Below, one piece after another: positions 1-64,000 of a stretch of 64,000 nucleotides of DNA. Origin of the DNA: an uncultured Amylibacter sp. Lineage in GTDB: Bacteria; Pseudomonadota; Alphaproteobacteria; Rhodobacterales; Rhodobacteraceae. Below the pieces are notes generated by a model, which did no database searches, was not told the origin of the DNA, and saw only the letters and a list, made by a program, of their open reading frames with translations. Each line of letters begins with the position of its first letter. Positions within the stretch are counted from its first letter, which is position 1. A program made the position numbers and the translations under genes. The DNA is taken from NCBI GenBank assembly GCA_947497475.1, contig CANMGS010000001.1, positions 1,323,747 through 1,387,746 of the forward strand, given 5' to 3'.

Positions 1-603
1 AGTGTGTAAAACACGGTAGTCTTTAAAGCACCCTGATACTGCTAATCTTTTGGTAGATAAAATTGTATTAGTATCTAATAGAGAACAATCTGTTTTGAAA
101 TGTAATACGCCAGCTGGCGTATTGACGATACGTACAGTGTACCCCCAATCTTTGACCAAAGACCTCAGCTCTTCAACACCTTCCATATCAGTACGTTCGG
201 ATAGGCCAACCAAGATTTCCTTTGAGGTTGTTAATATATCACCGCCTTCTATGTGACCAGGCCCTTTGACTTCGCGAACATCATCATAAAATTCACGTAA
301 ATGTGGCGCCATATGTGCGACTTCTCCAAGTCTAGATGGTGCGCCAGGTTTCATCAAAATAGCACCTTCTGGAAGACACAACGCAGTGTCTTCCACAAAT
401 ACGGAATCGGGATAATTTTCTAGGAATGGTAACTCAATAACCGTAGCGCCGGTTTCGCGAAGTGTTTGAATATATAATGTATGATCATGACACATTTGAG
501 TAAAATCAGGCGTACCAATATCTACAGCGCGCAAGCCATCAATAATGTTTTTGCATGGTGCACGGGTTATGGCGCGCGCGAATTCATAAGAGGGTTCATT
601 CAT
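1..603 (-). CDS. ddaH: Dimethylarginine dimethylaminohydrolase (partial, C-terminus off the left edge)
   Basis: The minus strand from the ATG at 603 reads openly to base 1, giving the first 201 residues. DDAH hydrolyses N-omega-methylated arginines to citrulline and methylamines. Diagnostic family motifs are visible: FVEDTA (substrate-binding Asp/Glu), GPGHIEGGDI (catalytic His) and HFKTDCSLLD. The nucleophilic Cys, near the C-terminus in this family, lies beyond the window. It is the last visible gene of a TetR-aminotransferase-decarboxylase-DDAH operon, 20 bp after the decarboxylase stop. Arginine deiminase-like relatives are the main alternative, but the motif spacing fits DDAH. Confidence 0.85.
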   Translation of the reverse strand, partial: MNEPSYEFARAITRAPCKNIIDGLRAVDIGTPDFTQMCHDHTLYIQTLRETGATVIELPFLENYPDSVFVEDTALCLPEGAILMKPGAPSRLGEVAHMAPHLREFYDDVREVKGPGHIEGGDILTTSKEILVGLSERTDMEGVEELRSLVKDWGYTVRIVNTPAGVLHFKTDCSLLDTNTILSTKRLAVSGCFKDYRVLHT

Positions 604-623
604 GATAGTATCTCCAGTAAACT

Positions 624-2198
624 CTATTCAATGACGACTTCGATTAAGGCGGGACCTTTTGATAAGTCTGCTGTTCGTAATGCTTCTTTAAATGATCCAT
701 CGTCCAATCTGCTGGATTGGAATGGAATATTGCATGATGCGGCAACAAGCTTAAAATCAGGCGCGTTTGGGTCGCAACCGACTACTGTAACACCTGCGTC
801 TATCATTGACGTTTCGATTTCACGGTAACCATTGTTGTTCCATATTATAAACAAAATGGGTAATTTCTCATCTGCAGCGGTCATCAATTCTGGTAGTGTG
901 AATTGGGCACCACCATCACCTGTAATACAAATGACTTGATCATCAGGAGCTGCCACAGAAGCCCCAATTGCTGCAGGAATACCATAGCCAAGTGCACCAT
1001 ATCCAGTTGCCGCATTAAACCATCCACCAGCACGATCATGTTCATAGAATAAGTTTCCAGCATAAATTGGCTGAGTTGAATCACCTATACAAATCGAATG
1101 TGGATATGTATCACGTATAGTTTCCAGGAAATGGACTTGTTTTTTCATTTCCTGACTTAGTTCATTGTATGCGTTATCTCTCGTTGTCTTTGCACGCGCT
1201 GGGCCGTTTGTGTTTAGCCGAATAGTGGAAAGAGCATCACATAATTGCGGTAAAATTTCTTCTACACGTCCACATAACGAAACGGTTGCAGGATAGCGAT
1301 CCAATTGCTCTGGGCTGATATCGATACGAATGAAATTCGACATTTTTGGGAAGCCGCCATTTTGGTACATGTCAAAATCAGTTGGTCCAACTTCTGTTCC
1401 CAATCCCAAAACAACATCAGCTTCTTTAATCAAATTACGTACCGCATCCAAGCTGGGGCTGGCAGGAACAGATAAAGGATGACCATACATCAACCCGCGC
1501 GCATTTGTGGATTGTATGACTGGAGCGTCTAAACATTCAGCAATATTGAGAACCAAATCATTGGAATTTTTTGCGCCGCCGCCGACGATAATCACATGAT
1601 TTGTTGCATTCGTTAATAATGAAATTGCTGCGCTCAAATCATTCGTGTTCTTCGTTATTGGATTTGTTTGGCCTTTGATATCCAACATATAAGGGCACGC
1701 CATAACATCAAGCGGTACTTCAATGTGAACAGGTCCAGCACGCGTAGTTCCCAATGTTTCGTATGCGTTTTTTACCACAGGAATTAAATCCGATGCCTGT
1801 GTGATTTGTGTGGAAGATAAAGCAACTGTTTTAGCCATTCCTAATTGATCTGGAAGCTCATGTAAGTGACCAAGTCCGCGGCCTAAGCTATCGGTCTTGT
1901 TTACGCTGGATATGACTAATATAGGTACGCTATCTGCACGTGCTTGTGCCATCGGTGTAATCATGTTTGTAAGGCCGGGGCCTGTTATAACAAAAACGAC
2001 CCCAGCTTTTCCTGATACACGTGCATACCCATCTGCCATAAACCCAGCCCCTTGTTCATGACGGGGGGTGATATGGCGAATGCTTGATGTGGATAACCCA
2101 CGATATAACTCAACCGTATGAACGCCAGGGATGCCAAACACGACCTCAGTACTGTGCGCTTCGAGTTGTTCAATTAATGTCTCACCAATGCTCTTCAT
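624..2198 (-). CDS. aruI: Thiamine-diphosphate enzyme, 5-guanidino-2-oxopentanoate (2-ketoarginine) decarboxylase-like
   Basis: A 524-residue ThDP-dependent enzyme of the acetolactate synthase fold. The N-terminal domain has the catalytic glutamate in RHEQGAGFMADGYAR. The C-terminal domain has the Mg/ThDP motif GDGGAQFTLPE followed by NNNGY. Length and domain order also fit acetolactate synthases, but the overlap (ATGA, 4 bp) with an AruH-like aminotransferase points to AruI: decarboxylation of 2-ketoarginine to 4-guanidinobutanal in the arginine transaminase pathway. With DDAH next door, dimethylated keto acids are a possible alternative substrate (inference). Cytoplasmic. Confidence 0.78.
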   Translation of the reverse strand: MKSIGETLIEQLEAHSTEVVFGIPGVHTVELYRGLSTSSIRHITPRHEQGAGFMADGYARVSGKAGVVFVITGPGLTNMITPMAQARADSVPILVISSVNKTDSLGRGLGHLHELPDQLGMAKTVALSSTQITQASDLIPVVKNAYETLGTTRAGPVHIEVPLDVMACPYMLDIKGQTNPITKNTNDLSAAISLLTNATNHVIIVGGGAKNSNDLVLNIAECLDAPVIQSTNARGLMYGHPLSVPASPSLDAVRNLIKEADVVLGLGTEVGPTDFDMYQNGGFPKMSNFIRIDISPEQLDRYPATVSLCGRVEEILPQLCDALSTIRLNTNGPARAKTTRDNAYNELSQEMKKQVHFLETIRDTYPHSICIGDSTQPIYAGNLFYEHDRAGGWFNAATGYGALGYGIPAAIGASVAAPDDQVICITGDGGAQFTLPELMTAADEKLPILFIIWNNNGYREIETSMIDAGVTVVGCDPNAPDFKLVAASCNIPFQSSRLDDGSFKEALRTADLSKGPALIEVVIE

Positions 2199-3388
2199 AT
2201 GGCCACCTTGTTTTTAAGGTGGTTAGTCGTGTAATCGAGTATGCGGTTACATGCGTTTTGAAGGCTTTCGTCATTAGTGGTTAAGCCTAGACGTACCCAA
2301 TTGTTTAAAGCTGTGCCAAATGAATCCCCAGGCATGACAGCAACACCACCATTCTCTAACAAGTCCAACGCAAACTCTTTGCCTGTCATACCTGTAGAGG
2401 CGACATTGATCAGGGTAAACATACCCGCTTGCGGGCGGTGAACTTGTAAGCCAGCTCTATCATTTAATGTGTTGAATACAAAATCGGCACGCTTTGAAAA
2501 ACGTGCGGTCATTTCTATCGCGGCTTGTGATGGTTTGGAAACCGCTTTTGCAGTCATGTCTGCAATGAAAGGCTGATTGCCAAATAACATGGTTTCTGCA
2601 AGTGGTAATAGACGTGCTTTGAAATCGGCCGAACCTACGCACCAACCGCTTCGAAAGCCAGGTGCTGCGTGTGATTTGGAAATGGATGAGACGACCACAG
2701 TGCAGTCGGCGAACTCCTGAAAAGCTAAAGGTGATGTAAAGATTTCACCCTCATAAACCATTTCCTCGTAAACTTCGTCAGAGATTATCCAAAGGTCATG
2801 TTTCTTTGCTAAATTTCCAATATCAATGATGTCTTGTTTCGACAGGATTGCTCCTGTTGGGTTATGCGGCGTGTTTAATAAGATCGCTTTACTATTTGGG
2901 GTGATGTGTTTTTCAATATCGTTTGCTGCTATCCGAAAACCATTTTCTGGGTGTAAGGGAACAGGTACAGCTTTGCCTCCACCCGCCGAAATTACACCTT
3001 CATATGTTGCATACATTGGGTCGCCGACAAGAATTTCGTCACCTGTTTCAGTCAAGCCCATCAATACCGTATAAAGCGATGTTTGTGTTCCTGGCAGACA
3101 AAGGAATTGTTCTGTACCAATTTCACGGCCAAGCCGTTTTGAATATCGTTTTGATAAAGCGTCTAATAAGTTGGCTTCGCCACTACCATTAGAGTACCCT
3201 GTACGACCGTTGAGCATAGCCTGTGATGCTATCTCTATCAGTTCACTTGGGGTCTGCATGTCAGGCTCACCAATTGTCAGCTCTATAATATCACGGCCTT
3301 GCTGGACCAAAGAGCGAGCCAGACTGTGCAGTTCCCATTTTTGCCCGCCAAGGCTAGCCAAGCGGTCTGTTACAGATGCGTATTTCAT
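2195..3388 (-). CDS. aruH: PLP-dependent aminotransferase, arginine:pyruvate transaminase-like
   Basis: A 397-residue fold-type I class I/II aminotransferase. Visible landmarks are NTPHNPTGA (cofactor/substrate-binding Asn), SDEVYEEMVY, the PLP Schiff-base lysine in SSISKSHAAPGFRSGW, and the carboxylate-binding Arg in NWVRLGL. The overall pattern and length resemble Pseudomonas AruH, which transaminates arginine with pyruvate to give 2-ketoarginine. Its ATG overlaps the TetR stop and its own stop overlaps the decarboxylase start, both as ATGA, so translation is probably coupled. Substrate assignment is from context and remembered similarity. Confidence 0.8.
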   Translation of the reverse strand: MKYASVTDRLASLGGQKWELHSLARSLVQQGRDIIELTIGEPDMQTPSELIEIASQAMLNGRTGYSNGSGEANLLDALSKRYSKRLGREIGTEQFLCLPGTQTSLYTVLMGLTETGDEILVGDPMYATYEGVISAGGGKAVPVPLHPENGFRIAANDIEKHITPNSKAILLNTPHNPTGAILSKQDIIDIGNLAKKHDLWIISDEVYEEMVYEGEIFTSPLAFQEFADCTVVVSSISKSHAAPGFRSGWCVGSADFKARLLPLAETMLFGNQPFIADMTAKAVSKPSQAAIEMTARFSKRADFVFNTLNDRAGLQVHRPQAGMFTLINVASTGMTGKEFALDLLENGGVAVMPGDSFGTALNNWVRLGLTTNDESLQNACNRILDYTTNHLKNKVAI

Positions 3389-4032
3389 TCTGATAACTCC
3401 AGATTAGAAAAGTCGATATTCAGGATTGCGCCGATAGAGTTCAGTCCAACATTTGGAAGTTCATTAACTTCGAATGACTCTGGTAATGCGCCGCCTTCAA
3501 GCCATAAGCCATCAAGCAAAGCGTTGCAGGCAATTGCGGCCCTACGTTCGTCTGCACTGGATTTAGCGTTGCCTGCTTCAGCCCATGCTGCCGATATCAA
3601 CGCCTGTAGTTCATCGCGAAAACGGTAATATGTCTTTTCATGTATGGCACGCATGTTCTTGTCGCGCTGTACCATATGAATGAAACCTGCCCATATTGCC
3701 ATAGCTTCGGTATCCACTACGGGTGGCGTAAGTGCTGAAATAATAAATGCTTTTAGATGCGCCACTGCATTGTCATGATCTGTTGTCGCGACAGCGCTGG
3801 TTGCATCCGTCATTTGAGTCATGTGGCATTCATATGCTGCAATGAACAACTCGTCTTTGGATGAAAAGTAATGACGTATTAACCCCTGTGTCACGCCTGC
3901 GTGTTCTGAAATCGTACGTACAGTCGCAGCTTCTGGGCCGCCTGTTGCGATCAGGTGCAATGTGGACTTGATTAATGCTTGTTGTCGCTTATCTGCTGCT
4001 TGCCGTACAAAGCTACGTTTTGCGTTTTGCAT
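3385..4032 (-). CDS. TetR/AcrR family transcriptional regulator (BetI-like), first gene of the arginine operon
   Basis: The ATG at 4032 gives 215 residues; an upstream in-frame ATG at 4092 would run through the dyad operator and is less likely. The N-terminal helix-turn-helix reads ATVRTISEHAGVTQGLIRHYFSSKDELF, a textbook TetR recognition region here split over residues about 40-65. The C-terminal half resembles the BetI-type ligand domain. It is the promoter-proximal gene of the operon and overlaps the aminotransferase start by 4 bp, so it probably autoregulates and responds to an arginine-derived ligand (inference). Confidence 0.85.
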   Translation of the reverse strand: MQNAKRSFVRQAADKRQQALIKSTLHLIATGGPEAATVRTISEHAGVTQGLIRHYFSSKDELFIAAYECHMTQMTDATSAVATTDHDNAVAHLKAFIISALTPPVVDTEAMAIWAGFIHMVQRDKNMRAIHEKTYYRFRDELQALISAAWAEAGNAKSSADERRAAIACNALLDGLWLEGGALPESFEVNELPNVGLNSIGAILNIDFSNLELSE

Positions 4033-4051
4033 TAGAGCCTCAATGACTTTG

Positions 4052-4067
4052 TTATACGTATGTATAA
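4052..4067. promoter_or_regulatory. Dyad operator candidate upstream of the TetR gene
   Basis: TTATAC-gtat-GTATAA is a perfect 6-bp inverted repeat 20 bp upstream of the TetR start codon, in an AT-rich promoter-like stretch. Position and symmetry fit an autoregulatory TetR operator. No footprinting or comparison available. Confidence 0.45.
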
Positions 4068-4095
4068 TTATATTATTTATTCGAAAGCGCAAACG

Positions 4096-4132
4096 AAAAA
4101 GGGCCGTAACCTGTAGAAGATTACGACCCTTT
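4096..4132 (-). terminator. Rho-independent terminator of the sigma/anti-sigma operon
   Basis: Read on the minus strand, a 12-bp stem (one mismatch) AAAGGGTCGTAA / TTACGGCCCTTT closes an 11-nt loop and runs into a T-rich tail (TTTTTCG). It sits between the anti-sigma stop and the TetR promoter. Confidence 0.75.
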
Positions 4133-4149
4133 GATATTTTAACTGTAGA

Positions 4150-4917
4150 TTAGGCGCCCTTAAAAACTTTTTGTAAGTCGCTAGACCAACTTTGAATGTC
4201 TTCTGATTGAGCATTACCAATCAACAGAAATTGGTGGGTTGCCGTTTCCCATGTTGCGCTATGCATACCTTGAAGGACTTCAAACTTTGTACTGTCTTTG
4301 GGTGCGATGTTAGGTTTTGCGATTATACATAATGCAATCGGCATCCCTTTTGAATCTTTGTAAGCTATTTGAACTAGGGCTTTGCCTGAAAACCCTAGGA
4401 CCTGCGCACGTGCAAGCTGTAAGCCACCTGTAGCATTTAGTTCATTTTCAGATAATTCCAAGTTAACAGCACTTGACGCTCGCGCGAACTGCTGTCCCAG
4501 CATGTCGGGTGTATTGTTGATGTGAGCGACTGTTTCGGGGACATACAAAGCCTGATAATTTGCCACTTCCATACGCCAGCTTGGTTTGTTTGGCTCTGGT
4601 GTTGAAAGTGTATTTGCTGACCAGCCTGCGATTATTCCAAATGCAATGCCAGCTGCGATCTTTTGCCAGCCCCATCCTGAGTAGTTTGCCGAGACTGGGG
4701 CCGTTTTTTGCAACAGTTCTCCTTGCAACCGTTCAATACGTTCTTGGCTTGGAATGCTTTCCATGATCGCGCGTACAGGTGCAGCAAAAGTATCCAATGC
4801 CATAATGCGATCGCCGAGCTCCACGTCAGTTTCCAATGTGGTTTCAATGGCGCGCGCTTCATCCTCAGGTAAAGTACCATCTAAGAAGCTTTTTAATATT
4901 TCATTACTGTATGCCAT
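4150..4917 (-). CDS. Membrane-anchored anti-sigma factor
   Basis: A 255-residue protein starting at the ATG at 4917, preceded by a GAAGG ribosome site and separated by a single base from the sigma factor stop. The N-terminal ~65 residues (MAYSNEILKSFLDGTLPEDE...) look like a sigma-binding zf-HC2-like domain without the zinc His/Cys motif. One membrane helix lies around residue 85-105 (KIAAGIAFGIIAGWSANTL), followed by a ~150-residue presumably periplasmic sensor domain with no recognised fold. Pairing with an ECF sigma factor defines the role; the signal sensed is unknown. Confidence 0.78.
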   Translation of the reverse strand: MAYSNEILKSFLDGTLPEDEARAIETTLETDVELGDRIMALDTFAAPVRAIMESIPSQERIERLQGELLQKTAPVSANYSGWGWQKIAAGIAFGIIAGWSANTLSTPEPNKPSWRMEVANYQALYVPETVAHINNTPDMLGQQFARASSAVNLELSENELNATGGLQLARAQVLGFSGKALVQIAYKDSKGMPIALCIIAKPNIAPKDSTKFEVLQGMHSATWETATHQFLLIGNAQSEDIQSWSSDLQKVFKGA

Positions 4918-4918
4918 T

Positions 4919-5446
4919 TTACACAACCTTCGGTGTGGTAAAGTCTTCATTGTTTAAGTCAGCCAAAGCATTCCGGGCAGTTGCAAGACGGCTCATGATG
5001 GTACCGATAGGTACATCAAGGATTGCAGCGGCTTCTTTATAGCTGAATCCCTGTACATAAACCATTTCGACTGTGCTCCTTTGTGCTTCTGGCAGTGCCA
5101 TTATCTTTGTAAACACTTCAGAAGCGAAAATATTCGTTTCTACAGATGGAGAAAGATCAGCGAGATCTTTTGCCTCGATACTTTCTAGGCCGCCAGCATT
5201 GCGAACAGCTTTGGATCGCAATTCATTCAACCAGATTGATCGACAAATAGTTAGACACCATCCAATTAAGGTGCCACCTGCTTGAAATTGATGTGATTTT
5301 TCAATTGCTCTTAGGCAAGTAGCTTGGGCAAGATCATCTGCCACATCAGGTGTGCCTGATAGGGAGAATGCGAAGCGCCAAATGGCTGGCATATGCTCTG
5401 CCAGAGCGGCCCCCATATTTTGCTGAGATGTTTTTTCGTGTTTCAT
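4919..5446 (-). CDS. ECF-type RNA polymerase sigma factor
   Basis: A 175-residue sigma-70 family protein with only regions 2 and 4. Region 2 is seen in DVADDLAQATCLRAIEKS. Region 4, with its helix-turn-helix, is GFSYKEAAAILDVPIGTIMSRL. The start at 5446 (MKHEKTSQQN) was chosen because longer in-frame starts would read through the divergent promoter and into the yceI gene. It directs transcription of a small regulon, likely including the divergent yceI-cytochrome genes (inference), under control of the downstream anti-sigma factor. Confidence 0.88.
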   Translation of the reverse strand: MKHEKTSQQNMGAALAEHMPAIWRFAFSLSGTPDVADDLAQATCLRAIEKSHQFQAGGTLIGWCLTICRSIWLNELRSKAVRNAGGLESIEAKDLADLSPSVETNIFASEVFTKIMALPEAQRSTVEMVYVQGFSYKEAAAILDVPIGTIMSRLATARNALADLNNEDFTTPKVV

Positions 5447-5528
5447 TGAATATTTTCTAACCCTTAGGTGTCTACCAGTACAAGCATTAGTTTCAACAGC
5501 TAAAGCAAACGTTATTAGGGAGGGCAAA
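5447..5528. promoter_or_regulatory. Divergent promoter region between ECF sigma and yceI
   Basis: The 82-bp gap must hold promoters for both directions. A GGGAGGGC ribosome site precedes the yceI ATG. I could not assign -35/-10 elements of the ECF sigma with confidence. Confidence 0.4.
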
Positions 5529-6125
5529 ATGCTCAAGACAATTATTAAAGGCGCAACCATCGCTGCAATCGTATCAATGGGTTCAACTGCATACGCAGGC
5601 GGGCATGCAAAAGCTTGGACTTTGGACAGTGAAAATTCGAAAGTTGCGTTTGGTTCAATCAAGAAAGAAAAAGTTGGTGAAATACACAGCTTTGAAACAA
5701 TCAGCGGTACAGTGTCTGCAAAAGGTGAAGTTTCAATCGACATCGATTTAGCCTCTGTTCAAACAAACATCGATATACGTAACGAGCGTATGATCGAGCA
5801 TGTGTTCAAAGGCGCAGCTACTGCAAATCTATCAGCAACAGTAGATATGGAAGAAATTGCACATATGGAGACAGGTGCAATGTCTATTGTGGATGTCGAA
5901 GGTGTTCTTTCATTCTTGGGTCAAAGTATTGAAGTTGAAACGGAAATGTTTGTGGCGCGTATTGCAGACGACAAAGCCGTTGTTACAACAAATGATATGA
6001 TCTTCATCGGTACCGAAGATGCAGGTATCAATGATGGTGTAACTAAGTTGATGGAGCTGGCAAAATTACCAGGTATCACACGTACATCACCTGTGACATT
6101 ACGGCTTGTTTTCAACACGAAATAA
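5529..6125 (+). CDS. YceI family periplasmic lipid-binding protein
   Basis: A 198-residue secreted protein. A signal peptide (MLKTIIKGATIAAIVSMG..AYA) covers about residues 1-23, with cleavage after AYA. The rest is a YceI beta-barrel: WTLDSENSKVAFGSIKKEKV at the start and the typical IDLASVQTNIDIRNERM strand pair with the MIEHVF stretch. Family members bind isoprenoid quinones or other polyisoprenoids in the periplasm. It is transcribed away from the ECF sigma factor and followed 49 bp later by a c-type cytochrome, which suggests an envelope redox or quinone-related role. Confidence 0.85.
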   Translation: MLKTIIKGATIAAIVSMGSTAYAGGHAKAWTLDSENSKVAFGSIKKEKVGEIHSFETISGTVSAKGEVSIDIDLASVQTNIDIRNERMIEHVFKGAATANLSATVDMEEIAHMETGAMSIVDVEGVLSFLGQSIEVETEMFVARIADDKAVVTTNDMIFIGTEDAGINDGVTKLMELAKLPGITRTSPVTLRLVFNTK

Positions 6126-6174
6126 AGCGCCAAATATTAGCATATAGATTTTATAGATAGCTAAGGAGAGAGCG

Positions 6175-6633
6175 ATGCTTAAAACACTTAAAATGATAAC
6201 GGCTTTAACAGCAATATCATCAATCGGTTCTGCTACTTATGCGGATGAAGCAGTGAAGCCTGAAGCTGATGCAGCAGAAACAACTGCGACTGAAGCAGAC
6301 ACCAGTTTGGCTGCTGCTGTTTTCACGGGTGATATTGCCAAAGGTAAAAAAGTTTTCAAAAAGTGCAAAGCATGCCATAGTGTAAAAGCTGGTAAGAATG
6401 GTGCTGGCCCGTCCTTAAAGGGAATTATAGGAGCGCAAGCTGCTTCTGTAGAAGGTTTCAAATATTCGAAAGCGATGAAGGAATCTGGCTTGATTTGGGA
6501 TGCTGCTAACCTAGCAGCCTTTATGAAAAAACCAAAAGAGCTTGTTAAGGGGACTAATATGTCTTTCGGTGGCTTGAAAAAAGAGGCGGATATTGAAAAT
6601 CTATTGGCTTATCTAGCTGACGCTACAAAATAA
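6175..6633 (+). CDS. Class I c-type cytochrome (cytochrome c550/c2-like)
   Basis: A 152-residue exported cytochrome. The signal peptide (about residues 1-23) is followed by an acidic Ala/Glu-rich linker and then a cytochrome domain with the haem site CKACH (Cys64, Cys67, His68). The probable Met axial ligand is in GTNMSFGGL. SD AAGGAGAG lies just upstream of the ATG. It follows yceI in the same direction, so both are probably one periplasmic redox unit controlled by the neighbouring sigma factor (inference). Confidence 0.87.
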   Translation: MLKTLKMITALTAISSIGSATYADEAVKPEADAAETTATEADTSLAAAVFTGDIAKGKKVFKKCKACHSVKAGKNGAGPSLKGIIGAQAASVEGFKYSKAMKESGLIWDAANLAAFMKKPKELVKGTNMSFGGLKKEADIENLLAYLADATK

Positions 6634-6745
6634 TACGATAAAGTGGGGAGCTTTAATTGCTCTCCACAGTCATATATGAATGCAGGCCTTGAAACTCGGA
6701 AGAATCCTGAGTATCAAATGATCTGATCAATAAAGGATGATAGCA

Positions 6746-6937
6746 ATGGCTAACCCAATGCAATTCGCACAGCAAGTCCGCGCAGAAGTGGCAAAGGTCG
6801 TTTGGCCATCTCGCCGCGAGACAGGCATCACGACAGTCATGGTATTTATTATGGCAGCTCTTTTTGCGATTTTCTTTTCAATTGTAGACCTTACAGCTCG
6901 TTCTGGTCTTGATGCGATTGTTCACTTAGCCTCTTGA
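6746..6937 (+). CDS. secE: Preprotein translocase subunit SecE
   Basis: A 63-residue single-span membrane protein. The ATG at 6746 was preferred over 6737 because AAGGA lies 8 bp upstream. The conserved VRAEVAKVVWPSRRET cytoplasmic amphipathic helix precedes one membrane helix (TTVMVFIMAALFAIFFSIVD). SecE clamps SecY in the SecYEG channel. It is followed by nusG as in most bacteria, but with a terminator-like hairpin in between. Confidence 0.93.
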   Translation: MANPMQFAQQVRAEVAKVVWPSRRETGITTVMVFIMAALFAIFFSIVDLTARSGLDAIVHLAS

Positions 6938-6981
6938 AATTAAAGGGTTAGGGCGGTATCAGCCCAGTACTCAGAACATTC

Positions 6982-7015
6982 TAGCGCGCAACGATTCGGT
7001 ATGCGCGCTATTTTG
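6982..7015 (+). terminator. Terminator-like hairpin between secE and nusG
   Basis: Perfect 8-bp stem TAGCGCGC / GCGCGCTA (6982-6989, 7003-7010), 13-nt loop, then TTTTGTT. It implies partial or full termination after secE and a separate promoter for nusG in 7016-7097. Confidence 0.6.
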
Positions 7016-7097
7016 TTGTAGTATTTGGATACGTTAAGTATTTGAAATAAACGGAATTTTTGGCGGGAAACTGTCAGTGCACAAGGTGTCGGACTAA

Positions 7098-7631
7098 ATG
7101 GCTAAACGTTGGTATTCAGTAAGTGTTCTCTCGAATTACGAGAAAAAAGTTGCTGAACAGATCAAAGAACTTGTTGAACAAGAGGGCCTAGAGGACCAAA
7201 TCGAAGAAGCTTTGGTTCCGACTGAAGAGGTAATTGAGGTTCGTAAGGGTAAAAAAGTGACTGCTGAGCGTCGCTTTATGCCGGGCTACATCTTGATCCG
7301 CATGGACATGACTGAGCGCGGGTATCACCTGATCTCTAACGTGAACCGTGTAACCGGTTTCTTGGGTCAGCCAGGTAAGCCGATCCCAATGCGCGACCGC
7401 GAGGTTGCAGCGATCTTGAACCAAGTTGAAGAGGGCGCTGAAAGCCCACGTTCAACAATCGTGTTCGAAATCGGCGAGCAAATAAATGTAACAGATGGCC
7501 CATTCGAAGGGTTCTCTGGAATGGTCGAAGAGGTGGATGCCGAAAATTCACGTCTGAAAGTGACCGTATCAATCTTCGGGCGTGAGACGCCTGTTGAACT
7601 GGAATACATGCAAGTGAGTAAGATCACTTAG
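7098..7631 (+). CDS. nusG: Transcription termination/antitermination factor NusG
   Basis: A 177-residue NusG with an NGN domain (KRWYSVSVLSNYEKKVAEQI ... RRFMPGYILIRM) and a C-terminal KOW domain (VTDGPFEGFSGMVEEVD). It binds RNA polymerase near the clamp and links it to Rho or to ribosomal protein S10. Normal length. It lies between secE and rplK in the standard order. Confidence 0.95.
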   Translation: MAKRWYSVSVLSNYEKKVAEQIKELVEQEGLEDQIEEALVPTEEVIEVRKGKKVTAERRFMPGYILIRMDMTERGYHLISNVNRVTGFLGQPGKPIPMRDREVAAILNQVEEGAESPRSTIVFEIGEQINVTDGPFEGFSGMVEEVDAENSRLKVTVSIFGRETPVELEYMQVSKIT

Positions 7632-7738
7632 CATGGTGTTTGTGGGAGGCTAAGGTCACGCGTGATCTGAAACCGTACCACACCAAAATTGACCAGATGG
7701 GACGCGCCCAGATGGTCGGAGCAAAGTAGGAGGCCATT
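7632..7738 (+). promoter_or_regulatory. rplK-rplA mRNA leader, possible L1-binding site
   Basis: The 107-bp leader contains GTGGGAGGC, which resembles one strand of the known L1-binding motif, and a hairpin at 7691-7717 (GACCA/TGGTC plus GGG/CCC separated by a symmetric internal loop). Feedback of this operon by L1 is established in other bacteria; the exact site here is inferred. SD is TAGGAGG. Confidence 0.4.
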
Positions 7739-8164
7739 ATGGCTAAAAAAGTAGCTGGCACAATGAAACTGCAGGTTCCTGCAGGTCAAGCCAACCCATC
7801 ACCACCCGTAGGCCCAGCATTGGGTCAACGCGGTATCAACATCATGGAATTCTGTAAGGCGTTTAACGCGAAAACACAGGAGTTGGAGCCAGGTGCGCCT
7901 TGCCCAACAATCATCACATATTATGTTGATAAATCATTCACTATGGATGTGAAAACACCACCAGCATCATACATGCTGAAAAAAGCTGCAAAGCTTAAGT
8001 CTGGTGCAAACCTTCCAGGTCGCGAAGTTGTCGGTTCTGTAACTGCGAAGCAAGTTAAAGAAATCGCTGAAGCGAAAATGAAAGACCTAAACGCAAATGA
8101 CATCGATGCAGCTATGCTGATTATCATGGGTTCTGCGCGTTCTATGGGCATCGAGGTGAAGTAA
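7739..8164 (+). CDS. rplK: 50S ribosomal protein L11
   Basis: 141 residues with the conserved N-terminal domain ([32 protein letters not shown]) and the C-terminal RNA-binding domain ending [10 protein letters not shown]. It binds 23S rRNA helices 43/44 in the GTPase-associated centre and is needed for factor function and stringent-response sensing. The stop overlaps the rplA start by one base, coupling the two. Confidence 0.97.
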
Positions 8165-8862
8165 TGGCTAAACTAGGTAAAAGAACAACGGCTGCTAAAG
8201 CTGCATTCGCTGGCAAAGCAGACGTTACAATCGAAGAAGCAGTAGCTTTGGTTAAAGCCAATGCGAATGCTAAATTCGACGAAACTGTAGATATCGCTGT
8301 GAACTTGGGTGTTGACCCACGTCACGCTGACCAAATGGTTCGTGGTGTTGTTGCCTTGCCAAACGGCACAGGTAAAACAATGCGCGTTGCTGTATTTGCG
8401 CGTGATGCAAAAGCTGAAGAAGCTAAAGCAGCAGGTGCTGACATTGTTGGTGCAGAGGACCTTATGGAAATCGTACAAGGCGGCACAATCGAATTTGACC
8501 GTTGTATCGCTACACCAGACATGATGGCTGTTGTTGGTCGCTTGGGTAAAGTACTTGGTCCACGTAACCTTATGCCAAACCCACGTGTGGGTACTGTGAC
8601 TATGGATGTTAAAGCAGCTGTTGAAGCGGCTAAAGGCGGCGAAGTGCAGTTCAAGGTTGAAAAAGCGGGTGTTGTACACGCAGGTGTTGGTAAAGCATCT
8701 TTCGACGAAGCAAAATTGGCTGAGAACATCAAAGCATTCGTTGCAGCTGTTCAAAAAGCTAAGCCAGAAGGCGCAAAAGGCACATACATGAAAAAGATCG
8801 CTGTAAGCTCAACAATGGGCCCAGGTGTGACTTTGAATGTTGATGCAGCGATTGCTGGATAA
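8164..8862 (+). CDS. rplA: 50S ribosomal protein L1
   Basis: 232 residues with the L1 signature [16 protein letters not shown]. It forms the mobile L1 stalk that guides E-site tRNA, and in other bacteria represses its own operon. It begins at the last base of rplK. Confidence 0.97.
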
Positions 8863-9127
8863 AAGAATTTGATCGCGTCCTTCGGGGCGCGGTTGATACG
8901 AAGAGTGGTTCGCCGCTCTTCATACTGTCCGAGACGGTGGGTGTCGCTACAAACGACTTAATCTCCTGCCTGAGATGGGGAACGAACAAATTAGCTTGGG
9001 CTTACTTGCCTCGAGTGATTTTGGGAGGGACCCGTAGATAAGGACCCTAAGATGCTAGGTTGGTTTCGACTGATCTGGTGAAAACTGAGCCGGAGGGCGT
9101 AAGCCTTCTATAATTTGGAGAAAAACT
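8863..9127 (+). promoter_or_regulatory. Structured leader of rplJ-rplL, probable L10(L12) autoregulatory site
   Basis: The 265-bp leader holds two UUCG-capped hairpins: 8875-8890 (GCGTCC-TTCG-GGGCGC) and 8900-8921 (GAAGAGTGG-TTCG-CCGCTCTTC), followed by a purine-rich structured stretch. In many bacteria the rplJ leader binds L10-(L12)4 to repress translation. The position and structure fit, but no sequence match to a known leader model was tested. No gene seen here. Confidence 0.45.
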
Positions 9128-9640
9128 GTGGATAGAGCCCAAAAAGAAGCCCTGGTCGATGAACTTGGCCAAATCTTCACGGACTCTGGTGTTGTTGTAG
9201 TGTCTCACTACGCCGGCATTACAGTTGCAGAAATGCAGGACTTCCGCGCGCGCATGCGTGAAGCGGGTGGTGCTGTACGTGTAGCCAAAAACAAGCTCGC
9301 CAAAATCGCTCTTGATGGCAAACCATGCGAAAGCATTTCAGGTATGCTGACAGGAATGACTGTTCTGTCTTATTCAGAAGACCCTGTTGCGGCCGCTAAG
9401 GTCACCAACGACTACGCTAAAGAGAATGACAAGCTTGTTATTCTTGGTGGTGCTATGGGTGAGACAGCACTTGATCTAGCTGGTGTTAAAGCCGTTGCTG
9501 CTATGCCGTCACGTGAGGAGCTTATTGCTTCTATCGTTGGCTGTATCGGAGCTCCTGCAAGCAACATCGCTGGTGCTATTGGCGCGCCTGCTTCGAATAT
9601 CGCATCCCTTGTGGAAGCGGTTGAAGAGAAAGCTGCGTAA
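9128..9640 (+). CDS. rplJ: 50S ribosomal protein L10
   Basis: 170 residues beginning with GTG at 9128 (TTGGAGAAAAACT precedes it). The N-terminal RNA-binding part ([29 protein letters not shown]) and the C-terminal helix that binds L7/L12 dimers are present; the C-terminal part carries a tandem [20 protein letters not shown] repeat of the conserved segment. It is the base of the ribosomal stalk and the likely autorepressor of this operon. Confidence 0.96.
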
Positions 9641-9718
9641 TAACTGCAAATGTAATTCGGTGTCGTGGATAGCGGCATCACTGGAAACAGAACTTAAAAA
9701 CTGAACTGGATATATCAA

Positions 9719-10102
9719 ATGGCTGATATTAAAAAACTTGCTGAAGAAATCGTTGGTCTAACGCTTTTGGAAGCTCAAGAACTAAAAACACTTCTTAAAG
9801 ACGAGTATGGCATCGAGCCTGCTGCTGGTGGCGCTGTAATGGTTGCTGGTGGCGCTGGTGGCGACGCTGGTGGCGACGCTGCTGCAGACAAAGACGAATT
9901 CGACGTAATTCTGAAAGCTGCAGGCGACAAGAAAATCAACGTGATCAAAGAAGTTCGTGCGATCACTGGTCTTGGCCTAAAAGAAGCAAAAGATCTAGTA
10001 GAAGCTGGTGGCAAAGCTGTTAAAGAAGGCGCGCCAAAAGCAGAAGCTGAAGAGATCAAGAAGAAACTTGAAGAAGCAGGCGCTGAAGTCGAGCTTAAGT
10101 AA
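9719..10102 (+). CDS. rplL: 50S ribosomal protein L7/L12
   Basis: 127 residues. N-terminal dimerisation domain ([19 protein letters not shown]), a flexible Ala/Gly hinge around residues 37-55 ([19 protein letters not shown]) and the C-terminal factor-binding domain ([18 protein letters not shown]). It recruits translational GTPases. Highly biased codon use fits very high expression. Confidence 0.97.
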
Positions 10103-10337
10103 TCTTCGGGGGTTAACCCCAACAAAAATTTGGCTGGGTCTGCTAATTGCGGGCCCAGCCGAACCTGTCTTTCCAAGGGCCTTTTATCAGACCTTTTGAA
10201 AGACACGGTTCAAGTTCGGGAGCCAGAGCACTAGGGATCTCTGGCAAGAATAGGACTGAAGCGTGTTTCGTTGGCTTTGGGCGTCGGTACCCGACGATCG
10301 CTCAGGGTGAACAATTTAGAAGAAGGTGAAGACGAGC
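10103..10337 (+). promoter_or_regulatory. rplL-rpoB intergenic region with RNA hairpins
   Basis: The 235-bp gap contains a small GGGGTTAACCCC hairpin (10108-10120) and a 7-bp hairpin GGCTGGG/CCCAGCC (10132-10160). In enterobacteria this gap holds an attenuator and an RNase III site that lower rpoBC relative to rplJL; a comparable role here is inferred. There is no T-run, so full termination is unlikely. Confidence 0.4.
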
Positions 10338-13300
10338 ATGGCTCAGACGCATTCCGGTACAAAACGTATTCGTAAATATTATGGCAAAATCCGCGAAGTT
10401 TTGGATATGCCTAACCTTATCGAAGTTCAAAAAAGTTCTTATGATCTTTTCTTGCGCTCTGGTGATCAAGACACACATATGGACGGCGAAGGCATCAATG
10501 GTGTTTTCCAATCTGTATTCCCAATCAAAGACTTCAATGAAACTGCGGTTCTTGAGTACGTAAAATACGAACTTGAAAAACCAAAGTACGATGTTGAAGA
10601 ATGTCAGCAACGTGACATGACATACAGCGCTCCACTGAAAGTGACGTTGCGCTTGATCGTATTTGATGTGGACGAAGATACAGGCGCACGTTCTGTTAAA
10701 GACATCAAAGAACAAGACGTATTCATGGGCGATATGCCTTTGATGACACACAATGGTACGTTCGTAGTGAACGGTACTGAGCGTGTTATCGTTTCTCAGA
10801 TGCACCGTTCACCTGGTGTGTTCTTTGACCATGACCGTGGTAAGACACATTCATCAGGTAAACTATTGTTCGCCAGCCGCATTATCCCTTACCGCGGTTC
10901 TTGGTTGGACTTTGAATTTGATGCGAAAGACATTGTATACGCACGTATCGACCGTCGCCGTAAGTTACCTGTAACAACGCTTCTTTATGCACTTGGCCTA
11001 GACCAAGAAGGCATTTGTGATGCGTATTACGACACCGTGAACTACAAGTTCAACAAGAAGAAAAAGTCATGGGTGACTAAATTCTTCCCACAACGTGTTC
11101 GTGGCACAAAGCCAGCTTTAGATATCATTGATGCTAAAACAGGCGATGTGATTGCAGAAGCAGGTAAAAAAGTAACACCGCGCGCAGTTAAGAAACTGAT
11201 CGAGGAAGGCAAAGTAACGGAAGTTCTTGTGCCATTCGAAGGTTTGGTTGGTCGTTTTGTAGCTAAAGATATCATCAACGAAGAAACTGGTGAGATCTGG
11301 GTAGAAGCAGGTGATGAACTAACACTTGAGTTCGACAAAGAAGAAAACATTGTTGGTGGTACAATCCACACATTGTTGGAAAATGGCGTCACAGACATTC
11401 CAACATTGGACATCGACAACGTAAATGTTGGTCCATATATCCGCAACACTTTGGCTGCGGATAAAAACTTGGGTCGCGACACAGCATTGATGGACATCTA
11501 CCGCGTTATGCGCCCAGGTGAGCCACCAACCGTTGATGCCGCATCAGCATTGTTCGACACATTGTTCTTTGATTCAGAGCGTTATGACTTGTCAGCTGTG
11601 GGTCGTGTGAAAATGAACATGCGTCTTGAATTAGACGCAGAAGACACACAACGCACATTGCGCAAAGAAGACATCATTGCTGTTGTAAAAGCGCTTGTTG
11701 AATTGCGTGATGGCAAAGGCGACGTGGACGATATCGACCACTTGGGTAACCGCCGTGTTCGTTCTGTTGGTGAATTGATGGAAAATCAATACCGTGTTGG
11801 CCTTCTACGTATGGACCGCGCAATCAAAGAACGTATGTCATCTGTAGAAATCGATGCGATCATGCCTCAAGACTTGATCAATGCGAAACCAGCGGCGGCT
11901 GCGGTGCGTGAGTTCTTTGGCTCATCACAGTTGTCACAGTTCATGGACCAAACAAACCCATTGTCCGAAGTGACGCACAAGCGACGCTTGTCAGCGCTTG
12001 GGCCAGGTGGTTTGACACGTGAACGTGCAGGTTTTGAAGTTCGCGACGTTCACCCAACACACTACGGTCGTATGTGTCCGATTGAAACTCCAGAGGGTCC
12101 GAACATTGGTTTGATCAACTCTTTGGCGTCATTCGCACGTGTGAACAAATATGGTTTCATCGAAACACCATACCGTAAAGTGATCGAAGGTCAGGTAACA
12201 GACGAAGTTAACTACATGTCTGCAACCGAAGAAATGCGCCACACAGTAGCGCAGGCCAACGCAACACTTGATGAAAATGGTAAGTTCGTAAATGAACTGG
12301 CATCGACCCGTAAGGGCGGTGACTTCATGTTGAACCCACCAGAAAACATCGATTATATCGACGTTAGTCCGAAACAGCTTGTTTCTGTTGCTGCGTCTTT
12401 GATCCCATTCCTAGAAAACGATGACGCCAACCGCGCATTGATGGGTTCAAACATGCAACGTCAGGCTGTTCCACTGTTGAAAGCGGAAGCACCATATGTT
12501 GGTACAGGTATCGAAAGCGTTGTTGCTCGCGATTCTGGTGCTGCAATTGCTGCACGACGTGGTGGTATCATCGACCAAGTGGACGCGATGCGTATCGTTG
12601 TACGTGTTACGGATGCAATGGAAGCTGGCGACCCAGGCGTGGATATCTACCGTTTGCGTAAATTCCAACGTTCAAACCAAAACACATGTATCAACCAACG
12701 CCCGTTGGTGAAAGTTGGTGACCGTGTTGCAGCTGGTGAAGTTGTAGCAGATGGCCCATCAACAGATATCGGTGAATTGGCACTGGGTAAAAACATCCTC
12801 GTCGCATTTATGCCGTGGAATGGTTACAACTACGAAGACTCAATTTTGATCTCTGAGCGTATTGTGAAAGACGACGTCTTTACATCTGTTCATATCGAAG
12901 AGTTCGAAGTAGCTGCCCGTGATACGAAACTAGGTCCAGAGGAAATCACACGTGATATTCCAAACGTAGGCGAAGAAGCTCTGCGTAACTTGGACGAAGC
13001 TGGTATCGTTTACATCGGTGCAGAAGTTGGCCCATCTGACATTCTTGTTGGTAAGATCACACCAAAAGGTGAAAGCCCAATGACTCCTGAAGAGAAGTTG
13101 TTGCGTGCTATCTTTGGTGAGAAAGCATCTGATGTACGTGATACATCATTGCGCCTACCACCAGGTGACTATGGTACAGTTGTGGAAGTTCGTGTTTTCA
13201 ACCGTCATGGTATTGAAAAAGACGAACGTGCCTTGCAAATCGAACGTGAAGAAGTTGAACGTCTAGCACGTGACCGTGATGACGAGATCGCCATCTTGGA

Positions 13301-14474
13301 TCGCAACATCTATGCACGTTTGAAATCTATGATCATCGGCAAGACGGCTGTGAAAGGTCCGAAAGGCGTGAAATCAGGCTCAACAATCACTGACGAATTG
13401 CTAGATACTCTAAGCAACGGTCAATGGTGGCAGCTTGCACTGAGCGATGACAAAGAAGCAGCGGAAGTTGAAGCTTTGAACGCGCAATACGAAGTGCAGA
13501 AGAAAACACTAGAAGCGCGCTTTGAAGACAAAGTTGAAAAAGTACGCCGTGGTGATGACTTGCCTCCAGGTGTGATGAAAATGGTTAAAGTCTTCATCGC
13601 TGTGAAGCGTAAACTTCAACCAGGTGATAAGATGGCTGGTCGTCACGGCAACAAAGGTGTGATTTCACGCGTTGTTCCAGAAGAAGACATGCCATTCTTG
13701 GCTGACGGTACACCTGTAGACTTCTGTTTGAACCCACTGGGCGTTCCATCACGTATGAACGTAGGACAAATTCTTGAAACTCACATGGGTTGGGCCGCAC
13801 GCGGGTTGGGCATCTCAGTTGATGAGGCGCTTCAGGAATACCGCCGTTCTGGTGATATGACACCTGTTCAAGAAGCCATGCGCACAGCTTATGGTGACGA
13901 AGTTTACGACGCTGCAATTAAAACAATGGACGAAGATCAGTTCCTTGAAGCAGCGGGTAACGTTACACGCGGTGTGCCAATTGCAACGCCAGTATTCGAC
14001 GGTGCGAAAGAGGCTGATGTGAACGATGCACTTATGCGTGCTGGTTTCGAGACATCAGGTCAATCTATCGTATTCGACGGCCGCACAGGTGAGCAGTTTG
14101 CACGTCCTGTAACGGTTGGTGTGAAATACTTGTTGAAACTTCACCACTTGGTGGACGACAAAATTCACGCACGTTCAACTGGTCCATACAGCTTGGTCAC
14201 TCAGCAACCATTGGGCGGTAAAGCTCAGTTCGGTGGTCAGCGCTTTGGTGAGATGGAAGTTTGGGCATTGGAAGCATACGGCGCAGCTTACACGCTGCAA
14301 GAGATGCTAACCGTGAAGTCTGATGACGTTGCAGGTCGTACGAAAGTGTACGAAAGCATTGTTAAAGGCGACGACAACTTCGAAGCTGGTATCCCAGAAT
14401 CGTTCAACGTACTTGTCAAAGAAATCCGCTCTCTCGGCTTAAACGTCGAATTGCTGGACGCGGAGACTGAGTAG
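10338..14474 (+). CDS. rpoB: DNA-directed RNA polymerase subunit beta
   Basis: 1378 residues from the ATG at 10338 (AGAAGG upstream; an in-frame GTG at 10326 is less family-like). Conserved segments include the rifampicin region [29 protein letters not shown], and the C-terminal [21 protein letters not shown]. The rifampicin region looks wild type. It forms one pincer and half the active site of the core enzyme. Followed 46 bp later by rpoC. Confidence 0.98.
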
Positions 14475-14520
14475 GCGCTCGCGCCTGCTCCCTTAGGAAA
14501 TCGAGATTAGGATCTAAAAC

Positions 14521-17500
14521 ATGAACCAAGAAATCACGAACAACCCGTTTAACCCGGTCCAGCCACCGAAGTCTTTTGACGAGATTAAAATCTCTTTGGC
14601 ATCGCCAGAGCGTATTTTGTCTTGGTCTTTTGGTGAGATTAAGAAGCCGGAAACCATCAACTATCGTACGTTCAAACCAGAGCGTGACGGTCTATTCTGT
14701 GCCCGTATCTTTGGCCCAGTAAAAGATTACGAATGCTTATGCGGAAAATATAAACGCATGAAATATCGTGGCGTTGTCTGCGAGAAATGTGGTGTTGAAG
14801 TTACGCTTCAAAAAGTACGTCGCGAACGTATGGGCCATATTGATCTGGCTGCACCATGTGCGCACATCTGGTTTTTGAAATCATTGCCATCACGCATTGG
14901 TTTGATGCTGGATATGACTTTGCGTGAACTAGAGCGTATTTTGTACTTTGAACAATACGTTGTGATCGAACCAGGTTTGACTGACCTTAACTACGGTCAA
15001 ATGATGAACGAAGAAGAGTACATGGACGCACAAGACGTTTATGGCGAAGATGCGTTCAATGCTGGTATCGGTGCTGAAGCTATCCGTGAGATGTTGTCAA
15101 ACATCGATTTGGAAGCAGAAGCAGAGCAACTGCGCGAAGAATTGGCAGAAGCAACTGGTGAATTGAAGCCAAAGAAAATCATCAAACGTTTGAAAGTTGT
15201 TGAAGCGTTTATCGACTCTGGCAACCGCCCAGAGTGGATGGTTATGACTGTTCTTCCAGTGATCCCACCAGAGTTGCGCCCATTGGTGCCACTAGATGGT
15301 GGTCGTTTTGCAACGTCTGATTTGAACGACCTTTACCGTCGTGTGATCAACCGTAACAACCGTTTGAAGCGTCTGATCGAATTGCGCGCACCTGACATCA
15401 TCGTACGTAACGAAAAACGTATGTTGCAGGAATCTGTTGATGCATTGTTCGACAACGGCCGTCGTGGCCGTGTGATTACAGGCGCAAACAAACGTGCGCT
15501 GAAATCATTGTCAGACATGCTTAAAGGTAAACAAGGTCGTTTCCGTCAAAACCTTTTGGGTAAACGCGTAGACTTCTCTGGCCGTTCCGTAATTGTGACT
15601 GGCCCTGAATTGAAACTGCACCAATGTGGTTTGCCGAAAAAGATGGCTTTGGAGCTGTTCAAACCGTTTATCTATTCACGTCTAGAGGCCAAAGGTATGT
15701 CCTCAACAGTGAAACAAGCGAAGAAGATCGTTGAAAAAGAGCGTCCAGAAGTGTGGGATATCTTGGACGAAGTGATCCGCGAACATCCAGTGATGCTAAA
15801 CCGTGCGCCTACATTGCACCGTTTGGGTATCCAAGCGTTCGAACCGACGCTGATCGAAGGTAAAGCAATCCAATTGCACCCGCTTGTATGTTCTGCGTTT
15901 AACGCTGACTTCGACGGTGACCAAATGGCTGTTCACGTTCCACTAAGCCTTGAGGCTCAGTTGGAAGCACGTGTATTGATGATGTCTACAAATAACGTTC
16001 TATCCCCTGCGAATGGTAAGCCAATTATCGTTCCATCACAGGATATGATCTTGGGTCTGTACTACATCACAATGGAACGCGAAGGTCTAAAAGGCCAAGG
16101 CATGACTTTTGCGAACCCGCAAGAAGTTGAACATGCTTTGGACAACGGTCTTGTGCACCTACACTCTAAAATCATCTGCCGTGTAGAGCAGGTTGATGAA
16201 GAGGGTAATATTGTATGGCAGCGTTTTGAAACAACACCTGGTCGTGTGCGTTTGGGTTCAATGTTACCATTGAATGTAAAAGCACCGTTTGATCTGACAA
16301 ACCGTTTGTTGCGTAAAGCTGAAGTTGCTGAAGTGATCGACACTGTTTACCGCTACTGTGGTCAAAAAGAGTCTGTTATCTTCTGTGACCAGATCATGAC
16401 ACTTGGCTTCCGCGAAGCTTTCAAAGCGGGTATTTCGTTTGGTAAAGACGATATGGTTATCCCAGACAGCAAATGGACAATCGTGAACGATACGCGCGAA
16501 CAGGTTAAAGAGTTCGAACAACAGTATCTGGACGGTTTGATCACACAGGGCGAGAAGTACAACAAAGTTGTTGATACTTGGTCTAAGTGTTCTGATACAG
16601 TTGCGGATGCGATGATGGGTGAAATGTCATCTGTTAAAGTATCTGATGCTGGTGAAGAAAAAGAACCAAACAGCGTTTACATGATGGCTCACTCTGGTGC
16701 GCGTGGTTCCCCCGCGCAGATGAAACAGCTTGGCGGTATGCGTGGCCTTATGGCGAAACCATCTGGTGAGATTATTGAAACACCGATTATCTCAAACTTT
16801 AAAGAAGGTTTGACAGTGCTAGAGTACTTTAACTCTACTCACGGTGCTCGTAAGGGTCTTGCTGATACGGCGCTTAAAACGGCTAACTCTGGTTACCTTA
16901 CACGTCGCTTGGTTGACGTTGCCCAAGACTGCATCGTTCGTCAGAACGACTGTGGAACTGAGCGTTCAATCACTGCACAAGCAGCGATCAACGATGGTGA
17001 AGTTGTTTCATCATTGTCTGAACGTCTATTGGGTCGTGTAACAGCAGAAGACGTTATCAATCCAGCAACAGACGAACTTGTATGCCGTTCAGGTGAGTTG
17101 GTTGACGAACGTATGGCTGACATGATCGAGGCCGCTGGTGTTGTGACTGTTCAAATCCGTTCACCACTGACATGTGATGCGGAAGACGGTATTTGTGCAA
17201 TGTGTTATGGTCGTGACCTAGCACGCGGTACAATGGTGAACCCTGGTGAAGCTGTTGGTATTATCGCAGCACAATCTATTGGTGAGCCTGGTACACAGCT
17301 TACTATGCGTACATTCCACATTGGCGGTATTGCGCAAGGTGGTCAGCAGTCATTCCAAGACACAAACACAGATGGTGTTGTTGAAATCCGCAACCCAGCA
17401 ATTTTGACGAACCGTGATAAAGAACAAATCATCATGGGTCGTTCAACAGAATTGGCTGTGATGGATGAAAACGGTGTTGAGCGTGCCAAGTTTAAACTTA

Positions 17501-18813
17501 TGTACGGTACTAAGCTTCTTGTTAAAGACGGTGCAAAAGTTTCACGCGGTGACAAATTGTTTGAATGGGATCCGTACACATTGCCGATCTTGGCTGAAAA
17601 GCCTGGTGTGGCGAAGTTCGTTGACCTAACATCTGGTGTGTCTGTGCGTGACGTAACGGATGATGCAACAGGTATCTCTCAGAAAATCGTTATCGACTGG
17701 CGTTCAGCCACGAAAGGTAGCGATCTGAAACCTGAAATCATCGTTATGGATCCAAAAACTGGTGAGCCTGTTCGTTTGGACAACGGCAACCCAGAAACAC
17801 ACGGCATGTCTGTGGACGCTATTTTGTCAGTTGAAGACGGACAAGAGGTTCAAGCGGGTGACGTTCTGGCACGTATCCCACGCGAAGGTGCGAAAACAAA
17901 AGACATTACAGGTGGTCTGCCACGTGTTGCTGAATTGTTTGAAGCCCGTCGTCCAAAAGATCACGCGATCATCGCTGAAATCGATGGCTATGTGCGCTTT
18001 GGTAAGGACTACAAAAACAAACGTCGTATCGCGATTGAATCTGTAGATGATGCAGAAGTGAAGGTTGAATACATGGTGCCTAAAGGCAAACATATTCCTG
18101 TTCAGGAAGGTGATTTTGTTCAGAAGGGTGAATACATCATGGACGGCAACCCAGCTCCGCATGACATCTTGAACATCATGGGTGTAGAAGCTTTGGCTGA
18201 CTATATGATTGACGAAGTTCAAGACGTTTACCGCCTGCAAGGTGTGAAAATCAACGATAAGCATATCGAAGTGATTGTACGTCAAATGCTTCAGAAATGG
18301 GAAATCAGCGAGTCTGGTGGAACAACACTTCTGAAAGGCGAGCAAGTCGATAAAGTTGAGTTTGACGAAGCGAATGAAAAAGCAATGGCCGCTGGTCGTG
18401 AGCCAGCAAAAGGTGGCCCAATCCTATTGGGTATCACAAAAGCATCGTTGCAAACACGTTCGTTCATCTCAGCGGCTTCGTTCCAAGAAACAACACGTGT
18501 TCTTACAGATGCAGCGACACGCGGTAAGCGTGACAAGCTGATCGGTCTGAAAGAGAACGTAATTGTTGGTCGTTTGATCCCAGCAGGTACAGGTGGTGCG
18601 ACGCATCAAATCAAGAAAATTGCGGCCGATCGTGACGCAGTAGTCCTTGAAGATAAGCGTCAAGCAGCTGAACAAGCAGCAGCACTTGCAGCGCCTACAT
18701 CTGACGATGCCGTTGATCCAAACTCTGTGTTTGATGATGCAAGCGATGTGATGGGTGATGATATGGTTGTTGACTTGGGTACTGGCGGAGACGGTACTGA
18801 GCAACCTAGCTAA
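14521..18813 (+). CDS. rpoC: DNA-directed RNA polymerase subunit beta'
   Basis: 1430 residues. The N-terminal zinc ribbon has [19 protein letters not shown], the catalytic Mg-binding loop reads [12 protein letters not shown], and the trigger-loop region contains [19 protein letters not shown]. The second zinc cluster ([13 protein letters not shown]) is present. The C-terminal tail is acidic. A strong terminator follows. Confidence 0.98.
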
Positions 18814-18835
18814 AAGCTTATAAGTTGAATTTAAG

Positions 18836-18867
18836 AAGCCCCTCCATTTGGTAGGGGCTTTTTTTAT
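18836..18867 (+). terminator. Rho-independent terminator after rpoC
   Basis: Stem AAGCCCCT / AGGGGCTT around a short loop (18836-18860) followed by a run of seven Ts. It closes the rif operon. Confidence 0.93.
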
Positions 18868-18995
18868 TATGCACAGGAAACATCATATGATGCTCTTAGT
18901 GCCCTTATCTTGACGCGCCAATTATTCTATTCAGATCTATATGGCTGATATAGAATACTTTAGAATGCCGACTAACGTCGTAAGTGGTGGAGAAT

Positions 18996-20963
18996 ATGGT
19001 TGGAAAAATAGTTGCTGATCGGCGTGATAGGATGGGCGCACGCTTAATGGTTTTGGCAAATGTTTTCCGCATATGTCAAGATTACGATCTGCCTTATGGA
19101 ATCTATTGGAGCATGAATGACTCTACCAGCCCCGAGTTGTTGGCACCTGAGGCATTATTTTCCCAAGATTTTATAGACAGCTGTTTTTTATCAAACCAAG
19201 AGTGGCTTCCGAAAGTAAAAACTGCAACGAATTTAGCACCACCATTTAATGATTTATCCTCTGTTGATGACCTGCGAAGACGACTCAAAGAGGGGGAATA
19301 TTTTCTTTGCGGGAATCCTTTTTCTGTCATCACCTTGCCTTGGGAAGATGCTGCTGAAGTCAACAAGCGGTTCACAAATCTACTAGAGACAATACCATTT
19401 TCAACTCTGATCAAAACTCAAATGAAAGCGATAAAGGCTACACTGAAGGGAGATTCAAATGTTGCCTGTCACATACGACGTGGTGATATCATTACCAATG
19501 AAATTTTCATTCATAAATCATGGCCAAGAAAATATACGCCAACGGTATTTTATGAAAATGTGATTGAAACCGAGCTTTCACAATCTCATGAAACCAAGAT
19601 TTTAGTGTTTTCTGATACACAACAGGAACTTAACAATCTAAGCCAACGTTTCCCGATCCTAACATTTAATGACATTGTCGAAATCGAGGATTTAAATTCT
19701 GCCCAAAGAGACTTTCTCGAGCTTTATGCAATGTCTCAATGTGATAGAATCTATGCACCTGAGAAAAGTGGGTTTAGTAATATTGCCATCGAATTTGGCA
19801 ATGGGGAAAGAATTACTACCCCCAAACACATTAGCCTTCCACAGAAAAGGCTAGCTTATAATGAATTGGTGCGACGTTTAGAAAATGAACCAAAGCGCTT
19901 TCTTAATCATGCAGACTTAAGTCAATCTATTGTATTTGCGGTTTCATATTTACGATCCCTTGGTGATATTGAAAGAGCTTCTCGTATGCTGGAAAAGTAT
20001 ATTCGAGCTGATATAAAGATAGAGTATCTTTATGCGCTGTTAGCTGATTGCAAATTAACCCTTGGGCAGGATGTGGAATTACGTTCATTGTACGAAGATA
20101 TTTTTTGCAAAAGAACGATGACATCACACAAAGAAGCTGCAGCGATTCATTTGCAAATGGCGATTGCTGAATACCGTCTTGGTAACGTGGATAATCTACG
20201 TTCTTTTATTTTAAGTGGACTTTGGCATGCTCCCCATGACTTGATTAGCAATCAGATTGTTGGTTTTTTTATCAACAAGGGTATTTTAACGCCTGATACG
20301 TTTTTTCCGTATGATCCAGTGCTTTTCACAAGTTCAAAAATAGAAGGGTATGCGCAACATTTACCCGCCGAAAATGGGGGTAATTATCCGATTTTCAATG
20401 GTGATCTTTTTACGCGAGATTGGAATGGGAGGATGACGATGAGGTTAAGGCGAAACCATAACGCTGTTGATCAACTCCAAGAAAAGATCAATCAGTTGCA
20501 AACCCGATTGGATTGTAATCCTAAGCTGGATATAAGCCTAATGAGTGCAATGTCTGTGTATCACCGTGTTGCGAAAGAAACCGGTGTTGCACTTGCATTG
20601 GCTGAGGAGGTTTTTGAAGGTTCACCTGAAACCGCTTTGTATGCGAAACGATTGGGCGATGTATTTGACGCAAACAAAGACAGTAAAAACGCTTTAAAAT
20701 ATGCACGCAAAGCTGTCAGCTTATCTGGTAATCACCCTTGTTACCTGGTTGATTTAGCGCGCCGTCAATTTAAGAGTCGACAAAAGAAAAAAAGTGCTGA
20801 GACAATTGAAGTGGCGGTGACGCATGCCACAGACAAAGGGCTCCTTTACCCAGACCTTGTACATTTGTACTTTATAATTATGCGCGACTTTTCAGTACCA
20901 GAGGAATTATTTGATAAAATAACACATCTTCTCAAATTGGCTGCACCGAAGTCACATTATTGA
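18996..20963 (+). CDS. Putative fucosyltransferase-like glycosyltransferase with C-terminal TPR-like repeats
   Basis: About 655 residues from the ATG at 18996 (GTG at 18984 is possible). The N-terminal ~270 residues resemble the O-/N-fucosyltransferase superfamily: an RRDRMGARL start motif, the donor-site motif ACHIRRGDI, and a DFLELYAMSQCDRIYAPEKSGFS segment. The remaining ~380 residues are helical, with repeats typical of TPR modules (for example ALYAKRLGDVFDANKDSKNALKYA). No signal peptide. AT-richer and with less biased codons than its neighbours. It interrupts the common rpoC-rpsL junction, suggesting insertion; target glycan unknown. Confidence 0.6.
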   Translation: MVGKIVADRRDRMGARLMVLANVFRICQDYDLPYGIYWSMNDSTSPELLAPEALFSQDFIDSCFLSNQEWLPKVKTATNLAPPFNDLSSVDDLRRRLKEGEYFLCGNPFSVITLPWEDAAEVNKRFTNLLETIPFSTLIKTQMKAIKATLKGDSNVACHIRRGDIITNEIFIHKSWPRKYTPTVFYENVIETELSQSHETKILVFSDTQQELNNLSQRFPILTFNDIVEIEDLNSAQRDFLELYAMSQCDRIYAPEKSGFSNIAIEFGNGERITTPKHISLPQKRLAYNELVRRLENEPKRFLNHADLSQSIVFAVSYLRSLGDIERASRMLEKYIRADIKIEYLYALLADCKLTLGQDVELRSLYEDIFCKRTMTSHKEAAAIHLQMAIAEYRLGNVDNLRSFILSGLWHAPHDLISNQIVGFFINKGILTPDTFFPYDPVLFTSSKIEGYAQHLPAENGGNYPIFNGDLFTRDWNGRMTMRLRRNHNAVDQLQEKINQLQTRLDCNPKLDISLMSAMSVYHRVAKETGVALALAEEVFEGSPETALYAKRLGDVFDANKDSKNALKYARKAVSLSGNHPCYLVDLARRQFKSRQKKKSAETIEVAVTHATDKGLLYPDLVHLYFIIMRDFSVPEELFDKITHLLKLAAPKSHY

Positions 20964-21374
20964 TGGTCAGCTTTTAAAGATAATGGGAGATAGCTATCTT
21001 GCTATTCTATGAGGTTAAATTGACACTTCTCTCCCATAAAGCCATAGAACACCAACCTGATTAGGGCTTTTTATACTGTCACCAGAGAGTGAAGTTTGTA
21101 TGAAACGCTTGTGGTACAGTTTCCGTCTTTGAGCGCCGCAACTGTTGACACCTACCCCGACTCGATCTATACGCGCGCTACCTGAGGGGAAAAGTCCGCT
21201 TTTTTTCTCATACAAGCCACAATCTGGCGGTCATGATCCAGACTTTGCGTCTCGATCCTCTGGTTTTTACCGCGGTAGTCCATCCACAACACGTGCGGGC
21301 TGCCGTGTCGCGGTGTTTGATCGACAGATCAGGCGCCTATTCGAGTTTGAAACAAGGACATACGGGAGTTCCGA
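20964..21374 (+). promoter_or_regulatory. Upstream region of the str operon with two tandem promoter candidates
   Basis: No gene seen in this 411-bp gap. P1: TTGACA (21020-21025), 17-bp spacer, CATAGA (21043-21048). P2: TTGACA (21145-21150), 16-bp spacer, CTATAC (21167-21172), leaving a ~200-nt leader before rpsL. Both -35 boxes match the sigma-70 consensus exactly. A GGGAG ribosome site precedes the rpsL ATG. Confidence 0.6.
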
Positions 21375-21746
21375 ATGCCAACAATACAACAGCTGATCCG
21401 CAAACCGCGCCAGCCGAAAGTAAAACGTCAAAAGTCTATGCACCTGCAGGCATGTCCGCAGAAGCGTGGCGTATGTACACGTGTATATACAACGACACCT
21501 AAGAAACCTAACTCTGCTATGCGTAAAGTTGCAAAAGTTCGTCTAACGAACGGTTTCGAGGTTATCTCATACATTCCAGGTGAAAGTCACAACCTTCAAG
21601 AACACTCAGTTGTTCTGATCCGTGGCGGTCGTGTAAAAGACCTTCCTGGTGTTCGCTATCACATCTTGCGCGGTGTACTTGATACACAAGGCGTAAAAGA
21701 CCGTAAACAACGTCGTTCGAAATACGGCGCGAAGAAACCGAAATAA
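21375..21746 (+). CDS. rpsL: 30S ribosomal protein S12
   Basis: 123 residues, nearly invariant family: [23 protein letters not shown] and [12 protein letters not shown]. The two lysines tied to streptomycin sensitivity (Lys43 and Lys88 here) are unchanged. It lies at the decoding centre. First gene of rpsL-rpsG-fusA-tuf. Confidence 0.98.
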
Positions 21747-22229
<483 letters not shown>

Positions 22230-22250
22230 TTTAGGAAAAGGCTCAGTCAG

Positions 22251-24368
22251 ATGGCACGCGAATATCCTCTCGAACTATACCGTAACTTCGGCATCATGGC
22301 TCACATCGATGCTGGTAAGACTACTTGTTCCGAACGTATCCTGTACTACACAGGTAAATCTCACAACATTGGCGAGGTGCATGATGGCGCCGCGACTATG
22401 GACTGGATGGAGCAAGAGCAAGAGCGTGGTATTACTATTACGTCTGCTGCGACAACTACATTCTGGGAACGCACAGAAGACGGCGCAAAAGCCGATACTC
22501 CTAAACACCGTTTGAACATCATCGATACACCAGGACACGTTGACTTTACTATTGAAGTTGAGCGTTCATTGGCTGTTTTGGATGGTGCTGTTTGTGTTCT
22601 TGACGCAAACGCTGGTGTTGAGCCTCAAACTGAAACAGTTTGGCGCCAAGCTGACCGTTACAAAGTGCCTCGTATGGTCTTTGTTAACAAAATGGACAAA
22701 ATCGGTGCGGACTTCTTTAACTGTGTAAACATGATCGAAGAGCGTACAGGTGCAACTGCTGTTCCTGTTGCTTTCCCTATCGGTGCGGAAACAGAACTAG
22801 AAGGTCTTGTTGATCTTGTAACTATGGAAGAATGGTTGTGGCAGGGTGAAGACCTTGGTGCATCTTGGGTGAAAGCTCCAATCCGTGAAAGCTTACAAGC
22901 GACTGCTGATGAATGGCGCAACAAATTGGTTGAGAACGCTGTTGAAATGGACGACGACGCAATGGAAGCTTACCTAGAAGGTAATGAGCCAGACGTTGCA
23001 ACTTTGCGTACATTGGTTCGTAAAGGCTGTTTGTCTATGTCTTTCGTTCCTGTATTGGGCGGTTCTGCGTTCAAAAACAAAGGTGTTCAACCACTTCTAA
23101 ACGCTGTGATCGACTATCTTCCGTCTCCATTGGACGTTGTTGACTACATGGGCTTTAAACCAGGCGACGAAACAGAGACACGTGACATTGCACGTCGTGC
23201 AGACGACACAATGGGTTTCTCTGGTCTTGCGTTTAAAATCATGAACGACCCATTTGTTGGCTCTTTGACTTTCACACGTATCTACTCAGGTGTTTTGAAC
23301 AAAGGCGACACTCTATTGAACTCTACTAAGGGTAAAAAAGAGCGTGTTGGCCGTATGATGATGATGCACTCAATCGAGCGTGAAGAAATCACAGAAGCAT
23401 TTGCAGGTGACATTATCGCGTTGGCAGGTCTGAAAGACACAACAACAGGTGATACACTTTGTGCTGTGAACGAACCAGTTGTTCTAGAAACAATGACTTT
23501 CCCAGATCCTGTGATCGAAATTGCCGTTGAGCCTAAAACAAAAGCTGACCAAGAGAAAATGTCTCAAGGTCTTGGTCGTTTGGCTGCAGAAGATCCATCA
23601 TTCCGCGTTGAAACAGACCTAGAGTCTGGTCAAACAATCATGAAGGGTATGGGCGAACTTCACCTAGACATCCTTGTGGATCGTTTGAAGCGTGAATTTA
23701 AAGTTGAAGCGAACATCGGTGCACCTCAAGTTGCTTACCGTGAAACGATTTCTCACGAAGCTGAGATTTCTTACACGCACAAAAAGCAATCTGGTGGTTC
23801 TGGTCAGTACGCTGAAGTTAAGATGAACATCATCCCAACTGAGCCGGGTGAAGGTTACTCTTTCGAATCTAAGATCGTTGGTGGTGCTATTCCAAAAGAA
23901 TACATCCCTGGTGTTGAAAAAGGTATCGAATCTGTAATGGACTCTGGCCCATTAGCTGGTTTCCCAGTGATCGACTTTAAAGTAGAGTTGATCGACGGTA
24001 AATTCCACGATGTTGACTCAAGTGTTATGGCGTTTGAAATCGCTGGTCGTATGGGTATGCGCGAAGGTATGCGCAAAGCTGGTGCGAAAATGCTAGAGCC
24101 AATCATGAAAGTGGAAGTTGTGACACCTGACGAATACACAGGTGGTATCATCGGTGACCTGACATCACGCCGCGGCATGGTTCAAGGTCAAGACACTCGC
24201 GGTAACGCGATTGCAATCGACGCACGTGTGCCTTTGGCAAACATGTTCGGTTACATCAACACATTGCGCTCTATGTCTTCAGGTCGTGCGAACTTTACTA
24301 TGCAGTTCTCACACTACGAAGCAGTACCGAGCAATATCTCTGAAGAAATCCAGGCAAAATTCGCCTGA
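22251..24368 (+). CDS. fusA: Elongation factor G
   Basis: 705 residues, full length. GTPase motifs are AHIDAGKTT (P-loop), DTPGHVDF (G3) and NKMDK (G4); domains II-V follow ([18 protein letters not shown] in domain IV). It drives translocation of tRNA and mRNA. Standard position between rpsG and tuf. Confidence 0.98.
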
Positions 24369-24425
24369 TCTGAAACCAACAGGTCAGGCACTGCCGACCG
24401 AATACAAACCTAGGAGGCCCTAGTT

Positions 24426-25604
24426 ATGGCAAAAGAAAAGTTTGAACGTAATAAGCCGCACGTTAACATTGGCACAATTGGCCACGTTGACCACGGTAAG
24501 ACAACATTGACAGCTGCGATTACAAAGCAGTTCTCAGACAGCTTCAAAGCGTACGACGAGATTGACGGCGCACCAGAAGAAAAAGCGCGTGGTATCACGA
24601 TTTCTACTGCTCACGTTGAGTATGAGACAGAAGGTCGTCACTATGCACACGTTGATTGTCCAGGTCACGCTGACTATGTGAAGAACATGATCACTGGTGC
24701 GGCTCAAATGGACGGCGCTATTTTGGTTGTGAACGCAGCTGACGGTCCTATGCCACAAACACGTGAGCACATTTTGTTGGGTCGCCAGGTTGGCATCCCT
24801 TACATGGTTGTGTTCATGAACAAGGTTGACCAAGTGGATGATGACGAGCTTCTAGAGCTTGTTGAAATGGAAATCCGTGAGTTGTTGAACGAATACGACT
24901 ACCCAGGTGATGATATTCCTATCATTGCTGGTTCTGCTTTGGCAGCACTGGAAGACCGCGATGCAAACATCGGTTCAGAAAAAATTGCTGAATTGATGGC
25001 TGCTGTTGACGAATACATCCCAACACCTGCACGTGCTGTTGACCAGCCGTTCTTGATGCCGATCGAAGATGTGTTCTCAATCTCTGGTCGTGGTACAGTT
25101 GTAACTGGCCGTATTGAGCGTGGCGCTGTGAACGTAGGCGACGAAATCGAAATCGTTGGTATCCGTGACACATCAAAAACAACATGTACTGGTGTTGAAA
25201 TGTTCCGCAAATTGCTTGACCGTGGTGAAGCAGGCGACAACGTTGGCGCATTGCTACGTGGTATCGACCGTGACGGTGTTGAGCGCGGCCAAATTCTTTG
25301 TAAGCCAGGTTCAGTTGCTCCGCACACTAAGTTTGAAGCTGAGGTTTATATCTTGACGAAAGACGAGGGTGGCCGTCACACGCCGTTCTTCGCGAACTAC
25401 CGTCCACAGTTCTACTTCCGTACAACTGACGTGACAGGTACTGTTGAGCTACCATCAGGTACAGAAATGGTGATGCCAGGCGACAACTTGAAGTTCTCAG
25501 TAGAATTGATCTACCCAATCGCGATGGAAGAAGGCTTGCGCTTCGCTATCCGTGAAGGTGGTCGTACTGTAGGCTCAGGCGTTGTTTCTAAAATCATCGC
25601 TTAA
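24426..25604 (+). CDS. tuf: Elongation factor Tu
   Basis: 392 residues. GTPase motifs [22 protein letters not shown] and NKVDQ, then beta-barrel domains II and III ending VGSGVVSKI. It delivers aminoacyl-tRNA to the ribosome. AGGAGG precedes the ATG. Only this copy is seen in the window; a second copy elsewhere is common in this group. Confidence 0.98.
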
Positions 25605-25631
25605 GAAATACTAATAACCTTCGGGTTCGAC

Positions 25632-25660
25632 GTAGGGCGGCAGATTCTCTGTCGCTCTAC
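25632..25660 (+). other. RNA hairpin between tuf and rpsJ
   Basis: GTAGGGCGGCAGA and TCTGTCGCTCTAC pair over 13 positions (two as G-U) around a 3-nt loop. There is no T-run, so it is a likely processing or regulatory hairpin in the tuf-rpsJ spacer rather than a terminator. Confidence 0.55.
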
Positions 25661-25692
25661 CTATCAACTCTAACGCCTTGAAAGGCTAAACA

Positions 25693-26001
25693 ATGCAAAG
25701 CCAAAACATTCGTATTAGGCTAAAAGCTTACGATTACCGCGTGCTAGATGCGTCTACACAAGAAATCGTAAACACAGCCAAGCGGACTGGTGCACAAGTA
25801 CGTGGCCCAATCCCTATGCCGAATAAGATCGAGAAGTTCACTGTTTTGCGTGGTCCACACGTAAACAAGAAATCTCGTGAGCAATTCGAAATCCGGACGC
25901 ATAAGCGTCTATTAGACATCGTTGACCCAACTCCACAAACAGTAGACGCGCTTATGAAGCTTGATCTTGCTGCCGGTGTGGATGTTGAGATCAAACTATA
26001 A
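25693..26001 (+). CDS. rpsJ: 30S ribosomal protein S10 (NusE)
   Basis: 102 residues: [14 protein letters not shown], the [20 protein letters not shown] loop and RTHKRLLDI are diagnostic. It is also the NusE transcription factor that contacts NusG. First gene of the S10 block. Confidence 0.97.
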
Positions 26002-26017
26002 GAGGGGCCTAGATATT

Positions 26018-26764
26018 ATGCGCTCTGGAATTATAGCAAAAAAATTGGGCATGACACGTTTGTTCATGGAAGACGGTAAGCAGATCCCTGTAACTGTTCT
26101 TCAAATGGAAAACCTACAAGTTGTGGCTCAGCGTACATCAGAAACTGACGGCTACACAGCTGTTCAGCTTGGTGCTGGTGCGGCTAAAGCAAAACGTCAA
26201 TCTGCAGCAATGCGTGGCCACTTTGCAAAAGCTAAAGTAGAACCAAAACGCAAAATCGCGGAATTCCGCGTTTCTGCTGAGAACTTGATCGAAGTTGGTG
26301 AAGAAATCACTGCGAACCACTTTTTGGAAGGTCAAAAAGTAGACGTAGCTGGTACATCAATCGGTAAAGGTTTTGCTGGTGCGATGAAACGTTGGAACTT
26401 TGGCGGTTTGCGTGCGACACACGGTGTGTCTATCTCTCACCGTTCACACGGTTCAACTGGTCAGTGTCAAGATCCTGGTCGTGTTTTCAAAGGTAAGAAA
26501 ATGGCCGGTCACATGGGCGCTGCTCGTGTAACAACACAGAACTTGGAAGTTGTGAAAACAGACATCGATCGTGGCCTTATCATGATCAAAGGCGCTGTTC
26601 CTGGTTCTAAAGGTGGTTGGGTTACTGTTAAAGACGCTGTTAAAAAGAAAGCACCAGAAGGTCTTCCTTTCCCAGCAGCACTTCGCAGCCAACAAGCACC
26701 AGCTCAGGTAGAAGAAGCTCAAGTTGCTGAAGCAACAGAAGCACCTGAAGGAGGAGCAGAATAA
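26018..26764 (+). CDS. rplC: 50S ribosomal protein L3
   Basis: 248 residues from the ATG at 26018, preceded by AGAGGGG; the longer frame start at 25961 lies inside rpsJ. Conserved core: [42 protein letters not shown]. The last ~35 residues are an acidic Ala/Glu-rich extension ([18 protein letters not shown]), common in alphaproteobacteria. It overlaps rplD by one base. Confidence 0.97.
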
Positions 26765-27384
26765 TGAAAGCTGACGTAATCAAGTTGGATTCTAAAGCCG
26801 CTGGTTCTATCGATCTTGACGATACAATCTTTGGTCTTGAGCCACGCGCTGACATTCTTCACCGTGTTGTGCGTTACCAATTGGCAAAACGCCAAGCAGG
26901 TACACACAAAGTTAAAACACGTTCTGAAGTAAGCTACTCAACAAAGAAGATTTACCGTCAAAAAGGTACTGGTGGCGCACGTCACGGTGCTCGTTCGGCG
27001 CCTATCTTCCGCGGTGGTGGTGTTTACAAAGGTCCAAAAGTTCGCTCACACGCGCACGATTTGACTAAGAAGTTCCGTAAATTGGGTCTTCGCCACGCTT
27101 TGTCTGCAAAGGCAACTGCTGGTGAGTTGGTGATCCTAGATGCGGCGACTTTGAAAGACGCAAAAACTAAGGAATTGGCAAAAACTGTCAAAAACCTTGG
27201 CTGGAAAAAAGCACTTGTAATTGATGGTGCTGAAGTGGATGCAAACTTCTTGTTGGCATCACGTAACATCGATGGTTTGGACATTTTGCCAAGCCAAGGT
27301 GCGAACGTGTACGACATTTTGAAGTCAAACACTTTGGTTCTAACAAAAGCTGGCGCTGAAGCATTGGAGGCTCGTCTAAAATGA
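26764..27384 (+). CDS. rplD: 50S ribosomal protein L4
   Basis: 206 residues with the exit-tunnel loop segment [21 protein letters not shown] (split by its flanking residues) and [21 protein letters not shown]. In enterobacteria L4 represses the S10 operon; regulation here is not evident. Overlaps rplW by 4 bp. Confidence 0.97.
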
Positions 27385-27677
27385 GCACTAAAGCAGAACT
27401 ATACGATGTAATTCGCAAACCGATCGTTACTGAAAAAGCAACTATGGCTTCTGAAGCCAACGCTGTTGTTTTTGAAGTTGCTATCGATGCGAACAAACCT
27501 CAGATCAAAGAAGCTGTAGAAGGCTTGTTCAATGTTAAAGTAAAAGCAGTGAATACAACGATCACTAAAGGTAAAGTAAAGCGTTTCCGCGGTCAGCTGG
27601 GTAAACGTAAGGACGTTAAAAAAGCATATGTTACACTTGAAGAAGGTAACACAATCGACGTCTCTACTGGTCTTTAA
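27381..27677 (+). CDS. rplW: 50S ribosomal protein L23
   Basis: 98 residues; [31 protein letters not shown] and [16 protein letters not shown] mark L23, which sits at the tunnel exit and docks trigger factor and SRP. In nearly all relatives rplB follows immediately; here a strong terminator follows and rplB is 2.5 kb away. Confidence 0.97.
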
Positions 27678-27698
27678 GTAGGTTATTATAAAAATTTA

Positions 27699-27729
27699 AA
27701 AGCCCTCGACGTTTGTCGGGGGCTTTTTT
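27699..27729 (+). terminator. Rho-independent terminator after rplW
   Basis: Stem AAGCCCTCGAC / GTCGGGGGCTT (one mismatch/wobble) with a GTTT loop and a run of Ts. It ends the S10 block early. Confidence 0.92.
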
Positions 27730-27738
27730 GTTTGTGGC

Positions 27739-27758
27739 GATGTCCCAGTTGGGACATC
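27739..27758. repeat. 20-bp palindrome downstream of the rplW terminator
   Basis: GATGTCCCA-GT-TGGGACATC is a perfect 9-bp inverted repeat between the convergent rplW and YCII genes. No T-run on either side; role unclear. Confidence 0.5.
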
Positions 27759-27778
27759 GGTTTATCTGATTGATAATA

Positions 27779-28090
27779 TTACATTTCCATGATTTCGGCG
27801 ACTTCGACCGTACCGTTATTGTCATGTATAGGACAGGCTTGGGCGATTTTGCAGGCAGCGTCGATGTCTGCGGCCTGAACGATCGAAAACCCTGATGTGG
27901 GGTTTGATCCGCCGTTGTCTGCTATACCGCCTGTGGAGACGGTTTTTGACATACCGACAGGGGCGCCTGGGTTGATAAATGCACCTGGTTCTGCGTCCAT
28001 CCATGCCTGCCATTTCGCCATTACCGCCTGTGGGTCTTGTGGGGTCTCGGAGGCGGCGCCGCCGTGATATACGAATATAAATTGTGCCAT
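27779..28090 (-). CDS. YCII-related (DGPF domain) protein
   Basis: 103 residues from ATG 28090 with AAGGATG as ribosome site. Sequence features of the YCII/DGPF dimeric ferredoxin-like fold: FIFVYHGG at the start, a KWQAWMD helix, GGIADNGGSNPTSGFSIVQAADIDAACKIAQACP. Family members include small chlorohydrolase-like enzymes and uncharacterised proteins often near ECF sigma factors; the function here is unknown. It is transcribed against the ribosomal genes in the gap that splits the S10 operon. Confidence 0.8.
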   Translation of the reverse strand: MAQFIFVYHGGAASETPQDPQAVMAKWQAWMDAEPGAFINPGAPVGMSKTVSTGGIADNGGSNPTSGFSIVQAADIDAACKIAQACPIHDNNGTVEVAEIMEM

Positions 28091-28203
28091 TTTTAAACAT
28101 CCTTAAATGAGAGTGTGTTGTTTTTTGAGCCGTGGGTTTTGCACCACCTGCTCCCTATACAACGTGCCCCATGACAGAAGTTGTCAGGATGTGATCGGCG
28201 TGC

Positions 28204-28231
28204 ACCATGCGTGCACAGGGCGTATGACTTT
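28204..28231. repeat. Imperfect direct repeat, copy A
   Basis: The stretch around TGCGTGCACAGGGCGTATGAC recurs about 418 bp downstream at 28622-28650 as TGCGTGCACAGCCGTTATGAC with 1-nt gaps. The two copies bracket the small ORF and the 11-bp repeats. Could be attachment-like ends of a small element or shared regulatory sites. Confidence 0.45.
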
Positions 28232-28291
28232 TTTATGATTTTGGATATTTTTAGAAAAAAGAAATACGGGGCTATTTCCACAGATTTGGGT

Positions 28292-28335
28292 GTATGGAAA
28301 GCGTATGGCAGACGTATGGAAAGCGTATGGCACGC
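28292..28335. repeat. Four tandem 11-bp repeats starting GTATGG
   Basis: GTATGG occurs at 28292, 28303, 28314 and 28325, spaced exactly 11 bp. The units alternate (GTATGGAAAGC, GTATGGCAGAC, GTATGGAAAGC, GTATGGCACGC), so it is also a two-copy 22-bp repeat. Near-helical phasing suggests an array of binding sites for one regulator on the same DNA face. Confidence 0.7.
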
Positions 28336-28341
28336 ACCCCC

Positions 28342-28542
28342 TTATCGAAACAGCAGCCTTATGCGGTTTCGGATGCGGATTTCGTTGATGTTGGGTTGGC
28401 GGGCAAAGGCCGCGACGATGGGGATGATAGGATCATCGGCGTGCAGGAATTTTTCTTGGATCAGAAAGTTGATCACATTGGCTCTGGTTTTTTGAGTAAT
28501 ATAAACGGTCTCAATCTCACCGCTCTTTGGAAAAATCATCAT
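28342..28542 (-). CDS. Small hypothetical protein (65-66 residues)
   Basis: The ORF begins MMIFPKSGEIETVYITQKTR; either ATG (28542 or 28539) may start it, with AGG close upstream of the second. Codon use is GCC/ATC/CCC-rich with normal residue composition, unlike a random frame. No family recognised. It lies directly downstream, on the same strand, of the structured region 28585-28774, an arrangement seen for small genes governed by an upstream RNA in phage-like elements. Moderate doubt that it is translated. Confidence 0.4.
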   Translation of the reverse strand: MMIFPKSGEIETVYITQKTRANVINFLIQEKFLHADDPIIPIVAAFARQPNINEIRIRNRIRLLFR

Positions 28543-28584
28543 GGCCTAATCGCCGCTCCCTTAAATCAAATATACAAATGAAAA

Positions 28585-28774
28585 CGGCCGTCGGATGATC
28601 CGACAGCCGGGGAGTTCGTAGACCGTGCGTGCACAGCCGTTATGACCTTTGGGCCGAAGCCTTGGACATACGTCATAACCTCCCCGACCTATAAATCGAG
28701 GAGGTATCATTGTACGGCTGATACCAGCCGACACGCATGGGGCTACGACACCCCGAGATGAGCTGTGGCTCATC
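28585..28774 (-). ncRNA. Highly structured, probably non-coding RNA or leader
   Basis: Six consecutive inverted repeats in 190 bp: 28585-28609 (11-bp stem, one wobble, with four As on its left giving a U-run on the minus strand, hence terminator-like), 28639-28679 (GTTATGAC/GTCATAAC), 28678-28705 (ACCTCC-CGA/TCG-GGAGGT), 28715-28730 (CGGCTG-ATAC-CAGCCG), 28739-28754 (GGGG/CCCC), 28757-28774 (GATGAGC-TGTG-GCTCATC). Some arms compete (GGTATCA/TGATACC spans two). The minus-strand terminator then precedes the small ORF at 28542. No known RNA family confirmed. Confidence 0.45.
28622..28650. repeat. Imperfect direct repeat, copy B
   Basis: Partner of the 28204-28231 copy: CCGTGCGTGCACAGCCGTTATGAC. 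It overlaps the left arm of the 28639-28679 hairpin. Confidence 0.45.
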
Positions 28775-28918
28775 CTGTGGCTAGGATAGGGGATGTGTGT
28801 GGGCTAGGGAAGGGGGAAATAGTATACGTTTGTTCTTTGCTAGTTTAATAAATTTACGGTGTTCAATGAGCTGTTTTTGTGTATTTATGCATAAGCATAA
28901 CAAGGAAATAAACCTTCA

Positions 28919-29338
28919 ATGTGGCATAGCTTACCAATAGAGTTTAATGTTTTTGGTACGCCTGTAAGTTTACAAGCGAAAAACCCTAAGGCCAAAGAAG
29001 AGTGGCAAAACCTTATTGCCGATGCAGCTTCTAGCGAGATTGAGGGTAGTGGTTGGAATATCGACAGTCAGAGATTAGGGGTCACAATATTTTACTTTCC
29101 TGAAGTAGAGATGGATGGTGATATAGATAATATCGTCAAGTACATAATGGATGCACTGGTAGGTGTAGTATATGTTGATGATAATTTAATCGACCGTTTA
29201 GTGGTTCAGAGATTTAACCCTCAGCATGACGCAACTTTTAACGACCCAAGTGAGAAATTAACTAATGCCATGCATGAGGACGGCCCTGTAGTATATGTTA
29301 AGATTGAAGAAATTAAGGAAGAGGAGATCATAGAATGA
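28919..29338 (+). CDS. RusA-family Holliday junction resolvase-like endonuclease
   Basis: 139 residues. The RusA catalytic signature is intact: DGDIDNIVKYIMDAL followed by VYVDDNLI, giving Asp68, Asp70, Lys74 and Asp87, which line up with the essential Asp/Asp/Lys/Asp set of E. coli RusA. RusA enzymes are usually lambdoid prophage genes that cut four-way DNA junctions as dimers. The gene is AT-rich and its stop overlaps the next start as ATGA. There are no phage genes nearby, so with its REase-HEPN partner it looks like a conflict or defence cassette (inference). Confidence 0.75.
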   Translation: MWHSLPIEFNVFGTPVSLQAKNPKAKEEWQNLIADAASSEIEGSGWNIDSQRLGVTIFYFPEVEMDGDIDNIVKYIMDALVGVVYVDDNLIDRLVVQRFNPQHDATFNDPSEKLTNAMHEDGPVVYVKIEEIKEEEIIE

Positions 29339-29991
29339 ATGACTACGCATTAATCGAACGTGAGACCCTCGAGAAAATGAAAAGTAATTGGGAGAAACAG
29401 GGCTTTGAAGTTATCACAGAATATAACAAGCTAAAGCAATATAACTTTTTTACCAATAACTACATACCAGATGCAATTCTACTGAAGGAAAATGATAATG
29501 TGATCGTTGAGATCATACGAAAATTTTCACCATCGACTGACACTAAACTAGAAAAGATCAAAACATTTATTTCTGAAAAAGATGGCTGGCGCTTTCAAGT
29601 TGTCTATGCAGGGGTAGAGAGTACCATAATTAACAAAACTAGTTATATAAGTATTCTAAATACAATTGAAGAAGCAAAAATATTAGAGGAAACTAATGAG
29701 AGAGCATCTTTATTGTTATATTGGGCAATTTTTGAAGCAATAGCGCGGCACATTTTCCCTAAAAGGACAACAAAACCACAATCTCCAGCAAGAGTAATAG
29801 AATTACTTGCGAGTTCAGGAAATATAACACCATCTGAAGCGAAATTATTAAGAGAGCTAATTAAAGTGAGAAATCAACTCATTCATGGAGCTTTGGAAGA
29901 AGAAGTAGATGAATTAAAATTAACAAAAATGCATCATATATCTATCGATTTAACTAAGAGCTTGTCTCAAAGGGATCAATTTGAAAAATAA
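29335..29991 (+). CDS. Putative PD-(D/E)XK nuclease fused to a HEPN domain
   Basis: 218 residues, AT-rich. The N-terminal ~110 residues read like a restriction-endonuclease fold: GFEVITEYNKLKQYN, then IPDAILL and NVIVEIIRK, i.e. Asp46 and Glu59, with the catalytic lysine position shifted or degenerate (Arg62/Lys63). The C-terminal ~100 residues are helical with the HEPN RNase-type motif RNQLIH (Arg169-His174) after LLRELIKV. HEPN domains are typical of toxin and antiviral RNases. Translationally coupled to the RusA-like gene. Function unproven; a DNA/RNA-targeting defence module is the favoured reading. Confidence 0.6.
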   Translation: MNDYALIERETLEKMKSNWEKQGFEVITEYNKLKQYNFFTNNYIPDAILLKENDNVIVEIIRKFSPSTDTKLEKIKTFISEKDGWRFQVVYAGVESTIINKTSYISILNTIEEAKILEETNERASLLLYWAIFEAIARHIFPKRTTKPQSPARVIELLASSGNITPSEAKLLRELIKVRNQLIHGALEEEVDELKLTKMHHISIDLTKSLSQRDQFEK

Positions 29992-30196
29992 CATTTTGGC
30001 TTGGTAATAAATTACTTGCCTACTTGCCACATCCCCCCATCCCTGATACATCCGCCCAATCGATTGGCCTCGGATTCGTTCTGGGGCCTCTCATACTTTT
30101 TAAAGCCGAGTGTTTTGCACTCTGAATTGACGGAACTACGGGGCCGTATAACCACAGCGGTCTGCGGATCGCGCTAAAAACGGAAGACAGAAAGAA
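29992..30196 (+). promoter_or_regulatory. Region upstream of rplB
   Basis: This 205-bp gap must hold a promoter for rplB because the rplW terminator and the inserted cassette lie upstream. A TTGACG (30127-30132) and TATAAC (30147-30152) are visible but only 14 bp apart, so the assignment is weak. Confidence 0.35.
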
Positions 30197-31036
30197 ATGG
30201 CACTAAAGTCGTATAAACCGACGACGCCAGGCCAACGTGGGTTGGTTCTGATTGACCGTTCCGAGCTTTGGAAAGGCCGTCCTGTTAAAGCGCTCACTGA
30301 AGGTGTGCGTAAAAACGGCGGTCGGAACAACACCGGACGGATCACTATGCGTCGCAAAGGCGGTGGGGCGAAACGCCTATACCGTATCGTTGACTTCAAA
30401 CGCAACAAAATGGACATGCCAGCAACGGTAGAGCGTATCGAATACGACCCTAACCGTACTGCGTTCATCGCGTTGATCAAATATGAAGACGGTCAACAAG
30501 CATACATCCTTGCACCACAGCGTTTGGCTATTGGTGACAAAGTAATTTCATCTGCTAAGGCAGATATCAAACCAGGTAACGCAATGCCGTTCACTGGTCT
30601 ACCAATCGGTACAATCATCCACAACATCGAGTTGAAGCAAGGCAAAGGCGGCCAAATGGTACGCGCTGCTGGTTCATATGCTCAGTTTGTTGGTCGTGAT
30701 GGTGGTTATGCTCAGGTGCGTTTGTCATCAGGTGAGCTTCGCTTGGTACGTCAAGAGTGTATGGCAACAGTCGGTGCCGTATCTAACCCAGATCACAGCA
30801 ACCAAAACTTGGGTAAAGCTGGTCGTAACCGTCACAAGGGCATTCGCCCATCTGTACGTGGTGTTGTTATGAACCCTGTTGATCACCCACACGGTGGTGG
30901 TGAAGGTCGTACATCTGGTGGTCGTCATCCTGTGACACCATGGGGTAAGCCGACTAAAGGTGCTCGTACACGTTCAAACAAGACAACGGATAAATACATC
31001 GTTCGTTCTCGTCATGCTAAGAAGAAGGGTCGCTAA
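30197..31036 (+). CDS. rplB: 50S ribosomal protein L2
   Basis: 279 residues with [12 protein letters not shown], the [13 protein letters not shown] peptidyl-transferase-proximal loop and the basic C-terminus. It is a primary 23S rRNA-binding protein needed for subunit joining. It heads a separate block rplB-rpsS-rplV-rpsC-rplP, detached from rplW. Confidence 0.98.
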
Positions 31037-31039
31037 GAT

Positions 31040-31318
31040 ATGCCTCGTTCAGTCTGGAAAGGCCCATTTGTTGATTCATACGTGCTTAAAAAAGCGGAAG
31101 CTTCACGTGAATCAGGGCGTAATGAAGTAATTAAAATTTGGTCTCGTCGTTCGACGATCCTACCTCAGTTCGTTGGTTTGACTTTTGGCGTTTATAACGG
31201 CCACAAGCACATCCCAGTAAACGTATCTGAAGATATGATTGGTCAGAAGTTTGGCGAATACAGCCCGACCCGTACGTACTACGGTCACGCGGCTGATAAA
31301 AAAGCGAAAAGGAAGTAA
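31040..31318 (+). CDS. rpsS: 30S ribosomal protein S19
   Basis: 92 residues: [49 protein letters not shown]. It binds the 16S head with S13. 3 bp after rplB. Confidence 0.97.
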
Positions 31319-31321
31319 AAG

Positions 31322-31714
31322 ATGTCTAAGTCTAAGAACCCTCGTCGCGTTGCAGATAACGAAGCTATGGCCGTATCTCGCATGCTAAAGACTAGCCCGC
31401 AGAAAATGAATCTTGTTGCGCAACTTATTCGCGGCAAATCAGTAGACAAAGCGTTGGCTGATCTTACATTTTCTAAAAAGCGTATTGCTGATGATGTTAA
31501 GAAAACATTGCAGTCAGCGATTGCGAATGCGGAAAACAACCACGGTTTGGATGTTGACGAGTTGATCGTTGCAGAAGCTTGGGTTGGTAAAAACCTTACA
31601 ATGAAACGCGGACGTCCACGTGCTCGTGGCCGCTACGGCAAAATCTTGAAGCCATTCGCTCAAGTTACTATCGTAGTACGTCAACCGGCACCGGCAGCAG
31701 AGGAGCAAGCATAA
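31322..31714 (+). CDS. rplV: 50S ribosomal protein L22
   Basis: 130 residues; [15 protein letters not shown] and the tunnel-lining beta hairpin near [15 protein letters not shown]. Touches all 23S domains and the nascent chain. Overlaps rpsC by one base. Confidence 0.97.
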
Positions 31715-32430
31715 TGGGTCAAAAGATCAATCCAATTGGCTTCCGTTTGCAAGTCAACCGTACATGGGACAGCCGCTGGTTTGCTGAAAGCAAAGACTAT
31801 GGCGACCTTCTATTAGAAGACCTTAAGATCCGTGACTTCATCAAGAAGGAATGTGTTCAAGCTGGTGTTGCTCGTGTTATCATCGAACGTCCACACAAGA
31901 AGTGCCGTGTGACTATTCACTCTGCGCGTCCTGGTGTGATCATCGGTAAAAAAGGTGCTGACATTGAAACACTTCGTAAGAAGGTTTCTGCGCTTACAGA
32001 TTCTGAATTGCACTTGAACATTGTTGAAGTTCGCAAGCCAGAATTAGATGCTGCATTGGTTGCTGAATCAGTAGCTCAACAGCTAGAGCGCCGTGTATCT
32101 TTCCGTCGTGCTATGAAGCGTGCTGTTCAAAACGCAATGCGTATGGGTGCCCTTGGTATTCGTATCAACTGTGCAGGCCGTCTTGGTGGTGCAGAGATTG
32201 CGCGTACTGAATGGTACCGTGAAGGTCGCGTTCCGTTGCACACATTGCGTGCGGACATCGATTACGCCCGTGCAGAAGGTCTGACAGCTTATGGTATCAT
32301 CGGTATCAAAGTTTGGATCTTCAAAGGTGAGATCATGGAACATGATCCACAAGCACATGATCGCCGTGCTGCTGAAGCACAAGAAGGCGGTGCGCCGCGT
32401 CCACAGGGCAACCGCCCTCCACGCCGCTAA
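31714..32430 (+). CDS. rpsC: 30S ribosomal protein S3
   Basis: 238 residues with the type II KH domain ([16 protein letters not shown]) and the C-terminal [17 protein letters not shown] domain; a basic proline-rich tail ends it. It lines the mRNA entry channel. Confidence 0.97.
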
Positions 32431-32447
32431 GCTGAAGGAGAACTACA

Positions 32448-32861
32448 ATGCTTTCACCAAAGCGTACAAAATTCCGTAAAGCGTTTAAGGGTCGTATCCA
32501 CGGCCAAGCTAAAGGCGGTTCTGATCTGAACTTTGGGTCATATGGTTTGAAAACAACTGAACCTGAGCGTATCACTGCACGTCAAATCGAAGCGGCTCGC
32601 CGCGCGATGACACGTCACATGAAACGTCAAGGTCGTGTTTGGATCCGTATTTTCCCAGACTTGCCAGTGACAAAGAAACCTACCGAAGTCCGTATGGGTA
32701 AAGGTAAAGGTTCTGTTGAATTCTGGGCAGCTAAAGTAAAGCCAGGTCGTATCATGTTCGAAATCGACGGTGTATCTGACGCAGTTGCACGTGAGGCTCT
32801 ACGTCTTGCAGCAATGAAACTGCCAGTTAAGACACGTATCGTTCAACGTGAAGACTGGTAA
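32448..32861 (+). CDS. rplP: 50S ribosomal protein L16
   Basis: 137 residues: [48 protein letters not shown]. It helps position A-site tRNA. SD AAGGAGAA. rpmC, normally next, is 7.9 kb away; a terminator follows instead. Confidence 0.97.
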
Positions 32862-32908
32862 GCAGTTTTGGTCGTAAGACTAAAAGGTGTTAACCACTAA
32901 AAGAATTG

Positions 32909-32941
32909 AAACCCCTGACCGCAAGGTTGGGGGTTTCTTTA
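32909..32941 (+). terminator. Rho-independent terminator after rplP
   Basis: Stem GAAACCCC...GGGGTTTC with an inner ACC/GGT pair and GCAA loop, followed by TTT-ATTATT. Ends the rplB-rplP block. Confidence 0.88.
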
Positions 32942-32966
32942 TTATTATGTACGCAAAGTTAGCGGG

Positions 32967-33362
32967 TTATTTTGCAGGAACACGTGCGATAGCCTTAACC
33001 TCAAAAACAAATGGTTCTGCCAAAGCAGCAACACCAACTGCTGTCCAGTTTGGTGGGGTATCTGTCCCAAAGAACTTTTCGCGTATGGGGCGTGCCAACC
33101 CACCATGTTCTGCGTAGTTGGTGTAAAATGCGGATAGGTCAACGACATCATCATAGGTTGCACCTGCTGCACGTAACACAGCCCCCATATTGGCAAATGC
33201 CTGCTCTATTTGTTGCGCTGGATCGTTAGGAGCGGTTCCATCAGCGTAGATACCGACCTGTCCACCAATGAACAAAAGATCACCTGATCGAATGGCTGGC
33301 GCGAAGCCCCATGCATCGTAAAGCTCTTTTATTTCTTTTGGGGCTATAATTGTTCGTCCCAT
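32967..33362 (-). CDS. RidA/YjgF family protein
   Basis: 131 residues from the ATG at 33362, chosen because AAAGGA lies 6 bp upstream. RidA-fold landmarks are SGDLLFIGGQVGIYADGT, QIEQAFANMGAVLRAAGATYDDVVDLSAF (split here by family positions) and a C-terminal FEVKAIARV. The arginine typical of canonical RidA imine hydrolases is not obvious, so this may belong to one of the Rid1-7 subfamilies. Convergent with the L16 block and divergent from the LysR gene. Confidence 0.8.
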   Translation of the reverse strand: MGRTIIAPKEIKELYDAWGFAPAIRSGDLLFIGGQVGIYADGTAPNDPAQQIEQAFANMGAVLRAAGATYDDVVDLSAFYTNYAEHGGLARPIREKFFGTDTPPNWTAVGVAALAEPFVFEVKAIARVPAK

Positions 33363-33476
33363 ATCAATTCCTTTCATTTTGATATGGTTTGAAAGTATCA
33401 TTTGGATATAAATCTTAACAAATCAGGCTTTCTATAGGGATGCTTTAGAAAATCTATTCCATAAAGGTACTATTTT

Positions 33477-34079
33477 ATGACATATCGGCTGCCATCTTTG
33501 AACGGGCTACGTGCATTTGAAGCGTCAGCACGGCACTTAAGCTTTAAGCGTGCAGCAAATGAATTATGTGTCACTGCTGGGGCTGTCAGTCAGCAGGTCA
33601 AAGCCCTTGAAACGGCAATGGGTGTGCAACTGTTCCAAAGATTACCACGCGGGTTGGTGTTAACGGAACAAGGGGAGGCTTATCTGAGCCCGATCAGTGA
33701 TGCGTTTCGCATGATTTCGAGGGCAACGGATGAGGCTTCAACGACTTTGAAAAGCCGCGCATTCAGGTTGGGTATTGCCGCATCTTTGGGGCCAGAGTTT
33801 CACGCAGCGATATCAGAGCTGCGTGATGAAAAAACAAATGGGCCTGTTGCGGTTATAACTGAGGCGAGCGACCCGACCATGCTGTTGGACGGTCGTATTG
33901 ATGCGTTGTTGCGCCAACCTCTTGCCAGTCATCCAGAACTGCATTTGGAACAAATGGCTTTTAGAATGCCAGATGCTTCAACAAAAGAGGTTACTTTGGC
34001 AATGTTGCCGGCTGTTTCGGGGTGCCGTGAGCATCAACTGCTACAAAGGGCTATGATCAGATCGTCTCAAGAAGCATGA
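33477..34079 (+). CDS. Truncated LysR-family regulator (GcvA-like)
   Basis: 200 residues against about 300 for the family. The N-terminal winged helix is intact (LNGLRAFEASARHLSFKRAANELCVTAGAVSQQVKALE), as are the first ~100 residues of the ligand-binding domain. The second half of that domain is missing and the protein ends in an unrelated-looking tail; the next gene ends 11 bp later, so there is no room for the lost part. It may still bind DNA. Divergent from RidA with a 114-bp gap. Likely a decaying gene. Confidence 0.72.
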   Translation: MTYRLPSLNGLRAFEASARHLSFKRAANELCVTAGAVSQQVKALETAMGVQLFQRLPRGLVLTEQGEAYLSPISDAFRMISRATDEASTTLKSRAFRLGIAASLGPEFHAAISELRDEKTNGPVAVITEASDPTMLLDGRIDALLRQPLASHPELHLEQMAFRMPDASTKEVTLAMLPAVSGCREHQLLQRAMIRSSQEA

Positions 34080-34090
34080 GGTTTAGCTCG

Positions 34091-34657
34091 TTAACTTAAA
34101 CCATCGCGAAACGTTGCAACTTTTGCACGGTTGCCGCAGGTCTTCATGCTGCACCAGCGGCGTTTTAAGCCGCGGGATGTGTCTTTGTACATCAACACGC
34201 ATTGCGGGTTCGAACAGCTCTTCAGTGCGCCATCTTTAACCGACGCCAACAACTCTGCGCCGATATGTGCGAGCTTGCCCAATATTGCCTCTGGCGTCAG
34301 GGCATCATCGCGGGGGCTAAGGGTAAAGTTGTTACCTGTGTAAGTCAGCTGCATGTTGGGCGTATAGGAACTCACATGCCGATCAATCACAGCGATATGT
34401 TGTGACGATGGTGTCGATCCAGAAACCTGTGCATCGAATACTGCTTTCAGGGCTGTTCGCAAACCACGCACTGCTTCCAATTCGTCATCTGTAAACGAGC
34501 GGCTCGGCGTCATTCCAGCTTCTCGTAACCACGCTTCAAAATCCGTCGAATTTGCAACCAAATCCACAGGCGTGTCTTTGTCCATGACTAGCGTATTGAC
34601 GAAATCAATCGCCGTATCATTGCTCAGAAACTGAAAATCTACACGTGTTTGTGACAT
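34091..34657 (-). CDS. CGNR zinc-finger/ABATE-domain transcriptional regulator
   Basis: 188 residues from ATG 34657 (a GTG at 34666 is possible). The N-terminal stress-associated ABATE domain (FLSNDTAIDFVNTLV...DFEAWLREAG) is followed by a C-terminal CGNR zinc finger: CSNPQCVLMYKDTSRGLKRRWCSMKTCGNRAKV, with Cys pairs and the CGNR signature, here described by key residues. Divergent from a secreted alpha/beta hydrolase with GTAACC half-sites between them, which suggests it controls that gene and itself. Confidence 0.85.
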   Translation of the reverse strand: MSQTRVDFQFLSNDTAIDFVNTLVMDKDTPVDLVANSTDFEAWLREAGMTPSRSFTDDELEAVRGLRTALKAVFDAQVSGSTPSSQHIAVIDRHVSSYTPNMQLTYTGNNFTLSPRDDALTPEAILGKLAHIGAELLASVKDGALKSCSNPQCVLMYKDTSRGLKRRWCSMKTCGNRAKVATFRDGLS

Positions 34658-34738
34658 GTAACCCACTTAAGCACTGTTGACTGGTTATTCAAGTTGAAAT
34701 AGCAATGTAACCTATATGGTGTAATCAAGAAGGTTACA
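34657..34738. promoter_or_regulatory. Divergent regulatory region with three TGTAACC half-sites
   Basis: TGTAACC occurs at 34657-34663 and 34706-34712, and its inverse GGTTACA at 34732-34738. The last two form a 7-bp inverted repeat with a 19-bp spacer; the first overlaps the CGNR start codon. Arrangement fits an operator for the CGNR regulator. Confidence 0.5.
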
Positions 34739-34781
34739 AAATTATGTGAGGCAGCTAAGCCCACCCAATTTGGAGAACGAA

Positions 34782-35720
34782 ATGTTGAATATATTTAAAT
34801 CAGCCATTGCAGGTGCTGCCATTCTGGCCGCCACTGCGGGCATTGCCGCGGCCGAGGTGAACTATGGCTATGAAAGTGTGAACGGCACGAAAATCTTTTA
34901 CCGCGAAGCGGGCGATCCATCAAAACCATCCTTGGTTTTGCTGCATGGCTTCCCAAGTTCATCACACCAATACCGTGATCTGATTGATGATCTAAGTGAT
35001 GCCTATCACGTCATTGCGCCAGATTACCCTGGCTTTGGGTCCAGCGATTTCCCATCCCCAGACCAATACACATATTCCTTTGATAATTTTGCCGATACAA
35101 TCGATACATTTCTTGAGCAACGCGGCATCTCAAAATACTCGTTGATGATGCACGATTACGGTGCGCCTGTTGGGTTCCGCATTGCCACAGAACATCCAGA
35201 ACGTGTTGAAAGTTTGCTGATTAAGAACGGTAACGCATATGAAGAGGGTATCAACAAAGAGGTCTGGGCACCGATCCTATCGCTGTGGGAAAAACCAACA
35301 GAAGAACTACGCGCGACGATCGCAGAAAACATTTATAGCCTTGGTGGAATGCAGTGGCAATACACACATGGTACGCGTAACCCAGAGGCGATTTTGCCAG
35401 ACAACTGGTTGTTGGATTACTACAACCTGACCCGCGAAGGCATGCATGATGTGCAGTTGGATTTGTTCTATGACTACCGCAATAATGTGAAACTTTACCC
35501 TGAGTGGCAGGCGTACCTGAAAGAAAACCAACCACCTGTTTTGGTCGTGTGGGGTAAGAACGATGCGTTTTTCCCAGTGTCTGGTGCCGAAGGGTATAAA
35601 CGGGATGTGAAGGATATTGATTACAACATCCTTGATACGGGGCACTTCCCATTGGAAGAAGAGGGCGAGTTTATCGCCCAGAAGGTACGCGACTTCTTAA
35701 CAGAACGCGGTATTCAATAA
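34782..35720 (+). CDS. Secreted alpha/beta hydrolase, haloalkane dehalogenase/epoxide hydrolase-like
   Basis: 312 residues from ATG 34782 with TGGAGA upstream. A signal peptide covers about residues 1-24 (MLNIFKSAIAGAAILAATAG..AAA). The alpha/beta-hydrolase core shows the oxyanion motif LLHGFPSSSHQYRD, the nucleophile elbow MHDYGAP with Asp rather than Ser, the acid in WGKNDAFFP and the base His in DTGHFPLEEE. An Asp nucleophile is typical of haloalkane dehalogenases and epoxide hydrolases. Periplasmic location is unusual for those. Divergently paired with the CGNR regulator. Confidence 0.8.
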   Translation: MLNIFKSAIAGAAILAATAGIAAAEVNYGYESVNGTKIFYREAGDPSKPSLVLLHGFPSSSHQYRDLIDDLSDAYHVIAPDYPGFGSSDFPSPDQYTYSFDNFADTIDTFLEQRGISKYSLMMHDYGAPVGFRIATEHPERVESLLIKNGNAYEEGINKEVWAPILSLWEKPTEELRATIAENIYSLGGMQWQYTHGTRNPEAILPDNWLLDYYNLTREGMHDVQLDLFYDYRNNVKLYPEWQAYLKENQPPVLVVWGKNDAFFPVSGAEGYKRDVKDIDYNILDTGHFPLEEEGEFIAQKVRDFLTERGIQ

Positions 35721-35726
35721 ACCAGC

Positions 35727-35748
35727 GGTGCGTGGGAAACCACGCACC
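35727..35748. repeat. REP-like palindrome (9-bp stem, GAAA loop)
   Basis: GGTGCGTGG-GAAA-CCACGCACC followed by CTACG, between the hydrolase and the next gene. Shares the ...ACCCTACG ending with other palindromes in the window (40519-40544, 39632-39657). No T-run. Confidence 0.5.
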
Positions 35749-35797
35749 CTACGCCTTAAGGCTCGCACTGGCGATATGTTTGCGCTATCAGATGCAT

Positions 35798-36418
35798 ATG
35801 TCACAAATTGATTCATTATTCGTAACCCGCCTATACCGTGCCAACCTGAATGAGGTCGGCAGCAAAATTTCTGGCTCTGAGCTGGAAAACACATGTCTTT
35901 CGATTGCAGAGGATGATGAAGCGGGGCAGTTGTGGTGCGAGGAAAATGATTTTCCAGGGTATACAAGCTATGCATCATTAGATGATCTGGAATGGCGGTT
36001 CCCGATCTTTCAAGATGTAGCAGCAGCTCTTGATAAACACGTCATGGCTTTTGCCGAGGATTTGCAATTTGATCTGGATGATAAGGAGTTGAAGCTTGAT
36101 AGCCTTTGGATCAACATCCTGCCGACAGGTGGTATTCACACATCTCATATTCACCCACATTCAGTGATCAGTGGTACGACCTATGTCTCCCGCCCGAAAG
36201 ATGCCAGTGCGATTAAGTTCGAAGATCCGCGCTCACAGATGATGATGGCTGCACCGACACGCAAAACGGATGCGCGTAAAGAGATGCAAAGCTTTATTTA
36301 TGTGGAGCCAGAGGTGGGTGATGTTTTGCTTTGGGAAAGCTGGTTGCGCCATGAGGTGCCGATGAATATGTCGGATGAAGAACGGATTAGTGTCAGCTTT
36401 AATTATGCTTGGGCTTAA
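35798..36418 (+). CDS. Putative 2-oxoglutarate/Fe(II) oxygenase-like protein (TIGR02466 type)
   Basis: About 206 residues from ATG 35798 (35792 is an alternative; no clear ribosome site). The core reads WINILPTGGIHTSHIHPHSVISGTTYVS, then GDVLLWESWLRHEVPMN and RISVSFNY: a His-x-His/His pattern matching the small 2OG-Fe(II) oxygenase family with a double-stranded beta helix. Substrate unknown. Co-directional with the hydrolase but separated by a REP-like hairpin. Confidence 0.72.
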   Translation: MSQIDSLFVTRLYRANLNEVGSKISGSELENTCLSIAEDDEAGQLWCEENDFPGYTSYASLDDLEWRFPIFQDVAAALDKHVMAFAEDLQFDLDDKELKLDSLWINILPTGGIHTSHIHPHSVISGTTYVSRPKDASAIKFEDPRSQMMMAAPTRKTDARKEMQSFIYVEPEVGDVLLWESWLRHEVPMNMSDEERISVSFNYAWA

Positions 36419-36432
36419 CCCCCTGAATCAAA

Positions 36433-36460
36433 GAACCCCAGCCAATTGGCTGGGGTTTTC
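36433..36460. terminator. Bidirectional terminator between convergent genes
   Basis: AACCCCAGCC-AATT-GGCTGGGGTTTTC is a perfect 10-bp stem with Ts on the right and As on the left, so it serves both the oxygenase-like gene and the minus-strand helicase. Confidence 0.9.
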
Positions 36461-36467
36461 TATTTGA

Positions 36468-38354
36468 TCAGCTTTTCTTTTTACGTTGCTTTGCCACGGC
36501 ATTTTGAGATCGTGGTGTTTTAGATTTACCCTTTGCAACGGCATGTTTGCCACCCGCCTTTGCCCAATTGGGTTTGCCCTTATTTTTATTATTTTGTTTC
36601 TGGGCTTTTTTACCTTCGCGGGACTTAGGATTAAGTGATGTTACGACGCCTTCTGGACGTGGTTCCGGTTTTGATGTGTTCCGTCTTTTCCGAGGTTCAC
36701 TATCTCTGTCGCGATGATTGTTTGGCTTGTTGAACGCTTTGCCTTTGCGATCAGAAGGGTTGCGCGGTGCAGACTTAATGTTTGGTGCTTTATCCAGTTT
36801 TGTGGCCAAAATCCCAGGTTCAATCTCTTTGTCTGGGCCAATTGCCTTTTCGAAGACGCCAACACGTGTCTTTAGAATCTCTACAAAGGTTTCGTTGTCT
36901 TGTACGCGGATGGCGCCGATATCGTCACGGCTTAGATCACCAGCTTTACAAAGCATTGGCAGTACGCGGCGTGCCTCTACGTTTTGTTTGCGGCCACCTG
37001 TGATGGAGAACCATGTTGTTGGCCCAAAATTATCCCGAGATTTTGGCGCGCCTTTTGCATCGGCTGGTGCCAATTCTTCGGGTGCGGATTGATCTTTGAC
37101 ATAAAGGCGGAAGAATGCCGCTGCGAGTTGTTCAGGCGTATACAGTTCCACCAGCTTATCAACGCTGCCGCGTTCTGCTTCTGTTGGTACTGTTGCCCAT
37201 GTGGCATCTTCCAATAAACGTTCTTGGTCTTTTTCGATGATTTGTTTTGCAGAAGGGGCACTTGTCCAATCTGCTTTGATTTTTGCAAATTGCATCAACC
37301 GCTCTGCTTTCTTACGGAAGCGGGCAGGGACGATCATCGCACTTACGCCTTTGCGGCCAGCACGACCTGTGCGGCCTGAGCGGTGTAGCATCGTTTCGTG
37401 GCTTTGCGGAAGTTCCGCATGTATCACCAGATCAAGATTTGGTAGGTCAATCCCGCGTGCTGCAACATCTGTTGCGACGCATACACGGGCACGACCATCG
37501 CGCATGGCTTGCAGGGCATGTGTGCGTTCTGTTTGTGATAGCTCACCTGATAGGGCCACAACAGAGAAGCCACGGTTGGATAAGCGTGTTGTTAAGCGGT
37601 TTACCATGGCACGGGTGTTGCAGAAAACGAGGCTGTTTGGTGCTTCATAGTACCGAAGCACATTGATGATCGCGTTTTCGCCATCGCGTGGAGAAACGTT
37701 CATAGCGATATATTCGATATCGGTGTGTTGTTTGGTTTCAGCAACTGTCGTGATGCGCAATGCATCTTTTTGATAGCTCTTTGCCAAATTCGCAATGGCG
37801 CGTGGTACTGTAGCAGAAAATAGCAATGTACGGCGGCTCTCTGGTGCCTCGCTTAAGATAAATTCGAGATCTTCGCGAAAGCCAAGGTCAAGCATTTCAT
37901 CGGCTTCATCCAACACGACGGCTTTGACTTGTGACAAATCAATTGACCCGCGTTGGATATGATCGCGCAGACGTCCAGGTGTGGCGACAACGATATGCGC
38001 ACCGCGATCTAAGGATCGACGTTCGTCACGCATATCCATGCCACCCACGCAAGAAGCCAAAGTAGCGCCTGTTTTGCCGTATAGCCAAGTCAGTTCGCGT
38101 TTTACCTGCATGGCCAATTCGCGTGTTGGAGCAATGATCAACGCCAATGGTGCTTTTGCTCGGCCAAAGGTGCCGTCTTCGTTTAGGATCGTTGGGCCAA
38201 TGGCCAAGCCAAAACCAACAGTCTTGCCAGAGCCTGTTTGTGCAGACACCAAAAGATCGGCTGTTTCGTTTTCTGGTTGTGTAACGGCTTCTTGGACTTG
38301 TGTTAAAGCGTCATAGCCTTGTTTGGCCAACGCATCACTTAATGTTTGTATCAC
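36468..38354 (-). CDS. DEAD-box ATP-dependent RNA helicase (DeaD/CsdA-like)
   Basis: 628 residues. Helicase core motifs in order: SAQTGSGKT (I), PTRELAMQ (Ia), ATPGRLRDH (Ib), VLDEADEMLD (II), FSATVP (III), VATDVAARGIDLP (V) and HRSGRTGRAGR (VI). The Q motif is degenerate at the N-terminus. A DbpA-type RNA-binding domain (WFSITGGRKQN ... DIGAIRVQDNETFVEI) precedes a long Lys/Arg/Asn-rich disordered tail (residues ~500-628). Such proteins remodel ribosomal RNA and mRNA, often in the cold. Location beside ribosomal genes fits a ribosome-assembly role. Confidence 0.92.
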   Translation of the reverse strand: MIQTLSDALAKQGYDALTQVQEAVTQPENETADLLVSAQTGSGKTVGFGLAIGPTILNEDGTFGRAKAPLALIIAPTRELAMQVKRELTWLYGKTGATLASCVGGMDMRDERRSLDRGAHIVVATPGRLRDHIQRGSIDLSQVKAVVLDEADEMLDLGFREDLEFILSEAPESRRTLLFSATVPRAIANLAKSYQKDALRITTVAETKQHTDIEYIAMNVSPRDGENAIINVLRYYEAPNSLVFCNTRAMVNRLTTRLSNRGFSVVALSGELSQTERTHALQAMRDGRARVCVATDVAARGIDLPNLDLVIHAELPQSHETMLHRSGRTGRAGRKGVSAMIVPARFRKKAERLMQFAKIKADWTSAPSAKQIIEKDQERLLEDATWATVPTEAERGSVDKLVELYTPEQLAAAFFRLYVKDQSAPEELAPADAKGAPKSRDNFGPTTWFSITGGRKQNVEARRVLPMLCKAGDLSRDDIGAIRVQDNETFVEILKTRVGVFEKAIGPDKEIEPGILATKLDKAPNIKSAPRNPSDRKGKAFNKPNNHRDRDSEPRKRRNTSKPEPRPEGVVTSLNPKSREGKKAQKQNNKNKGKPNWAKAGGKHAVAKGKSKTPRSQNAVAKQRKKKS

Positions 38355-38676
38355 GATGTAATCTTCTTTCGATGCAACGTTTCATGGCCGAAACCAAAAT
38401 AGGTAAACGCAGCTGGTTATCTCTATATTCGGCGACACCCAAAAGTCACCGCATAGGCACCTGCTGCAAACTCCCATAATGTTGCATCATAAAGCCTAAG
38501 ATACAGGCGGTAGTACTTATAAGCTGGAATGTATAGCGAAAATGTGTATCAACACGTTAAAAACAAGGCTGGCGTAAGACTGTATATAGAATACAGTTAC
38601 GTCAGAATGCTTTCGTTAATATTTGTTGTATTGACCACAAGACGATAAAAATGAGTTTTAAGTACGGTTGAAGATA
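38355..38676. promoter_or_regulatory. Divergent region between helicase and lipoprotein genes
   Basis: No gene seen in this 322-bp gap. It contains a perfect dyad ACTGTAT-ATAGA-ATACAGT (38579-38597), operator-like, about 80 bp before the lipoprotein start. The helicase side leaves room for a long 5' UTR, as often found for cold-induced helicases. Confidence 0.35.
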
Positions 38677-39258
38677 ATGAGAATTTTCAAACAGATTTTA
38701 GCACCCCTGATTGCTGCAGTGTTTTTAAGTGGCTGTGGTGCGACACCTCCGCATCCATCTGAATTGCCACCTGTTAGCCAACAAGAGCTAACAGAGTTGA
38801 CCAATGGTATCCTTGCTTTGGGTGATAATATTGACCCAGAAGAGGCAGCGCGTGCTGCTCGTATTGCCTATGAATATCCGCGAGAATTAGCCGTTGAATA
38901 TGGGATTACCGACAGCCCGCTGACGCATAATAGCAAGGTGAACTTGGGATTACGTACACGCGGTCTGTGCTGGCATTGGGCTGATGATCTGGAAGCGCGT
39001 CTTGCCCAAGAGAATTTCAAAACGTTGGATTTGCACCGTTCGATTGCGAATTCACGCAAACCTTTGCGCATTGAACACAGCACAGTTTTGGTTGGGCGCA
39101 AAGGGAGTGGTTTGTACGAAACTTTGGTTCTTGATCCATGGCGCAATGGTGGATTGCTGTTCTGGGCACCACCGTTAGAAGACAAACGCTATGAATGGTT
39201 GCCTGTTGAGGTGGTGTTTGCTGAGCGTCGTGCGAAGAAGGCAAAGCAAGGGCTGTAG
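38677..39258 (+). CDS. Predicted lipoprotein of unknown function
   Basis: 193 residues from ATG 38677 (an in-frame TTG at 38668 is possible). A lipoprotein signal peptide ends in the lipobox FLSGC, so the mature protein is anchored at a Cys near residue 20. The mature part carries LRTRGLCWHWADDLEARLAQ and VLDPWRNGGLLFWAP. Those conserved Trp/Cys/His positions suggest a cysteine-peptidase-like (transglutaminase/NlpC-like) fold, with Cys in GLCWHW, His in IEHSTVL and Asp in LDPWRN, but this is only a guess. Confidence 0.7.
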   Translation: MRIFKQILAPLIAAVFLSGCGATPPHPSELPPVSQQELTELTNGILALGDNIDPEEAARAARIAYEYPRELAVEYGITDSPLTHNSKVNLGLRTRGLCWHWADDLEARLAQENFKTLDLHRSIANSRKPLRIEHSTVLVGRKGSGLYETLVLDPWRNGGLLFWAPPLEDKRYEWLPVEVVFAERRAKKAKQGL

Positions 39259-39323
39259 CCTACTGTTGGCTGGACTTCGATTATTCTATGGTGGATAGTC
39301 CAAGGAAAACAGCAGGACGCCCA

Positions 39324-39629
39324 ATGAAGACCAGCCTTGATCATTTACCGCCGCGAAAACAGCGCGAGTTGGCGCAGGTTGTGGATGTGTTGCGCGCAGG
39401 ACTGGCGGCGAAGCTGGAAAACGCCACGCAGCCGCATAAGCGGAACGGCAAAATCCTGAAAGTGATCCTCTATGGCTCCTATGCTCGTGGTGGCTGGGTC
39501 GAGGATCATAAGGGCGGATATTATTCTGACTTTGATATTCTGGTGATCGTCGATCATCCCGACTTTACGGATGTGGTGGATTACTGGATGCCGACCGAGC
39601 AGATATTGCAACACAGCGTCCGAGACTAG
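39324..39629 (+). pseudogene. Truncated nucleotidyltransferase (MNT) of an MNT-HEPN type protein
   Basis: 101 residues from ATG 39324. MKTSLDHLPPRKQRELAQVV and the catalytic nucleotidyltransferase signature GSYARGGW...SDFDILVIV are intact, but the frame stops right after DYWMPTEQILQHS. As I recall, close relatives continue for about 200 more residues with a HEPN domain; nothing of that follows here. Its GC content is clearly higher than that of neighbours, pointing to transfer followed by loss of the 3' part. A minimal MNT antitoxin-like protein is the alternative. Confidence 0.6.
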
Positions 39630-39631
39630 GG

Positions 39632-39657
39632 TGGGCGCAGCCCGTTTGCAACGGGCT
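39632..39657. repeat. REP-like nested hairpins after the MNT fragment
   Basis: TAGGGTGGGCGCAGCCCG runs into AGCCCGTT-TGC-AACGGGCT (39639-39657). The TAGGGTGGGC part matches the palindrome family found at 40519-40544. It lies exactly where the MNT gene is cut. Confidence 0.45.
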
Positions 39658-39659
39658 AT

Positions 39660-40379
39660 TCATTTAACATCAACCGCATCATTCAGCATCTTCTTCAATT
39701 CTTCTACTTGTTCAGGATATTTCTGTATGTGTTTCACTGACTTCTTTAGAAATTTTATTGAAATGGGCGGCAAAGCGGGAGTTACTTCTTCCATTGATAT
39801 ATCATTGATCGCCATAAATAGAGCCAATGCGTGAGCGCGCGAAGGTTGTGACATGTACCCTTGCCAACCAGATTGTTCTGCCCCGATCATTTGAATAATC
39901 CCAAGACCAGACGTAATGACATGTAAATCTGTAGAAAGCTCTTCAACTTCCTCACCACCTGGCGGAAGGCTTATGCGCATATGTAAGACGTGATGCATTA
40001 GCTCATGAGCAAGCATCGATATAAATGCCATTGGCGTTTTCATCAGGTTTGGGTTGTAGCTTATTAATGCCTGATTAGCATCATTTTGCCATGTTCCTGC
40101 AACATCAGAGAGAGCTCCATATTCATGGGTATACTCATCTGGAAGCGCATTCATTGGCACCAATTCAATGTCTTCATCTTGGATATTTAGAATGGATTTC
40201 AAATCATTGACCAACGCTTTGGCTGTATCAATATCTTGTCCTTTTGGGGCTTTAAAAGATTCCTTTGATGGGAAAATAAGTTTCGTATCAATGTTTAAAA
40301 TATTTTGATCTATAGCCCAAACAAAACTATCAAATATCCAATCTTGGATGTCTTGGGAAACTGCGTATTTAAAAAACAT
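39660..40379 (-). CDS. Predicted zinc metalloprotease-like protein (HExxH)
   Basis: 239 residues, no signal peptide. The centre reads AFISMLAHELMHHVLHM, a HExxH zinc site with flanking histidines, followed about 20 residues later by EEVEELSTDLHVI, where Glu/Asp could be the third ligand. The rest is unassigned. Fold resembles intracellular minimal gluzincin-like domains. Convergent with the MNT fragment; stand-alone gene of AT-rich composition in the second gap of the ribosomal operon. A peptidase activity is inferred from the motif only. Confidence 0.6.
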   Translation of the reverse strand: MFFKYAVSQDIQDWIFDSFVWAIDQNILNIDTKLIFPSKESFKAPKGQDIDTAKALVNDLKSILNIQDEDIELVPMNALPDEYTHEYGALSDVAGTWQNDANQALISYNPNLMKTPMAFISMLAHELMHHVLHMRISLPPGGEEVEELSTDLHVITSGLGIIQMIGAEQSGWQGYMSQPSRAHALALFMAINDISMEEVTPALPPISIKFLKKSVKHIQKYPEQVEELKKMLNDAVDVK

Positions 40380-40468
40380 TGTTCAATCCAATCAGCCTAA
40401 GTGCTTAAAATAATTTCCATATCATAAAACTAAGTATTGAGAACATATCTTTATAACCCAACAAAATA

Positions 40469-40519
40469 ACGCCCCGTATCTCTACGAGGCGTTTTTCAAT
40501 TCTTAACTCAAAGTGCCAG
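40469..40519 (-). repeat. Inverted copy of the rpmD 3' terminator region (left arm)
   Basis: 40469-40519 equals the reverse complement of 45018-45068 with one mismatch in 51; weaker homology (ACTGG with a 5-nt gap) continues to just after the rpmD stop. It includes the terminator hairpin AACGCCCCG/CGAGGCGTT. No gene reads into it, so it is an orphan terminator left by a rearrangement. Confidence 0.85.
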
Positions 40520-40544
40520 TAGGGAGGGCTAAAGCCCACCCTAC
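40519..40544. repeat. REP-like palindrome
   Basis: GTAGGG-a-GGGCT-aa-AGCCC-a-CCCTAC: a perfect 11-bp inverted repeat apart from one A/A mismatch, directly abutting the inverted terminator copy. Confidence 0.6.
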
Positions 40545-40773
40545 GATTTTTTATAAATTTGTTGTTATAGCTGTTTGCTACACATCATATTGTGCCCAAA
40601 CAGCACAAAGCATTTAGCGCTTTATAAATATAGCGGATTCCCCCTTGCCATATAGCCGTTTCAGGCGTAAAGGAGCCGTTCATCATGTACTCCACTGGAA
40701 TCAGGGTGACCCATGGGCGTGTCTAAACGTTCTGTTAGCGGGGCCTACCAGTGATGTTGAAAGGAAAATGGCG

Positions 40774-40977
40774 ATGAAAGCCAACGAACTAAAAGACAAA
40801 ACACCTGACGAGCTGCGCGACGCGTTGGCTGCGGCTAAAAAAGAAGCGTTTAACCTACGTTTCCAAGCTGCAACAAACCAGTTGGAAAACACAGCTCAGA
40901 TTAAGACTGCACGCCGTTCTGCTGCGCGCATCAAAACAATTTTGAACCAGAAAGCTGCCGAAGCGGCAGCTGAATAA
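40774..40977 (+). CDS. rpmC: 50S ribosomal protein L29
   Basis: 67 residues from ATG 40774, with AAAGGA 9 bp upstream; ATG 40768 is too close to it. [23 protein letters not shown] and [16 protein letters not shown] are typical. It sits at the tunnel exit. First gene of the detached spc block. Confidence 0.95.
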
Positions 40978-40987
40978 GGGGACTGAC

Positions 40988-41221
40988 ATGCCAAAGCGTA
41001 TTCTAACCGGCACAGTAACAGGCGACAAGAACGAGCAAACAGTATCTGTTTCAGTTCAACGTAGCTTCCAGCACCCGGTTCTTAAGAAAACTATTCGTAA
41101 GTCTAAGACATATCGTGCACACGATGCGAATAACCAATTCAAAATCGGTGATACTGTTCGTATCGAAGAGTGTAAGCCGATTTCGAAAACGAAACGCTGG
41201 ACTGTTTTGGCTGACGCCTAA
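40988..41221 (+). CDS. rpsQ: 30S ribosomal protein S17
   Basis: 77 residues: [56 protein letters not shown]-fold primary binder of the 16S 5' domain. Confidence 0.96.
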
Positions 41222-41284
41222 GCAACCAGTTTAACGAAACCGTAGGGCCATAAGCATCGGTCCCTACAGGTCGGAGGAAACCAC

Positions 41285-41653
41285 ATGATCCAGATGCAAA
41301 CTAATCTGGATGTAGCTGACAACAGCGGCGCTCGCCGTGTTCAGTGCATCAAGGTTCTGGGCGGTTCTAAACGGAAGTACGCTTCCGTTGGCGACATTAT
41401 CGTAGTTTCTGTGAAAGAAGCCATTCCACGCGGTCGCGTGAAAAAAGGTGACGTTCGCAAAGCTGTGGTGGTTCGCACTGCCAAAGAAGTCCGTCGTGAA
41501 GACGGCACAGCAATCCGCTTTGACGGCAATGCTGCAGTTATCCTAAACAATGCGAATGAGCCTATGGGCACACGTATCTTTGGCCCAGTTGTTCGCGAAC
41601 TACGCGCGAAGAACTTCATGAAGATCATTTCGCTTGCACCGGAGGTTCTGTAA
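41285..41653 (+). CDS. rplN: 50S ribosomal protein L14
   Basis: 122 residues: [19 protein letters not shown], a [17 protein letters not shown] loop and [12 protein letters not shown]. It lies at the subunit interface. SD CGGAGGAA. Confidence 0.97.
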
Positions 41654-41654
41654 C

Positions 41655-41969
41655 ATGGCTGCTAAGTTAAAAAGAGGTGACAAGGTCATCGTTTTGACTG
41701 GTAAGGACAAAGGTAAAGAGGGTGAAATCTCTTCTATCAATCCTACAACTGGTAAAGCAATCGTTGCAGGTGTTAACTCTGCAATCCGTCACACGAAACA
41801 ATCACAAGCTGGTCAAGGCGGTCGTATCCCAACAGATATGCCGATCCAATTGTCTAACTTGGCTTTGGTCGATCCAAAAGAAGGTGGCGCAACACGCGTT
41901 GGTTTCAAAATGGAAGGCGACAAAAAAGTACGTTTCGCTAAAAAATCAGGAGCGTTGATCGATGGCTGA
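41655..41969 (+). CDS. rplX: 50S ribosomal protein L24
   Basis: 104 residues from ATG 41655 one base after the rplN stop. KOW motif [41 protein letters not shown] at the C-terminus (key residues GGATRVGF). Assembly initiator of 23S rRNA. Overlaps rplE by 8 bp. Confidence 0.96.
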
Positions 41970-42513
41970 TTATACTCCACGTCTTAAATCACAGTATGAC
42001 AACACTGCTCGTGCTGCGTTGAAAGAAGAGTTCGGTTACAAGAACGACATGATGATCCCAAAGCTAGACAAAATCGTCTTAAACATGGGTGTCGGTGAGA
42101 CTGTAAACGACTCTAAGAAAATCCGCTCAGCAGTTGCTGACATGGCGTCTATCGCTGGTCAACAACCGGTGATCACTAAAGCTAAGAAATCAATCGCTGG
42201 TTTCCGCGTACGTGAAGACATGCCTTTGGGCTGTAAAGTTACACTACGTGGCGAAAAGATGTATGAATTCTTGGATCGTTTGATCACTGTAGCTATGCCT
42301 CGTATCCGCGACTTCCGCGGTATATCAGACAAAAGCTTTGATGGCCGTGGCAACTATGCCATGGGTCTTAAAGAGCACATCGTATTCCCAGAAATCGACT
42401 ATGACAAAGTAGACGAGATGTGGGGTATGGACATTGTTATCTGTACGACTGCTAAAACAGATGCAGAATCTAAAAGCCTATTGAAGCAATTCAATATGCC
42501 TTTTACCAGCTGA
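41962..42513 (+). CDS. rplE: 50S ribosomal protein L5
   Basis: 183 residues: [47 protein letters not shown]. It binds 5S rRNA in the central protuberance. Confidence 0.97.
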
Positions 42514-42530
42514 TCGCGGAAGGAAAGAAC

Positions 42531-42836
42531 ATGGCAAAAGCTGCAATGGTTCAACGCGAAGTAAAGCGCGCAAAATTAGTAGAGAAATATGCTGCTAAAC
42601 GTGCTGCACTTAAAGAGATCGCGAATAACCAAGATCTACCAATGGAAGAGCGTTTCAAAGCACGTTTGAAATTGGCTAAACTACCGCGCAATTCGGCACC
42701 AACCCGTCTGCACAATCGTTGTCAGGTAACTGGTCGTCCTAAGGCGTACTATCGTAAACTAAAAGTGTCACGTATCGCTCTTCGTCAATTGGCGTCAGAC
42801 GGTATGATTCCTGGCATGGTTAAGTCAAGCTGGTAA
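42531..42836 (+). CDS. rpsN: 30S ribosomal protein S14 (zinc-free type)
   Basis: 101 residues, the long form without the CxxC zinc pairs: [35 protein letters not shown]. Head of the 30S subunit. SD GGAAGGAA. Confidence 0.97.
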
Positions 42837-42848
42837 GGGAGAGAATTT

Positions 42849-43241
42849 ATGAACGATCCTATCGGTGATATGTTGACACGTATTCGCAACGCTCAAATGC
42901 GTGGCAAATCTACAGTATCAACACCAGCGTCAAAACTGCGTGGTTGGGTGCTCGACGTTCTTGCGAACGAAGGCTATATCCGCGGTTATGAAAACTCGAC
43001 ATCAAAAGCAGGCTTTCCTGAGTTGGAGATTTCTTTGAAATACTTCGACGGCGCGCCTGTGATCAAAGAGCTTAAACGTGTGTCAAAACCTGGCCGTCGC
43101 GTTTACTCTGCTGCACAAGAAATTCCTTCTGTGCGTCAAGGTCTTGGTGTTGCAATCGTATCTACGCCACGTGGCGTGATGTCAGATGCACAAGCACGTT
43201 CTGCCAATGTTGGCGGCGAAGTGCTGTGCACAATCTTCTAA
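42849..43241 (+). CDS. rpsH: 30S ribosomal protein S8
   Basis: 130 residues: [46 protein letters not shown]. It binds helix 21 of 16S rRNA and, in enterobacteria, represses the spc operon at rplE; no such site was identified here. Confidence 0.97.
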
Positions 43242-43251
43242 GGAGTATCTG

Positions 43252-43785
43252 ATGTCTCGTATTGGTAAAAAAATAGTTGATCTGCCAACAGGCGTAACTG
43301 CCTCTGTTTCAGGTCAAACGATCGAAGTGAAAGGTCCTAAGGGTGTTCGCACGTTTAAGGCCACTGATGACGTAACAATTGAAGTTGCTGACAATGTTGT
43401 AAGCGTTAAGCCTCGCGGTTTATCTAAGCGTGCACGTCAGCAATGGGGCATGTCCCGCACACTGATCGCAAATTGCGTAACAGGTGTAACGGAAGGCTTC
43501 AAAAAGGAACTAGAGATTAACGGTGTTGGTTACCGTGCAAAGATGAACGGCAACGTTCTGAACTTGACACTTGGCCTATCACACGACGTTAACATCGACT
43601 TCCCTGCAGGCGTAACTGTTACGGCACCAAAACCAACTGAAATCATCGTCGAAGGTATTGACCAACAACAAGTTGGCGAAGTTGCTGCGAAAATTCGCGA
43701 GTGGCGTAAACCTGAGCCTTACAAAGGCAAAGGGATCAAATACAAAGACGAATATATCTTCCGCAAGGAAGGTAAGAAAAAATAA
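43252..43785 (+). CDS. rplF: 50S ribosomal protein L6
   Basis: 177 residues from ATG 43252, just after AAGGAG; the longer frame start lies inside rps[16 protein letters not shown] and the C-terminal [14 protein letters not shown] motif are diagnostic. Near the sarcin-ricin loop. Confidence 0.97.
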
Positions 43786-43797
43786 GGAGCGCATAAT

Positions 43798-44157
43798 ATG
43801 GCTAATAATAAGAGAACACTGTTCCTTAAGCGTCGCATGCGCAACCGGAACAAACTTAAGAAGATGGCCGCTGGCCGTCCTCGTTTGAGCGTACACCGTT
43901 CGTCCAAAAACATCTCTGTTCAACTGATCGATGATGTTGCAGGCGTAACAATCGCAGCGGCTTCTTCAATGGAGAAAGCACTGGGTGTTGTAGGCAAGAA
44001 CAACGTTGAAGCATCTGCAAAAGTAGGCGCAGCTTTGGCTGAGCGTGCGAAAAAAGCTGGTGTTGAAGAGTGTTATTTCGACCGTGGTGGTTTCCTATTC
44101 CACGGTAAAGTGAAAGCACTTGCTGACGCAGCCCGCGAAGGCGGTCTGAAATTCTAA
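43798..44157 (+). CDS. rplR: 50S ribosomal protein L18
   Basis: 119 residues: [20 protein letters not shown] and [25 protein letters not shown] (key: [11 protein letters not shown]). 5S rRNA-binding protein. Confidence 0.97.
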
Positions 44158-44164
44158 AATTGCA

Positions 44165-44212
44165 GGTGGGCGTTGAGCCCACCTCGATGATCCGGGAAGC
44201 ATGATGCTTCAC
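44165..44212 (+). repeat. Two hairpins between rplR and rpsE
   Basis: GGTGGGC-GTTGA-GCCCACC (44165-44183), related to the REP-like family of this window, and GAAGCAT-G-ATGCTTC (44196-44210). No T-run, so read-through into rpsE is expected; possible processing sites within the operon. Confidence 0.5.
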
Positions 44213-44258
44213 TTGGATTGAGTTTAATAGGCGTAAGCCTGACATCTAGGAGGCCAGT

Positions 44259-44819
44259 ATGGCTAGAGAAGATAACCGCCGGGGTCGCGATCGCGACGAA
44301 TCTCCGGAATTCCAGGATCGCTTGGTTGCGATCAACCGTGTTTCAAAAACTGTAAAAGGCGGTAAGCGCTTTGGTTTTGCTGCACTTGTTGTTGTTGGTG
44401 ACCAAAAAGGTCGCGTTGGCTATGGCAAAGGTAAAGCAAAAGAAGTACCTGAAGCGATCCGCAAAGCGACTGAGCAAGCGAAACGCCAAATGATCCGTGT
44501 GCCTCTACGTGAAGGCCGCACATTGCACCACGACGTAAATGGCCGTCACGGCGCAGGTAAAGTTGTGATGCGCACAGCACCACAAGGTACTGGTATCATC
44601 GCAGGTGGTCCAATGCGTGCTGTATTTGAAATGCTTGGCGTTCAAGACGTTGTTGCAAAATCAATTGGTACACAAAACCCATACAACATGATCCGTGCAA
44701 CAATCGACGGTCTGTCAAAAGAAGCTTCACCTCGTAACGTTGCACAACGTCGTGGCAAGAAAGTTTCTGACATCCTTCCAAAAACTGACGCAGCTCCTGC
44801 TGCGAAAGAGGAGGCTTAA
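44259..44819 (+). CDS. rpsE: 30S ribosomal protein S5
   Basis: 186 residues: [54 protein letters not shown]. Accuracy protein at the back of the 30S subunit. TAGGAGG precedes the ATG. Confidence 0.97.
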
Positions 44820-44823
44820 GATT

Positions 44824-45012
44824 ATGGCTAAAACTATCGTAGTAAAGCAAATCGGTTCGCCAATTCGTCGCCCTGAAAAGCAACGTCAAACTTTGATCGG
44901 TTTGGGTTTGAATAAAATGCACAAAACACGTGAGCTTGAAGACACACCAGCCGTACGCGGCATGGTTGCTAAAGTTTCTCACATGGTAGAGATCATCGAA
45001 GAAAAAGGCTAA
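44824..45012 (+). CDS. rpmD: 50S ribosomal protein L30
   Basis: 62 residues from ATG 44824, four bases after rps[19 protein letters not shown] and [16 protein letters not shown] mark L30. Last gene of the spc block; rplO, normally next, is 6.3 kb away and a terminator follows. Confidence 0.96.
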
Positions 45013-45017
45013 CTGGC

Positions 45018-45068
45018 CTGACACTTTGAGTTAAGAATTGAAAAACGCCTCGTAGAGATACGGGGCGT
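45018..45068 (+). terminator. Terminator after rpmD (right arm of the inverted repeat)
   Basis: AACGCCTCG / CGGGGCGTT stem (one wobble) with TTTTTTG on the right. The 51-bp segment is repeated in inverse orientation at 40469-40519. Confidence 0.9.
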
Positions 45069-45160
45069 TTTTTGTTTTGAGTAAACTGCATTTTAAAAAT
45101 AGGTTGGGTGTATCTTAAACTGTGCGCCCTGGTGTAAATAAGTGTATTCAAAAAACTTCG

Positions 45161-45176
45161 TTAACGAATTATTAAC
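45161..45176. promoter_or_regulatory. CtrA-type binding site candidate
   Basis: TTAA-CGAATTA-TTAAC exactly fits the alphaproteobacterial CtrA consensus TTAA-N7-TTAAC, 114 bp upstream of the next start codon. Confidence 0.5.
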
Positions 45177-45289
45177 CATAATTAATATACCTTAAAAACT
45201 TGTGAATTAGAGTTAACGGCTTTCTTTACGAGTTACTCTTTCCATAATTTTTGTAGGTATATTTCGCCTTTCCCTAAGTCACATGATGT

Positions 45290-46528
45290 ATGCTTCGGGG
45301 ACTAAGAATAATCATGTCTCGAAGCTTGATCTTATCGTTGGCTAAAGTGCTGTCGACGGTTTTTATTCATTTTAAAAGAAAGAGCAAAGATATGTTAGAT
45401 TTATCGAACCTACCAAATGATTTTGATGGCCTAAGCTCCCGTGAGGTAGCTTTAAGAATATGTGCGCCACTTCAAGAACGCAACGGAGTTGATTTAATTT
45501 CCATAATGTCATGTCCCAAGATGAGCTTTGATGAAAAGCGGCGAGCCATGGTTGAAGCTTTGCTTTGTTCGAAATTCGAACGTGAGTATCAGGCTGGAAA
45601 TGAGTTTTTCATGGATGAAACAGAACAAGACACAGCAGAAATCTTTACACTTGATGAGATGTTGAAAGCTGGAATCGACATTGAACCAAACCTGAGCTTT
45701 TCTATAGCGAATGCGGATGTGTTGCGCACATATACAGGCTCAACGCTAAAAACATATGTTTACAACTTGACGAAGCGATTTGAAAATATGGAGAAAGCTG
45801 CAACGCCTGGTCAATTGGCATTGGAAATCGTGGGTGGAGCTTTGCTTTCTGTGGGAGTACCCATGGCTGTTGGAACTTATAAGGCTATGGGGCCAAGTAT
45901 TAAGTTTTTGGCGGCTCTTAAAAAAGGTATTACTGGAATTGGTATGAAAACTGCGGTTGCGGCTATCGTTGTCGTTCTTGTAGTGTTGTTACTTTATCTG
46001 TTTCTTGAAAACCCGAAAAAGATTTTAGGGTTCATCATAAATAAGACAGACCATGATTTTAAAGTTAAGAATTGGAATAATGACAACAAAGGTGATTTAT
46101 TCATGCAGCATGGTCACATGGTCGATTTCATGGAAGATAATAAGTTTGGTAACTTATCAGCACCAAAAGTACAAATCCAAGCTATGGTAGATTTTGGTGA
46201 TAGTGATCCTGAAAGTTTTGTATTTGCTGGTGTATTCTTTGCAGATAGAAACTTCGGCTTAAGAGGTGCAGAAGGTGTGATGCGTTTCACATCACTTGAT
46301 GATTCATTACGTTTTGCGCAAATGTTTGCAGTGCCATATTTTCAGGATAACGGTACCAATATTTGTGTTTTAAAAGACAGCTCAGATGATATGTCGAAGC
46401 TTTTCAGAACAATGTACGATAATAAAGCTGTACGCAAAGATTATACGGATCAAGGCTTTAAGCTGACATCCACTGTAAATGATGCAAGAGGCGGAGTCGT
46501 TGCCTGCATTGCGTCTATTTCTAAATAA
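45290..46528 (+). CDS. Membrane protein of unknown function
   Basis: 412 residues from the first ATG; starts at 45314 and 45392 (MLDLSNLPNDFDG) are also possible and none has a clear ribosome site. The N-terminal ~150 residues are soluble and mixed; residues ~180-215 are Gly/Ala-rich and mildly hydrophobic; one strong membrane helix lies near residue 225-245 (TAVAAIVVVLVVLLLYLFLE). The C-terminal ~165 residues, starting NKTDHDFKVKNWNNDNKGDLFMQHGHMVDF, look like a soluble beta-rich domain on the far side. No family recognised; the architecture recalls pore-forming or secreted-domain proteins. A CtrA-like site lies upstream. Confidence 0.65.
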   Translation: MLRGLRIIMSRSLILSLAKVLSTVFIHFKRKSKDMLDLSNLPNDFDGLSSREVALRICAPLQERNGVDLISIMSCPKMSFDEKRRAMVEALLCSKFEREYQAGNEFFMDETEQDTAEIFTLDEMLKAGIDIEPNLSFSIANADVLRTYTGSTLKTYVYNLTKRFENMEKAATPGQLALEIVGGALLSVGVPMAVGTYKAMGPSIKFLAALKKGITGIGMKTAVAAIVVVLVVLLLYLFLENPKKILGFIINKTDHDFKVKNWNNDNKGDLFMQHGHMVDFMEDNKFGNLSAPKVQIQAMVDFGDSDPESFVFAGVFFADRNFGLRGAEGVMRFTSLDDSLRFAQMFAVPYFQDNGTNICVLKDSSDDMSKLFRTMYDNKAVRKDYTDQGFKLTSTVNDARGGVVACIASISK

Positions 46529-46545
46529 GATGCGGAGAAAAGAAG

Positions 46546-46573
46546 AACGCCCCATATGTGTGGGGCGTTTTTA
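46546..46573 (+). terminator. Rho-independent terminator
   Basis: AACGCCCCA-TATGTG-TGGGGCGTT is a perfect 9-bp stem followed by TTTATT, 18 bp after the membrane-protein stop. Confidence 0.9.
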
Positions 46574-46654
46574 TTCATTTGATTGTTTGAAAATTTCTTG
46601 CATCCAATAGAACCTCAAGCAAAAGTATTTACAAACAACAAAGGTACTCATCTC

Positions 46655-47092
46655 ATGCCCATCCGCCTAGAATACTGGAACAACGCCCCCGAAGTTTTGC
46701 GGTATATTATGGACATTAAGAAATATCTTGAAGGTTCTGATCTGGATACATTGCTCAGCCATCTTGTGTTGCTGCGTATCAGTCAGATCAACGGGTGTAA
46801 GTATTGCATCGATATCCACGCCAAAGAGGCTTTGCGAGATGGTGAAACGCAGGCGCGATTGGATGTGTTGGCTGGGTGGCGTGAGAGTGCGGAGTTTTCA
46901 GATCAAGAGAAGGCCGCATTGGAATGGGCGGAAATCCTTACAAATGTGACACCTAAGGGCACATCGAAGGCGCAATATGATGCTGTGCAAAGCCATTTTA
47001 ATGAACGGGATTTGGTTGATCTGACATTTCTGATTTCCACAATGAACGCATGGAACCGTGTCAGTATTGCTTTTGATCATGAGCCTGACTGA
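46655..47092 (+). CDS. Carboxymuconolactone decarboxylase/AhpD-family protein
   Basis: 145 residues from ATG 46655 with AAAGGT 9 bp upstream. The AhpD-like core has the redox pair in CKYCIDIHAKEA (CxxC with a His three residues on) and a C-terminal EWAEILTN. Such proteins act as alkylhydroperoxidase-type antioxidants or related enzymes. Frequently paired with ECF sigma factors elsewhere; here stand-alone. Confidence 0.85.
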   Translation: MPIRLEYWNNAPEVLRYIMDIKKYLEGSDLDTLLSHLVLLRISQINGCKYCIDIHAKEALRDGETQARLDVLAGWRESAEFSDQEKAALEWAEILTNVTPKGTSKAQYDAVQSHFNERDLVDLTFLISTMNAWNRVSIAFDHEPD

Positions 47093-47133
47093 TCAATTTT
47101 ATTTCTGTAATTTAAATTTAAAGGACAATTCTT

Positions 47134-47628
47134 ATGGGTATGGTTTTACAAATGCGCAGAGGGCCAGAAGCGCTTTTGGGTGATTTTAAAAACGACAGCC
47201 GCGCTGTGGAAGGCTTTGTTTTTCCAGAAGATGATATTGCATATGAAGATGGTACTCTAATCGACACAGATAAAGCATGGCATGCGATCCATTTTATTTT
47301 GTCTGGTACGGTTTATGATGCATCTGTGCCCGAGGGCTTCCTTTTGGCGGGGGCTGAAATTGGAGATGAACTTGCATATGGCCCTGCACGTTACTTGACG
47401 GCTTCAGAAGTAAAGGAAGTTGCTCAGTATTTGCAGACTTTGCCAGAGGATGTTATTCAAGCGCGTTTTGATTATAAGGCGCTTCATAAAAACGATATCT
47501 ATCCTTCGATATGGGACCGTACAGACACTGCGGATTTGGAATATATTGCCGATTATTATGAAGAGATCAGGGATTTCATGTTGGATGCCGCAAAAGCATC
47601 TGAGATTGTTGTTCTTGCTATGACTTAG
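47134..47628 (+). CDS. DUF1877 (YfbM-like) family protein
   Basis: 164 residues. MGMVLQMRRGP at the start, DTDKAWHAIHFILSG in the middle and AYGPARYLTASEVKEVAQYL are hallmarks of the DUF1877/YfbM family, whose function is unknown. 41 bp after the AhpD-like gene and possibly cotranscribed. Confidence 0.82.
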   Translation: MGMVLQMRRGPEALLGDFKNDSRAVEGFVFPEDDIAYEDGTLIDTDKAWHAIHFILSGTVYDASVPEGFLLAGAEIGDELAYGPARYLTASEVKEVAQYLQTLPEDVIQARFDYKALHKNDIYPSIWDRTDTADLEYIADYYEEIRDFMLDAAKASEIVVLAMT

Positions 47629-47650
47629 AATGAATAGATTTAAAATTGTT

Positions 47651-48064
47651 TCAGTAGCGCACGAATACCAACGTTTTTTGAAGCGCGGTTTTGTCTTTGA
47701 GCGACAAGCTTAGAACCGATCCATCAAATTGGTACCGTTTCAGTGTGTAGCTGTCTGGGTGGTTCACTTGTTTATCCAATGCCAATTCAGCGTCTGTACC
47801 GATGCAAGAATGCGCTTCTGTAATCAGTGTTTCGAACAAGGCGTTTGCGGCTTCTTCGCGAAACCCAAAATCCCAGCGGCATGATATTGATTTCTTTGCC
47901 TCTAAATCCAGTACAGGCTGGCAACTTTTAGCACCAATTGTTGCAGCGATATTTTCTGAGTTTTTCAAAAGAGGCGCAAGCGTTGGGCATCCGCTCATAT
48001 CTTGGCCAGATACAGAGCTTGCTGCAAAGATAAGGGCAATTGCCAAGGGTGGAGCACGGTACAT
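47651..48064 (-). CDS. Small secreted protein of unknown function
   Basis: 137 residues from ATG 48064 (48079 possible). A signal peptide (MYRAPPLAIALIFAASSVSG) is followed by a ~115-residue mature protein with four cysteines (SGCPTL, KSCQPV, ISCRWD, HSCIGT) that could form two disulfides. No family recognised. Lies just downstream of the EamA transporter gene. Confidence 0.6.
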   Translation of the reverse strand: MYRAPPLAIALIFAASSVSGQDMSGCPTLAPLLKNSENIAATIGAKSCQPVLDLEAKKSISCRWDFGFREEAANALFETLITEAHSCIGTDAELALDKQVNHPDSYTLKRYQFDGSVLSLSLKDKTALQKTLVFVRY

Positions 48065-48117
48065 GTTTAATTCGTACATATATTATCGTTGTCTGTCCAT
48101 TTGATGGATGAGGTAGG

Positions 48118-48987
48118 TTAAGCTTGTTTGCGTGTTGCGATGTAGACCCCCACAGCAGCAATGGCGATGCCGATCCATGTGATCATGGGCATGGTTTCCC
48201 CCAATAACAGCCAAGCAAGGAAGGCGGCGAATGGTGGGATCATGAAAAACAAGGATGAAACAGAGCTGACGTCACCCGCACGGATCATGGCAAGCAGTAA
48301 TCCGACTGCAATAACTGAATTGCCGATAACAAGATATGCGAGGGCGGTGCCAAACTGCCACGTCCAATCGATTTGCATGGTTTCCAATGTCAACATGAAC
48401 GGCAGAACGCCCAATAGGCCAGCGGCATACCCCACTAAGTTCGCTGTCACAGGGTGGTGTGATTTACCAAATCGTTTTTCCCATAATGTACCGATTGTGA
48501 TGCCCAGTAGTCCGATGGCACAAAAGAACAGCCCAAGCATACTGGGGGGGGCGACACCAGATTTTGCAATGATTACAAATGCTGTCCCTATGAGGCCTAA
48601 GGCTAAACCTAACCAACGGAGCCAACCCACATGCTCTTTGCTCCATGTTGGGGCGATAAGGGCGACTAATATGGGTTGTAAGGACATGATCAGGGCAACT
48701 GTGCCAGCGGCGACACCATCGCGAAATGCGAGCCAGCAAAATGCAAAATATACCGTTTGGATCAGGATACCCACGATGGACAGATGCATCCATTCAGACA
48801 AGGTTTTGGGTAGGGGTGGTCTGATGATGGCAAAGATGACCAACATGATGGCAACCACACAAGCATAACGTAGTGATAGCATTGTCATAGGTTCTGCATA
48901 TTGCAGACCGACCTTTGCAACGGCGTAACCACCAGACCAAAGGGCCAGAAATATGAAAGGTGCAAAAGAAAGCCAACGCGGTTGCAT
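48118..48987 (-). CDS. DMT-superfamily (EamA) transporter
   Basis: 289 residues with ten predicted membrane helices in two EamA repeats: the first begins FAPFIFLALWSGGYAVAKVGL, the second AIGLLGITIGTLWEKRF, ending FLAWLLLGETMPMITWIGIA. Likely an inner-membrane metabolite exporter; substrate unknown. Confidence 0.88.
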   Translation of the reverse strand: MQPRWLSFAPFIFLALWSGGYAVAKVGLQYAEPMTMLSLRYACVVAIMLVIFAIIRPPLPKTLSEWMHLSIVGILIQTVYFAFCWLAFRDGVAAGTVALIMSLQPILVALIAPTWSKEHVGWLRWLGLALGLIGTAFVIIAKSGVAPPSMLGLFFCAIGLLGITIGTLWEKRFGKSHHPVTANLVGYAAGLLGVLPFMLTLETMQIDWTWQFGTALAYLVIGNSVIAVGLLLAMIRAGDVSSVSSLFFMIPPFAAFLAWLLLGETMPMITWIGIAIAAVGVYIATRKQA

Positions 48988-49151
48988 AGTAATATCCCCA
49001 TAGCTGTTATTCTGGAGCCTATCTTTAATTCCCGTTTGTGAAAGCTCAGAATGCTAGTTTTGGCTTTTCGATTGCCAAGTGGTGAATTTTAAAAACTATA
49101 ACATGGATAAATGGGGTAGCATTTTATTCCATCGGCATAAAGTAAGGGTAA

Positions 49152-49760
49152 TCAAACTAAGCCCGCTGATTTCGCAAAAGGATCCCGCGTTGCATCTTTG
49201 TGCCAAACGTATTCAGAGGTTTTTGCTGTTTGTTCCGCTGTATCCATTCCAAACAAATCGGCAACCACGGCAAGTGCCATATCCATTCCTGCTGAAACAC
49301 CTGAGGAAGTAAAAAATTTCCCGTCCTCTACCCATCGCGCCTCTTTTACCCAATCTACGTTCGGGGCTAGTGGAACCGTTTCGATGAAATCGAGTTTATT
49401 GGTCGTTGCTTTGCGACCATCAAGAACACCCGTCATCCCTAAAAGTACAGTTCCCGTACAAACAGCCATGACCCGTTCAGCATTTTCTGAAGATTGGCGT
49501 ATCCATTCCATAAGTTCTGCATCGTTACTTTCAATCAATGCAGAATCGCCTCCTGGAATGAACAACAGGTCGTAATCATTTTTCTCAGATATGAGTTTAT
49601 CCACTACGATTTTTTGCCCATGGTAGCTTGATACTGGTTCTTTGGATTTTGCGACTGTAATAATTTCAATTTCGTCACCAACATCCCCCAGCATTTCGAT
49701 TGGGCCAAAATAATCTAATGTCTGAAAGCCTGGGAAGACGAATGCAGCAAGTGTTCTCAT
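49152..49760 (-). CDS. DJ-1/PfpI superfamily protein
   Basis: 202 residues with the DJ-1 layout: AFVFPGFQTLDYFGPIEML at the start, LFIPGG, the nucleophile elbow AVCTGTVLLGMTGVLDGRKAT and a C-terminal SSGVSAGMDMALAVV. The elbow Cys and nearby Glu (in the FGPIE motif) resemble isonitrile hydratase/GlxA-type proteins. 13 bp upstream of it, on the same strand, lies a DUF1272 gene; both face away from an AraC/GlxA regulator. Confidence 0.85.
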   Translation of the reverse strand: MRTLAAFVFPGFQTLDYFGPIEMLGDVGDEIEIITVAKSKEPVSSYHGQKIVVDKLISEKNDYDLLFIPGGDSALIESNDAELMEWIRQSSENAERVMAVCTGTVLLGMTGVLDGRKATTNKLDFIETVPLAPNVDWVKEARWVEDGKFFTSSGVSAGMDMALAVVADLFGMDTAEQTAKTSEYVWHKDATRDPFAKSAGLV

Positions 49761-49773
49761 GTCTAAGGTTCCT

Positions 49774-50028
49774 CTAAGGTTTTAATTGAGAGCATTCAGG
49801 GTGGTCTTTAACAAACCGTTCTGTGGATGCTGGACTTTTAACTAAGCGATCTGCTGGGCGAATAGGCCTACGAAGAAGTTCTCCACCGCAGTTCGGGCAA
49901 ATCCCATGAAAATTATTGTCCGTGCAGTCTTTGCAAAATGTACATTCAAAAGAGCAACTACGTGCTTCATAACTGTTTGGTGGAAGGTCTACATCACAAC
50001 ATTCGCAATTTGGTTTCAATTTTAACAT
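49774..50028 (-). CDS. DUF1272 zinc-binding protein
   Basis: 84 residues. MLKLKPNCECCDVDLPP, ARSCSFECTFCKDC and GICPNCGGELLRRP supply ten cysteines arranged as zinc-ribbon-like knuckles, the DUF1272 pattern. Function unknown. SD AAGGAAAA. In an apparent operon with the DJ-1 gene. Confidence 0.88.
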   Translation of the reverse strand: MLKLKPNCECCDVDLPPNSYEARSCSFECTFCKDCTDNNFHGICPNCGGELLRRPIRPADRLVKSPASTERFVKDHPECSQLKP

Positions 50029-50133
50029 TGTTTTTTCCTTTCATCTTTCTCGTAGACTAACATTTATATTTTTGGCATAAATGACAACATGGCCTCATTT
50101 TATGACAAGAAATTTATCGAGGGTTCTGATGAA

Positions 50134-51105
50134 ATGGATGTGCTTTTCATTGTGTATCCAAATATTGTGCTTCTTGATTTAGTGGGGCCGCTTCAAGTGT
50201 TCACTCATGCACGTAAAGATAGTTTTTCGGACCCTGCCTATCGCATCAGCATTGCTTCTAAAGTAGGGGGCGGCGTTCATACCAATACGATTTTGCCTGT
50301 GAATTCTGATTCAATTGAGACCTGGTTTTTACAGTCAAATAATAAGACTATTCATACGCTTGTCGTTGTTGGCGGTGATGGCGCATATGAAGCAATACAT
50401 GATCGGCTTTTTGTTAAACAAATTCAGCAACTGGCAGAGCGATCTGTCCGAGTTTGTTCTGTTTGTTCTGGTGCGCTTCTTCTTGCGGCCGCTGGAGTGC
50501 TAGATGGGCGGCGTGCTGTAACGCACTGGGAAGATTGTGAGCAACTCGCACGCGAGTACCCCGCAGTTAAAGTAGAGCTTGATCCGATATATATTAAGGA
50601 CGGTAATATTTGGACGTCTGCAGGTATTACTGCTGGGATTGACATGGCTTTAGCTATTATTGGAGAAGATTTAGGTAAACATGCGGCCATTGAGATGGCG
50701 CGATCCCTTGTAACGCCTATGGTGCGCTCTGGTGGGCAATCACAGTTTAGTCCTGAATTAGATAGACAAGCCATTGATACGAAAGATCAGTTTGCGTTCT
50801 TGCACGATTGGGTTGCCAATAATATTGGACGGAAAATTTCTATAGACGATATGGCCAAAGAATGTGGTATGAGTTCGCGAAATTTTTCACGTCGATATAA
50901 AGAAACTATGGGCACATCTCCAGCAAAAGCTATTGAAGTAATTCGAGTAAATAAAGCACGTGAGCTCTTGGCGGCGACAAGCAAAAGCATAAAAGTAATT
51001 GCGGTTGATTGTGGGTTTATGGATGATGAACGCATGAGGCGAGCCTTTTTACGACAGATTAAAACGTCGCCGTCGCAATACAGAAAACAATTTCAGCTAC
51101 ATTGA
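50134..51105 (+). CDS. GlxA-type AraC-family transcriptional regulator
   Basis: 323 residues from ATG 50134 (GAGGG upstream); ATG 50089 would add 15 residues. The N-terminal DJ-1-like domain (MDVLFIVYPNIVLLDLVGPLQVF, VCSVCSGALLLAAAGVLDGRRAVTHW; shown by its elbow CSG) is followed by a C-terminal AraC double helix-turn-helix: ISIDDMAKECGMSSRNFSRRYK and IKVIAVDCGFMDDERMRRAF. Divergent from the DUF1272/DJ-1 pair, so probably their regulator. Confidence 0.88.
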   Translation: MDVLFIVYPNIVLLDLVGPLQVFTHARKDSFSDPAYRISIASKVGGGVHTNTILPVNSDSIETWFLQSNNKTIHTLVVVGGDGAYEAIHDRLFVKQIQQLAERSVRVCSVCSGALLLAAAGVLDGRRAVTHWEDCEQLAREYPAVKVELDPIYIKDGNIWTSAGITAGIDMALAIIGEDLGKHAAIEMARSLVTPMVRSGGQSQFSPELDRQAIDTKDQFAFLHDWVANNIGRKISIDDMAKECGMSSRNFSRRYKETMGTSPAKAIEVIRVNKARELLAATSKSIKVIAVDCGFMDDERMRRAFLRQIKTSPSQYRKQFQLH

Positions 51106-51198
51106 TGCGCAATGCTTAATGGTTTTGATAATTTTGGCCAAATAGAAACCTGATTGCATAGACTTGCATTAAGATTAAACAGCGTCTAAACACCCGCA

Positions 51199-51218
51199 TC
51201 TGGGTTGTTAGACCCAGA
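51199..51218 (+). other. Leader hairpin before rplO
   Basis: TCTGGGT-TGTTAG-ACCCAGA is a perfect 7-bp stem in the 183-bp region before rplO, which must also hold the promoter of this detached block. No T-run. Confidence 0.45.
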
Positions 51219-51288
51219 ATCAACATTAATGCCGTGTTTGCCCCTTTGTCGCTTATCGGGGGTAGTTCCGGCGATAGGAGATAGCGAC

Positions 51289-51774
51289 ATGAAATTGAAT
51301 CAATTGCGCGATAACGCAGGTGCAACAAAAAGCCGTAAACGCATTGGCCGTGGTCCAGGTTCTGGCACTGGTAAAATGGGTGGCCGCGGTATCAAAGGTC
51401 AAAAATCACGTTCAGGTGTATCTATTAACGGTTACGAAGGCGGTCAAATGCCATTGTACATGCGTTTGCCGAAACGTGGCTTCAACAACATCAATGCAAA
51501 ACGTCATGCTGTTGTGAACCTAGGCTTGGTACAGAAGTTCATCGATGCAAAGAAAATCGACGCGAAAAAGCCAATCACAGAAGAAGTATTGGTTGCTTCA
51601 GGTCTTGTACGCCGTGTTCGTGACGGTGTTCGTATCCTTGCAAAAGGCGAATTTTCTGCAAAAGCTGACATCACTGTTACTGGTGCTTCTAAATCTGCAA
51701 TTGCTGCAGTTGAGAAGGCTGGTGGTAAATTAACAGTGACTTCTGCAAAAGAAGCGGCCCCTGCGGCGGAATAA
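51289..51774 (+). CDS. rplO: 50S ribosomal protein L15
   Basis: 161 residues from ATG 51289 with TAGGAG upstream. [22 protein letters not shown] and [17 protein letters not shown] are diagnostic. Heads the block rplO-secY-adk-rpsM-rpsK-rpoA-rplQ. Confidence 0.97.
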
Positions 51775-51879
51775 TCCTTGTCGGCAGCGAAATCGCTGCT
51801 TACAAATACACAAGTTTTTTTGGCGCCGCGGTCCTGAAAATGGATATCGCGGCGTTTCATCTATAAAGAAGGTTAGAAA

Positions 51880-53241
51880 ATGGCATCAGCTGCAGAACAA
51901 ATGGCATCCAACATATCTTGGTCTGCCTTTGGCAAAGCTAAAGAGCTTCAATCTCGTATTTTGTTTGCTCTAGGTTTGTTGATTGTTTACCGTATTGGTA
52001 CTTTTATTCCTGTTCCGGGTATTGACCCAGTTGCATTAGCGCAATTCGTGGAACAAGCACAGCAAGGTATCGGCGGCATCCTAAACATGTTCTCTGGTGG
52101 TGCGATTGGCCGTATGGCAATCTTTGCCCTTGGTATTATGCCTTATATCTCTGCCTCTATTATTGTTCAGTTGATGACGGCGATGGTGCCTCAGCTGGAG
52201 CAGTTGAAGAAAGAAGGCGAACAGGGCCGTAAAAAGATCAACCAATACACACGTTATGGTACGGTTCTATTGGCATTGTTCCAAGCTTATGGTCTGTCAA
52301 AAGGTCTAGAAGCCAGTGATTTGGCGACGAACCCAGGGTTCCTAACATTCCAACTGCCAGCGATTGTAACGCTTGTGGGTGGTACGATGTTCCTAATGTG
52401 GCTGGGTGAACAGATCACGGCACGTGGTATTGGTAACGGTATATCCTTGATCATCTTTGTGGGTATCGTTGCAGAGCTGCCAGCAGCATTGGCACAGTTC
52501 TTTAGCCAAGGTCGTTCAGGTGCATTGTCTCCTGCTGTTATCTTGGGTGTTATGGTGATGGTTGTGGTTGTGATTGCATTCATCGTATTTATGGAACGTG
52601 CGCTTCGTAAAGTGCATATCCAATACCCAAAACGTCAGGTTGGTATGAAAGTATATGGCGGTGAGAGTTCTCACCTGCCGATTAAAATCAACCCTGCTGG
52701 CGTTATTCCACCGATCTTTGCATCAGCATTGCTGTTGTTGCCAACAACAATCAGTACGTTCTCTGGTACGCAAACATCGCCACTTATGGCTACGATCCTT
52801 GCGTATTTTGGCCCAGGCCAACCGTTGTACCTTGCGTTCTTCGTGGCAATGATTGTTTTCTTCTCATACTTCTACACTGCGAATGTTTCATTCAAGACAG
52901 ATGAGGTTGCGGAAAACTTGCAAAAACAAAATGGTTTTGTTCCAGGCATTCGCCCTGGTGCCAAAACTGCGGAATACCTTGATTTCGTGACAACACGTAT
53001 CTTGGTTCTTGGTTCTGCTTACTTGGCAGCCGTTTGTTTGTTGCCAGAAATTCTACGCAGCCAGTTGGCTATTCCATTCTACTTTGGTGGTACATCATTG
53101 TTGATCGTTGTGTCTGTAACAATGGATACAATCACACAAGTACAGTCGCATCTGTTGGCACACCAATATGAAAGCTTGATTGAAAAATCACAGCTGCGCG
53201 GTAAGAACCGCTCTAAAGCACGCAGAAAGGCACGTAAATAA
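51880..53241 (+). CDS. secY: Preprotein translocase subunit SecY
   Basis: 453 residues, ten membrane helices. IPVPGIDP near TM1, [16 protein letters not shown] (plug/TM2 region), and the C-terminal RGGTSLLI-like [16 protein letters not shown] are typical. Forms the SecYEG pore with the SecE at 6746-6937. A long basic tail ends in KARRKARK. Confidence 0.97.
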
Positions 53242-53242
53242 T

Positions 53243-53827
53243 ATGAATATTATCCTATTAGGCCCTCCGGGAGCAGGCAAAGGTACTCAAGCAGCACGTT
53301 TGGTTGAAGAGCGTAATATGGTTCAACTTTCTACAGGAGATATGTTGCGCGCAGCAAAAACTTCTGGCACTGAAATGGGGAAAAAAGTCGCTGAAGTTAT
53401 GGATCGCGGCGAGTTGGTAACTGATGAAATCGTAATCGGTTTAATCGAAGAGCAACTAGACGGTGATAATAAGGGTGGTTTCATCTTTGATGGTTTTCCA
53501 CGCACTTTGGCACAAGCAGATGCACTAGCAGATCTTTTGGCGTCTAAAGGCAAAGCGCTGGATACGGTTATTGAGATGCGTGTAAAAGACGAAGTTCTGG
53601 TTGATCGTATCGTAAACCGTGCAGCAGAAGCTGCCGCAGCGGGTCAGCCCGTGCGTGCAGACGACAATGCTGAAAGCTTAAAGGTGCGCCTAATGGCTTA
53701 TTACAAAGAGACCTCACCATTGATCGGTTACTACCATGCAAAAGGGCAACTGCAGTCTGTGGATGGTCTTGCTTCTATAGAAGAGGTTGCAGGTAGTATT
53801 TCAGGTGCATTAGAAAACGTATCTTAA
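53243..53827 (+). CDS. adk: Adenylate kinase (short form)
   Basis: 194 residues from ATG 53243, one base after the secY stop; the longer frame start overlaps secY. P-loop [26 protein letters not shown] and VRADDN are present. The large zinc-type LID is replaced by a short loop ([17 protein letters not shown]), i.e. the short adenylate kinase variant. Interconverts ATP+AMP and 2 ADP. Confidence 0.96.
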
Positions 53828-53846
53828 GGGCAGATAACGCCCTTAA
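53824..53846 (+). terminator. Hairpin at the adk stop codon
   Basis: TTAAGGGC-AGATAAC-GCCCTTAA, an 8-bp perfect stem starting within the adk stop. Only AAATAC follows, so it is a weak terminator or stabiliser. Confidence 0.4.
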
Positions 53847-53962
53847 ATACTTGACGTTTTTTGGAATTTCCCCTAAAGGACGACCTTCTAGGCTAAAATC
53901 TTAGGATTTTTCTGAAAACTACCGATTCGGTAAAGTCTCAGAAGCAGCTTGGATTTAATTAG

Positions 53963-53990
53963 CCCAGCGGCAATTTCGCTGGGTTTTGTT
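53963..53990 (+). terminator. Terminator-like hairpin between adk and rpsM
   Basis: CCCAGCG-GCAATTT-CGCTGGG followed by TTTTGTTG. It would reduce transcription from secY-adk into the alpha operon genes and suggests an attenuator or extra promoter before rpsM. Confidence 0.65.
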
Positions 53991-54040
53991 GTGAAAACAG
54001 GTTCTGGAAAGACGGAACCGCAACCGAAGGAACACATAAC

Positions 54041-54409
54041 GTGGCACGTATTTCTGGCGTGAATATTCCCGATCATAAACGGGTAAAAATCGCTCTTACT
54101 TATATCCATGGCATTGGTAACACCTCTGCTGTAAAAATCTGCAAAGACCTAGAAATTGCTGACGAACGTCGCATGAATGAGTTGTCAGATGCAGACCTTT
54201 TGAAAATTCGCGAATACATCGATGCAAACTTCGAAGTAGAAGGTGATCTGCGTCGTGAAGTTTCTATGAACATCAAACGTATGATGGACATGGGTTCTTA
54301 CCGTGGTCTTCGTCACCGTCGTGGCTTGCCTGTTCGCGGTCAACGCACAAGCACAAATGCTCGCACTCGCAAAGGACCTGCAAAGGCCATTGCTGGTAAG
54401 AAGAAATAG
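54041..54409 (+). CDS. rpsM: 30S ribosomal protein S13
   Basis: 122 residues starting with GTG at 54041 (GAAGGAAC upstream). [20 protein letters not shown] and [24 protein letters not shown] (key: [13 protein letters not shown]) are diagnostic. Contacts P-site tRNA and S19. Confidence 0.97.
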
Positions 54410-54422
54410 GAGGGTTTGAACA

Positions 54423-54809
54423 ATGGCTCGTGAAGCACGTATGAAACGTAAAGAACGTAAGAACATCACAACTGGTGTTGCGCACGTAAACTCTTCATTC
54501 AATAACACAAAGATCCTGATTGCAGATGCCCAAGGCAACGCAATCTCATGGTCATCCGCTGGTACAATGGGTTTCCGCGGCTCTCGTAAATCAACACCTT
54601 ATGCGGCTCAGATGGCTGCTGAAGATGCTGGTAAAAAAGCACAAGAGCACGGCGTGAAAACTCTAGAAGTAGAAGTTCAAGGCCCAGGTTCTGGTCGTGA
54701 ATCAGCACTTCGCGCTCTAGCTGCAATTGGTTTCAACATCACAGCAATCCGTGACGTTACACCAATGGCACACAACGGCTGTCGCCCACCAAAGCGTCGC
54801 CGCGTATAA
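54423..54809 (+). CDS. rpsK: 30S ribosomal protein S11
   Basis: 128 residues: [68 protein letters not shown]. Lies on the 30S platform. Confidence 0.98.
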
Positions 54810-54906
54810 TAATTCTGGGCTGGCTTTCGGGCTGGCCCAAACGTCATTTCAACCTCGAGCGTCGGCTGTTTCGGATCCATAACAGCGGACAAGAATGGAG
54901 GCCCAT

Positions 54907-55923
54907 ATGATCCATAAGAATTGGCAGGAACTTATTCGTCCTAACCAACTAGACATTAAACCAGGTGCTGATCCTTTGCGCTCTGCGACAGCTGTTGCAG
55001 AACCTTTGGAACGTGGCTTTGGTTTGACACTAGGTAACGCATTGCGCCGTGTACTTTTGTCATCTCTGCAAGGCGCAGCGATTACATCTGTGCAAATCGA
55101 CAATGTATTGCACGAGTTTTCATCAGTTGCTGGTGTACGTGAAGACGTAACAGACATCGTTTTGAACCTTAAAGGCGTGGCAATTGCCATGGAAGTTGAA
55201 GGTCAGAAACGTGTTTCGATCTCTGCAAAAGGCCCTGGTGTTGTAACAGCTGGTGATATCACTGAAACAGCTGGTATCGAAGTTCTAAACAAAGACCACG
55301 TTATTTGTCACCTAGACGATGGCGCATCTTTGTTCATGGAAATGACTGTTGAAACAGGCAAAGGTTACATCGCTGGCGACAAAAATCGTCCAGATGATGC
55401 ACCTATTGGTTTGATCCCAATCGACGCTTTGTTCTCACCTGTTAAGCGCGTGTCATATGACGTGCAACCAACACGTGAAGGTCAAGTACTTGATTATGAC
55501 AAACTGACTATGAAAGTTGAAACAGACGGTTCAATTTCTCCTGAAGATGCAATTGCTTTCGCAGCACGTATTCTTCAAGATCAGTTGTCAGTCTTCGTAA
55601 ACTTCGACGAGCCAGAAGCGGCTGGTCGCCAAGAAGAAGAAGACGAATTGGAATTCAACCCACTTCTACTGAAGAAAGTGGACGAATTGGAATTGTCTGT
55701 ACGTTCAGCAAACTGCCTGAAAAACGACAACATCGTTTACATCGGCGATTTGATCCAAAAGACAGAGGCAGAAATGCTTCGCACGCCAAACTTTGGCCGC
55801 AAGTCTTTGAACGAGATCAAAGAAGTTCTGACTGGCATGGGTCTACACCTAGGTATGGACATTGTGGATTGGCCACCAGACAACATCGAAGAGCTGGCTA
55901 AGAAATACGAAGACCAGTTCTAA
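54907..55923 (+). CDS. rpoA: DNA-directed RNA polymerase subunit alpha
   Basis: 338 residues from ATG 54907 with GGAGG 6 bp upstream (ATG 54895 is before that site). N-terminal dimerisation domain with [19 protein letters not shown]-terminal DNA-binding domain with [16 protein letters not shown] and [12 protein letters not shown]. Confidence 0.98.
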
Positions 55924-56066
55924 TACAGTTTCGGGCAGGCTTACGAGCCTGTCCAAAAAATGCCCACGCATGGTGGGGAATATCTGGACAATAACGTCCC
56001 AAGGAGTGTGAGACCCAACGCAGGCTCGCCAGACAAAGTAAAAACGAAGATAAAAGGATTAACATT

Positions 56067-56486
56067 ATGCGTCACGCACGTGGTTACCGCCGCCTGAACC
56101 GTACACATGAACACCGTAAAGCGTTGTTCTCGAACATGGCTGGCTCGCTTATTGAACATGAGCAAATCAAAACAACATTGCCGAAAGCTAAAGAGCTTCG
56201 TCCAATCGTTGAAAAACTAATTACATTGGCAAAACGTGGCGATCTTCACGCACGTCGCCAAGCTGCATCAAAACTAAAGCAAGAGGCATATGTTGCTAAA
56301 TTGTTCGAAGTTTTGGGCCCACGCTATAAAGAGCGCCAAGGTGGTTACATCCGCGTGCTTAAAGCGGGCTTCCGTTATGGCGATATGGCACCTATGGCAA
56401 TCATCGAATTCGTTGATCGTGATGTAGATGCAAAGGGTAAAGCTGATAAAGATCGTGTTGCTGCTGAGGATGCCGCAGACGAATAA
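56067..56486 (+). CDS. rplQ: 50S ribosomal protein L17
   Basis: 139 residues: [53 protein letters not shown]. Last gene of the ribosomal block; acidic tail. Confidence 0.97.
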
Positions 56487-56513
56487 GTTTACCTTACGTT
56501 AAACGTAAATTTT

Positions 56514-56543
56514 GAAGGCCCTGCTGCAAAGTGGGGCTTTTTT
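56514..56543 (+). terminator. Probable terminator after rplQ
   Basis: AAGGCCC ... GGGGCTT pair with one mismatch and run into TTTTTTG. A second small palindrome TTACGTT-A-AACGTAA lies just upstream (56494-56508). Confidence 0.7.
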
Positions 56544-56553
56544 GTGTCATAAT

Positions 56554-56589
56554 AACTAAAAGTTACCTGTCTAAAGGTTAGTTTTTGTT
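56554..56589. promoter_or_regulatory. Imperfect dyad upstream of luxR
   Basis: AACTAAAAGTTACC (56554-56567) and GGTTAGTTTTTGTT (56576-56589) are inverted with 11 of 14 matches, 34 bp before the luxR ATG. Candidate operator for LuxR autoregulation; it does not look like the classic lux box. Confidence 0.4.
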
Positions 56590-56622
56590 GACTAATCTTT
56601 ATTTTCGCCCTCTAAGAGAGGA

Positions 56623-57234
56623 ATGGCAGTAAAAAGTAATTTAGATAGTGAATTAAAGAAACTCGAGGAAATTTCTCCTTTGGGTTACGGTATTGGTTTG
56701 CATATTCGTTTCGCATCGCCGCTTATTTCAGCGGCAACTTGGTCTAAAAAATGGCAAGATCACTATGCCAATAACGTTTACGGGCTAAGGGATCCAATGA
56801 TCGCTTGGGCTTTTGCTAAACAGGGCGTTTGTCGTTGGAATGAGTGTCCTTTGCCAGATCCGTTTGATATTATTAAGCAAGCTCGAGAACACGGGCTTCG
56901 TCACGGTGCAACCATATCACATGGGCGTATATCTTCACGATCAATCGTGGGTATCGCCAGAGATGACCGTGAATTTACTATTGATGAATTATTAGAAGCA
57001 CAGAAAATCGTAATGGATCTTCACCGTAAGGCTGAGTTACCTGCGCGCCTAACTGATGCCCAACGCGAAGCTTTAGAGCTTGTTGCTGATGGGTACCGGT
57101 ATGAAATGGCTGCTGCAAAGCTTGGTATTTCGGTCAGTGCTTTCAAAGTCAGATTGTTTTCTGCACGTTCGCGCCTTTTGGCGAAAACGACTGCAGAGGC
57201 AGTACAACGTGCGAAGGACTATAAGCTATTGTAA
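56623..57234 (+). CDS. LuxR-family quorum-sensing transcriptional regulator
   Basis: 203 residues; AGAGAGGA precedes the ATG. The N-terminal autoinducer-binding domain contains the usual aromatic/acidic set (YGIGLHIRF, W..HY..NNVYGLRDPMIAWAF) and the C-terminal GerE-type helix-turn-helix reads LTDAQREALELVADGYRYEMAAAKLGISVSAFKVRL (key: EALELVADG, LGISVSAFK). It is directly followed by a luxI-type gene, so it probably senses that enzyme's acyl-homoserine lactone. Confidence 0.88.
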   Translation: MAVKSNLDSELKKLEEISPLGYGIGLHIRFASPLISAATWSKKWQDHYANNVYGLRDPMIAWAFAKQGVCRWNECPLPDPFDIIKQAREHGLRHGATISHGRISSRSIVGIARDDREFTIDELLEAQKIVMDLHRKAELPARLTDAQREALELVADGYRYEMAAAKLGISVSAFKVRLFSARSRLLAKTTAEAVQRAKDYKLL

Positions 57235-57308
57235 CTTAGTAGCGTGTCAGAATTATTACCTCATAGCTTGTAGAGAATATTAATGCCTAACCAAAGGATG
57301 GGGCGACT

Positions 57309-57896
57309 ATGCAAGCGACTACACTATCATTTACTAATATTCATAACCATGGAGAGCTTTTCACAAATTTGCTCCGTGCGCGTTATGAAAGCTTTTCTTT
57401 TGGAAGACCTGCAGCCATTCCTGAAATTGAAGGGATGGAATTTGATCAATATGATACACCTGATACGCGCTGGATTACGATCCATGAAGGTGGAAATGTG
57501 TTGGGTGGCTTTAGGCTAACACCTACTACTACAGTATGTGGAATGTATTCTTATATGATTAAGGATGCTCAATCAGGACTACATGACACAATTCCAGATG
57601 ATTTATTGTATGTAGAAGCGCCGTCAGCACCGCATATCTTTGAATTCTCACGTTTCTTTATCGCAGATGGTTTACCAGCGCACACGCGTAAAACTGTTCA
57701 ATCACGTTTGCTGTACGCGTTGTTGGAAACACGTAAAACATTGGGTGTTGAGATTGTATTGGGTCTAGGCTCTGTAAGTTTGGGACGTTGGATGAAGCGT
57801 AGTGGTCTAGAGATCGACCCATTGGGCCCAATTGTAGAAATTGATGGCAAAGAGCATCAAAGTTATATCGTGAACCTTCCTGAATTTGATCTGTAA
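57309..57896 (+). CDS. Acyl-homoserine-lactone synthase (LuxI family)
   Basis: 195 residues. Conserved LuxI positions visible: RARYESF (Arg, Phe), FDQYDTPDTRWI (the two Asp), GGFRLTPTT (Arg) and FEFSRFFI (Glu-x-Ser-Arg). The C-terminal acyl-chain pocket ends GLEIDPLGP. It makes an N-acyl-homoserine lactone from SAM and acyl-ACP. 74 bp after luxR, SD AAGGATGGGG. Acyl-chain length cannot be read from sequence. Confidence 0.9.
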   Translation: MQATTLSFTNIHNHGELFTNLLRARYESFSFGRPAAIPEIEGMEFDQYDTPDTRWITIHEGGNVLGGFRLTPTTTVCGMYSYMIKDAQSGLHDTIPDDLLYVEAPSAPHIFEFSRFFIADGLPAHTRKTVQSRLLYALLETRKTLGVEIVLGLGSVSLGRWMKRSGLEIDPLGPIVEIDGKEHQSYIVNLPEFDL

Positions 57897-57952
57897 GGAA
57901 AAGCTATTCGAGCTGATTGCAAGCGCTTGACTGCTGTGAGATAACACGCCCT

Positions 57953-59275
57953 ATGGCGGATTTATTTGACACAGTTGGCGCAAAGCCCGAACACGCGGAA
58001 AAGAACACTCCGCTTGCTGATCGTATCAGACCTCGGACATTATCTGAGGTGATTGGTCAGCAGCACCTGATTGGGGATGACGGTGCACTGACGTTGATGC
58101 TGAAATCTGGTAGTTTAGCATCGATTATTTTCTGGGGACCACCTGGGGTGGGGAAAACGACATTGGCGAGATTGCTTGCTAATGAGACCGACAAAGCATT
58201 TGTACAAATTAGTGCAATTTTTTCTGGTGTCGCTGACCTGAAAAAAGTCTTTGAAGCGGCTAGGTTGCGCCGTTCTAATGGCACCCAAACATTATTGTTT
58301 GTGGATGAGATTCACCGTTTTAATAAATCCCAACAAGATAGCTTTTTGCCGTTTATGGAAGATGGCACGATTATTTTGGTTGGTGCCACGACAGAAAACC
58401 CGTCATTCGAGTTGAACTCTGCGCTTTTATCGCGTTCGCAGGTATTGGTTCTGGAACGATTAGAATTGAAAGACCTAGAACTGATGGCACAACGTGCCGA
58501 AGCGGAGGTTGGGGAAAAGCTGCCATTGAAAGCGGAAGCGCGTGAAGCTTTGTTGGAAATGGCTGATGGTGATGGACGCAGTCTGTTAAACTTGGTCGAA
58601 CAATGTTTCGGTTGGGGTGCAAAAGAACCAATTGATGTAGATGATCTGTCCAAGCGTTTGCAACGACGTGCTGCACAATACGATAAGTCTGGTGATGGTC
58701 ATTACAACTTAATATCTGCACTGCATAAATCAGTACGGGGCAGCGATCCCGATGCAGCATTATATTGGTTTACGCGCATGTTAGACGGTGGCGAAGATCC
58801 AAGGTATTTGGCGCGTCGTATTACGCGTATGGCCGTCGAAGATATTGGGTTGGCTGATCCAAATGCACAAGCTGTCTGTTTGCAGTCATGGCAAACATTT
58901 GAACGGCTCGGAAGTCCCGAAGGGGAATTGGCATTGGCACAGGCTTTGATCTATCTGGCTTTAGCGCCAAAATCGAATGCGGCTTATGTGGCCTATAAAG
59001 CGGCTTATGCGCAGGCGAAGTCGACGGGATCGAAAAAACCACCAAACCATATCTTGAATGCACCAACCAAGATGATGAAAGAACAAGGGTATGGTGAAGG
59101 TTACGCCTATGATCATGATCAAGAGGATGGCTTTTCGGGCCAGAACTATTTCCCTGATGGCATGAACCGCGGTGTGTATTATTTCCCAGTGGAACGCGGC
59201 AGTGAACGTGAGTTTAAAAAACGTTTGGACTATTTTGCTAAATTACGTGCTAAAAAAAACGCGGAACGTAAATAA
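57953..59275 (+). CDS. rarA: Replication-associated recombination protein A (MgsA/RarA AAA+ ATPase)
   Basis: 440 residues from ATG 57953; the in-frame TTG at 57917 lacks a ribosome site. DRIRPRTLSEVIGQQHLIG, Walker A GPPGVGKTTLA, Walker B FVDEIHRFNKSQQD, sensor 1 ATTENPSFELN and the clamp-loader-like C-terminal domain with LNAPTKMMKEQGYGEGY. Acts at stalled replication forks. Confidence 0.95.
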   Translation: MADLFDTVGAKPEHAEKNTPLADRIRPRTLSEVIGQQHLIGDDGALTLMLKSGSLASIIFWGPPGVGKTTLARLLANETDKAFVQISAIFSGVADLKKVFEAARLRRSNGTQTLLFVDEIHRFNKSQQDSFLPFMEDGTIILVGATTENPSFELNSALLSRSQVLVLERLELKDLELMAQRAEAEVGEKLPLKAEAREALLEMADGDGRSLLNLVEQCFGWGAKEPIDVDDLSKRLQRRAAQYDKSGDGHYNLISALHKSVRGSDPDAALYWFTRMLDGGEDPRYLARRITRMAVEDIGLADPNAQAVCLQSWQTFERLGSPEGELALAQALIYLALAPKSNAAYVAYKAAYAQAKSTGSKKPPNHILNAPTKMMKEQGYGEGYAYDHDQEDGFSGQNYFPDGMNRGVYYFPVERGSEREFKKRLDYFAKLRAKKNAERK

Positions 59276-59344
59276 ACGCGGCTTTACTCTCGTATCCTGC
59301 ATTAAAGCACAGTAAGGGTACCGCGAATTTAAGGGGTGAACCCA

Positions 59345-59725
59345 ATGTTAAACACAATCGGACTTGTTGCAGTTGGTGGCGCTATTGGCGCTGTTGCCCG
59401 CTATAGCATGGTTTTATGGGCAACGCGCATGTTTGGCGCGGGTTTTCCTGTGGGGACTATGGTCGTGAACGTTGTTGGATCATTCATCATGGGTTTGGTT
59501 GCTGTGGTGTTTTTGCATAAGGCACATCACCCTGTGATTACGCCACTTGTGATGACAGGTATCTTGGGTGGTTTCACAACATTTTCTGCATTCTCCTTGG
59601 ATGCACTCGCATTATTTGAAAAAGGTAAGATCGCAAGCGCTGGGTTTTATGTTTTTGGGTCGGTTGGATTATCCATATTTGCCCTATTTCTGGGTTTAAT
59701 CTGCGCGCGGAGTATATGGGCATGA
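59345..59725 (+). CDS. crcB: Fluoride channel CrcB/Fluc
   Basis: 126 residues from ATG 59345 with AAGGGG 8 bp upstream. Four membrane helices; GGAIGAVARYSM, the pore-lining GSFIMG and the TGILGGFTTFSAFS motif of the Fluc fluoride channel are clear. Works as an antiparallel dimer. The stop overlaps the next ATG. No fluoride riboswitch was recognised upstream. Confidence 0.93.
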   Translation: MLNTIGLVAVGGAIGAVARYSMVLWATRMFGAGFPVGTMVVNVVGSFIMGLVAVVFLHKAHHPVITPLVMTGILGGFTTFSAFSLDALALFEKGKIASAGFYVFGSVGLSIFALFLGLICARSIWA

Positions 59726-60771
59726 GTGGCGTACAGTTATTAGAAGTCGAAGCGGATGGAGATGGTCAACGTATTGACCGTTGGTTGCGCAAACGGTTCC
59801 CGCATTTGAACCAAATTCGCATAGAAAAAATGTGTCGCAAGGGTGATCTGCGTGTCGAGGGTAAACGTGTCAAAGCAAACAGCCGTGTAGAAGAGGGGCA
59901 GGTTGTGCGTGTGCCACCAATCCCTGATGTAGGTGCTGCTGAACCGCGTGGAAGAGAATATCATATATCGGATGCTGATGCCGCGATGATCCAATCCTGC
60001 GTTTTGTATAAAGATGATGATGTTATCGTATTGAACAAGCCAGCTGGACTGGCTGTGCAAGGTGGAACAAAGACCAATGTTCATGTTGACGGTTTGGCCG
60101 AGGCCTTGAAATTCGGAAATGAAGATAAGCCAAAGCTCGTGCATCGTTTAGACCGCGATACCTCTGGTGTGTTGTTATTGGCACGTTCGGGCAAAGCGGC
60201 GCAATGGTTGGCTAAGGCTTTTCAGTCGCGCGATACGCGCAAGATTTACTGGGCTGCAGTTGCAGGTGTCGCACGTCCTAAACTGGGTACAATTCGCTAT
60301 GGTTTGGTAAAGGCTGGTGGCCATGGACCAAATGGCGGTGGTGAACGTATGTATTGTATTCACCCAAATGAAGTTGATGATACCAAAGGTGCGAAACGTG
60401 CCACAACGGATTATGCCACGATCAATGAATTGGGTCGCCGTGTGTCTTGGATGGCATTGGTGCCTATCACAGGTCGCACACATCAGTTACGTGCGCATAT
60501 GGCTGAAATTGGAAATCCGATTATTGGTGACGGAAAATATGGTGGCAGTGCACAGGTGAATGATGGTGATGGTTGGGGATCACAACTGGGCGGTGAAATC
60601 AGCAAGAAATTACATCTTCATGCGCGTTCGATTTCCTTTGATCATCCGTCAACAGGTCGCCGCATGACATTCACGGCAGATTTGCCAGAACATATGAACC
60701 GTACGTGGGAGTTTTTGGCATGGGATGTAGCTGATGCCCCTGCGGACCCTTTTGAAGAGCAGTTTGAATAA
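59722..60771 (+). CDS. rluC: RluC/RluD-type 23S rRNA pseudouridine synthase
   Basis: 349 residues from ATG 59722, overlapping the crcB stop as ATGA (59716 is nearer the SD and less likely). An S4 domain (IDRWLRKRFPHLNQIRIEKMCRKGDLRV) precedes the RluA catalytic domain with LVHRLDRDTSGVLL, whose Asp is catalytic, and GRTHQLRAHMAEIG. Overlaps the next gene by one base. Confidence 0.9.
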   Translation: MSGVQLLEVEADGDGQRIDRWLRKRFPHLNQIRIEKMCRKGDLRVEGKRVKANSRVEEGQVVRVPPIPDVGAAEPRGREYHISDADAAMIQSCVLYKDDDVIVLNKPAGLAVQGGTKTNVHVDGLAEALKFGNEDKPKLVHRLDRDTSGVLLLARSGKAAQWLAKAFQSRDTRKIYWAAVAGVARPKLGTIRYGLVKAGGHGPNGGGERMYCIHPNEVDDTKGAKRATTDYATINELGRRVSWMALVPITGRTHQLRAHMAEIGNPIIGDGKYGGSAQVNDGDGWGSQLGGEISKKLHLHARSISFDHPSTGRRMTFTADLPEHMNRTWEFLAWDVADAPADPFEEQFE

Positions 60772-61481
60772 TGGCAGAATGGGCGCAAAAAGTATTTTGG
60801 TCTGAGGTAACGGTTGGCAAAGTCGCAGAAGGATATTCTGTTTTGCTGGATGGGCGTGAAGTGCGCACGCCTTTGAAAGCGAAACTATATGTGCCGACAG
60901 AAGCTTTTGCACAGGAGATCGCCAAAGAATGGGCTGCGCTTGAAGAAAAGGTAGATCCAGAAAAATTACCGCTGACAAAAATGGCGAATGCCGCGATTGA
61001 TAAAGTATCGGTTCAGTCCGATGCTATCATTCCAATGTTGGCGGAATATGCGACGACTGATTTACTTTGCTATCGTGCTGCATCGCCTGATGTTTTGATT
61101 GAGCATCAACAGCAAGTGTGGGATCCATTGCTGGGTTGGTTTGCCAAACAATACGGCGTGACTTTAAAAACTGGTGCTGGTGTGATGCCAGTTGAGCAGG
61201 CAAGCGATGTGTTGGATGTATGTTCAAAGATATTGAAAAAATACACAGCTTTTGAGTTAGCAGCTGTTTATGATTTGATCACTTTGTCTGGTTCATTCGT
61301 TATTGGGATCGCTACTGCTGATAAATATATCGGAGTTTCCGATGCATGGGCAGCTTCGCGTATTGATGAGGACTGGCAAATTGAGCAATGGGGCGAAGAT
61401 GAAGAGGCGATTTCTTTGAACGCGACTCGCCACGCTGCCTTCAATCGTTCTTTGTTTGTTCTAGAATTAATCCGAAGATAG
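60771..61481 (+). CDS. ATP12 family F1-ATPase assembly chaperone
   Basis: 236 residues: VSVLLDGREVRTPLKAKLYVP-type N-terminus, EWAALEEKVDPEKLPLTKMANAAID, CYRAASP, SGSFVIGIATAD. ATP12 guards the F1 alpha subunit before assembly; present in alphaproteobacteria and mitochondria. Coupled to the pseudouridine synthase start. Confidence 0.92.
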   Translation: MAEWAQKVFWSEVTVGKVAEGYSVLLDGREVRTPLKAKLYVPTEAFAQEIAKEWAALEEKVDPEKLPLTKMANAAIDKVSVQSDAIIPMLAEYATTDLLCYRAASPDVLIEHQQQVWDPLLGWFAKQYGVTLKTGAGVMPVEQASDVLDVCSKILKKYTAFELAAVYDLITLSGSFVIGIATADKYIGVSDAWAASRIDEDWQIEQWGEDEEAISLNATRHAAFNRSLFVLELIRR

Positions 61482-61594
61482 CTATATATAACATTTGTTT
61501 TTTTATTTTTGCATAAAAACACTGCATTAACGTCAGGAAAAGCCGACTCATCTCTTGACGTGAAAGCCAACTCCTGTCCAAATAAGGCACTAGA

Positions 61595-61622
61595 TTGAGG
61601 GATTCCTTAGTCTATACATAAT
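61595..61622 (+). promoter_or_regulatory. Promoter candidate for the amino-acid ABC transporter operon
   Basis: TTGAGG (61595-61600), 16-bp spacer, CATAAT (61617-61622), 61 bp before the ATG. The leader then has small GGCC and GCCC/GGGC hairpins and an AGGAAGAGG ribosome site. Confidence 0.45.
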
Positions 61623-61683
61623 ACTGGCCGAGATGGCCGGGAGAATGCCCTGAAAGGGGCAGACCATCAGGAAGAGGTAAAAA

Positions 61684-62703
61684 ATGAAAAAATCTGTATT
61701 TCTAGGCACGTTGGCCGCAGCATCTGTAGCTGCTGGTGTAGCTGCCGCAGGTACGCTTGACGATGTCAAAGCTGCTGGCGAACTAAAATGTGGCGTGTCC
61801 ACAGGTCTAGTTGGTTTTGCTGCTGCTGACGCAAGCGGCAAATGGAATGGTTTCGATGTTGACGTATGTCGTGCTGTTGCTGCTGCTGTTTTGGGTGACG
61901 GCTCTAAAGTTAAGTTCGTACCAACAACTGGTAAAACACGTTTCACAGCATTGGCTTCTGGCGAAGTTGACATGTTGGCACGTAACACAACATGGACTTT
62001 CTCACGCGATGTAGACCTTAAGTTTGAATTCGTAGGTGTGAACTACTATGACGGCCAAGGCTTCATGGTTCCAAAAGCATTAGGTGTTACATCTGCTAAA
62101 GACCTAGACGGTGCTACAGTATGTATCCAAACTGGTACAACAACAGAGTTGAACTTGGCGGACTTCTTCCGTTCAAACAACATCTCTTACGAGCCAGTTC
62201 CAGTGGAAACAAATGCTGAAACACAAGCACAGTACCTAGCTGGTGCATGTGACGTTTACACAACTGACGCATCTGGCCTAGCGGCTACTCGTGCGACATT
62301 TGAGAACCCAGACGATCACACAGTACTACCAGAAATCATTTCTAAAGAGCCTTTGGGCCCACTAGTACGTCACGGCGACAACCAATGGGGCGACATTGTT
62401 CGTTGGACATTGAACGCTTTGATCACAGCAGAAGAGCTAGGTGTAACATCTGCAAACGTTGCACAAATGTCTGGCGCTGCTGGTGGCAACCCAGAAGTTA
62501 ACCGTCTGTTGGGTACAGAAGGTGACTTGGGTGCAATGCTTGGTCTAGACAAAGCATGGGCATCTCGCGCAATTGCGAATGCTGGTAACTACGGCGAAAT
62601 CTTCGCAACAAACATTGGTGAAGCATCTCCAATCGGTATCGCACGTGGCTTGAATGCTCCGTGGACAGATGGCGGTTTGATCTACTCACCACCTTTCCGT
62701 TAA
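61684..62703 (+). CDS. aapJ: General L-amino acid ABC transporter substrate-binding protein (AapJ/BztA-like)
   Basis: 339 residues. Signal peptide MKKSVFLGTLAAASVAAGVAA, then the SBP family 3 domain: GELKCGVSTGLVGFAAADASG, WNGFDVDVCRAVAAAVLG, ARNTTWTFSRDVDL, GTTTELNLADFF, DNQWGDIVRW. This pattern is the AapJ/BztA glutamate/glutamine/aspartate/asparagine binder. Codon bias indicates high expression, matching the terminator between it and the permease gene. Confidence 0.93.
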   Translation: MKKSVFLGTLAAASVAAGVAAAGTLDDVKAAGELKCGVSTGLVGFAAADASGKWNGFDVDVCRAVAAAVLGDGSKVKFVPTTGKTRFTALASGEVDMLARNTTWTFSRDVDLKFEFVGVNYYDGQGFMVPKALGVTSAKDLDGATVCIQTGTTTELNLADFFRSNNISYEPVPVETNAETQAQYLAGACDVYTTDASGLAATRATFENPDDHTVLPEIISKEPLGPLVRHGDNQWGDIVRWTLNALITAEELGVTSANVAQMSGAAGGNPEVNRLLGTEGDLGAMLGLDKAWASRAIANAGNYGEIFATNIGEASPIGIARGLNAPWTDGGLIYSPPFR

Positions 62704-62715
62704 TCGGTTAGAGTT

Positions 62716-62745
62716 AAGGGCGCAGCAAAGACTGCGCCCTTTTCT
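62716..62745 (+). terminator. Partial terminator between binding protein and permease
   Basis: AAGGGCGCAG-CAAAGA-CTGCGCCCTT, a perfect 10-bp stem with TTCTTATAT. Such hairpins typically keep the binding protein in excess of the membrane components. Confidence 0.88.
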
Positions 62746-62849
62746 TATATAAAAGACTTACAAAAAAACTTCGGGGGGAAAGGTTCGGTGTGAGCACGCA
62801 CATCAAACCAATTATTGTACCTCGTACAAACTAAAGGGAGTGTAGACAC

Positions 62850-64000
62850 ATGTCTGCAATAACCGATCCAGATAAGGGCGGTTTCCGACCAAGCATGCTG
62901 TTGTACGATACGCGTTATCGTTCAATGACAATCCAGATTATCGCCCTTGTTGGCTTCTTAATCGCGATTGGCTGGCTGGTCAGTAACACGGCACAAAACC
63001 TTGCTGATCTTGGTAAACCACTAGGATTTAGCTTTTTATGGGAACCAGCAGGTTATGATATTAACCAGCGGTTGATCGAATATAATTCACAAATGACACA
63101 CGCACGCGCGTCACTGGTGGGTGTTCTGAACACCATGCTGGTTGCATTGCTTGGGTGTATCACAGCGACAGTCATCGGTGTTTTAGTCGGCGTTATGCGC
63201 CTTTCAAAAAACTGGCTGGTCTCGCGTTTAATGACAATTTACATCGAAGGTTTCCGGAACGTTCCTGTGTTGCTTTGGATTTTGATCACGATGGCTATTT
63301 TCATCGAAGTCTTTCCACAGCCAAGAGATTTCCGTGGCGAAGATGCTGTCGCATCTATGTCATTGTTTGACAGTGTCGCATTAACAAACCGCGGTATTTA
63401 TATTCCAGCACCAACATGGTTTGCTGGGTCAGGCGCTGTAATTGCAGTATTCTTGGCATCTATCGTTGGTATGGTCTTCTTTGGTAAATGGGCACGCAAA
63501 CGCCAAGAACAAACGGGTCAAATCCTGCCAACATTCTGGATCAAGCTTGCGATTTTCTTTGTTCCAGCCATTTTAGCCTATTACATTTTGGGCAAGCCAA
63601 TTGGTTTGGAATACCCAGAATTGAAAGGCTTTAACTTTAAAGGTGGCTTCTACATGCGGAACTCGTTGATCGCATTGTGGTTTGCTTTGTCTCTTTATAC
63701 AGCTGCGTTTATCGCGGAAACAGTTCGCTCTGGTATTCAAGCTGTAGCTAAAGGACAATCAGAAGCAGCTGCTGCTTTGGGTCTTCGCCAAGGGCGCATC
63801 ACAAGTCTGGTTGTTCTACCGCAAGCATTGCGCGTGATTATCCCACCGATGATTTCACAATATCTGAACCTGACCAAAAACTCGTCATTGGCGATTGCGG
63901 TTGGTTATATGGATATTACGGGCACATTGGGCGGTATTACGTTGAACCAAACGGGCCGTGAAATGGAATGTCTGATGATCCTTATGGCGATCTATCTGGC
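62850..64000 (+). CDS. aapQ: Amino-acid ABC transporter permease (AapQ/BztB-like), 3' end beyond the window
   Basis: 383 residues visible from ATG 62850 (AAAGGGAG upstream). An N-terminal helix (IQIIALVGFLIAIGWLV), a long periplasmic insert typical of AapQ/BztB, then the HisM-type permease core with SLVGVLNTMLVALLGC, FRNVPVLLW and the ATPase-coupling loop KGQSEAAAALGLRQGR. The gene continues off the right edge. Confidence 0.92.
   Translation, partial: MSAITDPDKGGFRPSMLLYDTRYRSMTIQIIALVGFLIAIGWLVSNTAQNLADLGKPLGFSFLWEPAGYDINQRLIEYNSQMTHARASLVGVLNTMLVALLGCITATVIGVLVGVMRLSKNWLVSRLMTIYIEGFRNVPVLLWILITMAIFIEVFPQPRDFRGEDAVASMSLFDSVALTNRGIYIPAPTWFAGSGAVIAVFLASIVGMVFFGKWARKRQEQTGQILPTFWIKLAIFFVPAILAYYILGKPIGLEYPELKGFNFKGGFYMRNSLIALWFALSLYTAAFIAETVRSGIQAVAKGQSEAAAALGLRQGRITSLVVLPQALRVIIPPMISQYLNLTKNSSLAIAVGYMDITGTLGGITLNQTGREMECLMILMAIYL

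What the first reader, a model, noticed from the sequence alone, without database searches (positions are those of the whole stretch)
28919..29991. Two-gene cassette: RusA-like resolvase plus PD-(D/E)XK-HEPN protein
RusA-like protein keeps the full Asp/Asp/Lys/Asp catalytic set; its partner combines a restriction-fold domain with a HEPN RxxxxH motif. The genes overlap by 4 bp, are AT-rich, lack phage companions, and sit in a break of the ribosomal operon. A junction-cutting DNase with a DNA/RNA nuclease resembles a defence or toxin system that I do not recognise as described.
Basis: partly seen in the sequence, partly recalled or inferred. Interest (0 to 1): 0.78.

Follow-up and report, generated by a model that had tools for sequence, protein, structure and literature searches.

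The report
RusA plus junction-reader RNase gene pair
Two small overlapping genes, one for a DNA-junction-cutting type of enzyme and one that joins a DNA-junction-resolvase-like domain to a probable RNA-cutting domain, recur together in scattered bacteria; the pair looks like an undescribed defence-type or toxin-type module, but nobody has tested what it does.

Summary
Window 28919-29338 encodes a RusA-family nuclease and 29335-29991 an archaeal-Holliday-junction-resolvase-like (AHJR/Hjc) domain fused to a HepT-like HEPN domain (AlphaFold pLDDT 89.8; folds). They are an almost obligate pair. In 386 class genomes, the window's own included, this RusA subfamily occurs in 6, all 6 beside the HEPN gene, one pair decayed. 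An AHJR-seeded scan of 397 phylum genomes finds RusA upstream in 6 of 7 hits. The genes overlap by 4 or 1 bp in 24 of 27 rows, diverge in step (Mantel r 0.84) and are under purifying selection. No relative of the HEPN protein turned up in the phage or viral collections. The pair is AT-rich and sits at a genus-specific variable-cargo site between rplW and rplB.

Corrections: the catalytic HEPN histidine is H184, not H174. The ExK lysine is missing here and present in 9 of 23, so the AHJR domain may read DNA rather than cut it. The defence-island link is weak.

Best reading: a mobile two-gene conflict module linking branched-DNA recognition to an RNase. No description of the pairing was seen in the paper searches; function is untested.

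The parts
28919..29338 (+). gene 1: RusA-family endonuclease, 139 aa
   Evidence: PF05866 E 5e-10, PHROG 140 and 34; AlphaFold2 mean pLDDT 87.1; invariant D68/D70/N71/K74/D78 in 23 of 23
29120..29182 (+). RusA acidic/lysine cluster D68-x-D70-N71-x2-K74 ... D87-D88
   Evidence: aligned with the D-x-D-N-x2-K...D-D segment of RusA 1q8r, a weak match of E 0.17
29335..29991 (+). gene 2: AHJR/Hjc-like domain fused to HepT-like HEPN domain, 218 aa
   Evidence: PF18743 E 3.9e-18 and PF01934 E 4.5e-5; AlphaFold2 pLDDT 89.8; Foldseek to HepT and to Hjc/Hje
29350..29655 (+). AHJR (archaeal Holliday-junction-resolvase-like) domain, residues 6-107; D46 and E59 kept, ExK lysine replaced by Ile61
   Evidence: profile match to PDB 2eo0, 4tkd, 1hh1; column counts
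29644..29985 (+). HEPN helical domain, residues about 104-217
29869..29886 (+). HEPN motif R179-N180-x3-H184
   Evidence: R and H invariant in 24 of 24 rows
28819..30032 (+). segment that differs from relative G018 (another ORF there) while both flanks align; contains the pair, about 100 bp upstream and 41 bp downstream
   Evidence: blastn of window against L066: flanks align to 28818 and from 30033; other ORF in G018
27698..27727 (+). terminator-like hairpin after rplW, upstream end of the variable rplW-rplB interval
   Evidence: pattern match only
28902..28906 (+). AAGGA, possible ribosome-binding site of gene 1
   Evidence: read from sequence; inference

Best explanation
A mobile two-gene conflict module (defence or plasmid/element-competition type). 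Shown: RusA and the AHJR-HEPN protein are encoded by overlapping genes, conserved as a pair, diverging in step and patchily distributed. RusA keeps its recalled catalytic set, HEPN keeps its R-x4-H motif, and the AHJR domain resembles archaeal Holliday junction resolvases with an incomplete catalytic site. Inferred: the AHJR domain reads branched DNA (junctions or replication/recombination intermediates, for example of an invading phage or plasmid) without needing to cut it. RusA binds or cuts the same structures as the DNA-facing enzyme, and junction binding or RusA's product releases the HEPN RNase, which cleaves cellular RNA (tRNA or mRNA) and stops growth.
For: Domain identities. Reciprocal pairing. 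RusA genes of nine other class genomes score 42 bits or less against 157-207 for the five intact cassette RusAs, and no HEPN-protein match lies on their loci. Purifying selection on both genes and Mantel r 0.84, n 16, p 1e-4. R179 and H184 in 24 of 24, RusA D68/D70/K74 in 23 of 23, ExK lysine in 9 of 23. Patchy: 5 intact pairs plus 1 decayed in 386 class genomes, own genome included; on plasmids and at least one chromosome. Variable-cargo site in this genus, with a small-gene pair in relatives whose second member has a sub-threshold ParE match. No HEPN-protein relative in phages or IMG/VR; no RusA match in phages.
Against: Weak link with defence genes: one of 19 neighbourhoods has a clear defence system among the matches seen. 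No activity, toxicity or phage data exist. HEPN domains can be catalytically idle or serve dimerisation. The role of RusA (trigger, co-effector or antidote) is not resolved by sequence. One member (G558, L035) lacks the RusA N-terminal part with the HEPN ORF open, so the pair need not always be complete. No phylogenetic test of horizontal transfer was run.
Confidence: 0.45

Rival explanations
1. Toxin-antitoxin pair: the HEPN protein is an RNase toxin and RusA, encoded first and overlapping it, is its antidote by direct binding or by acting on the toxin-bound nucleic acid. It would stabilise plasmids and islands.
For: Upstream position of RusA with 4- or 1-bp overlap in 24 of 27 rows, near-obligate pairing, occurrence on plasmids, a possible TA pair at the same site in relatives (ParE match below cut-off), HepT is a TA toxin (NCBIfam model name).
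Against: RusA keeps an intact recalled catalytic set under strong selection, which a mere binding antidote would not need. In G558 the RusA 5' part is missing while the HEPN ORF and its R/H motif are intact, hard to square with an essential antidote unless that HEPN protein is harmless (its AHJR E59 is K).
Confidence: 0.25
2. DNA recombination/repair accessory: two Holliday-junction-type proteins that process junctions, with HEPN only as a dimerisation or nucleic-acid-binding domain; selected for plasmid or chromosome maintenance rather than conflict.
For: Both DNA-facing domains belong to junction-resolvase families. DNA-repair genes lie within about 9 kb of the pair on two plasmids: ligD and exodeoxyribonuclease III in L006; ligD (next to the pair), ImuA, Y-family and error-prone polymerases in L007.
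Against: Invariant HEPN R and H in 24 of 24 suggest an RNase; patchy distribution; neighbours differ between lineages, no third gene family in more than 4 of 25 loci.
Confidence: 0.2
3. Restriction-like DNase pair: RusA and the AHJR domain jointly degrade structured or modified foreign DNA, HEPN being secondary.
For: RusA with its recalled catalytic set complete; 9 of 23 AHJR domains keep the ExK lysine.
Against: 14 of 23, including the window protein, lack that lysine (4 of these have Arg there); no partner gene other than the pair recurs widely.
Confidence: 0.1

Closest known systems
HEPN-M/DUF86 domains fused to an archaeal Holliday junction resolvase-like REase (Anantharaman et al. 2013, PMC3710099)
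   Same: Same fusion as gene 2: the table of HEPN families says DUF86 HEPN is 'occasionally fused to MNT, a previously undetected archaeal Holliday junction resolvase-like REase' (passages seen).
   Different: The main text has no mention of RusA or 'crossover junction' (0 occurrences); its Additional file 1 could not be read, so a mention there is not excluded.
HepT-MntA (type VII) toxin-antitoxin system
   Same: HEPN fold and R-x4-H motif; Foldseek to HepT structures 7bxo, 6m6w and 5yep at probability 1.00 for the best rows but E-values of 3e-3 to 1e-2.
   Different: No MNT gene in the pair, no Tyr two residues after the His (D 13, A 6, Q 2, G 1, V 1 of 23; the Tyr rule is recalled), NCBIfam HepT model 25.6 bits against cut-off 60.
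RusA-family Holliday junction resolvases of phages and prophages (PF05866, PHROG 140/34)
   Same: Family match and D-x-D-N-x2-K...D-D motif.
   Different: Distinct subfamily: intact cassette members 157-207 bits, RusAs of nine other class genomes 42 bits or less; no phage companions at the window; no phage record hit by tblastn.
Archaeal Hjc/Hje resolvases (2eo0, 4tkd, 1hh1, 1ob8)
   Same: AHJR domain matches by profile (E 8e-6 to 6e-4) and fold (probability 0.8-0.98, E 1e-2 to 7e-2).
   Different: ExK lysine kept in 9 of 23 only; fused to HEPN.

Membership tests
RusA family | match to PF05866 above gathering score | tested here: met
   40.5 bits against 22.8
RusA family | catalytic Asp/Asp/Lys/Asp set (identity of the residues recalled) | tested here: met
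   D68, D70, K74 23 of 23; D88 22 of 23 with E in 1
RusA family | Holliday junction resolution in vitro | not testable with these tools
   needs purified protein
AHJR-like PD-(D/E)XK nucleases | profile and fold match | tested here: met
   PF18743 65.6 bits against 26.1; Hjc/Hje matches
AHJR-like PD-(D/E)XK nucleases | complete D...ExK active site | tested here: not met
   window has D46, E59, Ile61; Lys in 9 of 23
HepT-type HEPN RNases | HEPN fold with R-x4-6-H | tested here: met
   PF01934 23.6 against 23.5 bits (marginal); fold; R/H 24 of 24
HepT-MntA type VII TA | adjacent MNT nucleotidyltransferase and target Tyr after the His | tested here: not met
   partner is RusA; no widely recurrent third gene; no Tyr in 23
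HepT-MntA type VII TA | NCBIfam HepT_toxin equivalog score | tested here: not met
   25.6 against 60 bits
Known anti-phage systems in PADLOC-DB 2.0.0 | any model match at E <= 1 | tested here: not met
   0 families for both proteins
Defence-island gene | enrichment beside known defence genes | tested here: inconclusive
   AbiE in 1 of 19 loci and a few single PADLOC matches in 110 ORFs (25 of 59 families shown); control 112 ORFs gave mad2/mad3/mad8 matches only
Phage or prophage gene pair | homologues in phage genomes | tested here: not met
   no match in 50,697 phage records for either protein; pattern-based IMG/VR scans gave no HEPN-protein relative and 4 short RusA-motif matches

The most novel reading that the evidence does not exclude
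A previously undescribed immune module in which a catalytically impaired Holliday-junction-resolvase fold serves as a sensor of branched DNA and, together with an active RusA resolvase, switches on a HEPN RNase, so that invading DNA is detected by its recombination or replication structure rather than by sequence or modification.
Probability: 0.25. Interest if true: 0.85.

Novelty: new variant of a known kind. Interest (0 to 1): 0.6.

Why it matters
HEPN RNases are effectors in many bacterial immune and toxin systems (recalled; see PMC3710099, passages), but what triggers them is often unknown. A compact two-gene unit that couples two junction-type DNA proteins to a HEPN RNase would make branched-DNA sensing directly testable with about 1.1 kb of DNA, and it gives a defined gene family to add to defence-system annotation, whatever its exact trigger.

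Tried and rejected
Chance neighbours: rejected by reciprocal pairing in separate scans. Phage cargo: not supported. HepT-MntA: rejected on partner and Tyr. Conserved third gene: in 25 loci, apart from the pair, no gene family was found in more than 4 loci. Most shared neighbours are within Methylobacterium or within Rhizobium/Agrobacterium loci; the few families linking unrelated loci lie at scattered distances of 0.3 to 9 kb and were not examined further. RusA-HEPN single-chain fusion: none among the loci held. Defence-island enrichment: 110 neighbour ORFs against 112 control ORFs, followed on 30 of the 110 proteins. One search shows 25 of its 59 matched families, so some matches are unseen; two BrxHI matches were not located. 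Search of the 35 held genomes of G470's class gave G470 as the only full-length member; 8 others match in the HEPN part only. Tblastn of the divergent G470 protein against plasmids: no match. Fold search of the RusA model was not obtained; the VIA-align library was not available. Paper searches (listings seen): 20 of 49 listed; 7 of 8 listed; 20 of 459 listed; passages of PMC3710099 and PMC12737573 (the single 'RusA' hit in the latter is an author name). No listed title is about a RusA-HEPN pair; most papers of subscription journals are not held.

Full report
OBSERVATION. The two ORFs are present as stated, 28919-29338 (139 aa) and 29335-29991 (218 aa), overlapping by 4 bp. Protein 1 is RusA family (PF05866, 40.5 bits, cut-off 22.8; PHROG 140 E 7e-9). 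Protein 2 has an N-terminal AHJR-like domain (PF18743, residues 6-107, 65.6 bits, cut-off 26.1) and a C-terminal HepT-like HEPN match just over its cut-off (PF01934, 23.6 against 23.5). A profile of relatives matches archaeal Hjc in the PDB (2eo0, 4tkd, 1hh1, E 8e-6 to 4e-4) with its N-terminal part and HepT (5yep, 6m6w, E about 5e-3) with its C-terminal part. AlphaFold2 gives mean pLDDT 89.8 (pTM 0.64) for protein 2 and 87.1 (pTM 0.85) for protein 1. Foldseek of the protein 2 model ranks HepT/HEPN structures (probability up to 1.00) and Hjc/Hje structures (0.80-0.98) high, but no E-value is below 1e-3 (best 2.1e-3) and other, unrelated-looking or PD-(D/E)XK-type nuclease entries also appear among the 50 rows shown.

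THE PAIR IS REAL. Tblastn of each protein against 72,556 plasmids hits the same six records. The 18 loci first collected, L001-L018, which include the window itself and near-duplicates, all carry both genes adjacent (18 of 18); L002 and L013 appear to be the same contig (same length and matches). Among 386 class genomes, the window's own included, the HEPN-protein profile matches 7 (one, G139, only by a weak HEPN-part hit) and the RusA profile matches 6 at E <= 1e-10; those 6 are all among the 7 and adjacent. If placed independently this has probability about 1.6e-12 (it ignores relatedness). A scan of 397 phylum genomes seeded only by PF18743 found 7 genomes, of which 6 have a RusA just upstream. 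The exception, G760, is below the family cut-off; all 5 over the cut-off have RusA, one of them (G558) with the 5' part missing. Of 29 rows, two (L025, L038) lack the pair; in the other 27 the overlap is 4 bp in 14, 1 bp in 10 and absent in 3 (small gaps in G687 and G470, and the decayed G210) (start codons were chosen by my script). With a deeper RusA profile the five intact cassette RusAs in the class score 157-207 bits, while RusAs in nine other genomes score 42 bits or less; no HEPN-protein match lies on these nine loci, two of which are short. In 25 loci no third gene family was found in more than 4.

SELECTION. Ten close pairs, drawn from four clusters and so not independent, give dN/dS of 0-0.14 for RusA and 0.09-0.28 for protein 2 (its HEPN half up to 0.34). 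RusA and protein 2 distances correlate (Mantel r 0.84, n 16 of 23 after dropping 7 near-duplicates, p 1e-4), which shared inheritance alone could give. RusA D68, D70, N71, K74 and D78 are invariant in 23 of 23. HEPN R179 and H184 are invariant in 24 of 24. In the AHJR domain D46 is invariant and E59 is E in 22 and D in 1 of 23, but the ExK lysine position is K in 9, V in 7, R in 4 and I, L, A in one each. So the nuclease site of that domain is incomplete in 14 of 23 members, including this one (Ile). Left out of those 23 rows: L011 and L013 (near-duplicates), L024 (decayed) and L035 (RusA part missing; its protein 2 is in the 24 rows). That these columns are catalytic in RusA, Hjc and HEPN is family knowledge (recalled) supported by the alignments; the RusA alignment to 1q8r is itself weak (E 0.17).

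MOBILITY. GC is 39% and 33% for the two genes against 46% for the window. None of the 60 relatives searched, 32 of them of the same genus, carries a close copy; the only hit, G047, is from another family of the class (34% identity). The rplW-rplB interval is 117 to 3026 bp in 13 of 15 same-genus genomes fetched (in the other two rplW was not found within the stretch), and 3 to 32 bp in 11 genomes of other families. In G018, whose rplB protein is 100% identical, the flanks align to window 28818 and from 30033, but the segment between them holds a different 254-aa ORF. Other cargo in relatives includes a small-gene pair with a sub-threshold ParE match, YaeQ and a nucleotidyltransferase, a Usp protein, CobW and a DMP19-like protein (9 cargo ORFs scanned). 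A decayed copy of both genes exists in G210, and in G558 the RusA 5' part is missing with the HEPN ORF open. The patchy distribution fits horizontal transfer, but no tree test was run.

CONTEXT ELSEWHERE. The pair lies on Rhizobium, Agrobacterium (a Ti plasmid), Azospirillum and Methylobacterium plasmid records and on a Pararhizobium chromosome record. In 19 dereplicated neighbourhoods (up to three ORFs on each side, 110 ORFs) PADLOC matches at E <= 1e-10 include AbiEi and AbiEii (AbiEii is annotated beside the pair in L006), a dCTPase (L017), a UvrD-like helicase (L016), two BrxHI matches and borderline restriction-type matches (L006, L007); 25 of 59 families are shown. The control of 112 ORFs gave only mad2/mad3/mad8 matches. 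I judge this suggestive but weak; many of the Pfam families shown for the neighbours are metabolic or transport (25 of 142 shown). Neither protein matches phage records, and pattern-based IMG/VR scans gave no HEPN-protein relative and four short RusA-motif matches.

INTERPRETATION. Two junction-type DNA proteins and one RNase-type domain in a two-gene unit, patchily distributed and kept under selection, fit a conflict module. My preferred mechanism is branched-DNA recognition by the AHJR domain and RusA, with the HEPN RNase as effector; every functional step is inferred. The toxin-antitoxin reading with RusA as antidote is the main rival.

KNOWN AND NEW. The AHJR-HEPN fusion itself was listed in 2013 (PMC3710099, passages). 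No description of a RusA partnership was seen in the searches named in Tried and rejected. PADLOC-DB 2.0.0 has no matching model. I therefore rate it a new variant of a known kind (HEPN-based two-gene modules).

Noticed in passing
window 27678-30196 and L066-L080: The rplW-rplB junction is a variable-cargo site in this genus (117 bp to 3 kb in 13 relatives, with different ORFs in several of them), which is unusual inside a ribosomal protein operon.
   Followed up: partly
L067 4262-4920; the same two ORFs are visible in L069: A pair of small genes, the second with a ParE match below cut-off (17.2 against 23 bits) and the first with no Pfam match, sits at the same rplW-rplB site in two sister species.
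   Followed up: partly
L066 4106-4870: G018 carries an uncharacterised 254-aa ORF with apparent transmembrane stretches where the window has the RusA-HEPN pair; only a sub-threshold Pfam match.
   Followed up: no
L024 and L035: G210 holds a decayed copy of both genes; G558 has an open HEPN gene with the RusA 5' part missing and K in place of E59 of the AHJR domain.
   Followed up: partly
window 27779-28090, minus strand: A YCII-domain gene (28.0 bits, cut-off 24) lies in the same rplW-rplB interval, opposite in direction to the ribosomal genes.
   Followed up: no
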